Source: Pelotomaculum isophthalicicum JI
GTDB lineage: Bacteria; Bacillota; Desulfotomaculia; Desulfotomaculales; Pelotomaculaceae
Direction: 5' to 3'
Length of the DNA: 64,000 nt
Assembly: GCF_029478095.1 (NCBI RefSeq)
Contig: NZ_JAKOAV010000001.1
Coordinates: 186,001 to 250,000, forward strand
In this document: positions 1 through 64,000 of the stretch, piece after piece
Position numbering within the stretch: position 1 is the stretch's first letter
Layout of the letters: every line of letters starts with the position of its first letter
Made by a program: the position numbers and the translations under genes
The notes under the pieces: model-generated
Told to the model about the DNA's origin: nothing
Database searches by the model: none
What the model saw: only the letters and a program-made list of their open reading frames with translations

Positions 1-24
1 AACTAGCACACTGGTTGTACTCAT
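1..24 (-). CDS. Start of a further Flp/Tad pilus gene (partial)
   Basis: Only eight codons (MSTTSVLV) lie inside the window; the gene runs off its left edge. The ATG at 24..22 is preceded by a strong AAAGGAGGT ribosome-binding site, and the gene begins 13 bp after the cpaB stop codon, so it belongs to the same operon. In Flp/Tad loci the gene after cpaB is often a CpaE/TadZ ATPase or a secretin. That identity is inference from gene order, since the visible residues are not diagnostic. Confidence 0.55.
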
Positions 25-37
25 AATATGACCTCCT

Positions 38-766
38 TTAATGAACTAGTTGATTCATTCTGAAAGACGGCAGGTTAATTGTTTCCTGGTCTGTCGCCGG
101 GCGCAGGAGTAGCCGGATGGACCCTTTTTCAGAACAGAGAATCAGGGGTTGAGCCTGCTCGGGCGTTACTGAAAGAGTTATGGTGTGGGCTGGAGCGGCT
201 TTTTTGCTGTCCTGGCTGTTCCCTGCCGCCTGGGTTGTCGACTGATCCGTGGACAGGACGCTGGCGTTTTGGATCAACAGGCTTGTCACGCTGGATTTTT
301 CCTGGCCGACCGCGGCCTGCAGGTCGAATGTTCCCATAACGTCCACCCGGTCACCTGGCTTAACTAAACCAGCAATGCCGGACACTTCGTTAACCGCTAT
401 AGTTACTGCCCGCTTGCCTGATTGGAGCAGGAAAGGGAGGCCGTCTGACGCGTCTTTGTCGTTGGCCAACTGGTCCCGAAGGATTTGCTCTCCCGGCCAA
501 ATATCCGACTTTGCTGTTTTGCCCAGGACTTCCTTTGAATCAAACGCCGCTCGTTCGTTGATATATTTTACGGGCATATCTTTTAGATCGAACATTTGGG
601 ATGTTATTTGGGTTTTTGCCGGTATCCGCTGGCTGGCTACGGCGACTCTGGCAAAATCTCCACTTTCCTGGTAAGTTTTTTTCATGTCTGTCAGGTACAT
701 ATATATTCCACCGGCTGCAATCAGGCCGGTGACCACGGCCAGAATCAAGATTAGTTTGTTTTTCAT
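38..766 (-). CDS. cpaB: Flp pilus assembly protein CpaB (RcpC), SAF domain
   Basis: CpaB/RcpC proteins are membrane-anchored periplasmic or wall-side components of the Flp (Tad) pilus machine. The product has a short cytoplasmic start, one transmembrane helix (about residues 4-24), a SAF-like beta-clip domain (about residues 38-95, containing ASQRIPAKTQIT) and an RcpC/CpaB domain with the GLVKPGDRVDVMGTF segment. The ATG at 766 is chosen because AGAGGTGA sits just upstream; the longer GTG reading overlaps that ribosome-binding site. It follows the TadG-like gene with a 19-bp gap. A Ser/Gln/Ala-rich loop lies around residues 165-190. The family call is secure; exact placement in the Gram-positive apparatus is inferred. 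Confidence 0.85.
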   Translation of the reverse strand: MKNKLILILAVVTGLIAAGGIYMYLTDMKKTYQESGDFARVAVASQRIPAKTQITSQMFDLKDMPVKYINERAAFDSKEVLGKTAKSDIWPGEQILRDQLANDKDASDGLPFLLQSGKRAVTIAVNEVSGIAGLVKPGDRVDVMGTFDLQAAVGQEKSSVTSLLIQNASVLSTDQSTTQAAGNSQDSKKAAPAHTITLSVTPEQAQPLILCSEKGSIRLLLRPATDQETINLPSFRMNQLVH

Positions 767-785
767 TTGGATCACCTCTGATTAT

Positions 786-1748
786 TTACTCGATTAGTTT
801 AGCTCCCTGAATACCATAATCTGCCTGACTTGATGACGAATCCCCCTCCACCACCATTTTTATAAAATAACCTTCAATATAGTTTTCATTGCCTTGCGCG
901 GTTACTCTGTCCACCAGGAAAGCGGCGAAGCCGATAATCCTGATTTTTGCGACCTGACCATGATCAATAACGATGGGTTCGTAAACCGGAACAATCAAGA
1001 TTCTGGGACATCCAGGGTCAAAATTGGAGGGAGTGCATGCGGGTGAGTGATTGCACAGGTCCATCCGGTAATCTATTGCCCGTTTGGTGGGGTTGGACAT
1101 GTTTCCCGTTTCAGTGTCGATCTCTTCACCCACAGTTAATTTTCCATCATAGCCATATTTTAAGTTGTCCTCATAGTTGCTTGCACCGGTTCCGCCCAGG
1201 GAAAGGGCGCCGTATGTACCCGGACCGAGAGGGGATGGTTCGGGACTGTTGGATCCTTGCTTCAGTGTGTACCTGGTGTTGAAATCAAAGGTCTGGTTGG
1301 GTATCGCCAAGGGGGCTGCGCCTTTGTAGGAGCTTAATCCCGCCACTCTGGCGGATGCCTGCGCGCTTACTATACCGGAATACAGGCCAAGGACCCTGGC
1401 AAAAAAATAATTCACCTGTTTTGTGGCCGACACTGTTATCTGTGTGTCCTGACGGCCGTTATATGCTGAAACCGTTGGCTGGTCAGGGATATAACCGTTC
1501 GTAAGGACGTAATTTTCCGCGGTGTTTATCGCCTGGACCGGATTTACCGGCAGTTCCTGCGCCCCGGCCAAGACAGCCGCGTCAACAGCGTTGGAGAGTT
1601 TTTGTTTGTTGAGCAAAAGCATTCCGATGTCTGTGACCAGTGCCGTAAAACCCAACAAACCCACCATTCCTGCGGTGATTATAACCATGGCGAAGCCTTT
1701 TTGATCACATACAAGATCCCTAAGAAATTTAATAATTCTTATTTTCAT
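786..1748 (-). CDS. TadG-like pilus-associated protein (Tad N-terminal domain)
   Basis: The 320-residue product begins with a short basic leader ending in DQKGF, followed by a hydrophobic helix and the typical Tad/TadG N-terminal block (DIGMLLLNKQKL, then NAVDAAVLAGAQELP). This resembles the type IVb pilin-like N-terminus of TadG proteins, which are exported and act with the Flp pilus. The C-terminal 200 residues are not recognisable beyond being an exported, Gly/Ser/Thr-rich domain with two Cys-containing stretches. The start has a GAGGATGG ribosome-binding site that overlaps the end of tadE. It sits between tadE and cpaB in one operon. Confidence 0.8.
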   Translation of the reverse strand: MKIRIIKFLRDLVCDQKGFAMVIITAGMVGLLGFTALVTDIGMLLLNKQKLSNAVDAAVLAGAQELPVNPVQAINTAENYVLTNGYIPDQPTVSAYNGRQDTQITVSATKQVNYFFARVLGLYSGIVSAQASARVAGLSSYKGAAPLAIPNQTFDFNTRYTLKQGSNSPEPSPLGPGTYGALSLGGTGASNYEDNLKYGYDGKLTVGEEIDTETGNMSNPTKRAIDYRMDLCNHSPACTPSNFDPGCPRILIVPVYEPIVIDHGQVAKIRIIGFAAFLVDRVTAQGNENYIEGYFIKMVVEGDSSSSQADYGIQGAKLIE

Positions 1749-1751
1749 TAT

Positions 1752-2153
1752 TTATTCCATCCTCATTACGGTAGTTGCGCTCAGCGGAAAGGGGTTGGGG
1801 ATGATAGTGTCCAGTACCGGTGTAATCAGGTTTACTGAATAGTCAACCTTTACCGTTAATGGGACACCCCTTGTCCGGGCGCTTTGATTTGGTGTGATGG
1901 TTATTTGAGCATCTGTTAAATTCAAAGTTGCCGCGACATCCTTCACTTTTGTGATAATTTCAGAATCAGTCTGACTGGTTATCCCGGCGCGCGCGCCCTC
2001 CCTGGAAGCATTTGTGATCAATAGATAGGAGTGAAATATTCTGCCAAATTCCATCGTTCCCATAAGTAATATAATCAGAAGCGGCAGTACCAGCGCCAAC
2101 TCGACCAGCGCCTGTCCCCGCTTATCCCCGATTAACTCGCCTACCTGGCGCAT
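1752..2153 (-). CDS. tadE: TadE-family pseudopilin
   Basis: TadE-like proteins are minor pilins of Flp/Tad pili, processed by the dedicated prepilin peptidase. The sequence shows the class hallmark: a short charged leader ending in DKRGQALVELALVLPLL, with the conserved Glu at position +5 of the hydrophobic stretch, then the EFGRIFHSYLLI and NASREGARAG segments typical of TadE. The ATG at 2153 is preferred over the GTG nine bases upstream, because the AGGTGA ribosome-binding site overlaps that GTG and the peptidase stop. About 133 residues, normal for the family. Confidence 0.88.
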   Translation of the reverse strand: MRQVGELIGDKRGQALVELALVLPLLIILLMGTMEFGRIFHSYLLITNASREGARAGITSQTDSEIITKVKDVAATLNLTDAQITITPNQSARTRGVPLTVKVDYSVNLITPVLDTIIPNPFPLSATTVMRME

Positions 2154-2158
2154 GAAAA

Positions 2159-2662
2159 TCACCTCACAAAATATGCGATGGCGCTACCTAAGGCAATAGC
2201 GGCGCCGTAAGGGATTGTGCTGCTTTGATCAACTTCTGAGTCCGTATGGTAGCTTTGAAAAAAACTAAATCCGACAGTAAACGGGAGAAAAAGTTTTTTT
2301 ATGGTAAAGAGCAGTTTCTTGTTTCGGACCAGATAGAATATAGCCAGAATACCTCCTGCAATAGCGCCTGCCAGGAAAGTGATAAAGATAAAGGAAGGAC
2401 CTTTCAACGCCCCGATGGCGGCCAGGAATTTTACGTCACCGGCGCCGATACCACCCATCAAGTGAGGGATGAGAAGTAATGCCAACCCTAGGGATAAACC
2501 TTCCAGGCTGAGAATAACTTGGGGCAGCCCACCGGTGTATAAATGGTAGCCTAAAGCCACAAGAACTGCCGGGAGCAGCACAAAGTTATAAATTTTTCGT
2601 TTGGCAAGGTCTGTACATAGGCAGGTGACCGTGAGCAGAAAGAAGACAGTGTCGATAAACAT
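2159..2662 (-). CDS. Prepilin peptidase, A24 family (CpaA/TadV type)
   Basis: This membrane aspartyl protease cleaves the leader peptides of Flp pilin and TadE-like proteins. The 167-residue product lacks the N-terminal methylase domain of PilD, as expected for CpaA/TadV. Both catalytic aspartates are visible: the first in CTDLAKRKIYN near residue 18, the second in the GAGDVKFLAAIG motif near residue 75. At least four or five hydrophobic helices surround them. The ATG has an AAGAGGT ribosome-binding site. Its stop codon lies just before the tadE start, indicating translational coupling. It stands directly after the two pilin genes. Confidence 0.9.
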   Translation of the reverse strand: MFIDTVFFLLTVTCLCTDLAKRKIYNFVLLPAVLVALGYHLYTGGLPQVILSLEGLSLGLALLLIPHLMGGIGAGDVKFLAAIGALKGPSFIFITFLAGAIAGGILAIFYLVRNKKLLFTIKKLFLPFTVGFSFFQSYHTDSEVDQSSTIPYGAAIALGSAIAYFVR

Positions 2663-2684
2663 GATTAATACCTCTTAAAGTCTG

Positions 2685-2713
2685 ACCCTACTCAAGTTGC
2701 CTTAAGTAGGGTC
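2685..2713 (-). promoter_or_regulatory. Intercistronic hairpin between pilin and peptidase genes
   Basis: A perfect 9-bp inverted repeat (GACCCTACT at 2685-2693 and AGTAGGGTC at 2705-2713) with an 11-nt loop lies between the second pilin gene and the peptidase gene. No run of T follows on the transcribed strand, so it is more likely an mRNA-stability or processing hairpin that keeps pilin transcript in excess than a terminator. That role is inferred from position only. Confidence 0.5.
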
Positions 2714-2778
2714 CAGGATATTGACGGAAATTAAGATTACATTTTAGTTGTGCTGCAATTATATAGGCGTAAAATAAT

Positions 2779-2949
2779 TTACTGCGGATTTAGTGCGTTA
2801 TTTACCTCGCCAAATTTTGTATTTATATTAGTACCTATTGCCGTCAGCGCAATGATTACAGCACATGCTACAAGCGCTAAGATCAACCCATATTCCGCCA
2901 TGCCCTGCCCTGACTCTTCGAACAAGAAGTTTTTAAACATTTGAATCAT
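2779..2949 (-). CDS. flp: Flp-type pilin (second copy)
   Basis: This 56-residue gene was read directly from the minus strand. It encodes MIQMFKNFLFEESGQGMAEY followed by a hydrophobic stretch (GLILALVACAVIIALTAIG) and a short polar tail. That is the Flp/Fap pilin pattern: a basic leader, the G-(M/Q)-AEYGLI processing region with Glu+5/Tyr+6, then one helix. An AAAGGTGG ribosome-binding site precedes the start. It lies 49 bp downstream of the first pilin gene, with which it shares the ESGQGMAEYGLILA core. It should be cleaved by the adjacent A24 peptidase. A start three codons later (MFKN) is also possible. Confidence 0.9.
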   Translation of the reverse strand: MIQMFKNFLFEESGQGMAEYGLILALVACAVIIALTAIGTNINTKFGEVNNALNPQ

Positions 2950-2998
2950 TGAACTTTTCCACCTTTCATTTTTTATTTTATTAAAAAAAATAGTTGCA

Positions 2999-3166
2999 TT
3001 ATTCAGGGAATTTACTTGCTGTATTTTGGTATGATTTTATAATCCCATCCCCTAATAGACTTAACGCTACAACTACTGCCATTGCCACAAAAGCGAGAAT
3101 CAACCCATACTCCGCCATGCCCTGTCCGGATTCTTCCATAAACAATTTTTTTGTTAATACTATCAT
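2999..3166 (-). CDS. flp: Flp-type pilin (first copy)
   Basis: This 55-residue gene was read from the minus strand: MIVLTKKLFMEESGQ, then GMAEYGLILAFVAMAVVVAL and a 20-residue polar C-terminus. It has the Flp/Fap pilin architecture, with a cleavage site in the SGQGMAEY region and a single N-terminal helix that packs the pilus core. AAGGTGG lies upstream of the ATG. It is the first structural gene after the DegS/DegU pair and a 340-bp leader. Two diverged pilins in tandem suggest a major and a minor subunit, but which is which cannot be told from sequence. Confidence 0.9.
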   Translation of the reverse strand: MIVLTKKLFMEESGQGMAEYGLILAFVAMAVVVALSLLGDGIIKSYQNTASKFPE

Positions 3167-3323
3167 CTACCAACCACCTTTCGGGTTGATTTTATTTAAT
3201 TGGTGTTTCGTAGCGTAATTTTATCATTTGCTTACAAATAATGACATGATTCTGTAGTCTCAATTTATATAACGACAGTAGTCTGAAAAAAAATGGGACT
3301 TGTCCATATAGTTTCCCGGGATT

Positions 3324-3353
3324 AAAAAAAGCGCCTGCGAACAGCGCTTGAAC
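3324..3353 (-). terminator. Intrinsic terminator/attenuator in the pilin leader
   Basis: On the minus strand AAGCGC (3349-3344) pairs with GCGCTT (3334-3329) around a 9-nt loop and runs into a T-tract. It lies 160 bp upstream of the first pilin gene and about 20 nt after the closing helix of a possible structured RNA. It either terminates degU transcripts or attenuates the pilin transcript. Confidence 0.7.
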
Positions 3354-3373
3354 GTATATAATAGTCTTTATCC

Positions 3374-3480
3374 CACAACTGGTAAACACTGGACCTCTCT
3401 GGAAGTGAATCATAAGATCAGTATTTTTCGGCGGAAAATGGTCCTGGGCCGGTGGCACTGAAAACTATGCTTGCGTTGTG
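3374..3480 (-). promoter_or_regulatory. Possible structured leader RNA of the Flp pilus operon
   Basis: Reading the minus strand, CACAAC (3480-3475) can pair with GUUGUG (3379-3374) to close a domain of about 107 nt. Inside it GGACC (3444-3440) can pair with GGUCC (3395-3391). An intrinsic terminator follows about 20 nt later. This geometry resembles a riboswitch with its expression platform, but the conserved words of cyclic-di-GMP-I, cobalamin, SAM or other families I know were not found. The assignment is speculative and depends on covariation in related genomes. Confidence 0.3.
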
Positions 3481-3505
3481 ATATGTTTTTATGAAAGAAT
3501 TGATT

Positions 3506-4159
3506 TTATAAGTCCACAATTTTATTTTTTACCGCCAGGAGAGCGGCTTGGGTCCGGTCAATCACACCCAGCTTTTGAAAAATATTTGTCAGGTGATTCT
3601 TTACCGTTTTTTCGCTTATGTATAGCTTTTGGGCAATGCTTCGGTTGCTTTCTCCATGGGCAACCAACCGAAGCACGTCAACTTCCCGTCTGGTTAAACC
3701 CTGAGGCAGGTTGTCCTGGGCGTGGCGGGAAGACAGGCGGCTGAATTCGGCAAATATTTTAGTTGTCATGGATGGAGGAATAAAAGATTCACCCCGCGCA
3801 ACCCCCAAAATGGTTTGCACCAGCAAATCTGAACTGATGTCTTTAAGTACATAGCCTGAGGCACCGGCTTTGATCAGTTCAAAGAGGTACTCTTCTTGGT
3901 CATGAATGGTTAGGGCGATTATGCCAATCTCGGGGCATTCGTTTTTAATTATCCGGGTAGCTTCGATACCGTTGACCTTTGGCATGGTGATATCCATGAG
4001 GATGATATCCGGCTTGATTTTCATAGCCTGTTCGATGGCTTGCTGACCGTCTTCCGCCTCACCTACCACCTCAATGGCCTCTTCAGTGGATAAGATTTTA
4101 CGCAATCCTTCACGGACGAGTGTATGGTCATCGGTAATTAATATTTTTACTTTTTTCAA
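3506..4159 (-). CDS. degU: DegU-like response regulator (NarL/LuxR family)
   Basis: A transcription factor with an N-terminal receiver domain (acidic pair in ITDDHTLV, phosphoacceptor Asp about residue 56 in ILMDITMP) and a C-terminal LuxR-type helix-turn-helix (LTRREVDVLRLVAHG, then SEKTVKNHLTNIFQKLGV). It is about 217 residues from the TTG at 4159, which is chosen because GGAGGG lies about 10 nt upstream; the longer reading from 4195 has no ribosome-binding site. It follows the DegS-like kinase with a short gap and precedes the pilin operon, so it probably controls pilus expression, possibly together with other post-exponential functions. The DegU name rests on similarity and the DegS partner. 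Confidence 0.85.
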   Translation of the reverse strand: MKKVKILITDDHTLVREGLRKILSTEEAIEVVGEAEDGQQAIEQAMKIKPDIILMDITMPKVNGIEATRIIKNECPEIGIIALTIHDQEEYLFELIKAGASGYVLKDISSDLLVQTILGVARGESFIPPSMTTKIFAEFSRLSSRHAQDNLPQGLTRREVDVLRLVAHGESNRSIAQKLYISEKTVKNHLTNIFQKLGVIDRTQAALLAVKNKIVDL

Positions 4160-4191
4160 ATTTCGTTTCCCTCCGTTTATGTTAAAGTTTT

Positions 4192-5331
4192 TCAATTATA
4201 GTCCACGGGAACCGAAATACCTATTGATGTGCCCCTGCCGGGAGCGGTAGTGATGTTAAATTCTCCTTTGAGAAGCTGAACTCTTTCCCGTATTCCGATT
4301 AAGCCGTATCCGTCGCGTTCCCCGTCTGCCATGACTTTATTCAGGTCAAAACCAGTACCGTCATCTTTAACGTAAATGTTAATCTTCTCGGGAAGCATTT
4401 CCATTTTAACTATTGCGCTTTTGGCTCGGGCATGTTTTCTTATATTGTTTACCGCTTCCTGGATAATTCTAAAAAGAGCAACTTCAACAGAACTCTCCAG
4501 CCGCTTTTGGGGCCCAATGAAAAGAAATTCAATTTGAACACCTAATTGATCATTGTAATCGGAAAGGTATCTCTTTATTGCGGGTGCAAGACCAAGGTCG
4601 TCCAGCACCATCGGTCTCAAATCAAATATTATTTTGCGGACATCGGTTAAACTCGAACGAACCAATTCCTGTAGCGCAACCAGTTCGCCGCGGACTTTAT
4701 CGGGATGCAAGTCCAGCAGCTTCTGACAATAATCCGCTCTCATGACGATATTAGCCATGGATTGTGCCGGACCGTCGTGGATTTCCCGGGCGACTCGTTT
4801 GCGTTCTTCTTCCTGGGCTTTAATGATGCTCATAGCCATCTGTTGCGCCTGGTGGACCTCGCCGATTTTGGAGCCGAGGTCCTGCAGACCCCCACCCAGA
4901 TAGTTCAAGACTACACCTACTTGGGAAACCAGTTTTTCAGCCCGATCAACTGTGGCGTTGAGCCTGCGCAGGCTTGTTTCCAGATGATCCCGCCTGAACC
5001 GCAGGAGTTTTTCTTTTTCTTGCATTTTGATTAGTTCAACTTGCAAATCATATGCCTGATCGTAAGCATCCTTAATATCCTTTTCGGTATATCTCTGAAA
5101 ATCTTTACTTACTTCCATCAATCTGGCCCTGGCTCTTTTTTCGATAAGAGCCTTTTTGTCCACTTGCCTAATAATTTCCGACACTTCTTTTTTAACTTCG
5201 TTAAGTTCCTGACTCACCCTGATTAATTCCAAACGGGAATTTTCCGCTATGTCGTAGATCTGGTTTTTGCTTCGTTCTATGGCTTCTAGTGTTTCTTTGA
5301 CAATACGGTCAAGGGCATTTATGTCAAACAC
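4192..5331 (-). CDS. degS: DegS-like cytoplasmic sensor histidine kinase
   Basis: A soluble kinase without membrane segments. The first 170 residues are a long coiled-coil sensor region of DegS type (for example SKDFQRYTEKDIKDAYDQAY). A HisKA_3 dimerisation domain follows, with phosphoacceptor His about residue 185 in REIHDGPAQS, then an HATPase domain (DDGTGFD, DGYGLIGIRERV and PGRGTSIGI). The GTG at 5331 is favoured: GAGGTGA lies five bases upstream, whereas the GTG at 5340 overlaps that signal. It phosphorylates the adjacent DegU-like regulator. About 379 residues, normal for DegS. Confidence 0.87.
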   Translation of the reverse strand: MFDINALDRIVKETLEAIERSKNQIYDIAENSRLELIRVSQELNEVKKEVSEIIRQVDKKALIEKRARARLMEVSKDFQRYTEKDIKDAYDQAYDLQVELIKMQEKEKLLRFRRDHLETSLRRLNATVDRAEKLVSQVGVVLNYLGGGLQDLGSKIGEVHQAQQMAMSIIKAQEEERKRVAREIHDGPAQSMANIVMRADYCQKLLDLHPDKVRGELVALQELVRSSLTDVRKIIFDLRPMVLDDLGLAPAIKRYLSDYNDQLGVQIEFLFIGPQKRLESSVEVALFRIIQEAVNNIRKHARAKSAIVKMEMLPEKINIYVKDDGTGFDLNKVMADGERDGYGLIGIRERVQLLKGEFNITTAPGRGTSIGISVPVDYN

Positions 5332-5488
5332 AATGTTCACCTCGTTGCCCTTTTTTTTAAATGTTCTTTTTTGTTCCCCATTTTCCTCCCTACTTGAGAA
5401 AAATAATGAAAATTGAAAGCTTTTACATAATTTATGTGGTTTGTGCTAAACTATATCTGTTTGAGAAAATAACAAGGAGTGATTATGT

Positions 5489-5677
5489 TTGCGAGTTGAT
5501 GTGGACCAGGAATTATGTATCAGCTGCGGTACGTGTATAGATCTCTGCCCGGAAGTCTTTAAATGGAATGATGATAATAAAGCCAGTTGCGCTACAGCAG
5601 AGATACCGGTTGATTTGGAGGAACAAGCGCACGAGGCCGCCGAAAGCTGTCCTACCGAAGCAATTACCGACATTTAA
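5489..5677 (+). CDS. Small [4Fe-4S] ferredoxin
   Basis: A 62-residue electron carrier with one iron-sulfur cluster site: CISCGTCIDLCPEVF supplies Cys-x2-Cys-x2-Cys-x3-Cys-Pro-like spacing, and a second, distal Cys-Pro occurs in ESCPTEAI. This is the pattern of single-cluster ferredoxins (Fer4_15/Fer4_19 type) found in clostridia and thermophiles. The start is the TTG at 5489, six bases after AAGGAGTGA; the ATG a few bases upstream opens a frame that stops after four codons. It is transcribed alone, divergent from degS, and its stop codon is followed at once by a hairpin repeat. The redox partner is unknown. Confidence 0.9.
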   Translation: MRVDVDQELCISCGTCIDLCPEVFKWNDDNKASCATAEIPVDLEEQAHEAAESCPTEAITDI

Positions 5678-5679
5678 TC

Positions 5680-5779
5680 AGTAGTCGGTAGTCAGGAGTC
5701 AGTAGTCAGAATGAGAGAACGAGAGAATGATTTATGTCTCGATTATTCTGGATTCTGACTACTGAATTCTGACTACTTG
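5680..5779. repeat. Dispersed hairpin repeat, copy A
   Basis: It begins two bases after the ferredoxin stop codon. The left arm contains GTAGTCAGGAGTCAGTAGTC, the centre resembles GAGAATGATTTATGTCTCG, and the right arm contains ATTCTGACTACTGAATTCTG, the reverse complement of the left-arm words. It belongs to the family also seen near 20.2, 20.4, 30.1, 39.9, 41.5, 59.2 and 61.9 kb. Confidence 0.85.
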
Positions 5780-5809
5780 AATCATTTGACACTTTTTTAT
5801 CACTTGGCC

Positions 5810-5905
5810 CGTATATTATTAAAGGTTGGGCCAGTAACGATTGGCAATACGGTTGAGGTTGAAATTGATGGAATCGGCAAGTTGATAAATACTGTAATTG
5901 GTTAA
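5810..5905 (+). pseudogene. 3' remnant of a fumarylacetoacetate-hydrolase-family gene
   Basis: One frame reads LLKVGPVTIGNTVEVEID then GIGKLINTVIG and a TAA stop at 5903-5905. This matches the C-terminal end common to FAH-family enzymes (G-D-x-V-E-V-E-I-x-G-I-G-x-L-x-N-x-V). No start codon or upstream catalytic domain is present, and hairpin repeat copy A occupies the space just before it. It is a decayed gene end, probably left by a deletion or insertion. The family call comes from motif memory, not a search. Confidence 0.65.
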
Positions 5906-5980
5906 ATATAGCCATATTTTACCTTAAACCGTTAGCGTGGGACATGAAATGTGATTATGATTGTAAAACTTAAAATTTTG

Positions 5981-6008
5981 TTGACAAGATAAGATATTAT
6001 GCTAAAAT
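5981..6008 (+). promoter_or_regulatory. Sigma-A type promoter for speD
   Basis: TTGACA at 5981-5986, a 16-bp spacer and TAAAAT at 6003-6008 form a good vegetative promoter about 85 bp upstream of the speD ATG. Confidence 0.6.
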
Positions 6009-6093
6009 TGAGTTTGATTGGAATTAGCCAATCCTTATGTTTGATAGGGGGTTAGTTAATTCCAAAATTATTGTCCAAAAGGGAGGCAGATAA

Positions 6094-6474
6094 ATGAAAC
6101 AATTGGGCCGCCATGTATTGGCTGAGATTTGTGGGTGCGATTTTAACATTCTCAATGACATTGACAAGGTTGAAGAAATCTTGGTAAACGCAGCGCTGGA
6201 AGCCGGCGCTGAAGTCAGGGAATGTGTGTTCCATAAGTTCAGCCCTCAGGGGGTAAGCGGTGTTGTGGTTATTTCCGAATCGCACCTCGCTATCCATACC
6301 TGGCCGGAACTGGGTTACGCGGCAGTGGACGTGTTCACATGCGGTGAAAAAGTAAATCCCTGGGATGCATGCAACTACCTTAATGATCACTTTTGTGCGA
6401 AACATATGACGGCAAAAGAAATAAAACGCGGTGTCATTCCGGAAGCTTACTTAAAGGAAGCTGTAAATCTTTAG
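6094..6474 (+). CDS. speD: S-adenosylmethionine decarboxylase proenzyme
   Basis: It makes decarboxylated AdoMet, the aminopropyl donor for spermidine synthesis. The 126-residue product is the short prokaryotic class 1B form. The self-cleavage site is visible in [15 protein letters not shown]: cleavage before Ser63 yields the pyruvoyl cofactor. His68 and Cys83 (in VFTCGEK) match the processing and catalytic residues of the Thermotoga maritima type. A GGGAGG ribosome-binding site precedes the ATG. It has its own promoter and ends at a strong terminator. No spermidine synthase gene lies next to it in this window. Confidence 0.93.
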
Positions 6475-6502
6475 GAGGGATATTTATTAGTACCCAGAGT
6501 AG

Positions 6503-6556
6503 TAAAAATTAGAAGGCCTTGCAATAAAGGATATTGCAGGGCCTTCTAATTTTTGC
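6503..6556 (+). terminator. Terminator after speD (bidirectional)
   Basis: A very long stem: AAAATTAGAAGGCC with TTGCAAT pairs with ATTGCAG and GGCCTTCTAATTTTT around a short loop, flanked by A- and T-runs on both sides. It separates speD from the menaquinone operon. Confidence 0.9.
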
Positions 6557-6605
6557 GGCGAATTTATGCCAATGAATGTGAATAGTTAACGCAAGGGAGG
6601 AAATT

Positions 6606-6656
6606 GTGAGACTATACCGAATATATACAAGACAAGTAAAGGAGGAGCCTCACTAA
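6606..6656 (+). CDS. Possible 16-codon leader peptide ahead of the menaquinone operon
   Basis: A GTG start preceded by GGGAGGAAATT opens a frame MRLYRIYTRQVKEEPH that ends in TAA immediately before the ATG of the next gene (TAAATG). Placement, ribosome-binding site and exact abutment suggest translational coupling: the downstream gene's own AAAGGAGG lies rather far (about 11 nt) from its ATG. It could equally be chance. There is no family recognition. Confidence 0.35.
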   Translation: MRLYRIYTRQVKEEPH

Positions 6657-7433
6657 ATGTTGAGAACCATTTTGGGGCCGATTGCAGCTGACCTGGAAAA
6701 CGTATATTGCATACTTAGAAAAGAGTTTCCTCTAATTATCGGCCAAGCGGGGGATTTAACCCGCCTTGAGCATTTATCTGTAAATACGGCAATTAGACCG
6801 GCGCTGGTGATCCTTTCTTCCCGGATTTACGACGGTAATCCTGAAAAAACGGCTGTTCTGGCCGCTGTTTTTCAGTTTATTTATCTAGCTTCAAAAGTAC
6901 AAGAGAATATTTCCAAAGCTGATCCGGTCGTGAGTAGTGAAATCAGCGACTACCGGGACAAAAAAGGTTTTTCTGTTTTGCTGGGAGATTACCTTTACAG
7001 CAAATCCACTTTTCTGTTGATCGAGTCAGGCATAACGGGGATGATTTGCGCTATGGCCGAGATTGTTTGTCAGGTTCACGAGGGTTTGCTTTTTAAAGAG
7101 AAACTGACAGGGTTTAACCCAGCCTCAAAAGCGTTTCACGATATCGTTCGCAAGGAAACCGCCGAGCTTTTTGCCGGTTGTTGTCTTCTCGGAGCCCGCC
7201 TGGCTGGCGCTGTTGTAGAAGACCAGGAAATCATGCGCCGCTTTGGCTTAAACTTGGGCATGGCTTTCGGACTGTCGGAGTTGGGTGTCGCTGTTGAACA
7301 AACGTCTTTTTATACGGAAAATGCCCTGGAATATCTCTTGCTGGCGCCGGCACGGCCGGAAAAGATTGTATTGGAACAACTGGTTAATATGTTGTCCGGC
7401 AGTGAAACAAAAATAAGGCGCATGGTGGGGTAA
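6657..7433 (+). CDS. Polyprenyl-synthase-like protein lacking both Asp-rich motifs
   Basis: The fold signature of trans-polyprenyl diphosphate synthases is clear: RPAL near residue 47, FQFIYLASKVQENI near 72-85, LLGDYLYSKS near 108-117, and GLNLGMAFGLSELG near 197-210. Active enzymes have DDxxD in the second and fourth of these; here those positions read QENISK and SELG, so the Mg-diphosphate ligands are gone. It is 258 residues, slightly short. It heads the menaquinone operon, 17 bp before menG. A structural or regulatory partner of a catalytic prenyl synthase, comparable to the small subunit of heterodimeric heptaprenyl synthases, is the best guess. Confidence 0.7.
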   Translation: MLRTILGPIAADLENVYCILRKEFPLIIGQAGDLTRLEHLSVNTAIRPALVILSSRIYDGNPEKTAVLAAVFQFIYLASKVQENISKADPVVSSEISDYRDKKGFSVLLGDYLYSKSTFLLIESGITGMICAMAEIVCQVHEGLLFKEKLTGFNPASKAFHDIVRKETAELFAGCCLLGARLAGAVVEDQEIMRRFGLNLGMAFGLSELGVAVEQTSFYTENALEYLLLAPARPEKIVLEQLVNMLSGSETKIRRMVG

Positions 7434-7450
7434 AGGCAACGGAGGGCTAT

Positions 7451-8167
7451 ATGCGGCCGGATCAGTATCAAAATAAAGAAGAGTATGTACATGCGGTTTT
7501 TTCATCTATCGCCCATCGGTATGATTTTCTTAATACCGCGCTGAGTTTCAACCAGGACAAGTATTGGCGGAAATTTGCGGTGAAGCTTACCGGTTTGGGA
7601 ACGGGCGGCCAAGGGTTGGATGTTTGTTGCGGAACGGGAATGCTGACCCTGGAACTGGCAAAAGCAGCCGGCTTAAACGGTCATGTGACAGGCCTGGATT
7701 TTTGCGCCGACATGCTGGCGGTAGCCAGGGAAAATGTTGGGAAGTCCCCTTACCGGAAGGTTATTGAACTGGTTGAAGGCAATGCCGTTAACCTGCCGTT
7801 TCCGGATAATACCTTTGACTGCGCGACCATCGGTTTTGCCCTGCGTAATGTACCTGATATCAGAAAAACAATCGATGAGATGCGGCGGGTGGTAAAACCC
7901 GGGGGAAAGGTTGTGTCTCTTGAACTTGCCAAACCGGGCATGCCATTATTCAAACAACTCTATTATTTTTACTTTAACTGCGTTGTGCCGGTGCTGGGCA
8001 GACTGGGTGTAGGGCTTAACGGGCCTTACAACTGGCTCCCGGAATCGTTGAAAAAGTATCCTCACCAGTCGGAGATCAAGAATATCTTTGCCGACGCCGG
8101 TCTGACCGGAGCCTGCTATTATGAGCTAACCGGCGGTATTGTAGCTGTGCATGTGGGAGAGAAGTGA
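7451..8167 (+). CDS. menG: Demethylmenaquinone methyltransferase (UbiE/MenG)
   Basis: It transfers a methyl group from AdoMet to the naphthoquinone ring in the last step of menaquinone synthesis. The Rossmann methyltransferase motif I is GLDVCCGTGMLTLELA (residues about 55-70), with the UbiE-typical N-terminal YDFLNTALSFNQDKYWR and the later FALRNVPDI and RVVKPGGKVVSLELAKP motifs. It is 238 residues, the usual length. GGAGGGCT precedes the ATG, and the ubiD-like gene begins one base after its stop. Its presence beside mqn genes fits the futalosine pathway. Confidence 0.92.
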   Translation: MRPDQYQNKEEYVHAVFSSIAHRYDFLNTALSFNQDKYWRKFAVKLTGLGTGGQGLDVCCGTGMLTLELAKAAGLNGHVTGLDFCADMLAVARENVGKSPYRKVIELVEGNAVNLPFPDNTFDCATIGFALRNVPDIRKTIDEMRRVVKPGGKVVSLELAKPGMPLFKQLYYFYFNCVVPVLGRLGVGLNGPYNWLPESLKKYPHQSEIKNIFADAGLTGACYYELTGGIVAVHVGEK

Positions 8168-8168
8168 C

Positions 8169-9605
8169 ATGGCGTATAATGACTTGCGCGCTTTTATCGC
8201 GGACTTGGAAAAACGCGGCCTTTTAAAAAGAATAAAGACGGAAACAGACCCGGTGCTGGAGATTACCGAGATTAGTGACCGCATGGTCAAGTCCGGCGGA
8301 CCGGCATTGTATTTTGAAAATGTCCGCGGATATAAGTTGCCGGTTGTCACCAATCTTTTCGGCACGCTGGAACGAATGAAGCTTGCCCTTGGGGTAGATG
8401 ACCTGGAACAGATTGGTAAAGAGATAATGGATTTTATTCAACCGCCCGAGTTGCCGGTCACCTTTATGGACAGGTTGAAAGCGCTGCCCAAGTTGGCGCA
8501 GTTGGCGTCTTTTATCCCGAAAAAAGTAAACAGCGGTCCTTGTAAGGAAGTAGTGGTCAAAGATAACCCTTCATTGGCTGGATTGCCTGTTTTAAAGTGC
8601 TGGCCGGAAGACGGGGGGCCATATATCACGCTACCCTTGGTTTTTACCAAAGATCCCCGGACGGGACAGCGAAATGTCGGGATGTACCGGATGCAAATCT
8701 ATGATGAACGCACTACCGGGATGCACTGGCACATTCACAAAGACGCTGCCGGGCATTGCCGTAATCAGGTTGAAAAAATGCCCGTAGCCGTCGCCCTAGG
8801 CGCTGATCCGGCGGTAATATACGCGGCTACCGCGCCTCTTCCCGCCGGTATCGATGAGATGTTGTTTGCCGGTTTTTTGCGCAAGGAACCGGTTCAGTTG
8901 GTGAAGTGTGAAACAGTTGATCTTGAAGTTCCGGCATATGCCGAAATTATTCTTGAAGGTTATGTCGACCCTCAGGAAAAGAGGCTGGAAGGTCCTTTCG
9001 GCGATCACACCGGCTATTATTCCCTGGCCGACCAGTACCCGGTATTTCACCTGACTTGTATTACCAGCCGGAAAGACCCTCTCTACCCGGCAACTATAGT
9101 CGGGCGGCCGCCGATGGAAGACGCCTTTATCGGCAAGGCTACCGAACGTATCTTTCTGCCCTTGCTCAGACTGCTGGTTCCTGAATTGGTGGATATGAAC
9201 CTGCCGCCTGAGGGAGTTTTCCATAACTGTGTCATTGTATCTATTGAAAAAAGCTACCCGGGTCAGGCCAAAAAAGTGATGTCCGCATTATGGGGTTTTG
9301 GTTTAATGATGCTGGCCAAGCTGATTATTGTAGTTGACGCGGATGTGGATGTGCAAAACATTTCCGAAGTGATGTGGCGGGTGTTTAACAACATTGACGC
9401 TAAGCGCGATGTGGTGATCACTGAGGGGCCGTTGGATGCCCTGGACCATGCGTCTCCGCTGCCCCACCTGGGCGCCAAAATGGGCATTGACGCCACAACT
9501 AAATGGCCCTCGGAAGGGCATTTGCGCGAATGGCCGGGTGACGTGGTAATGAGTGAGGAAGTGAAAAATCTGGTCGACGGCAAATGGAGGGAGTATGGTT
9601 TTTAA
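8169..9605 (+). CDS. UbiD-family decarboxylase (menaquinone pathway)
   Basis: UbiD enzymes use prenylated FMN to decarboxylate aromatic acids. The 478-residue product has recognisable blocks: GGPALYFENVRGY, the RNVGMYRMQIYD and HWHIHKDAAGH region, a LEGPFGDHTGYYS segment, and the active-site run beginning at EGPLDALDHASP. The ATG at 8169, preceded by GGGAGAGA, is chosen over the in-frame ATG at 8151 inside menG. Directly followed by a UbiA-like gene that overlaps its end. In futalosine-pathway organisms such UbiA/UbiD pairs (called MqnP and MqnL) prenylate and decarboxylate 1,4-dihydroxy-6-naphthoate; that role is inferred. The flavin prenyltransferase UbiX is not in the window. Confidence 0.88.
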   Translation: MAYNDLRAFIADLEKRGLLKRIKTETDPVLEITEISDRMVKSGGPALYFENVRGYKLPVVTNLFGTLERMKLALGVDDLEQIGKEIMDFIQPPELPVTFMDRLKALPKLAQLASFIPKKVNSGPCKEVVVKDNPSLAGLPVLKCWPEDGGPYITLPLVFTKDPRTGQRNVGMYRMQIYDERTTGMHWHIHKDAAGHCRNQVEKMPVAVALGADPAVIYAATAPLPAGIDEMLFAGFLRKEPVQLVKCETVDLEVPAYAEIILEGYVDPQEKRLEGPFGDHTGYYSLADQYPVFHLTCITSRKDPLYPATIVGRPPMEDAFIGKATERIFLPLLRLLVPELVDMNLPPEGVFHNCVIVSIEKSYPGQAKKVMSALWGFGLMMLAKLIIVVDADVDVQNISEVMWRVFNNIDAKRDVVITEGPLDALDHASPLPHLGAKMGIDATTKWPSEGHLREWPGDVVMSEEVKNLVDGKWREYGF

Positions 9606-10464
9606 GAAGCTGAAGATTTTTCTTGAAATGATTAAATTTGAACATACTTTGTTTGCTTTGCCTTTCGCTTATATCGGGGCTTTGTTGACAGAGAGAAGAA
9701 TACCTGCCGCGCATGACCTGCTCTGGATCACCATGGCCATGGTTGGCGCCCGCACGGCGGCCATGTCTCTTAACCGGATTATCGACCGGCGCCTGGACGC
9801 GCGGAATCCCCGCACCGCCGGCAGGGCCTTGCCCAGGGGGCTTTTGAGAGAAGGTGAAGTTTGGTTTTATGTTTTGCTGTCTTTTTTAATTTTGTTATAT
9901 TCATCCCATCAGTTAACCCCGCTGGCTTTCCGGCTTGCTCCGGCGGCTGTTCTGGTATTGTTTGCCTACTCGTACACCAAGCGCTTTACCTGGACATGCC
10001 ATCTGGTGCTGGGGTCGGTGCTGGGGATGGCCCCGTTGGGAAGCTGGATCGCCATTACCGGCCAATTTCATCCGGCCCCGGTCCTATTAGCTGCGGGAGT
10101 GCTTTTTTGGGTCGCCGGTTTTGATATTATCTATGCCTGCGATGATTACGAGTTTGACCTTAAAGAAGGTCTTTATTCCATCCCGGCCCGGTTCGGCATT
10201 AAGCGGGCGCTTTATATTTCCACTGCTTTTCACACCATCGCGCCATTGTTTTTCCTGGCCGCCGGTTTGCTTCTAAACCTTGGCGCCCTTTATCTGGCTG
10301 GTGTTATGGTTTCAGTAGGGATACTTTTTTACCAGCATACTTTGGTGCGTCCCGATGATTTGTCTAGGGCAGGTGTGGCTTTTTTTAATTTAAATGGTAC
10401 CTTAAGTGTTGTTATGTTTGTCTTTACCCTATTAGATGTCTTTTTCCCTTTACGGATCTTTTAA
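9595..10464 (+). CDS. UbiA-family polyprenyltransferase (menaquinone pathway, MqnP-like)
   Basis: A membrane enzyme that joins a polyprenyl chain to an aromatic ring. Two aspartate motifs are visible: NRIIDRRLDARNPRTAGR (about residues 61-78) and DDYEFDLKEGLYSIP (about 182-196), with about eight hydrophobic helices. At 289 residues it has the usual length. Its ATG overlaps the 3' end of the ubiD-like gene by 11 bp, so the two are translationally coupled. The substrate is probably dihydroxynaphthoate rather than 4-hydroxybenzoate, because mqnE, mqnA and mqnC follow immediately. Confidence 0.88.
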   Translation: MVFKKLKIFLEMIKFEHTLFALPFAYIGALLTERRIPAAHDLLWITMAMVGARTAAMSLNRIIDRRLDARNPRTAGRALPRGLLREGEVWFYVLLSFLILLYSSHQLTPLAFRLAPAAVLVLFAYSYTKRFTWTCHLVLGSVLGMAPLGSWIAITGQFHPAPVLLAAGVLFWVAGFDIIYACDDYEFDLKEGLYSIPARFGIKRALYISTAFHTIAPLFFLAAGLLLNLGALYLAGVMVSVGILFYQHTLVRPDDLSRAGVAFFNLNGTLSVVMFVFTLLDVFFPLRIF

Positions 10465-10532
10465 CAACCGGTTGAAATTCAGCATTGTCGTGTTTATCAC
10501 GGCGCTAGTAAAGAAAGAAGGGAATCGCGGTA

Positions 10533-11633
10533 ATGGAACTTGTTCTTGACGGTGAATTGGCTGATCTGGGCAATAAAATTCTGACCGGTGAAAGGTTGAG
10601 CCGTGAAGACGGTATTCGTCTTTATCAAACCAAAGACCTCTTGGCAGTGGGTAGCCTGGCCGATCTCGTCCGGCGCAGGAAAAACGGAAACAAGGCCTAT
10701 TTTATCGTTAACCGTCATATTAATCATACAAATGTCTGCGAAAATCTGTGCGAGTTATGCGCTTTTGGACTTGAAGCAGGCCATCCCAAGGCGTATACTC
10801 TCACCCTTGATGAAATCGAAGCTAAGGCGCTGGCTTCGGCCGGGGAGCGAATTTCTGAAATACATATTGTCGGCGGGCTCAATCCGGATTTAAAAATTGA
10901 TTATTATGTTGAAATGTTGAGGCGCGTCCGGCGGGCGCTTCCCGGTGTGATAATCCAGGCGTTTACCGCTGTGGAAATTGATTATCTGGCACGGGTGCAC
11001 AGTATACCGGTAGAGGAAGTGCTGGCTGTTTTACGTGAAGCCGGACTTGACTCACTGCCAGGCGGTGGGGCGGAGATTTTTTCGCCGCGGGTGCGTGAGT
11101 TGATCTGTTCTAAAAAAATTAGCGGCGAGCGCTGGCTGGAGGTGCACATGGCCGCGCATAAATTGGGAATGCGCACTAACGCCACTATGTTATACGGCCA
11201 TGTGGAGACGATTGAGGAGAGGGTTGATCATTTGGTCGGATTGCGTGAGGCGCAAGACCGCACCGGTGGGTTTTTGACCTTCATTCCACTCGCCTTTCAC
11301 CCTAAAAATACCGGCCTGGAGCCGCTGGCGGTCTCCGGGTCTACCGGGTATGATGACTTGAAGGCATTGGCTGTGGCCAGGCTGATGCTGGACAATTTTG
11401 ATCATATCAAAGCTTTCTGGATAATGATTGGGCCCAAATTAGCCCAGGTTTCCCTTTCTTTCGGGGTTGACGACCTGGACGGCACCGTGGTGGAGGAGAA
11501 GATCGCCCATGACGCAGGCGCGGCAACCGGACAATTTATGTCTAAAACTGAGATTGTAAAAATGATTAAAGCGGCAGGGCGTTTGCCGGTAGAGCGTGAT
11601 ACCTTGTATAACGTTATTGAGGAGGGTTTTTAG
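10533..11633 (+). CDS. mqnE: Aminofutalosine synthase (radical SAM)
   Basis: MqnE joins 3-enolpyruvylbenzoate and the adenosyl radical to form 6-amino-6-deoxyfutalosine. The radical-SAM Cys-x3-Cys-x2-Cys motif is seen in NVCENLCELCAFG at about residues 68-80. The HIVGGLNPDLKIDYY and DSLPGGGAEIF blocks and the HPKNTGLEP region are shared by the MqnC/MqnE/CofH group. At 366 residues the length is normal. MqnE is preferred over CofH because mqnA and mqnC follow directly. Its stop codon overlaps the GTG of mqnA by one base. Confidence 0.9.
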   Translation: MELVLDGELADLGNKILTGERLSREDGIRLYQTKDLLAVGSLADLVRRRKNGNKAYFIVNRHINHTNVCENLCELCAFGLEAGHPKAYTLTLDEIEAKALASAGERISEIHIVGGLNPDLKIDYYVEMLRRVRRALPGVIIQAFTAVEIDYLARVHSIPVEEVLAVLREAGLDSLPGGGAEIFSPRVRELICSKKISGERWLEVHMAAHKLGMRTNATMLYGHVETIEERVDHLVGLREAQDRTGGFLTFIPLAFHPKNTGLEPLAVSGSTGYDDLKALAVARLMLDNFDHIKAFWIMIGPKLAQVSLSFGVDDLDGTVVEEKIAHDAGAATGQFMSKTEIVKMIKAAGRLPVERDTLYNVIEEGF

Positions 11634-12481
11634 TGTCCAGATTACGCCTCGGGCAGTTGGATTACATTAATTGCCTACCGGTTTACCATGCCCTTGAAGA
11701 GGGGTTGTTGCCGCTGGAAGCCGAACTGGTTAAGAAGCCCCCTAATGTCTTAAACCGTCTTTTTATGAGCGGCCAGTTGGATGTCAGCCCTTTGTCTTCA
11801 ATTGAGTATGCCAGGAACAAGGATAGTTGCATTATCCTGCCCGGACTTTCCATTAGCGCAGACGGCCGGGTAATGAGCATACTGCTTTTCAGTAAAGTGC
11901 CGGTGACGGAACTAGAAGGAAAGAAAGTGTGTCTGACCGAGTCTTCCGCGACCGGGGTCGCGCTCTTAAAAGTGCTTTTTGACCACTATTATCATGTTGA
12001 TGTGGATTATGAAACTACCGTTCCTGAACTTAGCGGCATGATGGAAAGGGCGGACGGCGCGCTATTGATTGGGGACAATGCCATGCAGGCTCACCAGTAT
12101 GTAGAAGAACACCACATCCCCTACCATGTTACTGACCTTGGTGAAACGTGGAAGCAGTTTACCGGCGCGAAGATGGTTTACGCGGTTTGGGTAGTGCGCA
12201 AAGCCTACGCCAGCTCCAATGCGGCGGCGGTAAATTACCTCAGTAATATACTCATAAATTCAAAGGAAATCGGTCATAGACAAATAACCGCTGTTGCCGC
12301 TAAAGCCCAGCAACGGAGCGGACTGCCGTTATCCGTTACTGAGGATTATTTTAAAACGATCAAACATGATTTTGGCGATGACGAGAGGAAAGCACTGCTA
12401 ACTTTTTATGATTATGCCTATAAAAGCGGATTAATTGATGAAAGAGTCAAACTGCGGGTGTGGGGTGAAGCCGGTGCCTGA
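11633..12481 (+). CDS. mqnA: Chorismate dehydratase
   Basis: MqnA removes water from chorismate to give 3-enolpyruvylbenzoate, the entry step of the futalosine menaquinone route. The 282-residue product has the periplasmic-binding-protein-like fold of this family, with the characteristic start RLGQLDYINCLPVYHALEEG, an SPLSSIEYA block and LTESSATGVALLK. It starts with GTG overlapping the mqnE stop and its 3' end overlaps mqnC, so the three genes are co-translated. Confidence 0.93.
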   Translation: MSRLRLGQLDYINCLPVYHALEEGLLPLEAELVKKPPNVLNRLFMSGQLDVSPLSSIEYARNKDSCIILPGLSISADGRVMSILLFSKVPVTELEGKKVCLTESSATGVALLKVLFDHYYHVDVDYETTVPELSGMMERADGALLIGDNAMQAHQYVEEHHIPYHVTDLGETWKQFTGAKMVYAVWVVRKAYASSNAAAVNYLSNILINSKEIGHRQITAVAAKAQQRSGLPLSVTEDYFKTIKHDFGDDERKALLTFYDYAYKSGLIDERVKLRVWGEAGA

Positions 12482-13544
12482 TCTGGATAATATTTTGGAC
12501 AAAGCCGTCCGGGGAGGGCGGCTTTCTTTGAAAGAGGGTGTAGCTCTTCTCGCCTCGCCTGACTTGTTACCGGTGGGCCGCGCGGCTGATTTAGCACGTA
12601 AGCGAAAACATCCTGACAACATAGTTACGTTTATTATTGACCGGAATATTAACTATACAAATGTCTGTAGCAGCAGGTGCCGCTTCTGTGCCTTTTGGAA
12701 GGAAGAAACAGACCCGGAAGCTTATATCTTGGATAAGGAAACGCTTTTTAAAAAGATTGAAGAAACCATAGCCGCCAATGGTACGGCAGTAATGATCCAG
12801 GGTGGGCTTCATCCGAAGCTGGGACTGGATTACTACCTGGACATGCTCCAATCGGTTAAAGAGCGATACGATATTCACATTCACTCTTTCTCTCCGCCTG
12901 AAGTAGCGTATATGGCGCGGAACTCCGGATTGTCATTGCGAGAGGTCCTGTTAAAATTACAGAAAGCCGGCCTGGATTCTCTGCCAGGCGGTGGCGCCGA
13001 GATCCTGGATAACCGGGTGCGTGGTTTAATCAGTCCGGAAAAGATCACCTGGGAAGAGTGGATGGAAGTAATGGCACAGGCTCATCAAATTGGAATGAAA
13101 TCCACAGCCACCATGATGTTCGGTCATGCGGAAACCTTGGAGGAACGGGTGCTGCATATGATCCGGGTGCGTGAGCAGCAGGACCGCACCGGCGGCTTCA
13201 CCGCTTTTATTCCCTGGAGTTTCCAGCCAAAAAACACTAAGCTGGGCGGTGAAACTACCACCGGTGTGGATTATTTGAAAACCCTTGCTGTGTCCAGGTT
13301 GATGTTGGATAATATTCCTAACGTCCAGGTTTCGTGGCCGACACAGGGCGCCAAGCTGGCGCAGGTAGCCCTGGTCTTCGGGGCCAACGACTTCGGAGAC
13401 GTCATGTTGGAAGAAAACGTCGTCCGGGCTGCCGGGGTGAACTACCGGGTTCCCGTGGAAGAAATAATTCGCTGTATTAGTGATGCCGGTTTTACGCCGG
13501 CCCAGCGGAATACAGGTTATAAGATAATAAAAGAGTTTTCCTGA
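12474..13544 (+). CDS. mqnC: Cyclic dehypoxanthinyl futalosine synthase (radical SAM)
   Basis: MqnC cyclises dehypoxanthinyl futalosine. The radical-SAM motif NVCSSRCRFCAFW gives Cys-x3-Cys-x2-Cys; GGLHPKLGLDYYLDML and DSLPGGGAEILDNRV follow, as in MqnE, to which it is clearly paralogous. The GTG at 12474, about six bases after GGGGTGAA, gives 356 residues and an 8-bp overlap with mqnA; an ATG at 12438 would add twelve residues but lacks a ribosome-binding site. The hydrolase (MqnB) and MqnD steps are not encoded in this window. Confidence 0.92.
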   Translation: MPDLDNILDKAVRGGRLSLKEGVALLASPDLLPVGRAADLARKRKHPDNIVTFIIDRNINYTNVCSSRCRFCAFWKEETDPEAYILDKETLFKKIEETIAANGTAVMIQGGLHPKLGLDYYLDMLQSVKERYDIHIHSFSPPEVAYMARNSGLSLREVLLKLQKAGLDSLPGGGAEILDNRVRGLISPEKITWEEWMEVMAQAHQIGMKSTATMMFGHAETLEERVLHMIRVREQQDRTGGFTAFIPWSFQPKNTKLGGETTTGVDYLKTLAVSRLMLDNIPNVQVSWPTQGAKLAQVALVFGANDFGDVMLEENVVRAAGVNYRVPVEEIIRCISDAGFTPAQRNTGYKIIKEFS

Positions 13545-13575
13545 GCTTGTGGGGGAGTGAAAGGAGATTTAAATT

Positions 13576-13911
13576 ATGGATAATGAAAAATTTCAGGAAC
13601 TAGTGTTAAAACAGCTACAGGTACTGACCGAAGGTCAAGTCAAATTGGACACTAAATTTGATAATTTAGACGCCAAGGTTGAAGGGCTGGAAGTCAAGGT
13701 GGACGGATTGGATACCAGACTTGGAGGTCTGGAAACCAAGGTGGACGGATTGGATACCAGACTTGGAGGTCTGGAAGTCAAGGTAGATGGATTGGATACC
13801 AGGGTTGGTAATATCGAAGTAGACATACGGTACTTAAAAGCAGGCCAGGATAGAATGCAAAAGGATATTGACGGTATCAAAAATGAACTAAGTTACGTTT
13901 GGGGCGATTGA
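13576..13911 (+). CDS. Coiled-coil protein with 14-residue repeats, possibly frameshifted at its end
   Basis: The 111-residue product is almost entirely a predicted coiled coil. Three successive 14-residue units of the form GLEVKVDGLDTRLG (two heptads each) lie between about residues 37 and 78. There is no signal peptide or membrane segment. The reading frame stops at TGA 13909-13911, but shifting the frame just before that stop continues as IDNRLSAQEEEVVILKRLK to TAA at 13964-13966. That would make a natural coiled-coil tail, so either the gene is truncated by a frameshift or the assembly has an indel. Function unknown; it may bridge or scaffold. AAAGGAG lies upstream of the ATG. Confidence 0.75.
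   Translation: MDNEKFQELVLKQLQVLTEGQVKLDTKFDNLDAKVEGLEVKVDGLDTRLGGLETKVDGLDTRLGGLEVKVDGLDTRVGNIEVDIRYLKAGQDRMQKDIDGIKNELSYVWGD
13684..13809 (+). repeat. Three 42-bp tandem repeats within the coiled-coil gene
   Basis: Units at 13684-13725, 13726-13767 and 13768-13809 share GGTCTGGAAACCAAGGTGGA-like and GGATTGGATACCAGACTTGG-like words and differ at only a few bases. Each encodes 14 residues, so copy-number change keeps the frame and the coiled-coil register. Confidence 0.9.
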
Positions 13912-14012
13912 TAACCGGCTGTCCGCCCAGGAGGAAGAAGTGGTCATACTCAAGCGGTTAAAATAATTTTATCCGTCAGTGGGGACCTTGAGTTTTAAAC
14001 AGCCGGTCTACG

Positions 14013-14678
14013 TTAAAATCCGAGTAATGTATATACCTTATCGTTCACAATATTATTCCCGGTAAGACCATTGTCTTCCCGGAATTGTTTAACTGCTTTT
14101 TCAGTTCCCTGGCCCCAGAAACCATCAGGTGTCCACTTGAGGTAACCAAGCCTTTTCAACGCCCGCTGCACTTCCAAAACATCCGGCCCCTTATCTCCGA
14201 ATTTTAAAATGGAAGGGAGAGTGCCCGGCGCGCCGAATGGTGTTCCAATAATGGTTACAGGTGTACCAGGGATAACAAAAGGAAATATTTCCTCAACGTG
14301 AGCGTTATGCATCCTGATACAGCCGTGGCTGGCAAAACTGCCGATACTATGTGGAGCGTTGGTGCCGTGGATGCCGTACTGCCCATATGGTATATTGAGT
14401 CCAAGCCATCGCGTGCCCATGACGTCAGGCGGGTTGGTATCCTGAGAGGCGATCTTCCAGTTGCCGACCGGAGTGGGTGTTTCGTATTTCCCCATGGCAA
14501 CTGGAAACTGGCGGAAAGGTTCCCCATTGTCGAAGAGGGTTAGGGTTAGCCTGTCCATGTCAATAATTATACTGATTCTTTCCGGCATTGGGTTTGCCGC
14601 CCAAGATGTTCTTATGCCCGACCCCATTAAAAAAACGGCTATTAAAACTGCGGCAGCGCAATAAAAGAATTTCATCAC
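14013..14678 (-). CDS. L,D-transpeptidase (YkuD) with peptidoglycan-binding domain
   Basis: An exported cell-wall enzyme of 221 residues. A signal peptide spans about residues 1-27. The YkuD catalytic domain (about 33-142) carries SHGCIRM with active-site Cys120, and HGTNAP upstream. A C-terminal peptidoglycan-binding type 1 domain (about 155-220) contains GDKGPDVLEVQRALKRLGYL. Such proteins make 3-3 crosslinks in peptidoglycan or modify spore cortex. The start is GTG/ATG with GGAGGG about 9-12 nt upstream. It is transcribed alone, converging on the coiled-coil gene. Confidence 0.92.
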   Translation of the reverse strand: MMKFFYCAAAVLIAVFLMGSGIRTSWAANPMPERISIIIDMDRLTLTLFDNGEPFRQFPVAMGKYETPTPVGNWKIASQDTNPPDVMGTRWLGLNIPYGQYGIHGTNAPHSIGSFASHGCIRMHNAHVEEIFPFVIPGTPVTIIGTPFGAPGTLPSILKFGDKGPDVLEVQRALKRLGYLKWTPDGFWGQGTEKAVKQFREDNGLTGNNIVNDKVYTLLGF

Positions 14679-14892
14679 AAAAGCATTTCCCTCCGTTTGT
14701 TATATTACTTCTATTTTCTCTATATTTGTTCCTTACTATTCCGGATAGGCTTCTTAATTAATTCAGCATGGAAAAACGATGGTTGTCCGCTCACACGACC
14801 CAGTAGTATATTGTGATAATCATTTGAAGGAGCTTTTGTTAAGAAAGAACAGTTCGCCACCGGAATGTATAATGTATATGTTATTAGATAAT

Positions 14893-14912
14893 ATTGTGGT
14901 TCATTTCACAAT
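14893..14912. promoter_or_regulatory. Palindromic operator overlapping the citrate synthase promoter
   Basis: ATTGTG and CACAAT are a perfect 6-bp inverted repeat with an 8-bp spacer. The site covers the -35 element and part of the spacer of the promoter at 14894-14922, a placement expected for a repressor. Confidence 0.45.
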
Positions 14913-14922
14913 TATGTATAAT
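14894..14922 (+). promoter_or_regulatory. Sigma-A type promoter for citrate synthase
   Basis: TTGTGG at 14894-14899, a 17-bp spacer and a consensus TATAAT at 14917-14922, about 67 bp upstream of the ATG. The rest of the 311-bp gap between the L,D-transpeptidase and citrate synthase genes is AT-rich and shows no gene. Confidence 0.6.
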
Positions 14923-14989
14923 TAAGTGTGCCAGGCTTAAAATGGTTTAGTTGTGACTCTAGCACGATTATATTAGGGAGTATGATGTT

Positions 14990-16357
14990 ATGAAAAATTA
15001 TCAATTGGCAGAGTATGAAGAGAGATTTTTTAACCAGTTAAGTAATATTACTGAAAAAAACAACTTGATTAACCCCGAGTTATTTAATAAATACAACGTT
15101 AAACGCGGGCTCCGTGATAAGGACGGCAAGGGAGTACTTGTGGGTCTTACTGAAATCGGCGAGGTGCATGGCTATATTATTGATGAAAATGAGACTATCG
15201 CTGTTCCAGGCAGATTAATTTACAGGGGCATCGACATTACTGACATCACGGACGGTTTCTTTAAGGATGACCGCTTTGGTTTTGAAGAGACTTGTTACTT
15301 GTTGCTTTTTGGTGATCTCCCTGACCAAGACACTCTTATGAGTTTTGAGCGGCTTCTTTCAGAATACAGAAAGCTGCCTGAGGATTTTGTCCGCGACATG
15401 ATTCTGAAAGCGCCAAGCAAGGACATGATGAATGTATTAGCAAGAAGCGTACTCGCTTTATATAGTTTTGACGATAACGCCGATGACACTTCCATCAAGA
15501 ATGTATTAAGACAATGCATCAGGCTGATTGCCTGTTTTCCGTTGCTTGGGGTTTATGGTTACCAGGCTTATTCTCATTATCATGGAAATAATAGCCTGTT
15601 TATTCATAGCCCAATGCCTGAATACAGCACCGCTGAAAATATTCTACACATGCTTAGGCCGGACAGCAAATTTACAAACCTTGAGGCAAAACTGCTTGAT
15701 CTTGCTCTAGTGCTTCACGCTGAGCATGGCGGGGGCAACAATTCGTCCTTCATCACGCACGTTGCGACATCGTCCGGTACTGACACATACTCTGTGATAG
15801 CCGCCGCGCTGGGGTCGTTAAAAGGACCAAAACATGGAGGAGCTAACATCAAAGTCATTCAGATGTTTGAAGATATGAAGCAAAACATAAGGAATTTAGA
15901 CGACGATGAGGAAATTGAACATTATCTTGTTAAATTAATTAGCAAAGAAGCTTTTGACCGTCAGGGTCTCATTTATGGTATGGGTCACGCTGTTTATTCA
16001 GTTTCTGATCCAAGGACGCTTATTATAAAGGAACATGCTGCCCGGCTCGCTAAGGAAAAAGGTTTGGAGGACGAATATAATCTCTATTTAAAAGTTGAGA
16101 AAATGGCTCCTGAAATAATCGGGAAATCCCGGAATACGTTTAAAGGCGTGTGTTCAAATGTTGATTTTTATTCAGGCTTTGTTTACAAAATGCTGGATAT
16201 TCCAGTTGAATTATTCACTCCTATATTTGCCATTTCCAGGATAGCTGGTTGGAGCGCACATCGTATTGAGGAAATTGTTAATTCGGGAAAAATTATCAGG
16301 CCGGCATACAAGAGTGTTTCGAAACGGCGCGAATACGTTTCGATGGACGGGCGATAA
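14990..16357 (+). CDS. gltA: Citrate synthase
   Basis: It condenses acetyl-CoA and oxaloacetate. The 455-residue protein has an N-terminal extension of about 60 residues relative to short bacterial type I enzymes. The family motifs include RLIYRGIDITDI, HAEHGGGNNSSF (active-site His), LKGPKHGGAN (second His) and YGMGHAVYSVSDPR, the last with the catalytic region and an Arg ligand. AGGGAG precedes the ATG. It is monocistronic between its promoter and a strong bidirectional terminator. A citrate/2-methylcitrate synthase of mixed specificity cannot be excluded. Confidence 0.92.
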   Translation: MKNYQLAEYEERFFNQLSNITEKNNLINPELFNKYNVKRGLRDKDGKGVLVGLTEIGEVHGYIIDENETIAVPGRLIYRGIDITDITDGFFKDDRFGFEETCYLLLFGDLPDQDTLMSFERLLSEYRKLPEDFVRDMILKAPSKDMMNVLARSVLALYSFDDNADDTSIKNVLRQCIRLIACFPLLGVYGYQAYSHYHGNNSLFIHSPMPEYSTAENILHMLRPDSKFTNLEAKLLDLALVLHAEHGGGNNSSFITHVATSSGTDTYSVIAAALGSLKGPKHGGANIKVIQMFEDMKQNIRNLDDDEEIEHYLVKLISKEAFDRQGLIYGMGHAVYSVSDPRTLIIKEHAARLAKEKGLEDEYNLYLKVEKMAPEIIGKSRNTFKGVCSNVDFYSGFVYKMLDIPVELFTPIFAISRIAGWSAHRIEEIVNSGKIIRPAYKSVSKRREYVSMDGR

Positions 16358-16416
16358 GGCGGCTAGATAACCTAATGATAAATAGTCTTCATTACTTAGA
16401 AGAGATTCGGGTAAAT

Positions 16417-16463
16417 AAAAAAGCCCCGGCACAGTTCATAAAGCGTGCCGGGGTCTCTTTTTC
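16417..16463 (+). terminator. Bidirectional terminator between citrate synthase and purQ
   Basis: GCCCCGGCAC (16423-16432) pairs with GTGCCGGGGT (16445-16454), with an A-run before and a T-rich tract after, so it can stop transcripts from both converging genes. Confidence 0.9.
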
Positions 16464-16465
16464 TT

Positions 16466-17248
16466 TTACATCTGCCGGGCATACTCCACGGCATTTTTAA
16501 AGATAGCCAATCCGTGAGGCACCGTGTCTTCCGGCATCCTGCGCCAGTTCGGGTGTTGGGTTTTTTCAACGTACCGCTCCGGGTGAGGCATCATGCCCAT
16601 GATTCTTCCGGTCGAGTCACAAATGCCTGCTATGAAGTTTAGAGAGCCATTTGGGTTGGCCGGGTATAGCGCGGTCGGCTTGCCGTCGGCTCCGGCGTAG
16701 CGGAATACCACCTGACCACCGTGTTCTATTTTTTCAATAACAGACGGGTCTGAATAAAACTTGCCTTCGCCATGGGCCACCTGGATGTCTATCAGCGAAC
16801 CTTCCATACCGCGGGTGAAGACGCAGTGACTGGGTTCAACCAGCAGTCTGATCCAGCGGCATTCAAAGTGCCCGCTGTCATTAACAGTCAGGGTGGCTTC
16901 AATATTTCCCTGGTTCCGGTCAGGGAGCAGTCCGGTGCGCACCAGTACCTGAAATCCGTTGCATATGCCGAGCATCAGTTTGCCGGAGTCGACAAACTCG
17001 CTTAATTGTTCTTTCAGAAAGGAAGTTAGTTCCACCGCCAGGATTTTACCGGAGTGGACATCGTCACCGTAAGAAAAACCGCCCGGCAAAGCCAGTATTT
17101 GATAATCAGCCAACTGAACTTCTTTGCTTCTAAGCTGGTTGACATGCACCATTTGGCTTTCCGCCCCGGCCTTTTCAAAGGCATAAAACATTTCCTCGTC
17201 GCAGTTGATCCCGTCCGTTCTTAAAACACATACGCGCGGCTTTTTCAC
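16466..17248 (-). CDS. purQ: Phosphoribosylformylglycinamidine synthase, glutaminase subunit
   Basis: PurQ supplies ammonia from glutamine to PurL in the fourth step of purine synthesis. The 260-residue class I amidotransferase shows LALPGGFSYGDDVHSGKI, the nucleophile Cys in GICNGFQVL, and the C-terminal catalytic His in GMMPHPERYVE. The GTG start overlaps the purL stop in GTGA, so translation is coupled. It ends almost at the bidirectional terminator. Confidence 0.95.
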   Translation of the reverse strand: MKKPRVCVLRTDGINCDEEMFYAFEKAGAESQMVHVNQLRSKEVQLADYQILALPGGFSYGDDVHSGKILAVELTSFLKEQLSEFVDSGKLMLGICNGFQVLVRTGLLPDRNQGNIEATLTVNDSGHFECRWIRLLVEPSHCVFTRGMEGSLIDIQVAHGEGKFYSDPSVIEKIEHGGQVVFRYAGADGKPTALYPANPNGSLNFIAGICDSTGRIMGMMPHPERYVEKTQHPNWRRMPEDTVPHGLAIFKNAVEYARQM

Positions 17249-20085
17249 TGGCGAAACACCTCCTTCATCGGCTGCCGCCAGGCTGCTCTCAGCCTGTCCA
17301 GCCTAGTCTCGAAAAGGGTTTTTCCTGACTGCTCGGCTGCAATGACTTTTCTGTCTGTTGTTTTGCCGATTACCTGGCAGGGAATGTCGCCAAAAATATC
17401 AGACGGGTTGCTGTCAGCGGGGATTTCCGCCAGGAAGCAGCCGGCTGTTTCATTAAACAGGAAGTTTTCAGCTAATTCACCCTCCGGTATTATTACCTGA
17501 GCGCCCATGTCGCCGCCGAAGCACATCTCGGCCAGCGCCGCCGCCACGCCGCCTTCGCTGATATCGTGACAGGCCAGGAGCTTACCTGAGTTTATTGCGC
17601 CGTAAACTGCCTCAAAAACATGCATCAGCGCGGTGGGGCTGAGCTTCGGCAGGTTGTTTCCAATATGACCGAGCAAGTCATAGTAAACAGATCCGGCCAT
17701 TTCAGCGGTATTCCGGTATCCTGCCAGGACGATTTTCGTGCCGGTTTTTTTGAAATCGGCCGACACTGTCCGGGATACGTCAGGAACCCGCCCGAACGCT
17801 GAAATACACAATATCGGAGGGATTTTAATCACCGTTCCGTCTTTCCCCCGGTAGGTGCTGGACAGGCTGTCCTTGCCCGAGATGAACGGCATCCCTGTTC
17901 CGCGGACGAAATCCACGCAAGCATCTACAGCCAGGTCCAGGGCGCCCAGCAGTTCTTCGTCGGGGAAGGGCCAGATGAAATTATCCATAAGCATTAGATC
18001 GCGCGGGTTAACCCCGGAGGCTATCGCGTTGGATACCGCCTCGGCGGCTGCCCACAGGCTTCCATGGTAAGGGTCAATCATGTTCAGCACTGGGTTCAGG
18101 CCGTGGGAGATCACCATCCCATACGGTTTTCCTAAAATGGGCGCCATGATGGCCGCGTCGTTCGGCCCGTCCCCGTTTATGCCGGAAAACGGGGGCAGGG
18201 CGCTGGTGCCCTGAACGCCGTGGTCATATAGTCTGACAATCGGTTCTTTGGAACAGACGTTAAGGTGTCCCATTACCCGGCAGTACAGGTCTTCCCAGTC
18301 TGCGGCCGGAACAGCCTCCGGCTCTGCGAAGCAAGCTGGACGCCAGGCGGCGTTCATTACCCGCTGGGGCAGCCCGTTGTGCAGAAATTCCATTTCCAGG
18401 TTCATTACTACCTGGCCTTCGTAGGTGGCGGAGAAACACTTGTCTCCGGTAAATTCTCCAAGGACGGTGGCTTCGACGTTGTAACCCCGGCATATTTCCA
18501 TAAGACGCCCGGCATGTTCCGGGTCCACCGCCAGCACCATCCGTTCCTGGCTTTCCGATTCCATGATTTCCCACGGCGACAGGCCGGGGTATTTCAACGG
18601 CGCCCGGTCAAGGGCGATCCTGGCGCCTACTTCAGAGCCCATTTCCCCGACGGCGGAAGCGAACCCGCCGGCGCCGCAGTCGGTGATGGCCCTGATCAAG
18701 CCCTCGTCACGGGCTACCAGGATGGCGTCGAACGTGCGCTTTTCTTCGATGGGATGGCCGATTTGCACGGCGCTGGAGTTAACATCGATGGTCCGGTCGG
18801 TCATCTCACCGCTGGAGAAGGTTGCGCCGTGAATGCCGTCCCGCCCGGTACGGCCGCCCAGCGCAATCACCAGGTCCCCGGCCCGGGGCCGGCCTTTACG
18901 GCATAACTCCGCCGGCAGGATCCCGTAAGCTCCCACGATAACTGTCGGCTTGGCGCGGAAATCCCGGTGAAAGTGCACGGAGCCGTTGTTCGTAGGAATA
19001 CCCATTCTGTTTCCGTAATCACGCACCCCGGCGACAACCCGGCGCAATAAGTAGTGCGGGTGGAGACAACCGGCTGGAATATCTTCGTCGGGCGTGTCGG
19101 GCCTGGCAAAGCAAAACATATCAGTCGAAGCCAGTGTTTTCGCGCCGCGTCCGGTGCCCACGATGTCACGGAATACGCCGCCGCTGCCGGTCATGGCGCC
19201 TCCGTAGGGCTCAATGGCCGAGGGGGAATTGTGAGTTTCTACCTTGCCGCAAATAGCCTGGCCGTCATAAAATTCCATTACACCGGAATTGTCGACGAAT
19301 GCCGACAGCACCAGCGGGTGGTTGCTCTCTTCAGTGGCGTTTTTCAACCGTTTCAAGAGCGGGGTTTTCTCTTTACCGTCAACGATCAACCTGGCTTTGA
19401 ATGTTTTGTGCCCGCAGTGTTCGGACCAGGTCTGAGCGATTGTTTCGATTTCGCAATCAGTGGGGTCCCTGCCGATGCGCCGGAAGTAGTCTTTGATAAC
19501 CTGCATTTCCTCCAGGTTCAAGAATAATTTGTCGCGGCTCAATTCAATCAACTCGGTGTCGCTCATTTGTCTAACCGGAATCACTTCTGTGCGGCCTGGC
19601 TTGCCCTGAATGATCAGGGTTTTTGGTTTTTCTCGCACGACATACTCCACTGTGGCGTTAACCAGCAGGCTGGAGGTGATTCGTTCAATATCTGCACCGG
19701 TGATATTTTCACCGTAAAAACCGTACTCCCAACTGGAGTCGGCCGCCAATAACCCGGCTACGCCCAGGTCGGCCGCGGACTTCACGATGGAAGCGGCCTC
19801 CGGGTTCATCACTCCGGGCTTGTAAGCTACCTCCAGTACAATAGTGGCATCGTTAATCACCGGGCTGTTTACTGAAAAATCCTGGAAAACACTTTCTGCT
19901 AACAGTCTTTCCGCCAGCAAGGCGGCATCACTGGCGCCAATGCCTTCAAAACGGAAAACACGGGCGGTTCTGACTTTTTGCACCGTGTTAATACCTAAAG
20001 CGTGGCTAATTTCGTACAGGATTTCCTCTCCCTTGCTGTCGGGGATTCCAGCCTTGGTAATTACCCGCACCTCTTGAATCATCAT
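17245..20085 (-). CDS. purL: FGAM synthase large subunit with fused PurS-like N-terminus (PurSL)
   Basis: The ATP-dependent synthase subunit converts FGAR to FGAM. At 946 residues it is about 200 longer than a standalone small-type PurL. The extra N-terminus reads as PurS-like beta-alpha-beta segments: one around residues 3-80 (VRVITKAGIPDSKGEEI), a second around 85-165 (LEVAYKPGVMNPEAASIV). The catalytic PurL part follows: TWSEHCGHKTFK, ETHNSPSAIEPYGGAMTG, and DCGAGGFASAVGEMG. A TAGGAGGT ribosome-binding site precedes the ATG. No separate purS lies here. It forms a two-gene operon with purQ, apart from other purine genes. Confidence 0.93.
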   Translation of the reverse strand: MMIQEVRVITKAGIPDSKGEEILYEISHALGINTVQKVRTARVFRFEGIGASDAALLAERLLAESVFQDFSVNSPVINDATIVLEVAYKPGVMNPEAASIVKSAADLGVAGLLAADSSWEYGFYGENITGADIERITSSLLVNATVEYVVREKPKTLIIQGKPGRTEVIPVRQMSDTELIELSRDKLFLNLEEMQVIKDYFRRIGRDPTDCEIETIAQTWSEHCGHKTFKARLIVDGKEKTPLLKRLKNATEESNHPLVLSAFVDNSGVMEFYDGQAICGKVETHNSPSAIEPYGGAMTGSGGVFRDIVGTGRGAKTLASTDMFCFARPDTPDEDIPAGCLHPHYLLRRVVAGVRDYGNRMGIPTNNGSVHFHRDFRAKPTVIVGAYGILPAELCRKGRPRAGDLVIALGGRTGRDGIHGATFSSGEMTDRTIDVNSSAVQIGHPIEEKRTFDAILVARDEGLIRAITDCGAGGFASAVGEMGSEVGARIALDRAPLKYPGLSPWEIMESESQERMVLAVDPEHAGRLMEICRGYNVEATVLGEFTGDKCFSATYEGQVVMNLEMEFLHNGLPQRVMNAAWRPACFAEPEAVPAADWEDLYCRVMGHLNVCSKEPIVRLYDHGVQGTSALPPFSGINGDGPNDAAIMAPILGKPYGMVISHGLNPVLNMIDPYHGSLWAAAEAVSNAIASGVNPRDLMLMDNFIWPFPDEELLGALDLAVDACVDFVRGTGMPFISGKDSLSSTYRGKDGTVIKIPPILCISAFGRVPDVSRTVSADFKKTGTKIVLAGYRNTAEMAGSVYYDLLGHIGNNLPKLSPTALMHVFEAVYGAINSGKLLACHDISEGGVAAALAEMCFGGDMGAQVIIPEGELAENFLFNETAGCFLAEIPADSNPSDIFGDIPCQVIGKTTDRKVIAAEQSGKTLFETRLDRLRAAWRQPMKEVFRQ

Positions 20086-20177
20086 TTTTTACCTCCTATC
20101 CAAGTGGTCGCAACTATTAATACGGCAATTTATCACAATCTCCTGCCCGGGAAGTAAAAATAAATAGAAACAACTTG

Positions 20178-20286
20178 GAATTCAGGAGTCAGAATTCAGG
20201 AGTCAGAATTCAGGAGTCAGAATAGAGAATGGTTTATCGTCTTTAATTATTCTGAACCCTAACTTCTGAATTTCTGAGTACCTGAA
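20178..20286. repeat. Dispersed hairpin repeat, copy B
   Basis: Contains three tandem units of the type ATTCAGGAGTCAGA, then the shared centre GAGAATGGTTTATCGTCT, then TTATTCTGAA and weaker complementary arm words (CTTCTGAATTTCTGAG). It starts about 90 bp upstream of the purL start. Confidence 0.85.
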
Positions 20287-20360
20287 CAGTAACAATAAAT
20301 AAATAAAGCGATCACATAATTGGAGCGCTTTCTTTTATCATTATTGGGTTAAGATACAAG

Positions 20361-20443
20361 CATTCAGTAAGTAGACATTCAGAGTACCGGACGGATAACC
20401 GTTTTTATTCTGACTCCTGACTCCTGTCTACTGACTCCTAATC
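20361..20443. repeat. Dispersed hairpin repeat, copy B2 (diverged)
   Basis: The left arm is degraded (CATTCAGTAAGTAGACATTC), while the right arm keeps ATTCTGACTCCTGACTCCTG and CTACTGACTCCT. It lies 75 bp from copy B and may be an older or partial copy. Confidence 0.7.
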
Positions 20444-20609
20444 ATTATAATATAACAACCTGAATCTTTACAGAGGTTGTTAATACCATAGAGATATGTG
20501 CTGTGCCATTTGTGGAAAGGAGCTCTGCGCGTCTGATACTTGCTTTTGGCGTATAGCTGCCATATAATTGTAAAGTTAAGAAAAATTTTTCTCGTTTTTT
20601 GGGGGTTTT

Positions 20610-22025
20610 ATGAGTAAAAAATCATGGGAACGGGGCTTGCGGTTGTTGCCTTCGGTTGATGAAACGCTCAGGGACGACAGAGTGGCCGAACTGCTGGCCG
20701 TATATCCCAGGAGCATGGTGGTTGAGGCCGTGCGTGTTTCTCTGGCCGGCGAGCGCAGGCGGATCCTGGAGGGTGAACCGGTTGAAGAAGACATGGATGA
20801 AAACAGTTGCCTGGATTTGATCGTGTTAAAAACGGCTGAGGTTGTCCGTAACCAGGCATGTTCCAATCTGCGGCCGGTAATCAACGCTACCGGCGTTGTT
20901 CTGCATACAAACCTTGGACGGGCGCTTTTGAGCGAAAACGCCAGGCGGGCCGTTTGTGAGATAGCCTCCAGTTACTCCAACCTGGAGCTGGAACTGACTA
21001 CCGGCCGGCGCGGCTCGCGCTATGCGCCGCTGGAGCCGGTTCTGACTTCCCTGACCGGGGCGGAAGCGGCTCTTGTGGTGAATAATAACGCCGCGGCTGT
21101 GCTTCTTGCGCTGGGCACTCTGGCTAAAGAGCGCGAGGTCGTGGTTTCCAGAGGACAGTTGGTAGAGATCGGGGGGTCTTTCCGTGTTCCCGAGGTTATG
21201 GCCCAGAGCGGCGCGAGACTGGTGGAGGTCGGCGCTACCAACAAAACCTATCCTGATGATTACCGGAAGGCAATTAACGAACATACGGCGCTTCTGCTTC
21301 ATGTACATACCAGCAACTACCGGATCATTGGCTTTACCAGGGAAACCACGATAAAAGAGTTGGTGGAGATTGGCCGTGCCTTTTCCCTTCCGGTAATGTC
21401 CGATCTCGGCAGCGGTTCTCTGCTTGATTTGAGCCGCTATGGCCTGCCGGGGGAACCTACTGTTCAGGAAATGGTGGCTGCGGGAACCGATATAATTACC
21501 TTTAGTGGAGATAAATTGCTTGGCGGCCCGCAGGCCGGCATTATTGTGGGACGGCGCCGTTATATTGATAAAATGAAGAAGAACCCCTTGCTCAGGGCGG
21601 TCCGGGTCGACAAGATGACTGTAGCGGCTTTGGAGGCTACCTTGCGGGAATACCTTGATGAGGAGCGGGTTGTTGAAGGACTGCCTGTTTTGCAGATGCT
21701 TACAGCCAGCGCAAGCCGGCTGGAAGAAAAAGCGGAGAATTTGGCCCGCCTCGTTAGAGACGCCGTAGGGAACAAGGCGGGAGTTGAGGTCGGCAAAGGG
21801 TTTTCCGTAGTGGGCGGCGGCTCCTTGCCGGCGGCTGAACTGCCTACTGCGGTAGTAAAGATTGATTCCCGCACAACTTCAGCCGGCGACTTGCAGTCCG
21901 CTTTGATGCGGGGGGAGCCGGCGGTAATGAGCCGTGTGCAGGGCGGCAGTTTGCTCCTTGATGTCCGTACCGTGCGCGGCAGTGAATTGCCTGCGCTGGC
22001 GGCGGCTATAGGAAAGGTGATCTAA
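20610..22025 (+). CDS. selA: L-seryl-tRNA(Sec) selenium transferase
   Basis: A PLP enzyme that converts seryl-tRNA(Sec) to selenocysteinyl-tRNA(Sec) with selenophosphate. The 471-residue product has VINATGVVLHTNLGRALLS, the EAALVVNNNAAAVLLAL block, and the PLP-binding lysine in ITFSGDKLLGGPQAGII. It sits two bases upstream of selB, forming the classic selAB pair. Neither selD nor selC was found in the window, so selenoprotein synthesis needs genes elsewhere. Confidence 0.95.
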   Translation: MSKKSWERGLRLLPSVDETLRDDRVAELLAVYPRSMVVEAVRVSLAGERRRILEGEPVEEDMDENSCLDLIVLKTAEVVRNQACSNLRPVINATGVVLHTNLGRALLSENARRAVCEIASSYSNLELELTTGRRGSRYAPLEPVLTSLTGAEAALVVNNNAAAVLLALGTLAKEREVVVSRGQLVEIGGSFRVPEVMAQSGARLVEVGATNKTYPDDYRKAINEHTALLLHVHTSNYRIIGFTRETTIKELVEIGRAFSLPVMSDLGSGSLLDLSRYGLPGEPTVQEMVAAGTDIITFSGDKLLGGPQAGIIVGRRRYIDKMKKNPLLRAVRVDKMTVAALEATLREYLDEERVVEGLPVLQMLTASASRLEEKAENLARLVRDAVGNKAGVEVGKGFSVVGGGSLPAAELPTAVVKIDSRTTSAGDLQSALMRGEPAVMSRVQGGSLLLDVRTVRGSELPALAAAIGKVI

Positions 22026-22027
22026 AA

Positions 22028-23944
22028 ATGAAACACCTGATTATCGGGACTGCCGGTCACGTCGACCATGGGAAAACAGCCCTGGTAAAAGCTATGACCG
22101 GCGTAGATACGGACCGGTTGAAAGAAGAAAAAGAGCGGGGTATCTCGATTGAGCTTGGTTTTACCGCCCTTAAGCTGCCGGGTGGACGCAAGGCCGGCAT
22201 CGTTGATGTGCCCGGGCATGAGCGTTTTATTAAAAATATGCTGGCCGGGGCCGGCGGCTTTGACTTGGTGCTTCTGGTAATTGCCGCGGACGAAGGAGTA
22301 ATGCCCCAGACCCGTGAGCATCTGGACATAATCCAGTTGCTTCAAGTAAAAAAAGGTGTTGTTGTCCTGACCAAAGCCGACCTGGTGGATGAGGAATGGC
22401 TTGATTTGGTAAGGGCAGAAGTGCAGGATTTTTTAAAGGGCACTGTTTTAGAGAAAGCTCCCTTGGTAATAGTTTCAGCAGTGACCGGTCAAGGTATCGG
22501 CAGCTTGCTTGAGTTGCTGGACCGTGTGGCGGAGGATACTCCGGCCAAAACCGCCGCCGGCCCGCCGAGGTTGCCGGTGGACCGGGTATTTTCCGTCACG
22601 GGTTTCGGCACAGTGGTTACCGGGACGCTTGTAGCAGGTGAAATACGGGTTGGTGATTCGGTGGAAGTACAGCCGCAAGGACTGATTACACGGGTGCGGT
22701 CTCTGCAGTCACATGGCGAAAAAGTCAAATTTGCCGGGGCTGGGCAGCGTGTGGCAGCCAACCTGGCCGGTCTGGAGATGGAACAGATCAGCCGCGGGAG
22801 TGTGGTAGCTGGTGTAAACAGTATTACTCCTTCAAACCGGCTGGACGTGCACTTGTTATTACTGAAAAGCGCCGCCAGGCCACTGAAAAACCGGGCAAGG
22901 GTACGTTTTTACCTTGGTTCCGGCGAAACTCTGGGACGGGTTGTGTTGCTGGATCACGAGGAACTCGCACCAGGGGCGATGGCTTATGCGCAGATTGAGT
23001 TGGAAGAAAAAACGGTCGCAGTCAAGGGGGACCGGTTTGTGCTCCGGTCTTATTCACCCATGCAGACAATCGGCGGCGGGGTTGTCATTGACCCGGCGCC
23101 GGGACGCAAGCACAGGCGCTTTCGCAGCGAAGTTCTGAAGGCTCTGGAGACCAGGGAGAGAGGTACGCCAGCCGAGATTTTAGAACAATATTTGCAGGGC
23201 AATCCCGAATTGCCTGATATAGTGGATGTTGCAGCGGGGACAGGGCTTCAAGCAACTGAAATTGAAGAATTGGCCCATCAGCTTGCCCGGCAGGAGAAGG
23301 TTAAAATAGTACCCGGCGATGGGAAAGTCTACCTGTCGCTGACTGATGTTTACCGGCGCATGGCCGGTGAGTTGCAGCAAATGCTGGAATCCTACCACCG
23401 CGAGTTTCCCCTGCGGGAAGGGTATCCCAAAGAAGAACTTCGCTCCCGGAAATTCCCCGCCTTGAATAATAAAGTCTTTCAATTTCTGCTTGCCGCCCTG
23501 GAAAAAGATCAGTTGGTGCGCTGCACGGCCCAGGCAGTCGCCAGTCCGTCATTTACAGGACCAGGGCCGGAAATGAATTTAATAATCAATAAGATTAGGA
23601 AGGAATTGGCCGAAGCATGTTTTCAGCCCCCGGCATGGAGCGAACTGGCAGGCGCGGCGGGCTTGAGTGAGAACGCTAGTTTGGAACTGTTGCAGCATCT
23701 TTTGAGAACCGGTGAACTAAAAAAAGTGGGTGAAAATCTTTATTTTCTTGATGAAACACTCAGGATGGCCGGTCATGAGATCACCGGCTTTTTGCGAGAA
23801 AAAGGCGAGATTACAATAGGTGAGTTGCGCGATCTTTTACAGACTAGCCGCAAATATGCCCTGCCGTTGCTCGAGTACTTCGACAAAGAAAGGATCACCA
23901 GGCGGGTCGGCGACAAACGGCTGCCCGGCAAAGCCTTGGGCTGA
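22028..23944 (+). CDS. selB: Selenocysteine-specific elongation factor
   Basis: SelB delivers Sec-tRNA to UGA codons marked by a SECIS element. The GTPase domain shows [17 protein letters not shown], the switch region [18 protein letters not shown] and TKADLV. EF-Tu-like beta-barrel domains follow, and the C-terminal part (about residues 380-638) has winged-helix repeats that bind SECIS RNA. At 638 residues its length is typical. It begins two bases after selA. Confidence 0.95.
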
Positions 23945-24051
23945 TACAGGGTATAGTATTAATACCTGGAGGTTAATTAAATACTATGGTAAAATAGTAA
24001 AAGAAACTTTGAAAATGTTGGGAAAGATCTAAAAAAGGATTAAAAAACAGT

Positions 24052-24789
24052 ATGAAGGTAAACCTTCTTGGTGTAAATATAGACGCATTGGATCTTGAAG
24101 AGACGGTGAGGCAGGTTGCGGAATATGTTCGAAGCGGGCTGCCGCACCATGTTATTACGATTAATCCGGAGTTTTTGTATAATGCGCAAGCTGATCGAAA
24201 ACTCAGCGATTTGGCCGGGCGCGCCGATTTGGTAACCCCGGATGGAGTAGGAATTGTTTGGGCTTGCCGGGTAGCAGGAAGTCCGGTTCCGGAACGGGTT
24301 ACCGGCATTGACTTGATGACGCGGCTGGTGAAACAGGCGGCTGTGGAAGGGTGGAGTATTTTTTTGCTTGGCGCGGCTCCGGGAGTTGCGGAGGAAGCGG
24401 CCGCCAGATTCAGTCTGGATTACCCGGGCTTACGGGTCGCAGGTGTCCACCATGGGTATTTTAACGATAATGAAGAAGCCAAAGTCGCCGGTAAAGTAAG
24501 AGAAACCCACCCCGACCTGCTTTTTGTAGCCCTTGGGGCGCCGAAACAAGAGTGGTGGATAGATAGAAATCTCCGGGAAACGGGAGCCGCGGTAGCTGTT
24601 GGAGTGGGGGGGAGTTTTGATGTTGTGGCTGGGAAAGTGCGCCGCGCGCCGCGGTGGGTCCGCCGCTTGCATCTGGAGTGGCTGTTCCGGCTGATAAAGG
24701 AGCCTTCACGCTGGCGCCGTCAAGCCGTTCTGCCTTTGTTTGCCTGGCTTGTGGTCAAGGAATACATGTTTAGAAGGCGGGCGCGCTAG
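24052..24789 (+). CDS. WecG/TagA/CpsF family glycosyltransferase
   Basis: A GT26 enzyme of 245 residues that adds N-acetylmannosamine or a similar sugar to undecaprenyl-linked GlcNAc in wall polymer synthesis. Motifs: HHVITINPEFLYNA, LVTPDGVGIVWA, ERVTGIDLM, FLLGAAPGVAEEAA, VALGAPKQEWWI and GVGGSFDVVAGKVRRAP. AAGGA lies upstream of the ATG. Followed after 61 bp by csaB, which pyruvylates such polymers, so both probably act on a secondary cell wall polysaccharide. Confidence 0.9.
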   Translation: MKVNLLGVNIDALDLEETVRQVAEYVRSGLPHHVITINPEFLYNAQADRKLSDLAGRADLVTPDGVGIVWACRVAGSPVPERVTGIDLMTRLVKQAAVEGWSIFLLGAAPGVAEEAAARFSLDYPGLRVAGVHHGYFNDNEEAKVAGKVRETHPDLLFVALGAPKQEWWIDRNLRETGAAVAVGVGGSFDVVAGKVRRAPRWVRRLHLEWLFRLIKEPSRWRRQAVLPLFAWLVVKEYMFRRRAR

Positions 24790-24850
24790 CAATTGCTAGA
24801 CTTGTCTGATGTTTGAAGATTAATTAACTGATTTTACCGGGGGAGCATTT

Positions 24851-25945
24851 ATGCCCAAGGTGGTTATTTCAGGGTATTACGGTTTTCACAACAGCGGTGA
24901 CGAGGCGATTCTGCATGCTATGCTACAGGCTCTCAGAGACATAATACCCGGCCTTGAAGTCACCGTCTTATCCCGGGAACCGGGTTATACCACCCGGGAA
25001 TTTGACGTCCGCTCCGTTCCACGCAACAATCCCTGGCGGGTTTTTAAAGCCCTTATGGCCGCCGATATGTTAATCAGCGGTGGGGGCGGGCTTTTGCAGG
25101 ATGTTACCAGTCCCCGCAGCATAATTTATTATCTGGGTGTTGTCGCGATGGCCATACTTATCGGTAAGCCCGTTTTCTTTTACGCTCAGGGTATCGGGCC
25201 TGTGCGTACCGCCTTAGGCAGAACAGCGGTGCGACTCGTGGCTAATTACGTTAATGCTATTACCGTGCGGGATCCTGATTCAAAAAATGAGCTTGATTCC
25301 ATGGGTGTTAAACGACCGTTTATAAATGTTACCGCCGACCCCGTACTTGGCCTGGAGCCGTTCCTGATAGACAGCAAAAAGGGGCGTGAAACCCTGGCCT
25401 CGCTGGGCATGGGCAGTGGTCCCGTGGCTGGTGTCTCTGTTATACCGTGGAAGGGACTGAGCCGTTATAAAGAAGTGGTGGCCAAAGTAGCCGACGATTT
25501 GGCGGCAGGGGGTTGGCAGGTGTTGCTAATTCCGATGTATAACCCCGTAGACATCCAGGCATGCCGGGAAGTGGCCGCCCTGATGCGTGAAAAACCTTTT
25601 ATGCTTGGCGCTGAAACAAGATATAAGGAGTTGTTGTCTGTTGCCTCCAACCTTGATCTGGCCGTGGGTATGAGACTTCATTTTCTAATATTCAGCGCGA
25701 TTTTCGGTGTGCCGGTGGTAGGAATTACCTACGATCCGAAGGTAAACCGTTTTTTGCAATCAATCGGGCTGCCCCCGGGTTTGAGCGCCGAAGATCTGGA
25801 ATATAACGAGTTGTCCTTGAGAATAAAACATGTTATTGACGAACGTGAAAAAATAAGCGCAAATCTTAAAGAGAGAGTTGGGCTCTTGCGAGAGTTGGCT
25901 ATAAAAAATGCCTTGCTGGCAGCCGAACTTCTTCAGCCAAAATAA
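24851..25945 (+). CDS. csaB: Polysaccharide pyruvyl transferase CsaB
   Basis: CsaB adds ketal pyruvate to secondary cell wall polymer, creating the ligand for SLH domains. The 364-residue product begins with VVISGYYGFHNSGDEAIL, the diagnostic CsaB start, followed by DMLISGGGGLLQD, FYAQGIGPVRT and GMRLHFLIFSAIFGVPVVGI. GGGGGAG precedes the ATG. An SLH-domain protein is encoded about 11 kb downstream, consistent with this anchoring system. Confidence 0.93.
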   Translation: MPKVVISGYYGFHNSGDEAILHAMLQALRDIIPGLEVTVLSREPGYTTREFDVRSVPRNNPWRVFKALMAADMLISGGGGLLQDVTSPRSIIYYLGVVAMAILIGKPVFFYAQGIGPVRTALGRTAVRLVANYVNAITVRDPDSKNELDSMGVKRPFINVTADPVLGLEPFLIDSKKGRETLASLGMGSGPVAGVSVIPWKGLSRYKEVVAKVADDLAAGGWQVLLIPMYNPVDIQACREVAALMREKPFMLGAETRYKELLSVASNLDLAVGMRLHFLIFSAIFGVPVVGITYDPKVNRFLQSIGLPPGLSAEDLEYNELSLRIKHVIDEREKISANLKERVGLLRELAIKNALLAAELLQPK

Positions 25946-26034
25946 CGTCTAAATAGATGAATGATTTGCCAATTTCTTTGTGCTGGAGGAATTGGGCCTG
26001 GCGGTGTTGAATTCTATGATAGGGGAGGTATTTG

Positions 26035-26448
26035 GTGATTGTGAATAAGAGAAAGATAGTTTTTACCGTTACGCTTGCTGTTATAATAATTTCTATTTTA
26101 GGTTATTCAGCTTTCGCCGGCGTAGATAATGAGCCGGGCGGAAGCAATGATCCGTTGGTCACTCAGAGTTATGTGGACCAGTATATGCAATGGAAAGTAG
26201 CTGAGTTGAAAACAGGTCAGGTTTTGCAATGCCATGCCGGTACGGAGTTTATTCCCAGGCGTGGCCAGGCGGTTGTGGTGGATTCAACCGGCAACGGCAT
26301 TCCCGATGTCACTGCGGGTGAGGATATACACGCAGGCAGCGCGACGCCCCTTAATCACCTGCTGATTGTCCCCAGAGACGACGGGCGCGGAGTTAAAGCC
26401 CAATCGCCGGCTGTGGTGATGTACCGGGGTGAAGCGACGATCCAGTAG
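26035..26448 (+). CDS. Small exported protein of unknown function
   Basis: About 137 residues: an N-terminal signal or anchor helix (KIVFTVTLAVIIISILGYSAFAG) followed by a polar exported domain. The domain includes TQSYVDQYMQWKVAEL, then VLQCHAGTEFIPRRGQAVVV and NHLLIVPRDDGRG. One Cys is present. The start is ambiguous (GTG at 26035 or 26041) downstream of GGGGAGGT. It lies between csaB and the LCP gene, suggesting a wall-related role, but I do not recognise a named family. Confidence 0.75.
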   Translation: MIVNKRKIVFTVTLAVIIISILGYSAFAGVDNEPGGSNDPLVTQSYVDQYMQWKVAELKTGQVLQCHAGTEFIPRRGQAVVVDSTGNGIPDVTAGEDIHAGSATPLNHLLIVPRDDGRGVKAQSPAVVMYRGEATIQ

Positions 26449-26554
26449 TTGTACAGAAAAATGAATTAATTGTCAAAAATGATGAATCTTTGTCGGATTA
26501 ACCGGTAAGCCGGATAATTGACTGGTGAAGCGTTATCGTAATGGGGTGGACTAA

Positions 26555-27877
26555 ATGAGGACAACCAGGCGAAAATTGAAAAGAAAAACGCCTTTTGTTA
26601 TCTGTTGCCTGTTATTACTTACAGTGCTGGCCGGCTGCGGTATGTTGTTAAAAGATATGTTGCCGGTTAAGACTACAGATATTACCAATATATTTGAACC
26701 GACTCCTGATAGGCTAAATGTGCTGCTGCTGGGTATTGACGCCAGGCAGGGCGAAACTATGGCCCGCACGGACACGATGATCCTGGCCAGCGTAGATCAG
26801 AAGAGCAAACAGGTGGCTTTGCTTTCCATTCCGCGGGATACCAGGGTAAACATCCCTGGATACGGTATGGATAAGATCAACAGCGCTTCCGCCTACGGCG
26901 GGCCGGAGCTTTCCACGAAGGTTGTTTCGCAGTTGCTTGGCACACAGATAAAATATTATGTGCTGGTCAATTTCAGCGGCTTTAAGGATATTGTGGACGC
27001 TTTGGGAGGCGTTACTTTTGATGTTGAACAAAGTATGTATCACTGGGACGAAGATCCCGCACTTGAGATTAACTTGAAGAAAGGCGTGCAGCGTCTTGAC
27101 GGTGATAAGGCACTGCAGTATGTGCGTTACCGCGATTATCCGATGGGGGATATCGACCGTACCAAGTACCAGCAGAAGTTCTTGGTAGCGCTAGGGAAAG
27201 AAATGCTGCAGCCCGCTACCATTCCAAAGTTGCCCAGACTGGTCACCGAAATCAACCGTTATGTGAAAACAAACATGCCCGCGACGGATTTATATAAACT
27301 GGCTACGGCCTCGAAGAACATGGAGAATGGTAATTTTGTCGCCCAGACTCTACCCGGGCGGCCGTTGGATATCAATGGGGGGAGTTACTGGGGGGTGGAT
27401 CCTACTGAAGCCAAGCAGGTGCTGGCCAAACTTTTTAAGGGGGAAACAGAGACCAATGTTGTGCTGACTACCCCGCTAAGCGGCCAGTACGCCGGCTCAA
27501 GTGATTCAAGCGCGGTTTCTCAGAAAACAAGCGAAACAGCAGCCGGTACCGCCCAGACGAACCAGCAGCCCGGCGCGCAAACGCAGCAAGGTCAGAACGG
27601 AACCAGACAACAGACCGGAAGTCAGAAGACTGACAAATCAGGCAAGACCGGCACACAAAACAGCGGTACCAGCGGCGCCTCCGGTAGTACGGTAACTATC
27701 ACACCTGTGGGCGCTGGTACTGGAACGTCTACTAGCGGTTCCGGTAAAGCAACGGGTAATGATGCAGGCACTCAATCAGGCGCTGGTACGGGATCATCTG
27801 ATAAATCAAGTACTTCTCCTGACGCTGTTCAAAGTGGAGCCAATCCCGGCATTCCGGGGGTAAAAGCAAAAACTTGA
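26555..27877 (+). CDS. LytR-CpsA-Psr (LCP) family wall-polymer ligase
   Basis: LCP proteins attach undecaprenyl-linked polymers to peptidoglycan. After one transmembrane helix (about residues 12-32) comes the LCP domain: VLLLGIDARQGE, ARTDTMILASVD, LLSIPRDTRVNIPGYG, KINSASAYGG, and the YVRYRDYPMGDIDRTKYQQ segment with catalytic Arg and Asp residues. The C-terminal 120 residues are a low-complexity Ser/Thr/Gly/Gln/Lys tail that may thread the wall. At 440 residues it is longer than a minimal LCP protein because of that tail. It probably acts on the polymer made by the adjacent tagA-like and csaB genes. Confidence 0.92.
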   Translation: MRTTRRKLKRKTPFVICCLLLLTVLAGCGMLLKDMLPVKTTDITNIFEPTPDRLNVLLLGIDARQGETMARTDTMILASVDQKSKQVALLSIPRDTRVNIPGYGMDKINSASAYGGPELSTKVVSQLLGTQIKYYVLVNFSGFKDIVDALGGVTFDVEQSMYHWDEDPALEINLKKGVQRLDGDKALQYVRYRDYPMGDIDRTKYQQKFLVALGKEMLQPATIPKLPRLVTEINRYVKTNMPATDLYKLATASKNMENGNFVAQTLPGRPLDINGGSYWGVDPTEAKQVLAKLFKGETETNVVLTTPLSGQYAGSSDSSAVSQKTSETAAGTAQTNQQPGAQTQQGQNGTRQQTGSQKTDKSGKTGTQNSGTSGASGSTVTITPVGAGTGTSTSGSGKATGNDAGTQSGAGTGSSDKSSTSPDAVQSGANPGIPGVKAKT

Positions 27878-27905
27878 GTTTGCGGTAGCAGCTAAACCGC
27901 TCTAA

Positions 27906-27941
27906 AGAAAAAGGACTCTCTTTAAAGGAGATGTCCTTTTG
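27906..27941 (+). terminator. Terminator after the LCP gene
   Basis: AAAAAGGACTCTC pairs imperfectly with GGAGATGTCCTTTT around TTTAAA and ends in a T-run. It lies between converging genes. Confidence 0.7.
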
Positions 27942-28001
27942 TTTAATGACATGCGCTGTATTGTTTGTTCAGAGGAGCCGTCGACCATTTGTATGAATCA
28001 C

Positions 28002-28478
28002 TTATTTTACTGTTGCGCCATAAATAGTTCCATTTACAGAAAAGACATTGCTTTTAACGGATATTTGCGCTCCGATCTTGATTTCTTTATTGCCGATCAT
28101 AATACTGTTGTCTGTTACGATGGCGGGTGATTCTATGGTGATGATCACGTTGTATTTTTCCGGCACATCCGCTTGCACGACCCTGCCGTCAAGTGTGGGC
28201 ACAGCTTGTTTATACGGGGATACCTCTTTGCTTTTCACAGTTCCCAACGGAATGTTGGTTTGAACGTCTTTAACCGCTTGTCCTTCTTTAATACTCTCTA
28301 CTGTTGGAATACGCACGTTCTCAACAAAAACCTTAAATTCAATATGACTGTTTTGCAAAGCCAGCGCTCTATTAACAATTAGCAGCTTATACACGCCGGC
28401 TGCGAGCAGGGCAAGGATTAAGCCGATGATAATGATATCCACGAAATTAAATTTTACTTTTTCTTGTTTTTTATGCAT
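28002..28478 (-). CDS. DUF4330-like membrane-anchored protein
   Basis: A 158-residue protein with one N-terminal transmembrane helix (VDIIIIGLILALLAAGVYKL) and an exported beta-rich domain containing EFKVFVENVRIPTVESIKEG and GNKEIKIGAQISVKSN. This matches the DUF4330 pattern as I recall it. The second ATG (28478) is preferred because GAAAGGA lies nine bases upstream; it overlaps the stop codon of the O-antigen-ligase-like gene, so translation is coupled. A role in polymer export or modification is inferred from that partner. Confidence 0.75.
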   Translation of the reverse strand: MHKKQEKVKFNFVDIIIIGLILALLAAGVYKLLIVNRALALQNSHIEFKVFVENVRIPTVESIKEGQAVKDVQTNIPLGTVKSKEVSPYKQAVPTLDGRVVQADVPEKYNVIITIESPAIVTDNSIMIGNKEIKIGAQISVKSNVFSVNGTIYGATVK

Positions 28479-30075
28479 TCTGCTCATTCCTTTCAGAGCT
28501 GATCTTTTGTGCCGCGAGTTTTTCCAGAACGAGAATGATCGCTATCAGCAACCAAAGTAAAATACCCAACTTGTAATACCAGAGAAAATAATCTACTACA
28601 GAGTGGAATAAAAATCCTGCCAGCGCTCCCATTATTCCCGCGTTCAGGTTTCTTATTAAGGCGTCCCTTGCCGTGCTTAGTTTCAGCCCGAGCCGGAATA
28701 TACCCACGAACAGCCAGCAAAAAACCGCCAAGCCAAGTATACCAAACTCGCTGATTATCTGTAAATACAAGTTATGCGAGTGGGGAACCACGTTGGAATT
28801 AATCATGTAGGTATAATATACACGGGCAAAGGCTTTTCTCCCTAGTCCGACACCGGTCTCCCAGTGATTTTTGACGAGAGACAAGGTAGAATGCCAAGTA
28901 TCCAGGCGGTACAAGTTCGATGTATCTTTAGTTGAAGTAATTGTGGACAGCCGGTGGGTAATCGTGGCTGGCAAAAAAGAGTACATGAATACCCCCGCCA
29001 CAGCCAATAACTGAACCAGCAACTTGCTTTTAAACAGCGCAAAAACAACCAGGGCGCCTGCAAATGCCAGCCAACCGCCTCTGGAATAGGTTAAAAGCAG
29101 GCAAAAGGCGGCAATGACTACGGTTGCGATGAAGAAAATACGCAATCCGGCTTTGGAGGCGCTGAAAGCCGCCCCTAAAGATACTGTTGACAGCAGGATC
29201 AAATATTGGGCCAAGAGGTTCGGGTTTTCAAAAACAGCGTAAGCCCTGTTTTGTATTTCCGGGTTCTGGGTGATGTCGACCCATTCTTTACGTATCTCAA
29301 CGGTATTAACCCCGGTATAAAACTGGTAGATGGCATAGCTTGCTGTGATCATGCCGGCAAAAGCCAAACAGATAATTAACTTGTCGAGCTTTTCCCGACT
29401 GTCAAAAGTATTCACTATCACAAATAAATAAATCAGACCGGTGACCGGAATAAAGAATTCACCCGCGCTGTCCCAAAATGATACCGAGGTGACCGTGGCA
29501 TAAAACATTACCATGTAAAATAGCAGCAGGGGAATAAATAGCGATGATAGATGGAAACGGAAATGAGGGCGTTTGGCTGCTTTAAAAATAAGGGATGTTA
29601 GAGTTACCAACGCCAGTGCCAGGAGTGCTTTTAACGGCGCAATAGGCAGCAGCAGGGCGGCTGCGTACACACCGTGCTCTGTTCGATAAAAAGTGCCAAT
29701 TGCAAGCAGCACGGCCATGAGCATGATTAGCGACTGCTGATACGGCATAAAGAAAAAAGACAGCGCAGTTAAAGCGGCCAGTATTAGCAAAGCGCCGTAT
29801 GTGAGCTCACGCTGCCGTGCTTTATATCTCTCCGGTAATTTTAAGTGTTTTTCCAAAGAGCCAGATATTGTCCGCAGCAAAGTGTATGCGCAGCTTTCCC
29901 CCGTCATGTTGTGGTTCAGCAGCCGTCCGGTGTAACTGTTCTGGTAGGAGCTGCGCAGAAAGTTTGTTAAGCGGGCGGTCAGGCTGGCGCTAAATCCTTC
30001 CGTCCACTTGGCCGCGTTTTTATCCAGCGCCCTTTTTCCCAGGGTAATAATTAAGCTTGGCATAGGTGTAAACAT
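28471..30075 (-). CDS. O-antigen ligase/polymerase family membrane protein
   Basis: A 534-residue membrane protein with about 10-12 hydrophobic helices. The Wzy_C-type signature is seen as ENPNLLAQYLILLSTVSLG, FCLLLTYSRGGWLAFAGAL and then a VVPHSHNLYLQIISEFGILG loop. Such proteins polymerise or ligate undecaprenyl-linked glycans. The first 110 residues are a soluble extension without recognised domain. The start at 30075 follows AAAAGGTCGG closely; an internal ATG (MPSL) is possible. It is upstream of and coupled to the DUF4330-like gene. Confidence 0.88.
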   Translation of the reverse strand: MFTPMPSLIITLGKRALDKNAAKWTEGFSASLTARLTNFLRSSYQNSYTGRLLNHNMTGESCAYTLLRTISGSLEKHLKLPERYKARQRELTYGALLILAALTALSFFFMPYQQSLIMLMAVLLAIGTFYRTEHGVYAAALLLPIAPLKALLALALVTLTSLIFKAAKRPHFRFHLSSLFIPLLLFYMVMFYATVTSVSFWDSAGEFFIPVTGLIYLFVIVNTFDSREKLDKLIICLAFAGMITASYAIYQFYTGVNTVEIRKEWVDITQNPEIQNRAYAVFENPNLLAQYLILLSTVSLGAAFSASKAGLRIFFIATVVIAAFCLLLTYSRGGWLAFAGALVVFALFKSKLLVQLLAVAGVFMYSFLPATITHRLSTITSTKDTSNLYRLDTWHSTLSLVKNHWETGVGLGRKAFARVYYTYMINSNVVPHSHNLYLQIISEFGILGLAVFCWLFVGIFRLGLKLSTARDALIRNLNAGIMGALAGFLFHSVVDYFLWYYKLGILLWLLIAIILVLEKLAAQKISSERNEQNA

Positions 30076-30101
30076 CCGACCTTTTCGATAATGTAATAAA
30101 A

Positions 30102-30196
30102 AGAGTATTCAGTAGTCAGAATTCAGAACTCAGAATATTTTAAGACAGTTCTCTTATTCTGATTTCTAACTCCTCACTTATGACTCCTGAGTAGTC
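30102..30196. repeat. Dispersed hairpin repeat, copy C
   Basis: Arms ATTCAGTAGTCAGAATTCAG and TTCTGATTTCTAACTCCTCA / TATGACTCCTGAGTAG flank a short centre. Its right end overlaps the last codons of the downstream-reading glycosyltransferase gene: the residues TTQES and the stop codon are encoded by repeat sequence. Confidence 0.85.
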
Positions 30197-31383
30197 ACAA
30201 AAGTAGTTCCGCAGTTTGCCAGTAAAATACCAGCCAGTTCATTTACCCGCGCCCGCCAGGAGTGTTTTTCCATCATTGCGACTTGGCGCCGGACTCTGGC
30301 CGGATCTTGTTCTTTAATTGCCCTGTCAATACTGGCTGCAAAATCCTCTCTGTCTGAAACATACACATATTCGCGAAAGTCGCCAACTGCCGGAAGCGCC
30401 GTGGATATTACCGGTTTGCCAGTGGACAAATATTCATACAGTTTTAGAGGGTCTGAAGCCAGCGAATGTTCATCTTTTGTCCGGGGCAACAATAGCGCCG
30501 CCGCGTGTTGCATATACGCGGGCAGCGTAGCGTAAGGTTTGCTCTGCAGCCAGTAGACATTAGCTTTACTGAGCAGTACTTGCCACAGGTTGGCGTCGGT
30601 TGAACCTTCATAATAATGTCCGATAAGCACCAGCGAGTATCCAGGCCGATCGTCTGCCAGTTTGATTAATAGCTTCAAGTCGACCCAGGAGTTGAACGAG
30701 CCGGTATACATTAAAACCGGCTGATGTATGCCTGCCATTTCCGGTACCGGTGTGAATTCGTTCCTCCTGAAATGTTCCACGTTTACACCATTTTTTATAA
30801 TATGCACGTCCCGGTGATAAAGAGCGGAGTACTTGCCGGCCAGTTCCGGGGACACGGCGATTACCGCGCTGCTGTTGGCCATCATATATTGGTAAAATGA
30901 CTTGTTTCCGGCCAGCACGCGTGGATTGTTTTTTATTTCCGGGAAGGCAAAAGAGTCGTCCAAAATATGAAAAATTAGGTATTTGGGCTTTAATCGTTTA
31001 ATAAAATGAGTTTGAGTATAGCTCCAGGACGAAATATATACTAACGTTTGCTCACGCCAGGAGCGTCCGTAAAGTTCCTCCAGTATACGGTCAAACTTAG
31101 CGGCCGTATAATTGTCCGCATATTTTCTCAATCCGAAGAATACCGGCGCGAAGCCTAGAGGGGGCATGTATACCGTGACACCGTTGCGGTCTGTTTTTCG
31201 CCAGCGAATGTTGCTCAGCAGGTAAGCAGGATTATTGAGCGCCCCCCTGAGACCTCTGGGAGGTTCTATATATAGACTGTCCACCTTTGTGCAGGCGGCG
31301 GCCAAAAACCGCACCGAGTCATTTATTTCGCTGTAATCCCAGGGATTCATGCCTAAAAATACCACCGCCCGGATTTCCCCCAA
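30178..31383 (-). CDS. Glycosyltransferase, TuaH-like GT4
   Basis: A 401-residue GT-B enzyme. N-terminal AVVFLGMNPWDYSEINDSVRF and YIEPPRGLRG recall TuaH-type teichuronic acid glycosyltransferases. The C-terminal nucleotide-sugar domain has PVLMYTGSFNSWVDLKLL, AALLLPRTKDEHSLASDPLK and YEYLSTGKPVISTALPAV. The TTG start at 31383 is the longest plausible one; a GTG a few codons later (VVFLGMN) also has upstream Gs. Its C-terminal tail and stop derive from hairpin repeat copy C, so the native end may have been replaced. It precedes the O-antigen-ligase-like gene. Confidence 0.85.
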   Translation of the reverse strand: MGEIRAVVFLGMNPWDYSEINDSVRFLAAACTKVDSLYIEPPRGLRGALNNPAYLLSNIRWRKTDRNGVTVYMPPLGFAPVFFGLRKYADNYTAAKFDRILEELYGRSWREQTLVYISSWSYTQTHFIKRLKPKYLIFHILDDSFAFPEIKNNPRVLAGNKSFYQYMMANSSAVIAVSPELAGKYSALYHRDVHIIKNGVNVEHFRRNEFTPVPEMAGIHQPVLMYTGSFNSWVDLKLLIKLADDRPGYSLVLIGHYYEGSTDANLWQVLLSKANVYWLQSKPYATLPAYMQHAAALLLPRTKDEHSLASDPLKLYEYLSTGKPVISTALPAVGDFREYVYVSDREDFAASIDRAIKEQDPARVRRQVAMMEKHSWRARVNELAGILLANCGTTFVTTQES

Positions 31384-31581
31384 CTATTTTCCCCCCGTCA
31401 TACCAGCGTTAAGAATTTTTAAAATATGGCCAAGCCTTAGATTATTTTATAACATGGAGGCGAAAGACTCAATGATCAACATTTGGAGGGGCAGAATTAT
31501 TTGAAAGATAAAAATTTTTTCTTTTTATTGTGATAAAATGTTGTTGTATAATATGGTAAATAAATTACTGAGGGAGTTAGT

Positions 31582-33567
31582 ATGAAACTGTTAGTAAGAT
31601 TATTTATCACTTTCGGTATGATTTTTTTTATTGCAAGCGCTAATCCGGCTTTTGCCGGGCAGGAATGGCAGCTTTACAACGAGGCTGAATCGCTGGAAAA
31701 AGCGGGCAACCTGACAGAAGCCATGAAGATATGGGAGCCTTTGATCGATTCAATGGCGGCGATCGGTGAGGATGAGGCCGCGGGTTTTTGCGCCCAAAAG
31801 CTTGGGCGGGCTTACGACAAACTAGGGCGGTATGGCGACGCTGTGAAATATTATGGGATCGAAGCTGCTTTCTGGAATAAATTGCCCGGCCATGCTGAGT
31901 GGACTTTGTATGACTCCAAGCGTGCTGAAGAAATCCGTCCGGAATTATGTGTATACGCGCAGAAACCGGCTGCCGGGTCGCCGTCAAACTTGGCCAAGTG
32001 CGAGCCGGCCCAGGGAACGCTGCTGGGGGCCGCGGTGGCAGGCGACCCGGCAATCGGGCGTGATCATTTGGACCGGATATCCGAAGTTTACGGCCGGAAC
32101 TATGCTGCCGTTCTGATTTATGTAAATGATTGGAACGGTTACCCGGATGATGATTTGTTGAAGTCGGCCAAAGAAGAAGGACTGGCTTTGCAAGTGGCCT
32201 GGGAGCCTTCCATGGGCCTGGCCGCGGTGGAAGATAATGATTACTTGCACGCCTTTGCCGCGAAGCTGAATGACTACGGGCTGCCGGTGTTCCTGCGCTT
32301 TGCCGCGGAGATGAACGGCGACTGGACGCCCTGGACCGGCAATCCCACCCAGTATATTGAGAAGTTCCGCCTGGTGGCCGGGGTTATGCGGCAGGAAGCG
32401 CCGAACGTGGCCATGGTCTGGTCCCCGGGCTATTACCCGGATGAGAAGGTTGACGCCTATTACCCTGGCGACCAATGGGTGGACTGGGTGGGCATCAACG
32501 CTTACACCGACTATTTTTTCAATGGGAGTCCGGATTCACCGGCGGAAACGGCCACTATGAACTACCAGGGGCGCAACGCCAACCCGCTGCATAAGTTCAA
32601 GGCTATCTACGAGCGCTATTCTTCCAGGAAACCGATTATGATCAGCGAAACCGGCGTGGCCTGGGCTAACCGCTACCCGTTTATCGACGTTTCCGACTGG
32701 GGGGCGGCCAATCTGAATCGTCTTTACAGCTACCTGCCTTTGCTTTACCCGCGCGTTAAGGCAGTCTATTATTTCAATTATGATATCAGCAACAAGGGGC
32801 CGGAATTTCCTTGCTTCAGTCATTATCTGATTTCAGGCAACGAGAAAATGCTGCGCGCCTACCGGCAGGCAACCGCCTCGCCTTGGTACCTGGACGACTG
32901 GCGGCAACAGGCGTCTGTTTGCTACCAGGCGCTGGACAAAGTTCTGCCCGAGGGGGCTGAAGAACTTGTCACATATGCCAGCACCGGCAATGGAGTATCC
33001 CGGGTGGAATATTATTTTAACGGCAATTTGATCGGGAGCGCTGCCGCGGCGCCATGGGCTTTACACTATAATTTCAGCCAGGCTGGACCGGGCACGCTGG
33101 AGGTTAGGGTCTATGACCAAAGCGGAAACCTGGGAGTGTCCAGTTCTCTCGTAGCAGGGACAAATGGCGGCGGCACTATCGTTTCTTCCGGCGGCGGGCG
33201 GGTGGCGCCTGAACCTTCGCTTATCCGTGTACAGCTTGACGGGAATTACCTGAATGTGAATGCCGTGGAAAGTGACGATAGAGTGCTGGTGCCTATGCGT
33301 GTAATCCTGGAGGCTCTTGGAGCGCAAGTTGATTGGGAAGATTCTACCCAGACTGTTGTTGCGCGAAAGGGGAGCGATTTTTTGCGGCTGCAGATTGACA
33401 ACCCGGTACCGACGTTAAATGGCCGGTCTCTGCGGAAACTGGATGTGCCCGCCCGCTTGATTGACGACCATGCCATGGTTCCGGTGCGTTTTGTCTCCGA
33501 AAATTTTGGCGCTAAAGTTAATTGGGATGAAAATGCCAGGACAGTGATCATCCGGTCCAACCAATAG
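31582..33567 (+). CDS. Exported GH26-like glycosidase with TPR and copper-amine-oxidase-type C-domain
   Basis: A 661-residue exported protein. A signal peptide (about 1-25, ending NPAFA) leads to a TPR-like helical segment (about 28-95). A GH26-type barrel (about 145-420) follows, with FAAEMNGDWTPW holding the probable acid/base Glu and PIMISETGVAW the probable nucleophile. After a short Ig-like linker comes a duplicated CuAO_N/stalk domain (about 550-661: LVPMRVILEALGAQVDWED, MVPVRFVSENFGAKVNWDE). The mix suggests a wall- or polymer-bound mannan-type hydrolase acting on the cell's own polysaccharide. The substrate is unknown. GAGGGAG precedes the ATG. Confidence 0.85.
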   Translation: MKLLVRLFITFGMIFFIASANPAFAGQEWQLYNEAESLEKAGNLTEAMKIWEPLIDSMAAIGEDEAAGFCAQKLGRAYDKLGRYGDAVKYYGIEAAFWNKLPGHAEWTLYDSKRAEEIRPELCVYAQKPAAGSPSNLAKCEPAQGTLLGAAVAGDPAIGRDHLDRISEVYGRNYAAVLIYVNDWNGYPDDDLLKSAKEEGLALQVAWEPSMGLAAVEDNDYLHAFAAKLNDYGLPVFLRFAAEMNGDWTPWTGNPTQYIEKFRLVAGVMRQEAPNVAMVWSPGYYPDEKVDAYYPGDQWVDWVGINAYTDYFFNGSPDSPAETATMNYQGRNANPLHKFKAIYERYSSRKPIMISETGVAWANRYPFIDVSDWGAANLNRLYSYLPLLYPRVKAVYYFNYDISNKGPEFPCFSHYLISGNEKMLRAYRQATASPWYLDDWRQQASVCYQALDKVLPEGAEELVTYASTGNGVSRVEYYFNGNLIGSAAAAPWALHYNFSQAGPGTLEVRVYDQSGNLGVSSSLVAGTNGGGTIVSSGGGRVAPEPSLIRVQLDGNYLNVNAVESDDRVLVPMRVILEALGAQVDWEDSTQTVVARKGSDFLRLQIDNPVPTLNGRSLRKLDVPARLIDDHAMVPVRFVSENFGAKVNWDENARTVIIRSNQ

Positions 33568-33740
33568 TTATAATATTATTTTCTGTCTAGCGCATCTTTG
33601 CAAAATATGTTATGATTATGTCGAATTTTTTCGAATAGACGGCGGTGTATCAATGCTGGCGTCTTTACTTTTATCCATAGCCCGACTGCATCAAAGGATT
33701 TGTACAAGCCTGTAATCAGCAAAATACTTAGAGGGGGCGG

Positions 33741-35315
33741 TTGGCGTTGTCATTCGTCACCGGGGCGGTAGCCCGGGCTGCCATTGTCCTCGTCCTGTTT
33801 AACGTCGCGTCCAAGTTAACGGCGCTGGTGCGTGAAATGGTTATTGCCAGGCAGTTTGGAGCAACTTCCGCCATGGACGCCTACCTGGTGGCCTTTTCAC
33901 TTCCCTCTGTTTTGTTTTACCTATTTACCGGCGCGCTGTCAACAGTGGTTGTGCCCATCTATTCAGAATACGCCGCCGCTGGCCGGGAGCGCGAAGCTTG
34001 GGGCCTGTTCGGCACTTTTTTTAATGTGCTGCTGCTGCTCCTAGTAGTAGTTACCGCTTTGGGCTTACTCCTCGCTCCTTGGCTGGTTAAACTGCTGGCG
34101 CCCGGCTTTCCCGGGGACACACTCAGTCTGGCCATATCGTTAACCCGATGGATGTTTCCGCTCCTGATTTTTAGCGGCCTTACCGCCTTGTTCAGCGGAC
34201 TGCTCAATGCCAGGAATGTATTCGCGATAACCGCCCTGAACGGGCCTTTGTCCAATATTGCGGTTATTATCGCGGTCCTGGCCCTGGGTAGTCTCTGGGG
34301 TGTATACGGGATGACTCTGGGAGTGCTGGTTGGCGGAGTGGCGGGGGCGGTCGTGCAACTGCCCGCTCTGCGGCGGGTGGGATTTAGCTTCCGGCCCGGT
34401 GTGGCTTTAAACCACCCGGACCTTAAAAAGATCTTCAAACTGATACTGCCGATAACCATTGGATTTTCAATCAGTGAAACATATATTTTAATTGACCGCT
34501 ATTTGGCTTCCGGCTTAGCTGAAGGCAGTATTGCCGCTTTAAACTACGCCAACAGACTGATTCAAATGCCACTGGGCTTATTTGTAACTGCCGTGGGGAC
34601 GGCGGTATTTCCTTCTCTTACCCGCAAGGCTGCCGAAAAAGACCTGCGGGGTTTGGGGGAGGGGGTGCTCCGCTCACTACGGCTGGTTGTACTGGCTTGT
34701 GTCCCGTCGGCAATTGTGCTGCTGGTGCTGCGGGAGCCGCTGGTAACTCTTTTTTTTAAACGGGGTGTTTTCGATGACAGGGCAGCCGGTATGACTGCTA
34801 TCGCCCTGTTTTTTTACGCTTTTGGCCTGGTCGGTCAGGCAGGTGAGTTTATCTTGACGCGAGGCTTTTTTTCTTTGCAGGATACCCGCACTCCGATGGT
34901 CCTTAGCGCTATAGCCGTGCTGGTCAACCTAGGGTTTAGCCTGGCTTTGATTGGCTCCCTGCGGCACGGTGGCCTCGCCCTGGCTAACTCCATCGCCGCG
35001 CTGGTCGATATGATCCTGTTGACCTTTTTCTTGAACAGGCGGCTTGGCGGCATGTGGGCGCCGGGCATGTGGCGGTTTATATTGTTCGTCATGCTCGCTT
35101 CTCTAGCAATGGGCGGCGCCATTGAGGCTATGTCTAGTTGGTTAAACCTGCCTGCCGCGTCGGGAACGATCACACTGGCAGGGCAAGTTGGCTTGGTTGC
35201 GACAGCCGGTCTGGTAGTCTATCTAGCTGCGCTTACGGTTCTACGTATTGAGGAGGCCCGTCGGCTTTGGGATTTTGTTAAGCAAAAATTTACTAAAAGC
35301 AGCCGGGAGGCATAA
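33741..35315 (+). CDS. murJ: Lipid II flippase MurJ (first paralogue)
   Basis: A 524-residue membrane protein with about 14 helices. MurJ/MviN motifs are seen: SKLTALVREMVIARQFGATSAMDAYLVA (split over the first helices), LPITIGFSISETYILIDRYLASG and LIQMPLGLFVTAVGTAVFPSL. The start TTG at 33741 follows AGAGGGGGCGG. It lies inside the surface polysaccharide region, so it may flip a different undecaprenyl-linked substrate from the second MurJ at 51.4 kb, with which it shares the same architecture. Confidence 0.9.
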   Translation: MALSFVTGAVARAAIVLVLFNVASKLTALVREMVIARQFGATSAMDAYLVAFSLPSVLFYLFTGALSTVVVPIYSEYAAAGREREAWGLFGTFFNVLLLLLVVVTALGLLLAPWLVKLLAPGFPGDTLSLAISLTRWMFPLLIFSGLTALFSGLLNARNVFAITALNGPLSNIAVIIAVLALGSLWGVYGMTLGVLVGGVAGAVVQLPALRRVGFSFRPGVALNHPDLKKIFKLILPITIGFSISETYILIDRYLASGLAEGSIAALNYANRLIQMPLGLFVTAVGTAVFPSLTRKAAEKDLRGLGEGVLRSLRLVVLACVPSAIVLLVLREPLVTLFFKRGVFDDRAAGMTAIALFFYAFGLVGQAGEFILTRGFFSLQDTRTPMVLSAIAVLVNLGFSLALIGSLRHGGLALANSIAALVDMILLTFFLNRRLGGMWAPGMWRFILFVMLASLAMGGAIEAMSSWLNLPAASGTITLAGQVGLVATAGLVVYLAALTVLRIEEARRLWDFVKQKFTKSSREA

Positions 35316-35319
35316 AACA

Positions 35320-36270
35320 TTGAGAAGGGAAGCGGTTGTAAAAAAACTGCGCTTGCTGACTGCCGGAATTGTGCTGATATGCTTAATATTTGCGGCCTGG
35401 ATGGCGGTATTGGCTGGTTTGACCAAACAGAACCAGCGCATTCCAGTGTTGATTTACCATGATATATCAGCGGAAAATATCACGGACCGCAATAGGGATC
35501 TGACTTCCGGGGCCAGCTTCGCGGCGGAAATGGAGTTCCTGCACGACAACGGCTATCAGGTGATTCCTCTGAAACAGTTAATCAGTCATATGCAAACCAA
35601 CGAAAAGTTGCCGGAAAAAGCACTCGTGATAACCTTTGATGACGGGTATGAAGGTGATTATAAAGTAGCTTACCCTATTTTAAAAAAATATAACATGCCG
35701 GCCACAATTTTTTTAATTGCCAACAGGGACCAGTATTTTGGACCGGATGCGCCGCCCATGCTCACCTGGGAAGAGATGAGGGAGATGGAAGGAAGCGGCT
35801 TGATCGATATCCAGGCGCATACGTATGATTTGCACTACCCGGTATATACCAACAAGGAGCGGACTTGCCTGAAGCCGGCGACGATTGCCAGGGCTTATCA
35901 ACCGGAGTTGGGACGGCGGGAAACAGAGGAAGAATATGCCGGCAGGTTATATGAAGACTTTTTGCTGGCACGCACCACGATCGAAGCCAACTTGCATAAC
36001 CAGGTTGACACTATGGCCTGGCCGTTCGGGGCTTATAATCTCACTTCTTTGCGTATAGCACGCGAAGCCGGCTTCAAGTATTTTGCCACGACCCGGAGAG
36101 GGACGAACGAATATGCCGACAGTGTTCAGGTTATACGCAGGATCAGTGAGGATGACAACATCTCCCCGGACCAGTTTGCGAAGTTCATTGAACCGGATTA
36201 TTCTTATGTTAGACAACTTAGACAAGTGACTTTCAGGTACCTGAACCGTTTGATGGAGCTTTTTATTTAA
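35320..36270 (+). CDS. Polysaccharide deacetylase (NodB domain), membrane-anchored
   Basis: About 316 residues. One N-terminal membrane helix (about residues 12-33), then a carbohydrate esterase 4 (NodB) fold: VLIYHDIS, the VITFDDGYEGDYKVAYPIL motif with the TFDD metal-binding pair, PATIFLIAN, and IDIQAHTYDLHYP supplying metal-binding His residues. WPFGAYN represents the later motif. TTG at 35320 is preferred, nine bases after GGGAGG; an earlier in-frame start lies inside murJ. It probably removes acetyl groups from wall polysaccharide. Confidence 0.88.
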   Translation: MRREAVVKKLRLLTAGIVLICLIFAAWMAVLAGLTKQNQRIPVLIYHDISAENITDRNRDLTSGASFAAEMEFLHDNGYQVIPLKQLISHMQTNEKLPEKALVITFDDGYEGDYKVAYPILKKYNMPATIFLIANRDQYFGPDAPPMLTWEEMREMEGSGLIDIQAHTYDLHYPVYTNKERTCLKPATIARAYQPELGRRETEEEYAGRLYEDFLLARTTIEANLHNQVDTMAWPFGAYNLTSLRIAREAGFKYFATTRRGTNEYADSVQVIRRISEDDNISPDQFAKFIEPDYSYVRQLRQVTFRYLNRLMELFI

Positions 36271-36480
36271 TAAAGCCGGGAAAAATTAGAGTACTGATAG
36301 CTTTTACCGGCGCCTAAATCGCGCTGTTCGCATTTACGACATCATACGTGGGCTGGCGTTGGTAAATGCTAACAGTTAAGGATATGTTGTCTGATGGCAG
36401 GAAATGCGGCGGTTTTATAGAATTTAGATATGTATGTAGTTTTTGGTCTAAAATGTTTAAACCCGGGGGGTTGCCGCAGC

Positions 36481-38709
36481 ATGAGGATGATCATGAGAAT
36501 AGTCTTGTCTATATTGACCGCTGCCATTTTGTTTTGCCTGGCGGCCGCGAGTGCCGTCGCCGGCGAGTTGCCGGCGCGGGGTTCTTTTTTTAGCGTGCAA
36601 AACCGGCAAAAGGAAACAATCAGTGAAGGTGTAACCTTGATTAATTATTCGCTGGACCTGCAAGGCGACCCGGTCAGACTGTCGGTTCTGCAGGTCGACT
36701 TAAGAAATCCTTACGTAAAGATAGATAGCTTGATCGGTTCGGACGGGACGCTGGGAAGTACCCAGCAGGTAGGTAAAATGGCCGAGCGCAGCGGGGCGGT
36801 GGCGGCGATAAACGCCGGCTTTTTCATCATCGCCCAGGGCAAGCCGCTAGGTATGATCGTCAGGAATGGAGAACTGGTGTCCAGCCCGATTATGCGCAGT
36901 GACATGCCGGTTTTTGCCCTAGGCATGGACGGGCGCCCGCTTATGGACTTTTTTAAATTTAGCGGGGAAGTAAAGGCCGCCAACGGGACCACTTTCGCTC
37001 TTTTTGGCGTGAATAAGCTGCTCTACAATCTGGAAAACGGCGGGCTCTCAGACACCGACCAGCTTACTTTGTACAACCGGAACTGGGGACAATACAGCCG
37101 GGGTGGCGATGATCAGTTGCCCGGCGCGGTGGAAACTGTGGTAGAAAACAATGTCGTGACGAAACAGGTTGTGGCGGGGGCGCCGCTGCCGATTCCCGCC
37201 AACGGTTATATACTATGGGGCCACGGTAAAGCCGCGGATTTCATGTCTAAAAATATGCCGGTCGGCTCGCAGGTTAAGGTTAGCTATCAAACGACCCCGG
37301 CTTTTGAAAAAATAAAACTTTCCACAGGCAGCAACAGCTTTTTGGTGCAGCAAGGGAAGGTAGCCGCGTTTCAGGAGGAACTGAAAGGCAATAATTCTCG
37401 CACGGCGGTAGCGTCATCTGATAACGGGAAGCTTCTCTATCTGGTCGCGGTAGAAAAAAGCGATCAAAGCAGAGGCCTGGAACAGGAAGAACTGGCCGAG
37501 CTGCTGGTGGCCATGGGCGTTGATACAGCTTTAAACCTGGACGGCGGCGGCTCTACCACCATGGTGGCGAAACACCTTGGTGACACAGGGATATCCGCTG
37601 TTATCCAGCCCAAAGAAGGATGGCAAAGACCGGTAACCGACGGCTTGGGGATATTTAACACGGCGCCGCCCGGGGAGCCGGCAGGATTGATTATTAGCGG
37701 CCCGGATATGGTCCTGGCCGGAACTGACAGCAGCTATACAGTGAAAGGTTATGACACACACTATTATCCCTGGCAGCCGCCAAATCTTAACTGGCGCGCC
37801 AGTGGCGGAGGGAATATTGCAAATGGCGTTTTCAGCGCCGGCAGCGGTGGAGATGTGGTGATTGAGGTTACTTCCGGCGCTGTGAAAGGAACTAAAAAAG
37901 TGCATGTGATCGGGGCTGGTGAGATCAAGGCTTTGCAAGTTGAGCCGAAAGTGATAAAAACCGGCAGCGGCCAACCGGTGGCTCTAACCTTTACCGTCGT
38001 GACCCGGGACGGTCAGGTGCTGCCGCTGGAGGCCCGTTATGTAACCGTCCGCGCAAGTACCGGTACGGTAAACAACGGTGTGTTTTCCCCGGGGAAAGAC
38101 GGCGGAAAAGGTATACTGGAGGCGAGTTATCAGGGCCTGACCGTGCAGGTGCCTATCCGTTCGGCAAGTTTGTTTAAAGATACGGAAAACAACTGGGCCA
38201 ATGATCAAATCAATGAATTGGCCGAGGCTGGTATTATCCAAGGCTACGAAGACGGTTTGTATCATCCGGCGGAGCCGGTTACCCGCGCTCAGGTTGTCAC
38301 CTTGCTGGCGAGACTGTTGCATTGGACGCCGGTTGAAGGTCAGCTGAACTTTAAAGATGAAGTGCCTGACTGGGCGCAGAATGCCGTGGCTACAGCCGTG
38401 GCGCGCGGTGTGGTGAGTGGATACCCGGATCAGACCTTTCAGCCTGATCGGCCGGTAACCAGGGCTGAGGTCTCTGTCATTCTGGATCATGCCATTAAAT
38501 TTACGGGTGACGATAAAGTATTGGATTTCAAGGATGCCGGAACTGTCCCCGATTGGGCGAAAGCGGCAATGGCCAAGGTTGTTTCAGCCGGAATCATAAG
38601 AGGTTACGAAGATGGCTCTTTAAAGTCCGAGGCTAATCTTACCAGGGCTGAAATAGCTGTTTTAATTACACGGCTGATTGGGTCAAACTATGTGAAGGTG
38701 GAAAAATAA
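36481..38709 (+). CDS. S-layer-homology protein with phosphodiester glycosidase (NAGPA) domain
   Basis: A 742-residue exported protein. The signal peptide (RIVLSILTAAILFCLAAASA) is followed by a NAGPA/phosphodiester glycosidase domain (about residues 45-410) with GAVAAINAGFFII, NSRTAVASSDNGKLLYLVAV and TALNLDGGGSTTMVAKHLG. An Ig/Big-like stretch (about 420-560) comes next. Three SLH repeats (about 562-740: EAGIIQGYEDGLYHP, ARGVVSGYPDQTFQPD, SAGIIRGYEDGSLK) close the protein and should bind pyruvylated polymer made by CsaB. The start at 36481 follows a GGGGGG run; a second ATG at 36493 is possible. Confidence 0.9.
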   Translation: MRMIMRIVLSILTAAILFCLAAASAVAGELPARGSFFSVQNRQKETISEGVTLINYSLDLQGDPVRLSVLQVDLRNPYVKIDSLIGSDGTLGSTQQVGKMAERSGAVAAINAGFFIIAQGKPLGMIVRNGELVSSPIMRSDMPVFALGMDGRPLMDFFKFSGEVKAANGTTFALFGVNKLLYNLENGGLSDTDQLTLYNRNWGQYSRGGDDQLPGAVETVVENNVVTKQVVAGAPLPIPANGYILWGHGKAADFMSKNMPVGSQVKVSYQTTPAFEKIKLSTGSNSFLVQQGKVAAFQEELKGNNSRTAVASSDNGKLLYLVAVEKSDQSRGLEQEELAELLVAMGVDTALNLDGGGSTTMVAKHLGDTGISAVIQPKEGWQRPVTDGLGIFNTAPPGEPAGLIISGPDMVLAGTDSSYTVKGYDTHYYPWQPPNLNWRASGGGNIANGVFSAGSGGDVVIEVTSGAVKGTKKVHVIGAGEIKALQVEPKVIKTGSGQPVALTFTVVTRDGQVLPLEARYVTVRASTGTVNNGVFSPGKDGGKGILEASYQGLTVQVPIRSASLFKDTENNWANDQINELAEAGIIQGYEDGLYHPAEPVTRAQVVTLLARLLHWTPVEGQLNFKDEVPDWAQNAVATAVARGVVSGYPDQTFQPDRPVTRAEVSVILDHAIKFTGDDKVLDFKDAGTVPDWAKAAMAKVVSAGIIRGYEDGSLKSEANLTRAEIAVLITRLIGSNYVKVEK

Positions 38710-38710
38710 T

Positions 38711-39835
38711 GTGGCGCCGGTGACAGTATTAATAACGCTGATGAGCTTGGAAATAGGCGGCGCGGAAACCCATGCGGTTGTTTTGGCGCGTCATTTGAAA
38801 GAGCTCGGATACCGGGTAATAATGGCTTCCGCCGGGGGTGTTTTTGAAAAAACAATCGCCGGTTATGGGATTAAGCATTATAGATTGCCGCTTGATAATT
38901 CCAGGCTCCATTCCTTGTACCGTTCTGTGGTTGGAATAAGGTCAATTATCAAGTCTGAGAGCGTCAATTTGGTTCATGCTCATGCCCGCATTCCGGCTTT
39001 TGTTTCTGATTTGGCCAGCCGGCTAACCGGGATTCATATGATTACTACCGCCCACGCTATGTTCACGACAGGCTTTTTTTTAAGATATCTTTCCCGATGG
39101 GGAGAAAAGACCATTGTCGTCAGTTCAGATATAAAAGAACACATGATTAAATTCTTTGGCTTGGCGGAATCGAATATTATTTTAATTCCTAATGGAATTG
39201 ATATTGAAAATTTTGATCCGGCATTACCGGTAGGTGGATTTGCAGATCTAAAGGGCGGTTCAGATAAAACCCTGATTTTTTATGTCAGCAGACTTGACGA
39301 CTTGCTGGCTCCGGTGGTGATAAACCTTATCAAAGCTTGCGACAGGCTATATGACGAGTTTCCGTTTATTAGACTGCTGATCGCGGGCGACGGGAAATGC
39401 GCCTGGAAAGTGGCGGACAGAGCGAGGGTTGTAAATGCTAGAACTGGCGCAGATCTGATCAGGTTGTTAGGCGCCCGCACCGACATAAACAAGATCATGG
39501 CAACTGCCGACTTGATTGTCGGTGTCAGCAGGGTGGCGCTGGAAGCTATGGCCAGCGGCAGGAATGTTATTTTGGCTGGTGGGGAAGGTTACGGGGGGTT
39601 GATCCAGGAAGGCAGCCTGCCTTTGTTTGTCAACGATAATTTTACCGGGCGCCAGTTTAATAATAAAGCCACCGTCCAAGATTTTGAAAATACTATTAGA
39701 GAATTCTTATGCCTGCCTGTGGAATCCAAAAGGCACATGAGTTTATTATTACGGGAATTTATTGTTGAGAATTACAGCAGTGCGCGGATGGCGAAAGAAA
39801 CAGCCGGAGTTTATGAGAAAGTGCTGAATACATAG
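38711..39835 (+). CDS. Glycosyltransferase family 4 (first of a pair)
   Basis: A 374-residue GT-B glycosyltransferase. N-terminal SLEIGGAETHAVVLARHL and LVHAHARIPAFVSDLA form the acceptor side. The C-terminal donor half contains NIILIPNGIDIENFDP and DLIVGVSRVALEAMASGRNVIL, the latter holding the EX7E-type region in altered form. The GTG start is two bases after the SLH gene stop, so the genes are likely co-transcribed. Its stop codon is followed directly by hairpin repeat copy D. The sugar and acceptor are unknown. Confidence 0.85.
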   Translation: MAPVTVLITLMSLEIGGAETHAVVLARHLKELGYRVIMASAGGVFEKTIAGYGIKHYRLPLDNSRLHSLYRSVVGIRSIIKSESVNLVHAHARIPAFVSDLASRLTGIHMITTAHAMFTTGFFLRYLSRWGEKTIVVSSDIKEHMIKFFGLAESNIILIPNGIDIENFDPALPVGGFADLKGGSDKTLIFYVSRLDDLLAPVVINLIKACDRLYDEFPFIRLLIAGDGKCAWKVADRARVVNARTGADLIRLLGARTDINKIMATADLIVGVSRVALEAMASGRNVILAGGEGYGGLIQEGSLPLFVNDNFTGRQFNNKATVQDFENTIREFLCLPVESKRHMSLLLREFIVENYSSARMAKETAGVYEKVLNT

Positions 39836-39934
39836 ATCAGGAGTCAGAATTCAGGAGTCAGTAATCAGAATATTTAAGGCCTTAAACTTTCTTTTATTCT
39901 GGCTCCTGACTTCTGACTCCTGATTACTGATTAA
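39836..39934. repeat. Dispersed hairpin repeat, copy D (most symmetrical)
   Basis: Starts at the base after the glycosyltransferase stop codon. The left arm ATCAGGAGTCAGAATTCAGG continues to CAGAATA; the right arm TATTCTGGCTCCTGACTTCT continues to GACTCCTGAT. They can pair for about 35 bp with few mismatches around a central TTTAAGGCCTTAAA. It could act as a weak terminator between the two GT4 genes. Confidence 0.9.
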
Positions 39935-39955
39935 TAAATTCAGGTGAGATGACTG

Positions 39956-41080
39956 TTGCTAAGAGTACTGCACATTATCAGTGATACCAATATTGGTGGG
40001 GCCGGTAGGCACTTGCTCACTTTCCTGGAACATTTTGACCGTACAAAGCTGGCGGTCTACGTGCTTTGTCCGCCTGCGTCTTTGTTGCTGGAGCAGTGCG
40101 TTGCAATGGGTATTAAGACATACACCAGCCCTTATTTGGCTGGAGACCGGTCTTTTGGCTGGCGCGGCCTGTCCGGCCTGATCCGTGAATTAGGTGTCAT
40201 TGCGCGAGATTGCCGGATTGACATAGTACATACCCACGCTTCCTTTTCAGGACGGCTGGCGGCCAAGGCTGTCAGGGTTCCCCGCATCGTTTATACAAAG
40301 CACAGGATGGACTGGGGCGTCTCCAGGGGATGGTTTAAAAAAAAGGTTATAGCTTATTTGAATCGGTTGACCAGCCACAGGGTAATCGCTGTCAGTTTGG
40401 CTGTAAAAGAAGATCTTCTGTCGGATGGTGTTCCTGAAAAAAAAATAGCGTTGATTTACAATGGCGTGGATATTGAAAAGTTAAGGGAGCAAGCCCGGCC
40501 GGAGAAGCTGAAATCCATACCGTGTCTTGGAAACAGCCGTGTAGTAGGCATGGTAGCCCGCTTGGAACCGGAGAAGGGGCACCGTTATTTCCTGGAGGCA
40601 TCTTCCATGGTGCTGGCTAAGCTGGAGAACGTTTTTTTTATCGTGGTGGGGACAGGTTCGCTTGCCGATGATTTGAGAGAAACTGCGAAAAATCTTGGGA
40701 TTAGCGAACGTGTGCTTTTTACGGGTTATCAAGACGATATCGCCAAATTTATTGCTATGATGGACGTGATGGTAATACCATCGCTTACAGAGGCTTTCGG
40801 GATCAGTATGATTGAAGGCATGTGTCTAGGCAAGCCGTGTGTAGCCAGCGCGGTTGGCGGACTGGTGGAGATAGCCGGGCAGGACGGGCGGGTTGCTTTC
40901 CTTGTCCCGCCGGGGAATGCGGAAGCCATCGCTGAAAAAGTTATTTTTCTTTTAGAGAACCCTGGCTTTGCGGGGTCTATGGGGTCGCATGCCGCGGAAG
41001 AAGTGGAGATAAGATTTTCCGCTGAAAAAATGGCGGGTGAAATCGCCAGCCTCTATTACGAAATGATGAAATGTAATTAA
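39956..41080 (+). CDS. Glycosyltransferase family 4 (second of a pair)
   Basis: A 374-residue GT-B enzyme with a more canonical sequence than its neighbour. It has ISDTNIGGAGRHLLTFLEHF, IVHTHASFSGRLAAKAVRVP, KIALIYNGVDIEKLR, VVGMVARLEPEKGHRYFLEA and VIPSLTEAFGISMIEGMCLGKP, the last being the EX7E donor-binding motif. The TTG start follows AGGTGA by about eight bases. Separated from the first GT4 by repeat copy D. Likely part of the same surface glycan pathway. Confidence 0.88.
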   Translation: MLRVLHIISDTNIGGAGRHLLTFLEHFDRTKLAVYVLCPPASLLLEQCVAMGIKTYTSPYLAGDRSFGWRGLSGLIRELGVIARDCRIDIVHTHASFSGRLAAKAVRVPRIVYTKHRMDWGVSRGWFKKKVIAYLNRLTSHRVIAVSLAVKEDLLSDGVPEKKIALIYNGVDIEKLREQARPEKLKSIPCLGNSRVVGMVARLEPEKGHRYFLEASSMVLAKLENVFFIVVGTGSLADDLRETAKNLGISERVLFTGYQDDIAKFIAMMDVMVIPSLTEAFGISMIEGMCLGKPCVASAVGGLVEIAGQDGRVAFLVPPGNAEAIAEKVIFLLENPGFAGSMGSHAAEEVEIRFSAEKMAGEIASLYYEMMKCN

Positions 41081-41110
41081 TCAGGAGGTAACTTTTCAGT
41101 GAACCCGGCC

Positions 41111-41449
41111 GTGGAGGCACAGCGTTATCACCGCTCACTCAGAGGAAAGGGGACACACCTTCCTTGGTTAAAATAAAAACGAAAGTTGTTTTGAAAATCA
41201 GGGAAGGAATGTCCCCAATTAATTCCGCTCCGGCAACACCACGGCTCGCTTCGGACCGAACTAGCGGCGCTGCAAAGGCGGCGGTAGACTGGTTATGATC
41301 AAGCCTATAAACCTCTAAGCTACTTATACTCATATTCGCTACTTGAGTTGCCCGCTGGTTTCGCGCCGCAGTTCGGTTACCCTCGCTTCGCTGGGTGTTG
41401 CTAACGGCGCTGCGCAAGTCGTTCGCTAACGATAACGCCGCGCCTCCAC
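41111..41449. mobile_element. MITE-like element with 19-bp terminal inverted repeats
   Basis: The left end GTGGAGGCACAGCGTTATC (41111-41129) and right end GATAACGCCGCGCCTCCAC (41431-41449) are inverted repeats with 17 of 19 matches. The 339-bp element has no convincing ORF. Inside, GGGGACACACCTTCCTTG (41149-41166) and CAGGGAAGGAATGTCCCC (41199-41216) form a second inverted repeat that resembles REP-like sequences associated with Y1/IS200-type transposases. No clear target duplication is visible. It lies between a GT4 gene and fabZ. Confidence 0.6.
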
Positions 41450-41470
41450 CTGGTTTACTGAATATATACG

Positions 41471-41566
41471 TCAGGAGTTAGGAGGGAAATAATCTTTGGT
41501 TTTAAGGTTTAAATACCCATAAAGAATGCAGTAATCCCTACTGAATTCTGACTACTGACTACTGAT
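41471..41566. repeat. Dispersed hairpin repeat, copy E (diverged)
   Basis: The left arm is reduced to TCAGGAGTTAGGAGGG, and the right arm keeps CTACTGAATTCTGACTACTG and ACTACTGAT. It ends about 20 bp before the fabZ start codon and lies 21 bp from the MITE-like element. Confidence 0.75.
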
Positions 41567-41585
41567 GTTTGAGGAGGTATGCACT

Positions 41586-42020
41586 TTGCTGGATATTAAT
41601 CAGATTCAGGAAATATTGCCGCATCGCTACCCATTTTTATTGGTTGACCGGATCCTCTCAGTCGAAGGGGGCAAAAAAGCTGTAGGTATTAAAAATGTTA
41701 CCGCTAACGAACCTTATTTCTGGGGGCATTACCCAGGTTATCCGGTTATGCCGGGAGTGCTGATTGTTGAGGCTATGGCGCAGGTGGGAGCGGTGGCAAT
41801 ATTAAAACTACCCGAATTTGCGGGTAAAATAGCTCTTTTTGCAGGAATAGACAAAGCCCGTTTCCGCCGCCAGGTTGTTCCGGGTGATCAACTGCGTATC
41901 GAGGTAGAAGTTTTAAAGCTGCGCAGCAAGGTTGGTAAAAGCTACGCGGTTGCTTATGTAGGGGAAGAGATTGCCGCAGAGGCTGAACTGATGTTTATGG
42001 TGCAAAAGAACAAGGATTAA
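41586..42020 (+). CDS. fabZ: 3-hydroxyacyl-[acyl carrier protein] dehydratase
   Basis: FabZ removes water from 3-hydroxyacyl-ACP in fatty acid elongation. The 144-residue hot-dog protein has [15 protein letters not shown] with the catalytic His13 and [15 protein letters not shown] with the catalytic Glu. The TTG at 41586 is chosen because GAGGAGGT lies seven bases upstream; the longer ATG reading overlaps that signal. It is isolated from other fab genes and stands beside polysaccharide genes. Confidence 0.93.
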
Positions 42021-42213
42021 TTTAGCGAAATTAAATGTAATAAGGAGTTAGAGGAAATAATACAAAGTCATTTGTCAAGAATTATACATAAACGTATAAT
42101 AATCATTTAATTAGCTTGTTTACTATTATTTTTTGTAATTGTCCTATCAAAGCTTAATCGGATAAAATATTTATGGTATTGTGTTTTGGACTTGCCTCAC
42201 TGGAGGGATAAAA

Positions 42214-43311
42214 GTGCAGCTACCGGTAACGGCTATTCTTCTGGCTTTTGGAACAGCACTTTTGATTACACCATGGGTCAGGAAGTGGGCTTTTAAATGT
42301 GGGGCCTTAGACCGGCCAAATCGGAGGAAAGTGCATGAACGGCTAATGCCCAGGCTGGGCGGGCTGGCTATATATCTTAGCTTTGTGGCTTCAGTGATGA
42401 TTACTTCCCAAGAGGTAGCCAGACAGGCCATTGGGTTGATTATCGGTGGTTCGTTAATTGTATTGCTTGGTGTAATTGACGATACCAGGGGGGTTTCACC
42501 ACGGATAAAGCTGGCGGGGCAGGTGTTGGCAGCTTTCGCGGTAATACCTTTCGGTCTTAAAGTGGAATTTATAACGAACCCATTATCCGCTCAAATGATC
42601 ACCCTGGGTTTGTTCAGTATCCCTGTTACTGTATTATGGCTGGTATCGGTCACTAATGCCGTTAACCTGATCGACGGTCTGGACGGGCTTGCCGGGGGTA
42701 CCACTTTCATCGCCCTGCTGACTCTGGCGGCAACCGTATGGATTGAGGTCGCCCGGGCCGGCAGCAGTTCGCCTGGCCAGGAGGTGGCTGTGATACTGGC
42801 TCTGATCCTTGCCGGCGCGGTATTTGGTTTTTTACGCTACAATTTTTACCCGGCACGGATATTCCTGGGGGATTCGGGCTCAATGTTCCTGGGTTACAGC
42901 GTGGCCGTTTTAGCTATAATGGGGCTGGCCAAGGGTCCTACCTTCATCTCAGTAATTATCCCGGTGGTAATCCTGGGGATTCCTCTACTTGATACAGTTT
43001 TTGCCATTGTTAGGAGATATTGCGGGCATAGGCCTATTTTTCAGCCGGATAAGGAGCATTTGCACCATAGACTGATGGATATGGGACTTAGTCACCGCCA
43101 GACAGTATTGTGTATTTACGCGATTAATATTATTCTTAGCTTGAGTGCTATCATTATGACTATGATTACGCAAAAACAGGCTGTCCTGTTATTAGCGGTA
43201 CTTTCTACCACTATCTTAATCGTAGCGAACAAAATAGGCGTCACCGGGATAGGCAAGCCAGGCTCATATTTGCCGCATTCTGGAAAACAACAACGGCCTT
43301 CGGGGATGTAA
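42214..43311 (+). CDS. Undecaprenyl-phosphate sugar-1-phosphate transferase (WecA/TagO-like)
   Basis: A 365-residue membrane enzyme with about 11 helices that loads the first sugar phosphate (usually GlcNAc-1-P) onto undecaprenyl phosphate. Family motifs: DRPNRRKVHERLMPRLGGLA, VIDDTRGVSPRIKLAGQ, NLIDGLDGLAGG, NFYPARIFLGDSGSMFLGY and DKEHLHHRLMDMG. The GTG at 42214 lies six or seven bases after GGAGGG; the longer reading lacks a signal. It likely starts the polymer that the TagA-like enzyme, GT4 enzymes and CsaB complete. Confidence 0.92.
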   Translation: MQLPVTAILLAFGTALLITPWVRKWAFKCGALDRPNRRKVHERLMPRLGGLAIYLSFVASVMITSQEVARQAIGLIIGGSLIVLLGVIDDTRGVSPRIKLAGQVLAAFAVIPFGLKVEFITNPLSAQMITLGLFSIPVTVLWLVSVTNAVNLIDGLDGLAGGTTFIALLTLAATVWIEVARAGSSSPGQEVAVILALILAGAVFGFLRYNFYPARIFLGDSGSMFLGYSVAVLAIMGLAKGPTFISVIIPVVILGIPLLDTVFAIVRRYCGHRPIFQPDKEHLHHRLMDMGLSHRQTVLCIYAINIILSLSAIIMTMITQKQAVLLLAVLSTTILIVANKIGVTGIGKPGSYLPHSGKQQRPSGM

Positions 43312-43343
43312 GCCGGACAAGTTATGAATGGGAAGGTATGCAT

Positions 43344-44213
43344 ATGAAAGTTAGAAAAGCTATTATACCTGCGGCGGGCTTGGGTGCCCGCTTTTTGCCT
43401 GCTACTAAGGCGCAACCAAAAGAGATGCTGCCCATCGTAGACAAGCCGACTATCCAGTACATTGTTGAGGAAGCGATTGAGTCCGGAATTGAAGATATAT
43501 TAATTATTACAGGCAGGAATAAACGGGCTATCGAAGACCACTTTGACAAGTCGGTGGAATTAGAATATCAGTTAAAAGAAAAAGGGAAGTTCGATCTTCT
43601 GAAACTGGTGCAGGATATCAGCGAGCTTGTTGATATTTATTATGTGAGGCAAAAGGAGCCTTTGGGGCTCGGGCACGCGATTTATTGCGCCCGCCAGTTT
43701 GTCGGTGACGAGCCTTTCGCGGTGCTTTTAGGTGATGATATCATACGGAGTAAAGTACCTTGTCTCAAACAGATGATCAACTTGTACGAGGATTTACAAT
43801 CTACTATTATTGCAGTCCATGAAGTACCCCGGGAAGATGTAAGTAAGTACGGTATTATTAACGCAATTCCGGAAAATGAAACGGTTTTCAGGCTAATCGA
43901 TCTTGTTGAAAAACCTCCTGTTGAAAGCGCCCCGTCCCGGCTGGCGGTAATGGGCCGTTATATTATTAACCCGCGCATCTTCTCGATCCTGGCCGAAACC
44001 AAGCCGGGAGCCGGCGGGGAGATTCAGCTTACCGACGCGTTAAAGGTATTGTGCCGTGAGCAGCTAATGTACGGTTTGGCTTATGAAGGCCGCCGCTATG
44101 ACGTGGGTGACAAGTTGGGTTATCTTCAGGCGACGGTGGAGTTTGCCCTGGCGCGGCCCGACTTGGCGGATGGGTTTAGGGAGTACTTGAAAACTGTGTG
44201 TACTGGGAAATAG
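43344..44213 (+). CDS. galU: UTP-glucose-1-phosphate uridylyltransferase
   Basis: GalU makes UDP-glucose for surface glycans. The 289-residue product has the nucleotidyltransferase start IIPAAGLGARFLPATKAQPK, KPTIQYIVEEAIESGI, AVLLGDDIIRS and EIQLTDALKVL, then RYDVGDKLGYLQA. ATG 43344 is preferred because GGAAGG lies upstream at better spacing than for the ATG at 43338. Followed by two terminators. Confidence 0.95.
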   Translation: MKVRKAIIPAAGLGARFLPATKAQPKEMLPIVDKPTIQYIVEEAIESGIEDILIITGRNKRAIEDHFDKSVELEYQLKEKGKFDLLKLVQDISELVDIYYVRQKEPLGLGHAIYCARQFVGDEPFAVLLGDDIIRSKVPCLKQMINLYEDLQSTIIAVHEVPREDVSKYGIINAIPENETVFRLIDLVEKPPVESAPSRLAVMGRYIINPRIFSILAETKPGAGGEIQLTDALKVLCREQLMYGLAYEGRRYDVGDKLGYLQATVEFALARPDLADGFREYLKTVCTGK

Positions 44214-44280
44214 AACAAATTTGCCTAATGTGACCTTTGAGCTGTCATTTGTGGCTCATGTTTGGCCCCAAAGCAAAAGT

Positions 44281-44315
44281 AAAAACCCGCAGGTTTACCT
44301 GACTGCGGGTTTTGT
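44281..44315 (+). terminator. Terminator after galU, first
   Basis: AAAACCCGCAGG pairs with CTGCGGGTTTT and is followed by TTTTGTTTT. It ends the wall-polysaccharide gene group. Confidence 0.85.
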
Positions 44316-44335
44316 TTTACTTACTTCTTTTACCG

Positions 44336-44366
44336 AAGCCCCCCTTTTACAGGCGGGGCTTTTAAT
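44336..44366 (+). terminator. Terminator after galU, second
   Basis: AAGCCCC pairs with GGGGCTT followed by a T-run, 20 bp after the first terminator. The remaining bases up to 44552 contain nothing that I can assign beyond the ribosome-binding site GGAAGGGG of the next gene. Confidence 0.8.
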
Positions 44367-44552
44367 TTGGCTGAGGTATTCCTCGAACATCTTTTTTCTT
44401 GTATGAAGTTTTTTTAAGATTTTGTATTTCTCCATCAATCTCACCCGCTATTATTATTCCCAATAAACAGGACAACCAAACCCCGCATGTATAATCGCCG
44501 CTATTGCCGGTAAACTATTATCTGTAGATTATATTGGAAGGGGTGTTAAATT

Positions 44553-45290
44553 ATGAATGTTTATCTAGAAATATTAATCAGGTCTCTGGGCGCTTTTGCC
44601 GGGGTTATTTTTATCACCAGACTGGTTGGCAAGTCACAGGTCGGAGGGTTGAATATAGCCGACTGGGTTAACGGTATTGTTATTGGTTCCATTGCTGCCA
44701 GCCTGGCCACGGATTTGAAGACGCCAGCGGGAATCTATGCGTTTGCGCTGCTGGTTTTTTTGGTTTTAACCGTATTTTCCGAATGGGTTGGGGTGAAGTA
44801 CCGTCCCGTGCACAAGCTGTTGAGCGACGATCCGACGGTGGTGGTGCATAATGGGGTAATCCTTGAGGGAAATATGCATAAAATGCGCTATACGGTAGAT
44901 GATTTAACCACCCAGTTGCGCCAGAAAAATGCGTTTAATATCGCGGATGTAGAATATGCCATTGCTGAACCGAACGGTGAATTGAGTGTACTGTTGAAAA
45001 GCCAGGTTGCGCCGGTTACTCCCCAAGATCTCCATATGCCGTCAAAGTACAAAGGGGTACCTTCTGAATTAGTGGTGGACGGAGTGATTATCCGGCAAAA
45101 TTTAAAGCAAAACAACTTGGAAGAGGATTGGTTGTTAGGGGAATTGCAGAAGCAGGGTATCCAGTCCCTTAAAGAAGTATTTTACGCCAGCCTGGATCAG
45201 GACGGCAATCTTTATGTAGATAAGAAACAAGATAAAATGAGTTACAAACAGGATGTTACCGATAAACTCCCGGGGAAAATGCCGCAGTAA
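44553..45290 (+). CDS. DUF421 (YetF/YcaP-like) membrane protein
   Basis: A 245-residue protein with three N-terminal transmembrane helices (about residues 5-80) and a cytosolic alpha-beta domain. Typical blocks are GKSQVGGLNIADWVNGIVIG, KYRPVHKLLSDDPTVVVHNG, MHKMRYTVDDLTTQLRQKN and PKYKGVPSELVVDG-like sequence. These proteins occur in several paralogues in spore-formers, some in forespores; the molecular role is not established. GGAAGGGG precedes the ATG. It converges with the MacB-type permease gene. Confidence 0.85.
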   Translation: MNVYLEILIRSLGAFAGVIFITRLVGKSQVGGLNIADWVNGIVIGSIAASLATDLKTPAGIYAFALLVFLVLTVFSEWVGVKYRPVHKLLSDDPTVVVHNGVILEGNMHKMRYTVDDLTTQLRQKNAFNIADVEYAIAEPNGELSVLLKSQVAPVTPQDLHMPSKYKGVPSELVVDGVIIRQNLKQNNLEEDWLLGELQKQGIQSLKEVFYASLDQDGNLYVDKKQDKMSYKQDVTDKLPGKMPQ

Positions 45291-45295
45291 AAAAG

Positions 45296-46513
45296 TTACT
45301 TTTCAAAACGCAGCGCTTCAATGGGGTCCAGTCCCGCCGCTTTTTTAGCGGGGTAGTAGCCGAAGAAAATCCCGATTGCCGCCGAAAAACCGGTGGAAAG
45401 AAGAATGGACGAGATTGTAATTGTGGTTTGCCAGCCAGCAAACGCTGAAATGATTTTTGAGCCGGATATCCCGATCAGTATTCCCGCCAGACCGCCAACC
45501 AGGCACAGAGCGAGAGCCTCCACCAGGAACTGGTTGCGGATGTCGCTCTCAGTAGCGCCCACCGCCATGCGTAGTCCGATCTCCCTCGTTCTCTCCGTCA
45601 CCGAAACCAGCATGATATTCATGATGCCGATGCCGCCCACCAGCAAGGATATCGCCGCCACACCGGCCAGAAACAAAGTCAGTATGGCGGAGGTGCTTTC
45701 AACTGTTTCCAGTAGAGATGCCATGTTGCGCACGTTGAAATCGTCGGAATTAACCCCCGTCAAGCGGTGTCTTTGCCGCAAAAGAGTCTCAATGCTGCTC
45801 TGGACATAACTCATGCTTTCCTGAGTGTCGGCCTGCACGTCAATCATCCGCACGTACTTTACGCCCAGCATTCTCCTTTGAGCAGTTGTTATAGGTATGT
45901 AGATCACGTCGTCCTGGTCCTGGCCGCCCATGGAGGCGCTTTTGGATTTTAGCACACCAACCACGGTAAAGCTCAGTTTGTTAATCCTGACGGTTGTGCC
46001 CACCGGGTCCGTGCCGTCGGGATAGAGATTGTCAACCACCGTTTTGCCCAGTACCGCCACCGGGGTGGCTCCCGCCACGTCATCTTCCGTGAAAAAAGAA
46101 CCCGAAGTGGTCGGCCAGTCCTTGATTAGCTGATATTCCGGCGTGGTCCCGTCAAACTGAGTGGTCCAGGTCTGGCTGGCGTACCCGACAGTGGCGCTTG
46201 AACTTAGCTCGGGCGCCACATAGGCCACCTTGTTCAACCCGGCTATCGCTTCGGCATCTTCAACGGTTAGAGTGTTCACATTTCCCCCGGAACCCCGGAC
46301 CGCTCCCTGACCGGCCCCGGGAGATACCATCAGCAAATTCGAGCCCATGCTGGAAATCTGGTCCGAGATCTTTTTGCTGGCGCCCTGCCCCACGGAAATC
46401 ATGATGATTACGGCCGAAACGCCGATAATAATGCCGAGCATCGTCAGGGAAGATCTTAGCTTGTTTGCCTTTATGCCGTTTACCGCCACTTCAAAATTGT
46501 TGCCGAGATTCAT
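45296..46513 (-). CDS. MacB-type ABC transporter permease
   Basis: A 405-residue permease with the FtsX/MacB fold: an N-terminal helix (LRSSLTMLGIIIGVSAVIIM), a large extracytoplasmic MacB_PCD domain (about residues 50-240) with TSGSFFTEDDVAGA and AVLGKTVVDNLYP, and three C-terminal helices with the signature SVTERTREIGLRMAVGATE. Its start overlaps the ATPase gene stop. With the ATPase and the MacA-like adaptor it forms a tripartite-like exporter; in Gram-positives substrates are often peptides or antimicrobials. Confidence 0.92.
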   Translation of the reverse strand: MNLGNNFEVAVNGIKANKLRSSLTMLGIIIGVSAVIIMISVGQGASKKISDQISSMGSNLLMVSPGAGQGAVRGSGGNVNTLTVEDAEAIAGLNKVAYVAPELSSSATVGYASQTWTTQFDGTTPEYQLIKDWPTTSGSFFTEDDVAGATPVAVLGKTVVDNLYPDGTDPVGTTVRINKLSFTVVGVLKSKSASMGGQDQDDVIYIPITTAQRRMLGVKYVRMIDVQADTQESMSYVQSSIETLLRQRHRLTGVNSDDFNVRNMASLLETVESTSAILTLFLAGVAAISLLVGGIGIMNIMLVSVTERTREIGLRMAVGATESDIRNQFLVEALALCLVGGLAGILIGISGSKIISAFAGWQTTITISSILLSTGFSAAIGIFFGYYPAKKAAGLDPIEALRFEK

Positions 46514-47265
46514 GCGCCGGCCTCCGTTTCCTTCGGGAAGGCCGCCAGATCCGCAGCGGCGTTCCGTTGGTTTAATACAGGGGCATCTTCCGTTATACGT
46601 CCGTCTCTTAAATTAACCAAGCGGCGGCAGTATTGTGAGATGTCTTTTTCATGGGTAACCATGACCACGGTAATGCCTTTTTCAATATTCAATTGCTGTA
46701 TGATTGAAACTATTTCTATACTCGTTCTTGAGTCCAGGGCGCCGGTGGGTTCGTCCGCCAGGATCAATGAGGGGTTGTTCACCAGGGCGCGGGCGATGGC
46801 GACTCTTTGCTGCTGGCCGCCCGACATCTGGTTGGGATAATGGCCGAGGTACTTTGAAAGACCGACCCAGTTCAGGGCTTCTTTAGCCCTGGCTTCCATT
46901 TCATTCTTATTAGCCCCGGCGTAGAGCATCGGCAGCTGAATGTTGGCCTGCACGGTCATCCTCCCCAGGAGGTTGAAACCCTGGAACACAAAACCGATTC
47001 TCTTGTTGCGGACGGCGGCCAGCCGGTTTTTGTCCAGGCCGGAGACGTTTTCTCCGTCGAGGTAATAGTCGCCTGTCGTTGGTCTGTCCAGGCAGCCGAT
47101 AATATTCAACAAGGTGCTTTTGCCGGAACCGGAGGAGCCCATGATCGCCACCATTTCTCCTTCGGCGACGGTCAGGTCGATGCCTCTTAAAGCGTTAACC
47201 TGCAATGCTCCCAGGGTATATACTTTTTTGATATTTTTTATTTCGATCACTTTATTTTCCGGCAT
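46510..47265 (-). CDS. MacB-type ABC transporter ATP-binding protein
   Basis: ATPase of the exporter, 251 residues. Walker A GSSGSGKSTLLNIIG, Q-loop FVFQGFNLL, ABC signature MSGGQQQRVAIARALV and Walker B LILADEPTGALD are intact. The start ATG at 47265 follows GGTGG; the longer reading uses GTG codons inside that signal. It sits between the adaptor and permease genes with a 26-bp gap and a 4-bp overlap. Confidence 0.95.
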   Translation of the reverse strand: MPENKVIEIKNIKKVYTLGALQVNALRGIDLTVAEGEMVAIMGSSGSGKSTLLNIIGCLDRPTTGDYYLDGENVSGLDKNRLAAVRNKRIGFVFQGFNLLGRMTVQANIQLPMLYAGANKNEMEARAKEALNWVGLSKYLGHYPNQMSGGQQQRVAIARALVNNPSLILADEPTGALDSRTSIEIVSIIQQLNIEKGITVVMVTHEKDISQYCRRLVNLRDGRITEDAPVLNQRNAAADLAAFPKETEAGA

Positions 47266-47291
47266 ATATTCCACCACCCAGATTTATTTCA

Positions 47292-48848
47292 TCAGTTGCG
47301 CCTGGCGCCGCCTCCTGTTACTTGAACCCGCGGTGCGCCCATCGTCATCGGGTTGTTGCTGCGCTGGCTGCTCTGGTTGCCCTGAGTGTTGGTTGCGGCA
47401 GACTGATCCAGGGAACCAATGACTATTGTGTCCCCTTCATTCAGACCGTTAACTACTTCATAATTGCTCAGGTCCGAAAGTCCTAGAACCACGCGTTTCG
47501 GAGAGGGAGTGCCGGAACCGTTCATAACAAGAACCGTAGCCTGCTGTTCCTGGTAACTTGCCGGTGAGCTTGAGGCATCAGTATTGTTGCTTCCATTATT
47601 ATTGCTGGCATTGCTACCGGCGCCGGCGCTTTGACGGTTTTGGCGCTGAATGCCACCGGTACCGTTAGCACCGCCGGTTCCTTCCGTAACCGGGGCGCCG
47701 GCCTGTCTCATTTTACTTAAATAACTTGCCGCGTAAGATACGGCCCCTTTGGGAATGGTGAGGGTGTTCTCATGCCGGTCTATAATGATAGTGACATTGG
47801 TGGGCATTCCTGCTTTCATTTCCACGTAATTTTGGTCCGGTTGTATGTAAACATCATAAAGTTGGACATTGGAAACCGTAGTTGCCTGAGGGGCGATGCT
47901 GCTCACTTTGCCGGTAAATGTTTTGTTGGGATAGGAGTTCAGTGTGAATTCGACCGTTTGTCCTACCGCGGCTTTACCGATGTCAGCCTCGTTGACCTGG
48001 GACTTTAACTGCAGCGCTTCCGAGATGACAGTCATGAAACCGCCCCCGCTGGTGCTGTTGTTGTTGGCTGTGGCCCGCTGGCCGACCGCGCCATTGATCT
48101 CGCTGACTATGCCATCGATGGAGCAATACATCTTGGCCCCCGCAAGGTCGTTTTGAGCCAGTTTTAACTGCGCGCTGCTGCTATCCACCTGGGCGGCCGC
48201 CGCTTCGATGTCCTCCGGGCGATTGCCTGCTTGCAGTGATTTTAAGGAGTTCTCGGCTTGTTTCAATTTGCCTTCGGCATTAATAAGGTCCGAGTTGTAT
48301 TTGTCAAGGTCGGCTTTGGATATTGCCCCTCCCTCATATAGTTGCTGGTAGCGATCCAAAGTGGTTTTAGCCAGGTCGTAGCTTGCCTGGGCCATTTTTA
48401 CGTCCGTCGCGGCTTTATCCAAATCTTCTTGGGTGGAACCGTTTTGCAGGAGTTGCAGCTTGGCTGTGTTTCCTTTCAGACTGGCTGTAGCCTGGATTAC
48501 TGATGCATCCAGGTTGTCGGTATATTGTTCGGCTAAAAGCTGGCCCGCCGTTACGTGATCGCCCACTTTGACATAGATGTCCTTAATGATTTCGGAGTTT
48601 TTGAAGCTTAGAGAAACCGTACTGACCGGCTCGATCGTCCCGCTGGCTGAAATAGTGGTAGTCACAGTGCCTTTTTTGACAGTGTCGGTAAGATAATTTC
48701 CTGAAACGTTTTTGTGGCTTTTTACTATAAAATATCCCGCCAGCGCGGCTATCACAATCAAAATAATACCAAACAGCAATTTTTTTCTCTTTAAAAACCC
48801 GACAAGGTAATTTAGCTTATTGGCATCAGGTTTCAGTGTATCTTCCAA
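47292..48848 (-). CDS. MacA-like membrane fusion/adaptor protein
   Basis: An HlyD/RND-family adaptor of 518 residues from the TTG at 48848, chosen because GGGAGG lies eight bases upstream. One N-terminal helix (KKLLFGIILIVIAALAGYFI) is followed by a lipoyl half-motif (GTIEPVSTVSLSFKN, VGDHVTAGQLLAE), a long coiled-coil hairpin (about residues 110-200), the second lipoyl half and beta-barrel domains. A Gly/Ser/Asn/Thr-rich stretch of about 60 residues (about 365-425) interrupts the C-terminal part. It feeds the MacB-type ABC exporter encoded next. Confidence 0.88.
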   Translation of the reverse strand: MEDTLKPDANKLNYLVGFLKRKKLLFGIILIVIAALAGYFIVKSHKNVSGNYLTDTVKKGTVTTTISASGTIEPVSTVSLSFKNSEIIKDIYVKVGDHVTAGQLLAEQYTDNLDASVIQATASLKGNTAKLQLLQNGSTQEDLDKAATDVKMAQASYDLAKTTLDRYQQLYEGGAISKADLDKYNSDLINAEGKLKQAENSLKSLQAGNRPEDIEAAAAQVDSSSAQLKLAQNDLAGAKMYCSIDGIVSEINGAVGQRATANNNSTSGGGFMTVISEALQLKSQVNEADIGKAAVGQTVEFTLNSYPNKTFTGKVSSIAPQATTVSNVQLYDVYIQPDQNYVEMKAGMPTNVTIIIDRHENTLTIPKGAVSYAASYLSKMRQAGAPVTEGTGGANGTGGIQRQNRQSAGAGSNASNNNGSNNTDASSSPASYQEQQATVLVMNGSGTPSPKRVVLGLSDLSNYEVVNGLNEGDTIVIGSLDQSAATNTQGNQSSQRSNNPMTMGAPRVQVTGGGARRN

Positions 48849-49051
48849 AATATTTTCCTCCCTGGTTATTAAATTAACTGACAGTATTTGACGATGTTTT
48901 AAGATATCCTTGCCAGTATAGACTTTTTTTCGGCAGGATTTGTTCAAAATGGACTTAAGGCAAAAACGTTCCTGTAAGACCACCTAAATACAGTTTAACG
49001 GATTATTGTGACTAAATCTTGAACAAATGGCTAATTTTTTTTGAATCCGCT

Positions 49052-49080
49052 GAAAAAAGCATGGCTTTATTACCATGCTA
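49052..49080 (-). terminator. Terminator downstream of the OmpR-type regulator
   Basis: On the minus strand AGCATGG (49079-49073 region) pairs with CCATGCT (49064-49058), followed by a T-run. It separates the regulator from the exporter operon, so the latter probably has its own promoter between 48850 and 49050. Confidence 0.75.
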
Positions 49081-49114
49081 ATAACTAGATAGAAAATATT
49101 GTTTGTAAGAAAGA

Positions 49115-49807
49115 TTATTCTGTATTATTGCTAAAGACATGCAGTAAATAGCCTGTCCCGCGCACAGTCAAAATTTCCCCCTCGCTGACCGGCCAATCTT
49201 GCAATGAATGCCGTATTCGTTTGACCGAAACATCCACCGCGCGGTCACACCCGTCGTAATCTACCCCCCAGATATGATCCAGCAACCTGTCCCGGGTAAA
49301 TACCTGGTTCGGGTGGCGAACCAGGAAAGCCAAAAGTTTCCAGTCGCGCGGCGCAAAGTTGATTGTTCTGCCTTTAATGGAAACAGTCCGGGAGGTAAAA
49401 TTCACAATCAAACTCCCAAATTGGACATGTTCAGGTTCAACCAGGCAGGCGGGTCGCCGCAGCACAGCCTTGACCCGTGCTATTACTTCATCCGGATCGA
49501 AAGGTTTCGGAATATAATCATCGGCGCCCTGCTTAAACCCCTCCAGGCGGTCTTCGACAGCGCCGCGTGCCGTTACCATGATTACGGGGCAACTGCTTTG
49601 TTGGCGAATTTCATCCAGCACTGCCCATCCGTCTTTCCCGGACAGCATCAAATCCAGAAGAACCAAGGCGGGGTTTACTTCCGGAAATTTGGACAGGGCT
49701 TCTTCCCCGTCCGTAGCGACTTGTACCGCGAAGCCCGCGTGCTCCAAGTAAACCTTGAGCAAAAGGGCTATTGAATGTTCGTCTTCAACCACCATGATTG
49801 TTTGCAA
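49115..49807 (-). CDS. OmpR/PhoB-family response regulator
   Basis: A 230-residue regulator. The receiver domain starts TIMVVEDEHSIALLLKVYLE and has the phosphoacceptor in LVLLDLMLSGKDGW, plus KPFDPDEVIARVKAVLRRP. The winged-helix domain (about residues 130-228) includes FAPRDWKLLAFLVRHPNQVF, RDRLLDHIWG, RAVDVSVKRIRHSL and RGTGYLL. The TTG at 49807, nine bases after TTGGAG, is favoured over longer readings. No histidine kinase gene is adjacent, so it is an orphan here; it may control the neighbouring MacAB-type exporter. Confidence 0.88.
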   Translation of the reverse strand: MQTIMVVEDEHSIALLLKVYLEHAGFAVQVATDGEEALSKFPEVNPALVLLDLMLSGKDGWAVLDEIRQQSSCPVIMVTARGAVEDRLEGFKQGADDYIPKPFDPDEVIARVKAVLRRPACLVEPEHVQFGSLIVNFTSRTVSIKGRTINFAPRDWKLLAFLVRHPNQVFTRDRLLDHIWGVDYDGCDRAVDVSVKRIRHSLQDWPVSEGEILTVRGTGYLLHVFSNNTE

Positions 49808-50118
49808 AATGCCATTCTCCAAGTAAAGATAGGATGGATTTGTAAATAGTGACAAAACATTTGAGAGAGTTAAGTTTTTATTGTTAATATTTTATATTAT
49901 AACGCCAAGATAAGAAAGATTGTATACAAAGAATGTAGTTGGCCTGCGGACTGTCGGCGAGTACTTGAATAAAGCGTATATTATATATGAACGTGGAAGT
50001 GTGGAATAAGTGCTGGTGTTAAAATATGATTGCGTTAAAGAGACATCTGTCCTGATGAAGCTAGGACTTAAGTCCTATTTACATCGGGACCGATGTAAAG
50101 TATAAATAAGTTATCTGA
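49808..50118. other. Intergenic region upstream of the riboswitch
   Basis: AT-rich DNA between the divergent regulator gene and the riboswitch. It contains a perfect 14-bp palindrome AGGACTTAAGTCCT (50063-50076) and a 9-bp hairpin TTTACATCG/CGATGTAAA with a GGAC loop (50078-50099). No ORF is evident, and neither promoter matches consensus well. Confidence 0.55.
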
Positions 50119-50200
50119 AAAAGGCAAACATAGTGAAAACTATGGACGCAAAACTACGGGTCTAAAGTGCTGCGGGCGCTATGACAGCCGGGTTGCCAGG
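50119..50200 (+). promoter_or_regulatory. Cyclic-di-GMP-I (GEMM) riboswitch
   Basis: The sequence carries the conserved words of the GEMM class in order: AAAAAGGCAAACATAGTG, ACTATGGACGCAAAACTACG, GGGTCTAAAG, then CGCTATGACAGCCGGGTTGC. The 5' GGCAA... pairs with the 3' GUUGCC in P1; CATAG/CTATG forms the P2 stem with a GNRA-like loop. A terminator starts 25 nt later, so the switch probably controls transcription of the 60-residue ORF at 50322. Confidence 0.92.
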
Positions 50201-50224
50201 GAAAAACAAATTAGTTCCTGTGAC

Positions 50225-50254
50225 AATACCCGGCTTTATGAAGGGTATTTTTTA
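50225..50254 (+). terminator. Riboswitch expression-platform terminator
   Basis: AATACCC (50225-50231) pairs with GGGTATT (50243-50249), followed by TTTTTTATT. It sits between the cyclic-di-GMP aptamer and the small ORF, the usual position for ligand-controlled attenuation. Confidence 0.85.
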
Positions 50255-50321
50255 TTGCGCATTTTTCGTGATTTGTGGATAGGCGACTTTATTCTAATCC
50301 TCAAGAACGGGAGGGTGTTGA

Positions 50322-50504
50322 ATGGACCCAAATCCTATGGTTGTCGCGGAAACATACCGGTTAATGCAGCAAATCAGATTAAAAAAGGAACAAATAATAA
50401 ATGTGGCGCGTAAACCCAAGGACAAAAGAGCGGCATCCAGTCAAGATTTGCCGGGTGATCCGGATAATCCGCATCTGGGTAAAGAGATTGACGGGCATGT
50501 GTAA
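50322..50504 (+). CDS. 60-residue protein under the cyclic-di-GMP riboswitch
   Basis: A small, soluble, charged protein (MDPNPMVVAETYRLMQQIRL, then basic KKEQIINVARKPKDKR, and an acidic/proline tail). There are no Cys residues, signal peptide or membrane helix; the first 30 residues should form an amphipathic helix. GGGAGGGTG precedes the ATG. It is the only gene between the riboswitch terminator and a second terminator at 50521, so it is the likely target. The family is not recognised. Confidence 0.65.
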   Translation: MDPNPMVVAETYRLMQQIRLKKEQIINVARKPKDKRAASSQDLPGDPDNPHLGKEIDGHV

Positions 50505-50520
50505 TCATGCCAACAGCCTG

Positions 50521-50546
50521 AACCCGGTTGAGCGGGGTTGTTCTAT
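50521..50546 (+). terminator. Terminator after the riboswitch-controlled ORF
   Basis: AACCCG pairs with CGGGGTT across a short loop, with TGTTCT following. It lies between two converging genes. The T-run is weak, so confidence is modest. Confidence 0.5.
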
Positions 50547-50547
50547 A

Positions 50548-51165
50548 TTAACATATCTTTTCTTTAATATCGTCGTGAACAATATCAGCTGCCGTTTTTT
50601 TTGCCGGCAAGTTCAGACTTTTTTTAACGGTGCTTACCCGTTCAGGCATACTGCCTTTTACCTCAACATAGCTAATATTCATTATGCTCAAGAAATCTAC
50701 GATTTTTTTGTCTACTTCCAAAGCGAATTTCAGGTTTTGATATCTTACACCATCATCGATTAACTCAATTTCCCTCGGTATGTAAAATATCTCGTATTCA
50801 TTCAGATCTCTCATTGCCCATTCATATAGTTTCAGTAAAGCGTATTTCTCTTTTGGGTTATTAAAATTACAGGTAAGGATTCCATAAACGTAACATAAAA
50901 TTGTGGCATTGTCACAAAAAATAATATCGCTGCTCTTTAAATACTCCTCCCTTTTCTTTTGTCCTTCATAAAGCAGGAATTGCTCGAAAATATTAGTTGG
51001 CACTCCATAGTTGACAATGTACTCGCGGGCGAATTCTTCACAAATTGATGATATGTAACCTGCCAGACTGTAGTCTACGTCTAACTGTTTGCAGAGGGTT
51101 GTTTTACCTGTGCCCGGACCTCCTAAAACTGCTACCTTGATTGGTTTGCTGTTTTTAACATGCAT
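50548..51165 (-). CDS. P-loop kinase-like ATPase (AAA_28/NadR-like)
   Basis: About 205 residues. A Walker A motif VAVLGGPGTGKTTLCKQL occurs near the N-terminus, followed by SICEEFAREYIVNYG, typical of the AAA_28/NadR-like group (nicotinamide riboside kinase-type). IIFCDNATILCYVYG supplies a Walker-B-like acidic end, and an IPREIELIDDGVR lid-like segment follows. It lacks the N-terminal nucleotidyltransferase domain of NadR. ATG at 51165 follows GGGGAG; an earlier in-frame ATG at 51180 overlaps that signal. Substrate unknown; its base composition is more AT-rich than that of its neighbours, which may hint at acquisition. Confidence 0.75.
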   Translation of the reverse strand: MHVKNSKPIKVAVLGGPGTGKTTLCKQLDVDYSLAGYISSICEEFAREYIVNYGVPTNIFEQFLLYEGQKKREEYLKSSDIIFCDNATILCYVYGILTCNFNNPKEKYALLKLYEWAMRDLNEYEIFYIPREIELIDDGVRYQNLKFALEVDKKIVDFLSIMNISYVEVKGSMPERVSTVKKSLNLPAKKTAADIVHDDIKEKIC

Positions 51166-51315
51166 GCATCTCCCCAACATTAGTATGTTTATTCATCTAA
51201 GTCATTCGACATAATCCGATTGAAACCTTCATTATAATACTGGCCTTAAATTTTTCCGGGGTTATCGGCGCAAATAGGCTGAAATAAATTGATTAGAAAA
51301 ACAGGTGCTTGTATT

Positions 51316-51346
51316 TTGTGGCTTTGTAAAAGGAATCTGGTATAAT
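51316..51346 (+). promoter_or_regulatory. Extended -10 promoter for the second murJ
   Basis: TTGTGG at 51316-51321, then TGGTATAAT with a consensus -10 at 51341-51346 and a TG extension. The 19-bp spacer is long but acceptable with an extended -10. It lies about 100 bp upstream of the murJ start. Confidence 0.5.
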
Positions 51347-51449
51347 ACAAGTGTATGAACAACACAGGAAGTTGAGATCGGGCAGGGAGCAGGGAAAATA
51401 AACTAATGTTATTACGGCATAAAGGTTCCCCTCGATGAAGGGTGATAAT

Positions 51450-53027
51450 GTGGAAAAACCAACGACTGGCAAGATGATTTTCAAGATTACCATATTAATC
51501 GCTTTTTTTAGTTTTTTGTCAAAGTTGCTGGGGCTGTTGCGTGATATTGTTATTGCATATAAATTTGGCGCCTCCGGACCTACCGACGCATACCTGGTGG
51601 CCCTCACGGCGCCAAATTTGCTTTTCTTTATTATCAGCGGGGCGCTGGCGGCGGTAACGGTGCCTGTTTTTATCGATTATTCGACAAAGGGGGAGAAACA
51701 GGAAGCCTGGAAGGTTTTTAACACTGTTTTTAACGCTGTAACGCTGATCTTTGTTTTAATTGCAGCGATAGGTGTGATTTGTTCTCCTTATATTGTTAAG
51801 TTGATCGCGCCATTTTTGCCGGAGCAAACGGCAAACCTAGCCGCCGGGCTGGCTAGGATAATGTTTCCCTTGCTGCTCTTTGCGGGCTGGGCCTCGCTTT
51901 TTACCGGTTTGCTAAACGCAAATAACATATTTGGTATACCAGCTTCTTCAAATGCGGTGAATAACGTGGTAATCATCTTAGGTGCTGTAACGCTGGGCAG
52001 TTTTTATGGTATACAGGGTTTGGCGGTGGGCACAGTGATGGCTATGGCGGCTATGGCTTTAATTCAAGTGCCCGCCCTTATCGGTGCCGGATACAGGTAT
52101 AAATTGGCGCTTGAACTAGGGCACCCGGGCTTGAAACAGGTTTTTAGCCTGATCTTGCCTGCTGCGGCAGGGTTAACGGTCAACCAGGCTTATATATTGA
52201 TAGAGCGGATTTTTGCTTCCGGCATGACCGCCGGGAGCATTTCAGCCCTTAATTTTGCCAATAAATTGGTTCAATATCCAATTAGCCTTTTTGTGCTGCC
52301 ATTGGGTACTGCGATTTTTCCAACACTTGCTAGGCTGGCGGCAGCAGGAGAGCGCGAAGAATATACTGCTGTTTTAATTAAGTTAATTAAAATTTTAATG
52401 CTGGGGATGGTTCCCGCCAGCATCGGCTTGATGGTTTTACGCTATCCGATAGTTAGTTTGCTGTATCAGAATGGGGCCTTTGACCAGCGGGCAACGGGAA
52501 TGACTGCCGCCGCCTTGCTGTTTTATTCAGTCGGGCTGGTTGGACAGGCTTCCAACGTAATCCTGACAAAAGCCTTTTATTCGTTGCAGGACACCAGGAC
52601 ACCGGTAAAAATTACGCTGGCAACCGTACTGGTTAACCTTGGTCTGAGCATGGTTTTTATCAGGTTCCTACAACATGGCGGACTGGCCCTGGCCGGTTCT
52701 TTGGCTTCATTGACCGGTACTGCCTTGTTCATGATCTATCTTGCGAAAAAGGTGGAACCGCTGAAATGGAATGGTTTGATTAGGTTTACCCTGTCTGTGT
52801 TGGCCGCCTCTGCGCTAATGGCCGCGGCGAGCTATGGTGTCAGTGCCTTTTTGACCGGTTTATCCGGCCTGCATGGTAAACTTGGCCTGGCTGTTCAGGT
52901 TGGCACTGCAGTTGCGGTGGGTATAGCGGTGTTTACAGCTGCCGCATTGGTTCTCAGGATCGAGGAATTATATACTATGCGAGAATATCTAAAGGCAGCT
53001 TTTACCGGCCGGAATTCTAAAGGTTAG
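51450..53027 (+). CDS. murJ: Lipid II flippase MurJ (second paralogue)
   Basis: A 525-residue, 14-helix MurJ/MviN protein: FLSKLLGLLRDIVIAYKFGA, GPTDAYLVALTAPNL, LPAAAGLTVNQAYILIERIF and LVQYPISLFVLPLGTAIFPT. GTG at 51450 is favoured, with AAGGGTGA five bases upstream; the ATG at 51435 lacks a signal. It is separately transcribed, away from polysaccharide genes, so it may be the housekeeping lipid II flippase, whereas the copy at 33.7 kb sits in the surface-glycan region. That division of labour is inference. Confidence 0.92.
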   Translation: MEKPTTGKMIFKITILIAFFSFLSKLLGLLRDIVIAYKFGASGPTDAYLVALTAPNLLFFIISGALAAVTVPVFIDYSTKGEKQEAWKVFNTVFNAVTLIFVLIAAIGVICSPYIVKLIAPFLPEQTANLAAGLARIMFPLLLFAGWASLFTGLLNANNIFGIPASSNAVNNVVIILGAVTLGSFYGIQGLAVGTVMAMAAMALIQVPALIGAGYRYKLALELGHPGLKQVFSLILPAAAGLTVNQAYILIERIFASGMTAGSISALNFANKLVQYPISLFVLPLGTAIFPTLARLAAAGEREEYTAVLIKLIKILMLGMVPASIGLMVLRYPIVSLLYQNGAFDQRATGMTAAALLFYSVGLVGQASNVILTKAFYSLQDTRTPVKITLATVLVNLGLSMVFIRFLQHGGLALAGSLASLTGTALFMIYLAKKVEPLKWNGLIRFTLSVLAASALMAAASYGVSAFLTGLSGLHGKLGLAVQVGTAVAVGIAVFTAAALVLRIEELYTMREYLKAAFTGRNSKG

Positions 53028-53100
53028 TTAATTTAACCAAATTCAAATATGAACCTTTGCGGAACAGTGGGCATACCTTGGGTGTAAGGGGGTGCCGGGT

Positions 53101-53349
53101 ATGTTGTTTAAAATATCCGAACTGGGTCTTAAGGAAACGGTAAACATGGTGGACGGCGCGAAAATGGGGGCGGTGAAAGACGTTTATATTGACTTGGAGA
53201 CCGGAAAAGTGCTCTCGCTGGTGCTTTCGAGCGGCAGAAAATATTTCGGGCTTATTCCAGCCGGAAAAGATGTGGAAGTACAGTGGGAAAGAATTAGAAA
53301 GATCGGTATTCATACCGTATTGGTTGAGGTAGAACCTCAAAATGAGTGA
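53101..53349 (+). CDS. YlmC/YmxH-type sporulation protein (PRC-barrel)
   Basis: An 82-residue PRC-barrel protein: MLFKISELGLKETVNMVDGA, KMGAVKDVYIDLETGKVLSL and the FGLIPAGKDVEVQWERIRKIG segment, which matches the YlmC/YmxH family found in spore-formers. ATG 53101 follows AAGGGGGTG; the upstream GTG overlaps that signal. Its role in sporulation is by family name only. It lies 74 bp after murJ. Confidence 0.88.
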   Translation: MLFKISELGLKETVNMVDGAKMGAVKDVYIDLETGKVLSLVLSSGRKYFGLIPAGKDVEVQWERIRKIGIHTVLVEVEPQNE

Positions 53350-53382
53350 TATCGTTTCAACGTTGCTACATGTCGATATTTG

Positions 53383-53412
53383 TTGACATTTTTCTTCGGT
53401 TGTTGTTAAAAT
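53383..53412 (+). promoter_or_regulatory. Sigma-A type promoter for metK
   Basis: TTGACA at 53383-53388, an 18-bp spacer and TAAAAT at 53407-53412. It gives a leader of roughly 110 nt before the metK start. Confidence 0.6.
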
Positions 53413-53466
53413 GTACTGTAGTTTCCGGTTTATGATCAAGACGGAGGAAGTGCCTGTGAAGCTGAT

Positions 53467-53495
53467 GTAAACCTCTGATCCGGAGGTTAATTTTA
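53467..53495 (+). promoter_or_regulatory. Hairpin in the metK leader (possible attenuator)
   Basis: AACCTC and GAGGTT pair with a short loop (TGATCCG) and run into AATTTTAT. The preceding bases (ATGATCAAGACGGAGGAAG, then TGTGAAGC) faintly resemble the opening of an S-box, but the leader is too short and lacks the later SAM-I helices. Reported as a candidate attenuator only. Confidence 0.3.
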
Positions 53496-53531
53496 TGTTT
53501 GGGGCTTGTACTATGATAAGGGGTGATAATG

Positions 53532-54725
53532 ATGGCCAGGCGGTTATTTACTTCTGAATCAGTCACTGAAGGACACCCGGATAAGATAGCCGACCAGATA
53601 TCTGATGCGGTTCTTGACGCGATCTACATGAATGACCCTTTGGCACGGGTAGCGTGCGAAACCCTGGTTACTACAGGCTTGGTTCTGGTGAGCGGTGAGA
53701 TTACGACCCATTGTTACGTGGATATTCCCAGGGTAGCCCGGGAAACTGTCCGTGAGATCGGTTATACCCGGGCGAAATACGGTTTTGACTGTGATACCTG
53801 CGCGGTGATTACTTCTATCGACGAACAGTCAGGTGATATTGCCCAGGGTGTTGACCACGCGCTGGAGACCCGCGACAGCACAGGTGATAATGATGAATTG
53901 GATAACACCGGCGCCGGCGACCAGGGGATGATGTTTGGCTATGCCACAAATGAAACGCCGGAATTGATGCCGCTGCCTATATCCCTGGCCCACAGCCTGG
54001 CGAAGCGCCTGTCCGTAGTCCGGAAGAGCGGGTTGGTTCCCTACCTCCGGCCAGACGGAAAAACCCAGGTGACAGTGGAATATGAAGACGGCCGCCCGGT
54101 AAGGGTGGACAGTGTGGTGATCGGCACCCAGCACGATTCTAAAGTAACCCTGGAGGAGATCCGCAAGGATATGCTGGAACAGGTAATCAAACCAGTTGTT
54201 CCAGGTGAGTTGCTGGACAATTCAACCCGGTACCTGGTCAACGCTACGGGCCGTTTTGTTATCGGCGGGCCGCAGGGGGATACCGGCTTAACAGGAAGAA
54301 AAATAATTGTGGACACATACGGGGGAATGGCCCGTCACGGAGGCGGCGCCTTCTCGGGCAAAGATCCTACTAAGGTAGACCGCTCAGCCAGTTATGCCGC
54401 CCGGTATGTTGCTAAAAACATCGTAGCAGCCGGTTTGGCGGACAAATGTGAGCTGCAAATCGCCTATGTAATTGGAGTAGCTCATCCGGTTTCGATTTTA
54501 GTGGATACATTTGGCACAGGCAAGATAGACGATCAGACTCTGGTTAAACTGGTGGGCAGCCACTTTGATCTGCGCCCGGCAGCCATCATCAAAGGGCTGG
54601 ACCTGCGACGGCCGATTTACAAGCAAGTGGCCGCATACGGACATTTCGGCAGAAACGACCTCGACCTGCCCTGGGAACGCACCGATAAGGCCGAAGCTCT
54701 CAGGCGGGACGCCGGTTTGAAATAA
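53532..54725 (+). CDS. metK: S-adenosylmethionine synthetase
   Basis: MetK makes AdoMet from methionine and ATP; AdoMet feeds SpeD, MenG and the radical-SAM enzymes of this window. The 397-residue protein shows [20 protein letters not shown], the [15 protein letters not shown] hexapeptide region and [19 protein letters not shown]-like loop (as [19 protein letters not shown]). AAGGGGTGA lies five bases before ATG 53532; an adjacent ATG at 53529 is equally usable. A strong terminator follows. Confidence 0.96.
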
Positions 54726-54770
54726 CACCTGTTTCGAGTAGTAGAGTTTGGGAAGTTTAAATATTAGATC

Positions 54771-54801
54771 AAAAAAGTAGCCTCAATAGGCTACTTTTTT
54801 G
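54771..54801 (+). terminator. Terminator after metK
   Basis: AAAAAAGTAGCC pairs perfectly with GGCTACTTTTTT around a 6-nt loop. Confidence 0.92.
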
Positions 54802-54930
54802 TTGCTTACATAGCGGCTGAACATGAGCCGCGTTGTATACCCAAAGGTCATTAACAGCGAATTGTTCTTTTTCTAATCACCCCTGGCCTATATGCCGCAT
54901 ATGGTGCAATAAAGGCCGGGGGTGAAAAAT

Positions 54931-55368
54931 GTGAGCTTGCTTTTTATATCATTGCTGATGCTGGCCGCAGGGTGCTTTATTTATCTTGTCGTAAATTATT
55001 ACACCGTTCACAAGAACACAAGCATGGTGATTATCGTTGTCAAGGATCAGGAGCCATGGGTGGAGGGTTTTATTCGTAAAGTCTTTTACCTGATTAGAAA
55101 CACGCCATGGATTAGCATACAGGTAATAGACGATGGTTCATGTGACTGTACGCTGAAAATACTGAAACGTTTACAAAGGCGGTATTATTTTGAATTGTTG
55201 TGCGTAAAGGCTGGGGAGATCATGGAATTAAGCGGGGGCGCCAACAGGTTTTCAAACATAAAGCAGTATGACGTCAGAGGTTTAACCGGTAAGGACCTGC
55301 TGCGCGCACCTTTATTTTTTCGTCTGTCTGCTGACGGCGCAGGTAATTTCAACGCTTTGTCGAAATAA
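54931..55368 (+). CDS. Small membrane-anchored GT2-like protein, function unknown
   Basis: About 145 residues: an N-terminal membrane helix (LLFISLLMLAAGCFIYLVVN) followed by a compact domain reminiscent of the first half of a family 2 glycosyltransferase (MVIIVVKDQEPWVEGFIRKV, VIDDGSCDCTLKILKRL). The rest of a GT-A domain is absent, so catalytic activity is doubtful. GTG 54931 follows GGGGGTGA by five bases. It is 20 bp upstream of the diguanylate cyclase gene and probably co-transcribed with it, hinting at a signalling or regulatory function. Confidence 0.65.
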   Translation: MSLLFISLLMLAAGCFIYLVVNYYTVHKNTSMVIIVVKDQEPWVEGFIRKVFYLIRNTPWISIQVIDDGSCDCTLKILKRLQRRYYFELLCVKAGEIMELSGGANRFSNIKQYDVRGLTGKDLLRAPLFFRLSADGAGNFNALSK

Positions 55369-55388
55369 TGCGTTGAGGTGGAATCAGC

Positions 55389-57083
55389 TTGCGACCGAAA
55401 GGCTTTGTTCACATCCTTTATATATGGCTTGTAGTCGGTCTGGCCGCCTGGCAGTTGTATCTTCTTATCCCGGCTCTGGATATGGACCGGCTGCGGGAAT
55501 TGCTGTCTATCGTCCTCCTTGGCGTACTGGCCGAGTGGCTGGCGGTTTCTTTTCCGCACGGGCAACTTTCGGGCAGCTTCGCCCTGGTATTATCAACTTA
55601 TTTAATCTTTGGTCCGGCTGCGACCGCCTGGGTTTCCGGCCTGTCAACGCTTTTCGGTCAGGGGATAGCTAACCGGGGCAATCCAGCGCGCACAACAGTG
55701 TTCAACGCTGGTCAGTATGTATTGGCCGCTGTCGCGGCCGGCCATATTTATCAGTTGTGCGGCGGTAGGCCGGGTTGGTCAGGTTTTGCGGCTATTTTTC
55801 CATTGGCTGCTTTCACTGTCAGTTATCTAATAATCAATCACTTGCTGATTTATTTTTACCTGTTGCCAAAGAGGCGTCATTATCCTGGTCCAGCTTGGCT
55901 GGACGCGGTAAAGTGGGACAGTCTGACCTATCTGCTTACTGTTCCCCTGGGGCTCTTAATTGCCATGATCTATGTATATACAGGCATAACCGGTATCATG
56001 CTGCTCTTTTCTTCAGTGTTGGCAATTCAGTTAATCATGCGTCATTATATTCACCTGCACGTGGCTAATCGGGAACTGAAAGCTTTCTATGATGTGGCTA
56101 CTTTTTTAGAAAAGAATCCGGATCTTGGCGAGTTGTTAAATTTTATCCTAAGAAGTGCGAGAAAAGTTTTTCCTTACCATTCAGGAGTGGCTTACCTGCG
56201 TTCCGGTGAAAGAGATGCATTCGCGCCCGTTGCGGCAACCGGGCCGTATTCCAAAGAGCTTAAAAGAACCATTGTATATAGAGGTGAAGGAATCGCCGGC
56301 TGCTCTATATTGGATAGAAAGCCTGAAATAATATCAAATTGCAGACTTGATCCCCGTACCAGGAATGAAGCCGGTTTGTGCCAGGTAATGCGCTCGCTGT
56401 TAATCATTCCATTATTATCTGGTGAGGATGATTTAGGAGTTATTGTGCTGGGCGATCAAAGACCGATGGCTTTTGATGAGAAACACCTGCACATTATGGC
56501 CGTGCTTGGTGGACAAGCAGCCTTAACCGTGGGAAAATCAGTACTCGCCAGCCGTTTGGAACATGCCGCGTCACTGGATGTGTTAACGGGACTGTTAAAT
56601 TCCGGCGTTTTTTTTCAAGCCGCGTCTGAGATATGCGAAGCAGCCGTTGAGAACGGTGCTTTGCTTGGACTGATGCTCATCGACACAGACCGGTTTAAGA
56701 ATTTTAATGACCGCTATGGCCGGGCAGCGGGGGACGATATGCTGGCTGAACTGGCTGGGATCGTTAAAGGTGTAACGCGCGGGGATGACTTAGCCGCGCA
56801 TTACGGCGGAGATGAATTTGCCGTAATCCTGCCGGGTGCCGGTGGCCGTCGCCTGCTGGATATCGCAGACAGTTTAAGTAACGAAATAAGGGAGCACTAT
56901 TTTCTTAGAAGGGCCGGGAGGCAGGCGAGAATCACAGTCAGTATAGGAGTGGCGGAACTTCCACGGGACGCCGGTGACGCGGCGGGCTTGTTCAAAGCCG
57001 CGCAGCGCGCCTTGGATAAGGCTAAAAAGGAAGGCGGGAATAAAGTCGTATCCGCCGCCGCGTCAATCATAGGGTTGTCCTGA
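55389..57083 (+). CDS. Membrane diguanylate cyclase (7-TM, GAF, GGDEF)
   Basis: A 564-residue protein that should make cyclic-di-GMP. The N-terminus (about 1-215) has six or seven hydrophobic helices like a MASE-type sensor. A GAF-like domain (about 230-390) follows. The GGDEF domain (about 395-555) opens with LDVLTGLLNSGVFF and has an intact HYGGDEFAVILPGAGG active site. RGDD five residues upstream fits the RxxD inhibitory I-site. The TTG start follows GAGGTGG. It is a candidate source of the signal read by the riboswitch at 50.1 kb. Confidence 0.92.
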   Translation: MRPKGFVHILYIWLVVGLAAWQLYLLIPALDMDRLRELLSIVLLGVLAEWLAVSFPHGQLSGSFALVLSTYLIFGPAATAWVSGLSTLFGQGIANRGNPARTTVFNAGQYVLAAVAAGHIYQLCGGRPGWSGFAAIFPLAAFTVSYLIINHLLIYFYLLPKRRHYPGPAWLDAVKWDSLTYLLTVPLGLLIAMIYVYTGITGIMLLFSSVLAIQLIMRHYIHLHVANRELKAFYDVATFLEKNPDLGELLNFILRSARKVFPYHSGVAYLRSGERDAFAPVAATGPYSKELKRTIVYRGEGIAGCSILDRKPEIISNCRLDPRTRNEAGLCQVMRSLLIIPLLSGEDDLGVIVLGDQRPMAFDEKHLHIMAVLGGQAALTVGKSVLASRLEHAASLDVLTGLLNSGVFFQAASEICEAAVENGALLGLMLIDTDRFKNFNDRYGRAAGDDMLAELAGIVKGVTRGDDLAAHYGGDEFAVILPGAGGRRLLDIADSLSNEIREHYFLRRAGRQARITVSIGVAELPRDAGDAAGLFKAAQRALDKAKKEGGNKVVSAAASIIGLS

Positions 57084-57100
57084 GATTAAGGGGGTGCCAG

Positions 57101-57844
57101 ATGATTTCAACGCTGTGGGAAAGTCTGCTTGATTTGCTTTTTCCGCCGCGACCGGGATGCCCTTTTTGCGGCGCTCCCGGTTCAGGGACTGAAGTTTGTT
57201 GCACCTGTCTTTCGACAATTAGCGGGTACCGCCTGGAGCCCCATTGCTGTTTATGCGGCCGCTTGCCGGAAAAGATGGCGCCGAGCGCCCCGGATGGTTA
57301 TTATCTGTGCAGTGAATGCCGGAGACACGGCTGGCCTTTTGTACTAGCCCGTGCGGCGGGGCCTTACGAGGGAATCTTAAAAGAGGTTATCCACCGGTTT
57401 AAATATGGTGGCAGCCGCCGGCTGGCTGTGCCGCTGGCCGCGCTTATGGTTGAGGTGTTGCTGTCAGAAACCTTATATGCCAATATAGATCTTGTGCTAC
57501 CCGTGCCTCTCACGTATAACAAGCTGCGCCGCAGAGGTTTTAATCAGGCTGGCTTATTGGCGAAGGAAATCGGAAGCGGGTTGAAAATACCGGTGAGCGG
57601 CAGCGTTTTGGTCAAAATTACCGATACACCTTCCCAGACCGGATTATCCAGGGCGGCGCGGGAAATTAACTTAAAAAACGTCTTTAAAGTAACAGATGCG
57701 CGATATCTTCAAGGTAAAAATATCTTAATTGTTGATGATGTTTTTACTACCGGTAGTACAATGTCGTCTGCCGCCGCAGTAGTCAAACGAGCCGGAGCGG
57801 TACAGGTGTTCGTTGTTACGGCTGCCACCGGCCGGTGTTCTTAA
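57101..57844 (+). CDS. comF: ComF-family protein (phosphoribosyltransferase fold)
   Basis: A 247-residue ComFC-like protein linked to DNA uptake and recombination. N-terminal zinc-ribbon-like Cys pairs (CPFCGAP, VCCTC, CCLCGRLP and CSECRRHG) precede a type I phosphoribosyltransferase domain with RFKYGGSRRLA, RRRGFNQAGLLAKEI and ILIVDDVFTTGSTMSSAA. GGGGGTG lies upstream of the ATG. It is 17 bp after the cyclase gene, likely in the same transcript. Confidence 0.9.
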   Translation: MISTLWESLLDLLFPPRPGCPFCGAPGSGTEVCCTCLSTISGYRLEPHCCLCGRLPEKMAPSAPDGYYLCSECRRHGWPFVLARAAGPYEGILKEVIHRFKYGGSRRLAVPLAALMVEVLLSETLYANIDLVLPVPLTYNKLRRRGFNQAGLLAKEIGSGLKIPVSGSVLVKITDTPSQTGLSRAAREINLKNVFKVTDARYLQGKNILIVDDVFTTGSTMSSAAAVVKRAGAVQVFVVTAATGRCS

Positions 57845-57907
57845 TATTCTACAAAAAACGTGCCAATAAATAACATAAATTGACATTATTTTATCGAAGA
57901 AGAACAG

Positions 57908-57968
57908 TTACCCACACTTTAACAGCTGATTTTATTAGTTATTAACAGACTTATCAACATTATCAACA
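57908..57968. promoter_or_regulatory. Cluster of DnaA-box-like 9-mers
   Basis: TTACCCACA (57908-57916), TTATTAACA (57939-57947) and two directly adjacent TTATCAACA (57951-57959, 57960-57968) resemble the DnaA box TTATCCACA, three with one mismatch and one with two. All lie on the same strand in an AT-rich gap between comF and the cold-shock gene. This may be a DnaA titration or control site; nothing nearby suggests oriC. Confidence 0.35.
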
Positions 57969-58051
57969 GAAACTTCTAAACAAATAACTTTCAGCAAGGT
58001 TTTTTTCGACAAAGTGAGGTATATGTACAGTAGTGGGATGTTATGAAAGAC

Positions 58052-58080
58052 TTGACAATCCCATGACCCTATGTTAACAT
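58052..58080 (+). promoter_or_regulatory. Promoter of the cold-shock gene
   Basis: TTGACA at 58052-58057, a 17-bp spacer and TAACAT at 58075-58080, about 54 bp upstream of the start codon. Confidence 0.65.
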
Positions 58081-58133
58081 GGCTGTACGTGAGCTAAAGA
58101 AACACGGAATTAAGTTTTCTAGGAGGTATGTCT

Positions 58134-58331
58134 GTGTTAGGTAAGGTTAAGTGGTTTAATCAAGAAAAAGGTTACGGGTTTATTGAGAGAGAAGACGGCG
58201 GAGATGTATTCGTCCATTTTTCCGCGATTCAGGAAGAAGGTTTTAAGACTTTGAATGAAGGACAAAAGGTTGAATTCGATATTGTCGAAGGCGCCCGGGG
58301 TCCTCAGGCGGCCAACGTTTTGAAATTATAA
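58134..58331 (+). CDS. Cold-shock domain protein
   Basis: A 65-residue single-stranded nucleic-acid-binding protein with both RNP motifs: KGYGFIE and VFVHFSAI, preceded by GKVKWFNQE. The GTG at 58134 is preferred: AGGAGGT lies six bases upstream, whereas the ATG at 58128 directly abuts that signal. It acts as an RNA chaperone or antiterminator. It is monocistronic between promoter and terminator. Confidence 0.94.
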
Positions 58332-58362
58332 ATTTGCTTTAATAAAATAATTTCTTCGTTTT

Positions 58363-58386
58363 ACCCCAGCAAGTCTGGGGTTTTTA
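58363..58386 (+). terminator. Terminator after the cold-shock gene
   Basis: ACCCCAG pairs with CTGGGGT around CAAGT and ends in TTTTT. Confidence 0.9.
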
Positions 58387-58432
58387 CTTATCATTGAATG
58401 TAATTTTGTTCTGCTGCAGATATAAATATAGC

Positions 58433-58457
58433 AGGAATTTTCGCCGTTTTGGGGAAT
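58433..58457 (+). promoter_or_regulatory. Possible sigma-H-like promoter of hpf
   Basis: AGGAATT (58433-58439) and GAAT (58454-58457) are spaced close to the sigma-H pattern (AGGAnnT then GAAT), one base short of the usual gap. The hpf homologue yvyD of Bacillus subtilis is known to use stress and sigma-H promoters, which makes the match plausible but not proven. Confidence 0.3.
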
Positions 58458-58491
58458 AATGTATTTAAGACATTGAAAAGGGGGTTGTTTT

Positions 58492-59016
58492 ATGAAGGTG
58501 CAAGTACGCGGTAGGAACATTGAAGTAACGGATGCATTAAAAGATTATATCGCAAAGCGCGTCGGCAAACTGGATCGATATATAGACAACCTCGGCGATG
58601 CTCAGGTGACAATGACTGTTGAGAAAGATTCCCACCGCATTGAAGTAACCATACCGGTTAACGGGATGATCTTGAGGGGTGAAGAAAGCACCGGAGACAT
58701 GTATACTTCTACCGACCTGGTGGTGGAGAAGCTTGAGAAGCAGATTCAAAAATACAAGGGTAAACTGCAAAAACGGGGTATCCGAGTAATGAATGTGCAG
58801 AAACCTTCTGCTCCTGACGAAACTGAAGAGGAAGCGCCTAAGCTGGTTAAGACCAAGCGTTTCGCGATCAAACCGATGCCGGTGGAGGAAGCTGTTCTCC
58901 AGATGAACTTGCTTGGGCATAACTTTTTTGTATTCTCCAACGCTGAAACCGAGCAAGTCAATGTGGTTTACAAACGAAAGGACGGAAATTTCGGGATTAT
59001 CGAGCCGGAGTTCTAA
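58492..59016 (+). CDS. hpf: Long-form ribosome hibernation promoting factor
   Basis: It binds the 30S decoding region and pairs ribosomes as inactive 100S dimers. The N-terminal S30AE domain (about residues 1-100) begins KVQVRGRNIEVTDALKDYIA. The C-terminal dimerisation domain (about 120-172) contains VKTKRFAIKPMPVEEAVLQM and the LLGHNFFVFSNAETEQVNVV block, typical of Gram-positive long HPF. At 174 residues the length is normal. GGGG precedes the ATG. It stands alone and is followed by a terminator. Confidence 0.95.
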   Translation: MKVQVRGRNIEVTDALKDYIAKRVGKLDRYIDNLGDAQVTMTVEKDSHRIEVTIPVNGMILRGEESTGDMYTSTDLVVEKLEKQIQKYKGKLQKRGIRVMNVQKPSAPDETEEEAPKLVKTKRFAIKPMPVEEAVLQMNLLGHNFFVFSNAETEQVNVVYKRKDGNFGIIEPEF

Positions 59017-59045
59017 TTTTATAAAAATTTAATTATGATATGACA

Positions 59046-59074
59046 GAGCGCCTCAACAGGGGCGCTCATTATTT
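59046..59074 (+). terminator. Terminator after hpf
   Basis: GAGCGCC (59046-59052) pairs with GGCGCTC (59061-59067), followed by ATTATTT. The T-run is imperfect. Confidence 0.7.
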
Positions 59075-59156
59075 GGAATTAAATACTATAATTGACGGTT
59101 TGGATAATAATCAAGTATAATAATTTGATATAAATGATGAGATGTAGCTACTCATG

Positions 59157-59258
59157 AGTCAAGAGCCGGAAGTCTGGAATCAGAATGAGAGAATGGTTTA
59201 TCGTCTCGAAATATTCTGAATACTGACTACTGACTACTGACTACTGACTACTGAATAA
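59157..59258. repeat. Dispersed hairpin repeat, copy F
   Basis: Left arm with AGTCTGGAATCAGAATGAGA, the shared centre GAGAATGGTTTATCGTCTCG, then TATTCTGAA and a right arm expanded to four or more tandem GACTACT units (59223-59254). It ends 15 bp before the secA start, so its hairpin would lie in the secA leader. Confidence 0.88.
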
Positions 59259-59272
59259 TGAGGTGATATAGA

Positions 59273-61933
59273 GTGCTCGGGTTTATTAAGGATTGGCTTG
59301 ATGATAACGCCCGTGAAGTAAAGAAGCTGCAGCAGGTTGTTAATAAAATCAATAGCCTGGAACCAAAGATGTCCGCGATGCCGGAAGAAGAATTAAAAAA
59401 TATGACTGTGGTTTTTCGCGAGCGCTTGGAACAGGGACAAACCTTGGATGATATCCTGCCGGAGGCATTTGCCGTTGTCAGGGAGGTTTCCCGGCGGGTA
59501 TTGGGAATGAGGCATTTTGACGTGCAGTTGCTGGGTGGCATTGTGCTGCACCAGGGCCGTATAGCCGAGATGAAAACAGGCGAAGGTAAAACCCTGGTGG
59601 CCACTTTGCCGGTTTACCTGAATGCCCTCACCGGCAAAGGAGTTCATGTAATAACGGTAAATGACTACCTGGCCCGCCGTGACAGTGAGTGGATGGGCCA
59701 GATTTACAGCTACCTCGGTTTAAACGTGGGTTTGGTGCTGCACGGCCTGGAGTGGGAGGACCGCAGGCGGGCTTACCGCTCCGACATTACTTACGGCACG
59801 AATAATGAGTTTGGTTTTGATTACCTGCGGGACAACATGGCCCAGCATCCCGACCAATTGGTGCAGCGTGAGCTGAATTACGCCATCGTGGATGAAGTGG
59901 ACAGCATTTTAATTGACGAGGCCAGGACCCCGTTGATTATTTCCGGACAAGCGGAGAAGTCTACCGACTTGTACTTTACTTTCGCTAAAGTGGTTCCCCG
60001 GCTGATCAGGGAAACCGATTATAATGTCGACGAAAAAGCGCACACTGTGGCCATTACTGAGTCGGGAGTGGCTAAAGTAGAAAAAATGATTAGTGTTGAA
60101 AACCTGTATGACGATAAAAACATTGAGCTCGCCCACCATTTGAACCAGGCCCTGAAAGCCTACGGGCTGATGAAACGGGACCGGGACTATGTGGTGAAGG
60201 ACGGGCAGGTGATCATCGTTGATGAGTTTACCGGCCGGTTGATGTTCGGCAGGCGCTATAGCGACGGTTTGCACCAGGCCATCGAGGCCAAAGAGGGAGT
60301 CAAGATCGAGCGGGAGTCTCAGACTCTTGCCACCATTACTTTTCAAAACTACTTCCGGATGTATGACAAACTGGCGGGTATGACCGGAACGGCGGCAACC
60401 GAGGAGCAGGAATTTAAAAAAATTTACGATTTAGATGTGGTAGTGATACCCAGCAACAAACCGATGATCCGCAAAGATTTGCCGGATGTTATTTATAAAA
60501 CAGAACAGGCCAAATTTTCCGCGGTTGTTGAAGAAATCGCAGCCAGGCATGACAAGAGACAACCTGTGCTGGTCGGCACGATATCTATTGAAAAATCAGA
60601 AATCCTCAGCAACATGCTCCGCCGGAGAGGCATTGCCCATCAGGTGTTAAATGCCAAATACCACGACAAAGAGGCCGAGATTGTGGCGCAAGCCGGGCGT
60701 GCGGGAGCGGTGACCATTGCTACCAACATGGCTGGCCGCGGTACCGACATCCTGCTTGGAGGCAATCCGGAATTTCTGACGCGGTATGAACTGCGCAAGC
60801 AAGGCCATGAGTTTGAAGCTGCCGGAGAGATTACCTCTGTAGCTGCCGGTGCGGACGATACCGTTTATAGGGCGCTGCTGGAAAAATACCGTGCCCAATC
60901 AGAGGAAGAAAGACGTCTTGTTGTTGAGCAAGGCGGGCTGCACATCATGGGTACTGAACGGCACGAAAGCAGGCGTATTGACAACCAGCTCCGGGGGCGC
61001 TGCGGCCGTCAGGGCGACCCTGGCTCGACCCAGTTTTACAGTTCCCTGGAAGATGATCTGCTGCGGCTTTTCGGTTCCGAAAACATTTCAGGCATTATGG
61101 ACCGGTTGGGGATTGAAGAAGATATGCCGATCGAGCATGGAATGATTACCAGATCTATTGAAACTGCCCAAAAAAGGGTGGAAAACCGTAACTTCGATAT
61201 CCGCAAGCACGTGCTCCAGTACGATGATGTAATGAACCAGCAGCGTGAATTGATCTACAGGCAGCGCCGCCAGGTGCTTACAGGGGGCAATCTTAAAGAG
61301 AATATTATGGAAATGATCGGCGCTGCAGTTGAGCGGGCCGTAGCCACTTATGCTCCGGAAGGGGTTTACCCCGAAGAATGGGATTTGAAAGGGCTGCTGG
61401 AATACTCTGAGCAAATTTTCCTGCCGAATTCCGGATTGTCGCCGGAAGACCTGGAAGGTATGGGACGCAATGAATTGCAGTCCTTCCTGGTTGAGCGCTC
61501 AAGCGAGATGTACGAAGCCAGGGAACAAGAACTGGGCGGGGAAATGATGCGGGAGATCGAACGGGTGGTTATGCTCCGCATTGTTGATGAGAAATGGATG
61601 GATCACCTTGACGCCATGGATCAACTCCGGGAGGGCATTGGTCTGCGGGCGTACGGCCAGAAAGACCCTCTGGTGGAGTATAAGTTTGAAGGATATGAAA
61701 TGTTTCAGAATATGATTGACTCCATCCAGGACGATGTGGTGCGTTACATTTTCCGTGTGAATGTGGTCCAGCCGGAACAGCGGCAAAAACGGCAGGTTAT
61801 AGAAAACCGCTATGCTGAGGAAGGTCCGAAACAACCGGTGCGCAGGGAGAATAAGGTGGGGCGCAATTCGCCCTGTCCGTGCGGCAGCGGCAAAAAGTAT
61901 AAGAAGTGCTGTGGCAGGGCGGAAGCAGTCTAG
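59273..61933 (+). CDS. secA: Preprotein translocase ATPase SecA
   Basis: The ATPase motor of Sec export, 886 residues. Landmarks: Walker [21 protein letters not shown]-like region near residue 100, [61 protein letters not shown], and the C-terminal zinc-binding [14 protein letters not shown]. The GTG start follows AGGTGAT. It precedes prfB, the gene order common in Firmicutes. The copy G hairpin starts just after its stop. Confidence 0.97.
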
Positions 61934-61936
61934 ATG

Positions 61937-62010
61937 ATCAGGAGTCAGAATTCAGGAGTCAGAATGAGGGAATGGTTTATCGTCTCGAAGTATTCTGAAT
62001 TCTGACTACC
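61937..62010. repeat. Dispersed hairpin repeat, copy G
   Basis: TGATCAGGAGTCAGAATTCA and GGAGTCAGAATGAGG, then the centre GAATGGTTTATCGTCTCG, and TATTCTGAATTCTGACTACC. It begins three bases after the secA stop and ends about 30 bp before prfB. Confidence 0.88.
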
Positions 62011-62041
62011 TAAATAAAATAATTTAGAAAATGGTGAGAGA

Positions 62042-63152
62042 ATGTTTATCGAACTGAAGCGAGAAATTGAGCCTATCGGCAAACGAATGGAAGATTTGAG
62101 GGTTTCTCTTTGACATAATAAAAAAAGAAGAAGAAATATCTTTATTAGAAAAGCAAATGCTTGAACCAGGTTTCTGGAATGATCAGGAAAACGCTCAGAA
62201 AATTACCCAGCGGGTGGCTATTCTCAGGGATAAGGTTTTATTTTTCCACGAACTGGCTAGGGAATTTGAGGATCTGGAGGTTCTGGCTGAACTGGGTGAA
62301 GATGAGGAAGACGAAGAAATTGCCGCTGAAGTGAAGGAAGGATTGACAACCCTCAACCGGAAAGTGACAGATTTGGAGCTGGCCGTCCTTTTAAACGGGC
62401 CGTATGACCAGGGCAACGCGATTATTTCTCTTCATGCCGGCGCGGGCGGCACGGAAGCCCAGGACTGGGTCGATATGCTGATTAGAATGTATACCAGATG
62501 GGCGGAACGCCACAAGTTTAAGATTGATGTTCTTGACATGCTGCCGGGCGACGAGGCGGGCACCAAGAGCGCAACCCTTGAGGTGGTTGGTCCTAATGCC
62601 TATGGCTACCTCTGCTCTGAAAAAGGAGTGCACCGTCTGGTCCGTATTTCGCCTTTCGACGCCGCCGGCCGCAGGCATACATCCTTTGCGTCCCTGGACG
62701 TGCTTCCTGAAGTAGAAAATGATGTGGACGTGCAAATCAGCCAGGATGATCTGAAAATCGATACTTTTCGCTCAAGCGGGGCTGGAGGTCAGCATATCAA
62801 TAAAACGGACTCTGCAGTCCGCATTACCCACATACCCACAGGTATTGTAGTAACATGTCAGAATGAGCGCTCACAGATATCAAACCGTCTGGCTGCAATG
62901 AAAATGCTCCAGGCAAAGCTGATAGATCTTGAATTGCAAAAGAAAGAAGCCGAACTAGCCGCCCTGCGGGGCAATCAGCAAGAAATCGCGTGGGGCAGCC
63001 AGATTCGCTCGTACATCTTTCACCCATACAGCCTGGTTAAAGACCACCGCACCAATGAGGAAAACGGAAATATCAACGCGGTCATGGATGGGGAAATCGA
63101 CGCGTTTATTGCCGCTTATTTAAAGGATAAAGCGCGGAAGCTAAATGGGTAA
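62042..63152 (+). CDS. prfB: Peptide chain release factor 2 with programmed +1 frameshift
   Basis: RF2 releases chains at UAA and UGA. Translation starts at ATG 62042; after 23 codons comes in-frame TGA (62111-62113) in the context AGGGTTTCTCTTTGAC, the known autoregulatory frameshift site with an upstream Shine-Dalgarno-like AGGG and the CUU-UGA-C slip. Skipping T62111 continues as DIIKKEEEISLLEKQML, giving 62042..62110 joined to 62112..63152, about 369 residues. The SPF tripeptide recognising UGA appears in RISPFDAAGRRHTSFAS, and the GGQ hydrolysis motif in SSGAGGQHINKTDSAVR. Confidence 0.95.
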
Positions 63153-63451
63153 GCATATATGTATGGTTATCAAGATTCTACAGGTGTATGACGTGGCGCT
63201 TACCCAACGGGCTCATGTTCGTCCTTTAAAATTGTTTGAGCCGTGATATAATATCAAGTTTCTTTACCGTTGCTATAAAAGGTAGCGGTTTTTTATTTTT
63301 AGAGTTCTTAATGTGATCAATTTCGACACCAGGGAAGGAATTTACGTCAAGAAAAAGAATACTAATTTTGGTGCGTATTTTATAGCCTCGTAATGTTCTG
63401 GACAACATAGTTATACGCAATAGATTCATGGTAATCCCGGAGTGTCACAAA
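63153..63451. other. Intergenic region between prfB and the YitT-family gene
   Basis: Apart from the terminator at 63266-63300, this 299-bp stretch is AT-rich and shows no ORF with a ribosome-binding site. A promoter for the YitT gene is presumably here but is not clear. Confidence 0.5.
63266..63300 (+). terminator. Terminator between prfB and the YitT-family gene
   Basis: ACCGTTGCT pairs with AGGTAGCGGT, using a few G-U pairs, and is followed by TTTTTTATTTTT. Confidence 0.8.
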
Positions 63452-64000
63452 ATGCGTTTAAAATTTATCCAGGAAATTATCGGGGTGAGCGCCGGTGTCA
63501 TTTTAACCGCCATGGGTCTGGATATGTTCCTCATCCCTAATAAGATTGCCGCCGGGGGAGTCAGCGGCATTGCCACTATCCTGCACTATTTGATCAATGT
63601 TCCTGTTGGAGCGGCTATGCTTGTTTTGAATGTCCCTCTGTTCGCTGCGGCAATTTACCGCCTGGGATTGCAATTCGGCTTTCGTTCACTTTACGGAACC
63701 TTAACCCTTTCCCTGGCGGTTGACGCGCTTGTGCCTTTATTGCCCGTTCCCACGCATGACCTATTGCTGGCCTGTTTGTTCGGCGGAGTGCTGGTCGGGC
63801 TGGGACTTGGGCTTGTTTTTAAGTATAATGGCACAACCGGGGGGACCGACTTGCTGGCGGCTATATTACGCACATATACGGGGGTAAATATCGGGCAGTT
63901 GCTCTTCCTGGTAGATGCCACGGTAGTGATTACCGCCGGTTATGTTTTTGAGTCGGCGGAACTGTCGATGTACGCGCTGATCACCATTTTTGTTACCGCC
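63452..64000 (+). CDS. YitT-family membrane protein (partial, cut by window end)
   Basis: The frame from ATG 63452 is open to the end of the window (183 codons). It reads MRLKFIQEIIGVSAGVILTA, GLDMFLIPNKIAAGGVSGIA, NVPLFAAAIYRLGLQFG and FKYNGTTGGTDLLAAILRTY, the pattern of YitT/DUF161 proteins with about five membrane helices and a later cytosolic DUF2179 domain, which would lie beyond the window. CCCGGAG precedes the ATG. Function unestablished. Confidence 0.88.
   Translation, partial: MRLKFIQEIIGVSAGVILTAMGLDMFLIPNKIAAGGVSGIATILHYLINVPVGAAMLVLNVPLFAAAIYRLGLQFGFRSLYGTLTLSLAVDALVPLLPVPTHDLLLACLFGGVLVGLGLGLVFKYNGTTGGTDLLAAILRTYTGVNIGQLLFLVDATVVITAGYVFESAELSMYALITIFVTA

Follow-up and report, generated by a model that had tools for sequence, protein, structure and literature searches.

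A probable c-di-GMP-I OFF riboswitch upstream of a divergent yjfB-like gene in Pelotomaculum isophthalicicum

Described c-di-GMP riboswitches and YjfB

The closest described systems are the class I c-di-GMP riboswitches of C. difficile, which act mostly as off switches; one of them, Cdi-1-3, terminates flgB transcription upon c-di-GMP (PMC6200980). The direction of a class I switch cannot be presumed, since one C. difficile gene linked to this class rises more than 30-fold with c-di-GMP (PMC6200980). YjfB is an uncharacterised small protein of a flagellar sub-module, encoded in operons with sigma28 and FapA (PMC11607428). Thus there is precedent for the riboswitch class, for OFF logic and for motility genes as targets.

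The locus described here lies in a 64-kb stretch of P. isophthalicicum JI DNA, which was analysed as a whole and is referred to as the window. It resembles Cdi-1-3 (PMC6200980) in combining a class I aptamer, a terminator-based expression platform and a flagellum-related target. Termination is caused by c-di-GMP in Cdi-1-3, whereas here it is a prediction; Cdi-1-3 controls a flagellar operon, whereas the target in the window is a monocistronic gene for a YjfB-like protein, and flagellar genes lie elsewhere. Like other RF01051 riboswitches, the locus has a complete aptamer with the conserved motifs and a terminator directly 3′ of it. Unlike the RF01051 targets known from the literature searched, the controlled unit is a lone 60-codon gene, not previously described as a GEMM target. 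We read it as an OFF switch acting on a divergent YjfB paralogue linked to motility, and put the probability of this reading, in which ligand binding, direction and motility role are predictions from sequence, at about three in four.

We did not find GEMM control of yjfB described before and regard it as a new riboswitch–target pairing. No paper in our literature search joins YjfB with riboswitches, an absence that is weak evidence, as subscription journals lay mostly outside the search; nor does any mention Desulfotomaculum along with c-di-GMP riboswitches. The available portions of the literature naming both Pelotomaculum and riboswitches give no sign of the aptamer–ORF unit. A direct c-di-GMP riboswitch on yjfB would be a functional clue, pointing to a protein that is wanted when the cell is motile and removed when it is sessile. 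It would also leave one "orphan" fewer among riboswitch targets, tie the Pelotomaculum c-di-GMP system to its flagella and give a handle on a widespread flagellar small protein. The features of the unit are as follows.

50063–50079, + strand: dyad AGGACTTAAGTCCT-ATT, just upstream of the promoter (exact site of the motif GGAC-N4-GTCCTATT at 50064–50079)
50078–50106, + strand: putative promoter TTTACA-17 nt-TATAAA, read directly
50113–50200, + strand: c-di-GMP-I (GEMM-I) riboswitch aptamer (RF01051, 84.9 bits, E 2.6e-15)
50186–50193, + strand: switching strand AGCCGGGT in the aptamer 3′ half, 5′ strand of the predicted anti-terminator (complement of 50228–50235)
50225–50253, + strand: intrinsic terminator, AATACCC/GGGTATT stem and T run (AATACCC...GGGTATTTTTT), folding alone when separated from the aptamer
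50322–50504, + strand: 60-aa divergent YjfB-like protein, sole gene of the unit (GGAGG ribosome-binding site at 50310–50314)
50521–50539, + strand: hairpin AACCC (50521–50525)/GGGTT (50535–50539), possible weak terminator, found by eye

Aptamer and expression platform

The Rfam match is full-length (model positions 1–87 of 87) and lies above the RF01051 gathering score of 35 bits; in an all-Rfam scan of the window no other match reached gathering level. The aptamer has a G at position 50123 and, within TTGCC, two adjacent Cs; these are candidates for ligand contact, presumably equivalent to G20 and C92 in the numbering of the Vc2 structure. The aptamer is real, and its class predicts an RNA switch that binds and senses c-di-GMP. 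The Rfam score and the terminator at 50225–50253 bear out the initial annotation, which had proposed a GEMM aptamer with an adjoining terminator. Its unit is real as well, with the start moved from 50119 to the promoter at about 50078.

The strand AGCCGGGT is a perfect 8-nt complement of ACCCGGCT (50228–50235), which lies inside the 5′ arm of the terminator; an OFF switch is therefore predicted. The AGCCGGGT/ACCCGGCT helix and the terminator are mutually exclusive, as the two helices of an expression platform should be. The predicted ligand-free minimum is the anti-terminator form, at −40.1 kcal/mol versus −32.1 kcal/mol for aptamer and terminator folded apart, both values being minimum free energies from a model that contains neither ligand energy nor kinetics. 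P. terephthalicicum retains seven of the eight switching pairs despite an insertion in the terminator loop, and keeps the terminator stem with a G-U change.

In the proposed mechanism, transcription from a constitutive-type promoter would begin right at the aptamer. At low c-di-GMP, AGCCGGGT would pair with ACCCGGCT, blocking the terminator and letting the polymerase continue into the 60-codon gene; at high c-di-GMP, the bound aptamer would retain the AGCCGGGT strand, the terminator would form and the gene would be off. During a shift to sessile life, such a switch would take away a motility-accessory YjfB-like protein. The predicted direction fits motility genes, because C. difficile flgB works likewise (PMC6200980).

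A single 60-codon gene downstream of the riboswitch

The next gene on the same strand is murJ at 51435, about 0.9 kb beyond the ORF; the stretch between them holds a convergent gene for an AAA_28-type ATPase (50548–51180, − strand). Within this 0.9 kb the + strand offers no riboswitch target other than the 60-codon ORF, which supports the original assignment of a single small ORF to the switch. The same annotation had placed that ORF before a further terminator. The single ORF stands; the hairpin that follows it has a poor T tail and was not called by a mechanical terminator scan of the window. The post-ORF hairpin of P. terephthalicicum, with a CCCGGC/GCCGGG stem, is listed as terminator-like by the same type of scan.

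Orthologues, both of 60 codons and with the same aptamer upstream, were found in Pelotomaculum sp. PtaB.Bin013, a MAG (93% identity), and in P. terephthalicicum (75%); the former (G112) and the window apparently belong to one species. Riboswitch and ORF thus occur together in all three genomes possessing the ORF, a favourable outcome for the homologue check that had been suggested. Platform, gene and hairpin stay together in both of these genomes. In P. terephthalicicum their order is conserved, and the stretch from the terminator to the ribosome-binding site has diverged. The window and P. terephthalicicum ORFs differ with dS 0.46 and dN 0.13 (dN/dS about 0.29) and zero indels; a 60-aa orthologue at this distance, still 75% identical and without indels, argues that the ORF is not a product of chance.

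Relationship of the encoded protein to YjfB

Searched alone against Pfam, NCBIfam, PHROGs and PDB sequences, the window protein gave zero matches, and the P. terephthalicicum orthologue matched PF14070 (YjfB_motility, "putative motility protein") below threshold, with 13.8 bits (E 0.06) against a cut-off of 27 bits; by the Pfam rule neither is a member. The same genome encodes one clear YjfB elsewhere (G000:C30; 49.5–50.4 bits), and homology to this accepted member (50.4 bits) is evident. BLASTP aligns the two proteins end to end with 28% identity (E 6e-9, for a single comparison). Their Smith-Waterman score is 78, and none of 1000 shuffles reached it (mean 23.8, sd 4.4). A profile–profile comparison by hhalign gave a probability of 91% (E 9.4e-7).

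The reciprocal searches covered 4009 six-frame segments, taken from the window and from further parts of the same genome. A Pelotomaculaceae YjfB HMM, built with the window ORF excluded, ranked the true YjfB first and the window ORF second (E 2.5e-5; third, 1.3), and an HMM of the ORF family placed the genome's own YjfB second (E 2.8e-4; third, 0.49). Taken together, the pairwise and profile–profile comparisons and the reciprocal searches make the 60-aa protein a divergent and fast-evolving YjfB paralogue, though it stays under the Pfam cut-off. These results contradict its earlier description as an unrecognised orphan. They also narrow the guess that it is an effector of attachment, motility or development: homology to YjfB favours motility, and the other two are dropped.

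AlphaFold2, applied to three sequences, predicts one helix (residues 5–30) and a low-confidence tail (pLDDT 71.5). The ORF and YjfB have in common this N-terminal helix and a tail of the form (P)HLG..(I/L)D..V. The protein thus resembles the PF14070 family in length, N-terminal helix, conserved tail and collinear identity to the own YjfB, and differs from its members in its score and in a shortened middle part. Other weak matches of the ORF profile within the class came from three genomes (G046, G092 and G067). A further profile match, in G070 (E 6.7e-4), was rejected as a chance hit: it contains two in-frame TGA codons and lies antisense to a LysM-type gene.

GEMM-I riboswitches upstream of yjfB in other genomes

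PF14070 genes were gathered from 113 genomes of the class, a phylum sample of 398 and 45 of one further family, giving about 110 distinct loci; Rfam and a model derived from this set were used to scan the regions around them. Four genomes have a bona fide yjfB that is preceded, at a distance of about 75–100 nt, by a GEMM-I aptamer: G092, G094 and G097, all from one family (f11), and G263 (family f21). The linkage thus concerns about 4% of the loci, with three of the four cases from a single family. If riboswitches were dealt to genes at random, about 0.16 cases would be expected against the four observed, taking roughly five GEMM-I aptamers per genome and an estimated 3400 or so genes. As G094 and G097 are close relatives, the independent cases number two or three, and we regard the enrichment as suggestive to strong but short of overwhelming.

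The platforms of these units differ. L043 has a T-run terminator; L047 and L049 have no T run, and a CCCC stretch there pairs with the ribosome-binding region. GEMM control of yjfB may therefore have arisen more than once. A broader picture, which we offer tentatively and would not bet on, is that YjfB-type proteins have repeatedly become direct outputs of c-di-GMP among Desulfotomaculia and their relatives: yjfB would have come under GEMM-I control on several occasions and through unlike platforms (acting by termination in Pelotomaculum and possibly by masking of the ribosome site in the L047/L049 lineage), and the Pelotomaculum duplicate would have specialised as a rapidly evolving flagellum regulator controlled by the riboswitch only. 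In this genus, as in P. thermopropionicum, the flagellum also serves contact with methanogens.

Three other explanations of the locus bear on its direction, its protein and its output. In the first of these, the same YjfB-like gene would sit under an ON switch, with c-di-GMP raising expression and the protein acting as a brake or adhesion-phase factor. The C. difficile gene that rises with c-di-GMP (PMC6200980) provides a precedent, and platforms vary, L047 and L049 being without an obvious T-run terminator. In the window, however, the strand that would prevent termination is part of the aptamer itself, in its 3′ half, so the ligand should favour the terminator, and we consider an ON switch rather unlikely.

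Alternatively, the protein might be a small one specific to its lineage and without kinship to YjfB, its helix and tail being alike by chance or convergence. Its sub-threshold Pfam score, its low identity to YjfB and the restriction of ORF homologues to the genus would agree with this. The full-length collinear alignment with the YjfB of the same genome, unmatched by any shuffle, and the reciprocal best non-self profile matches, separated from the next by several orders of magnitude, point the other way, as does the independent occurrence of true yjfB genes behind GEMM-I; we judge an unrelated protein unlikely. That the ORF is a mere by-product, the true output being the terminated riboswitch RNA or read-through into murJ, seems highly improbable. 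For some C. difficile class I riboswitches, indeed, no coding sequence can be detected downstream (PMC6200980), but here the 60 codons are under purifying selection, the ribosome-binding site upstream of them is conserved, and the post-ORF hairpin and the convergent gene stand before murJ. The OFF switch on a divergent YjfB paralogue remains our preferred reading.

Promoter and upstream region

From the placement of TTTACA-17-TATAAA, the predicted transcription start falls close to the first base of the aptamer. P. terephthalicicum has identical hexamers at the identical 17-nt spacing. A consensus promoter scan of the window did not list this promoter, because its −10 hexamer ends in A. A perfect 10-bp inverted repeat, TTTACATCGG-GA-CCGATGTAAA, at 50078–50099 overlaps the −35 hexamer and the spacer; it is one of three such repeats in the window and is missing from P. 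terephthalicicum.

The motif GGAC-N4-GTCCTATT occurs at seven distinct sites in the genome (eight matches; zero for a reversed-pattern control): 50064–50079 of the window and G000:C1:165114, C7:29207, C9:60558, C23:55464, C33:35043 and C56:3355. At four of the seven, a GEMM-I aptamer listed by Rfam follows within about 100 bp; a fifth precedes a GEMM-like sequence that looks decayed, and a sixth is close to where a gene with a GGDEF match begins. The P. terephthalicicum copies are also preceded by this motif. The dyad is a possible operator for some regulator of c-di-GMP genes. The GEMM-like sequence, TTTGGCAAACTACCTGAAAGGATACTACGCAAAGCCACGAGTTTTAA, follows the motif directly at about 34900–35043 of G000:C33 (L168) and is absent from the genome's Rfam match list; it may be a riboswitch in decay, with a long open frame following in the same orientation.

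Further upstream, about 49990–50031 of the window resembles the 3′ end of a gene for a D12-class adenine DNA methyltransferase. Such a gene is intact directly upstream of the P. terephthalicicum riboswitch (L014:2850–3725) and has apparently been lost upstream of the riboswitch in the window.

c-di-GMP and motility genes in the genome

The P. isophthalicicum genome contains 12 GEMM-I aptamers, one c-di-GMP-II aptamer, 23 GGDEF matches and two flagellin matches. Its canonical yjfB adjoins a gene for a PilZ-domain protein with a weak match to the YcgR N-terminal domain. The YjfB-like gene of the window stands alone; unlike the canonical copy, it is located away from the neighbourhood of the deaminase-like and PilZ genes and lies behind a riboswitch, an arrangement that it shares with the yjfB genes found downstream of GEMM-I in other genomes.

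Two other GEMM-I aptamers of this genome, L008 (G000:C3:104030–104123) and L010 (G000:C8:104330–104417), carry AAAGCAA and TGCAGCAAA. They have an A at what is presumably the position where c-di-GMP binders usually have G, and could have cGAMP-type specificity. Between another GEMM-I aptamer, at G000:C56:3240–3323 (L003, L016), and the gene that follows it there are only a tiny basic ORF of about 35 codons and a strong hairpin.
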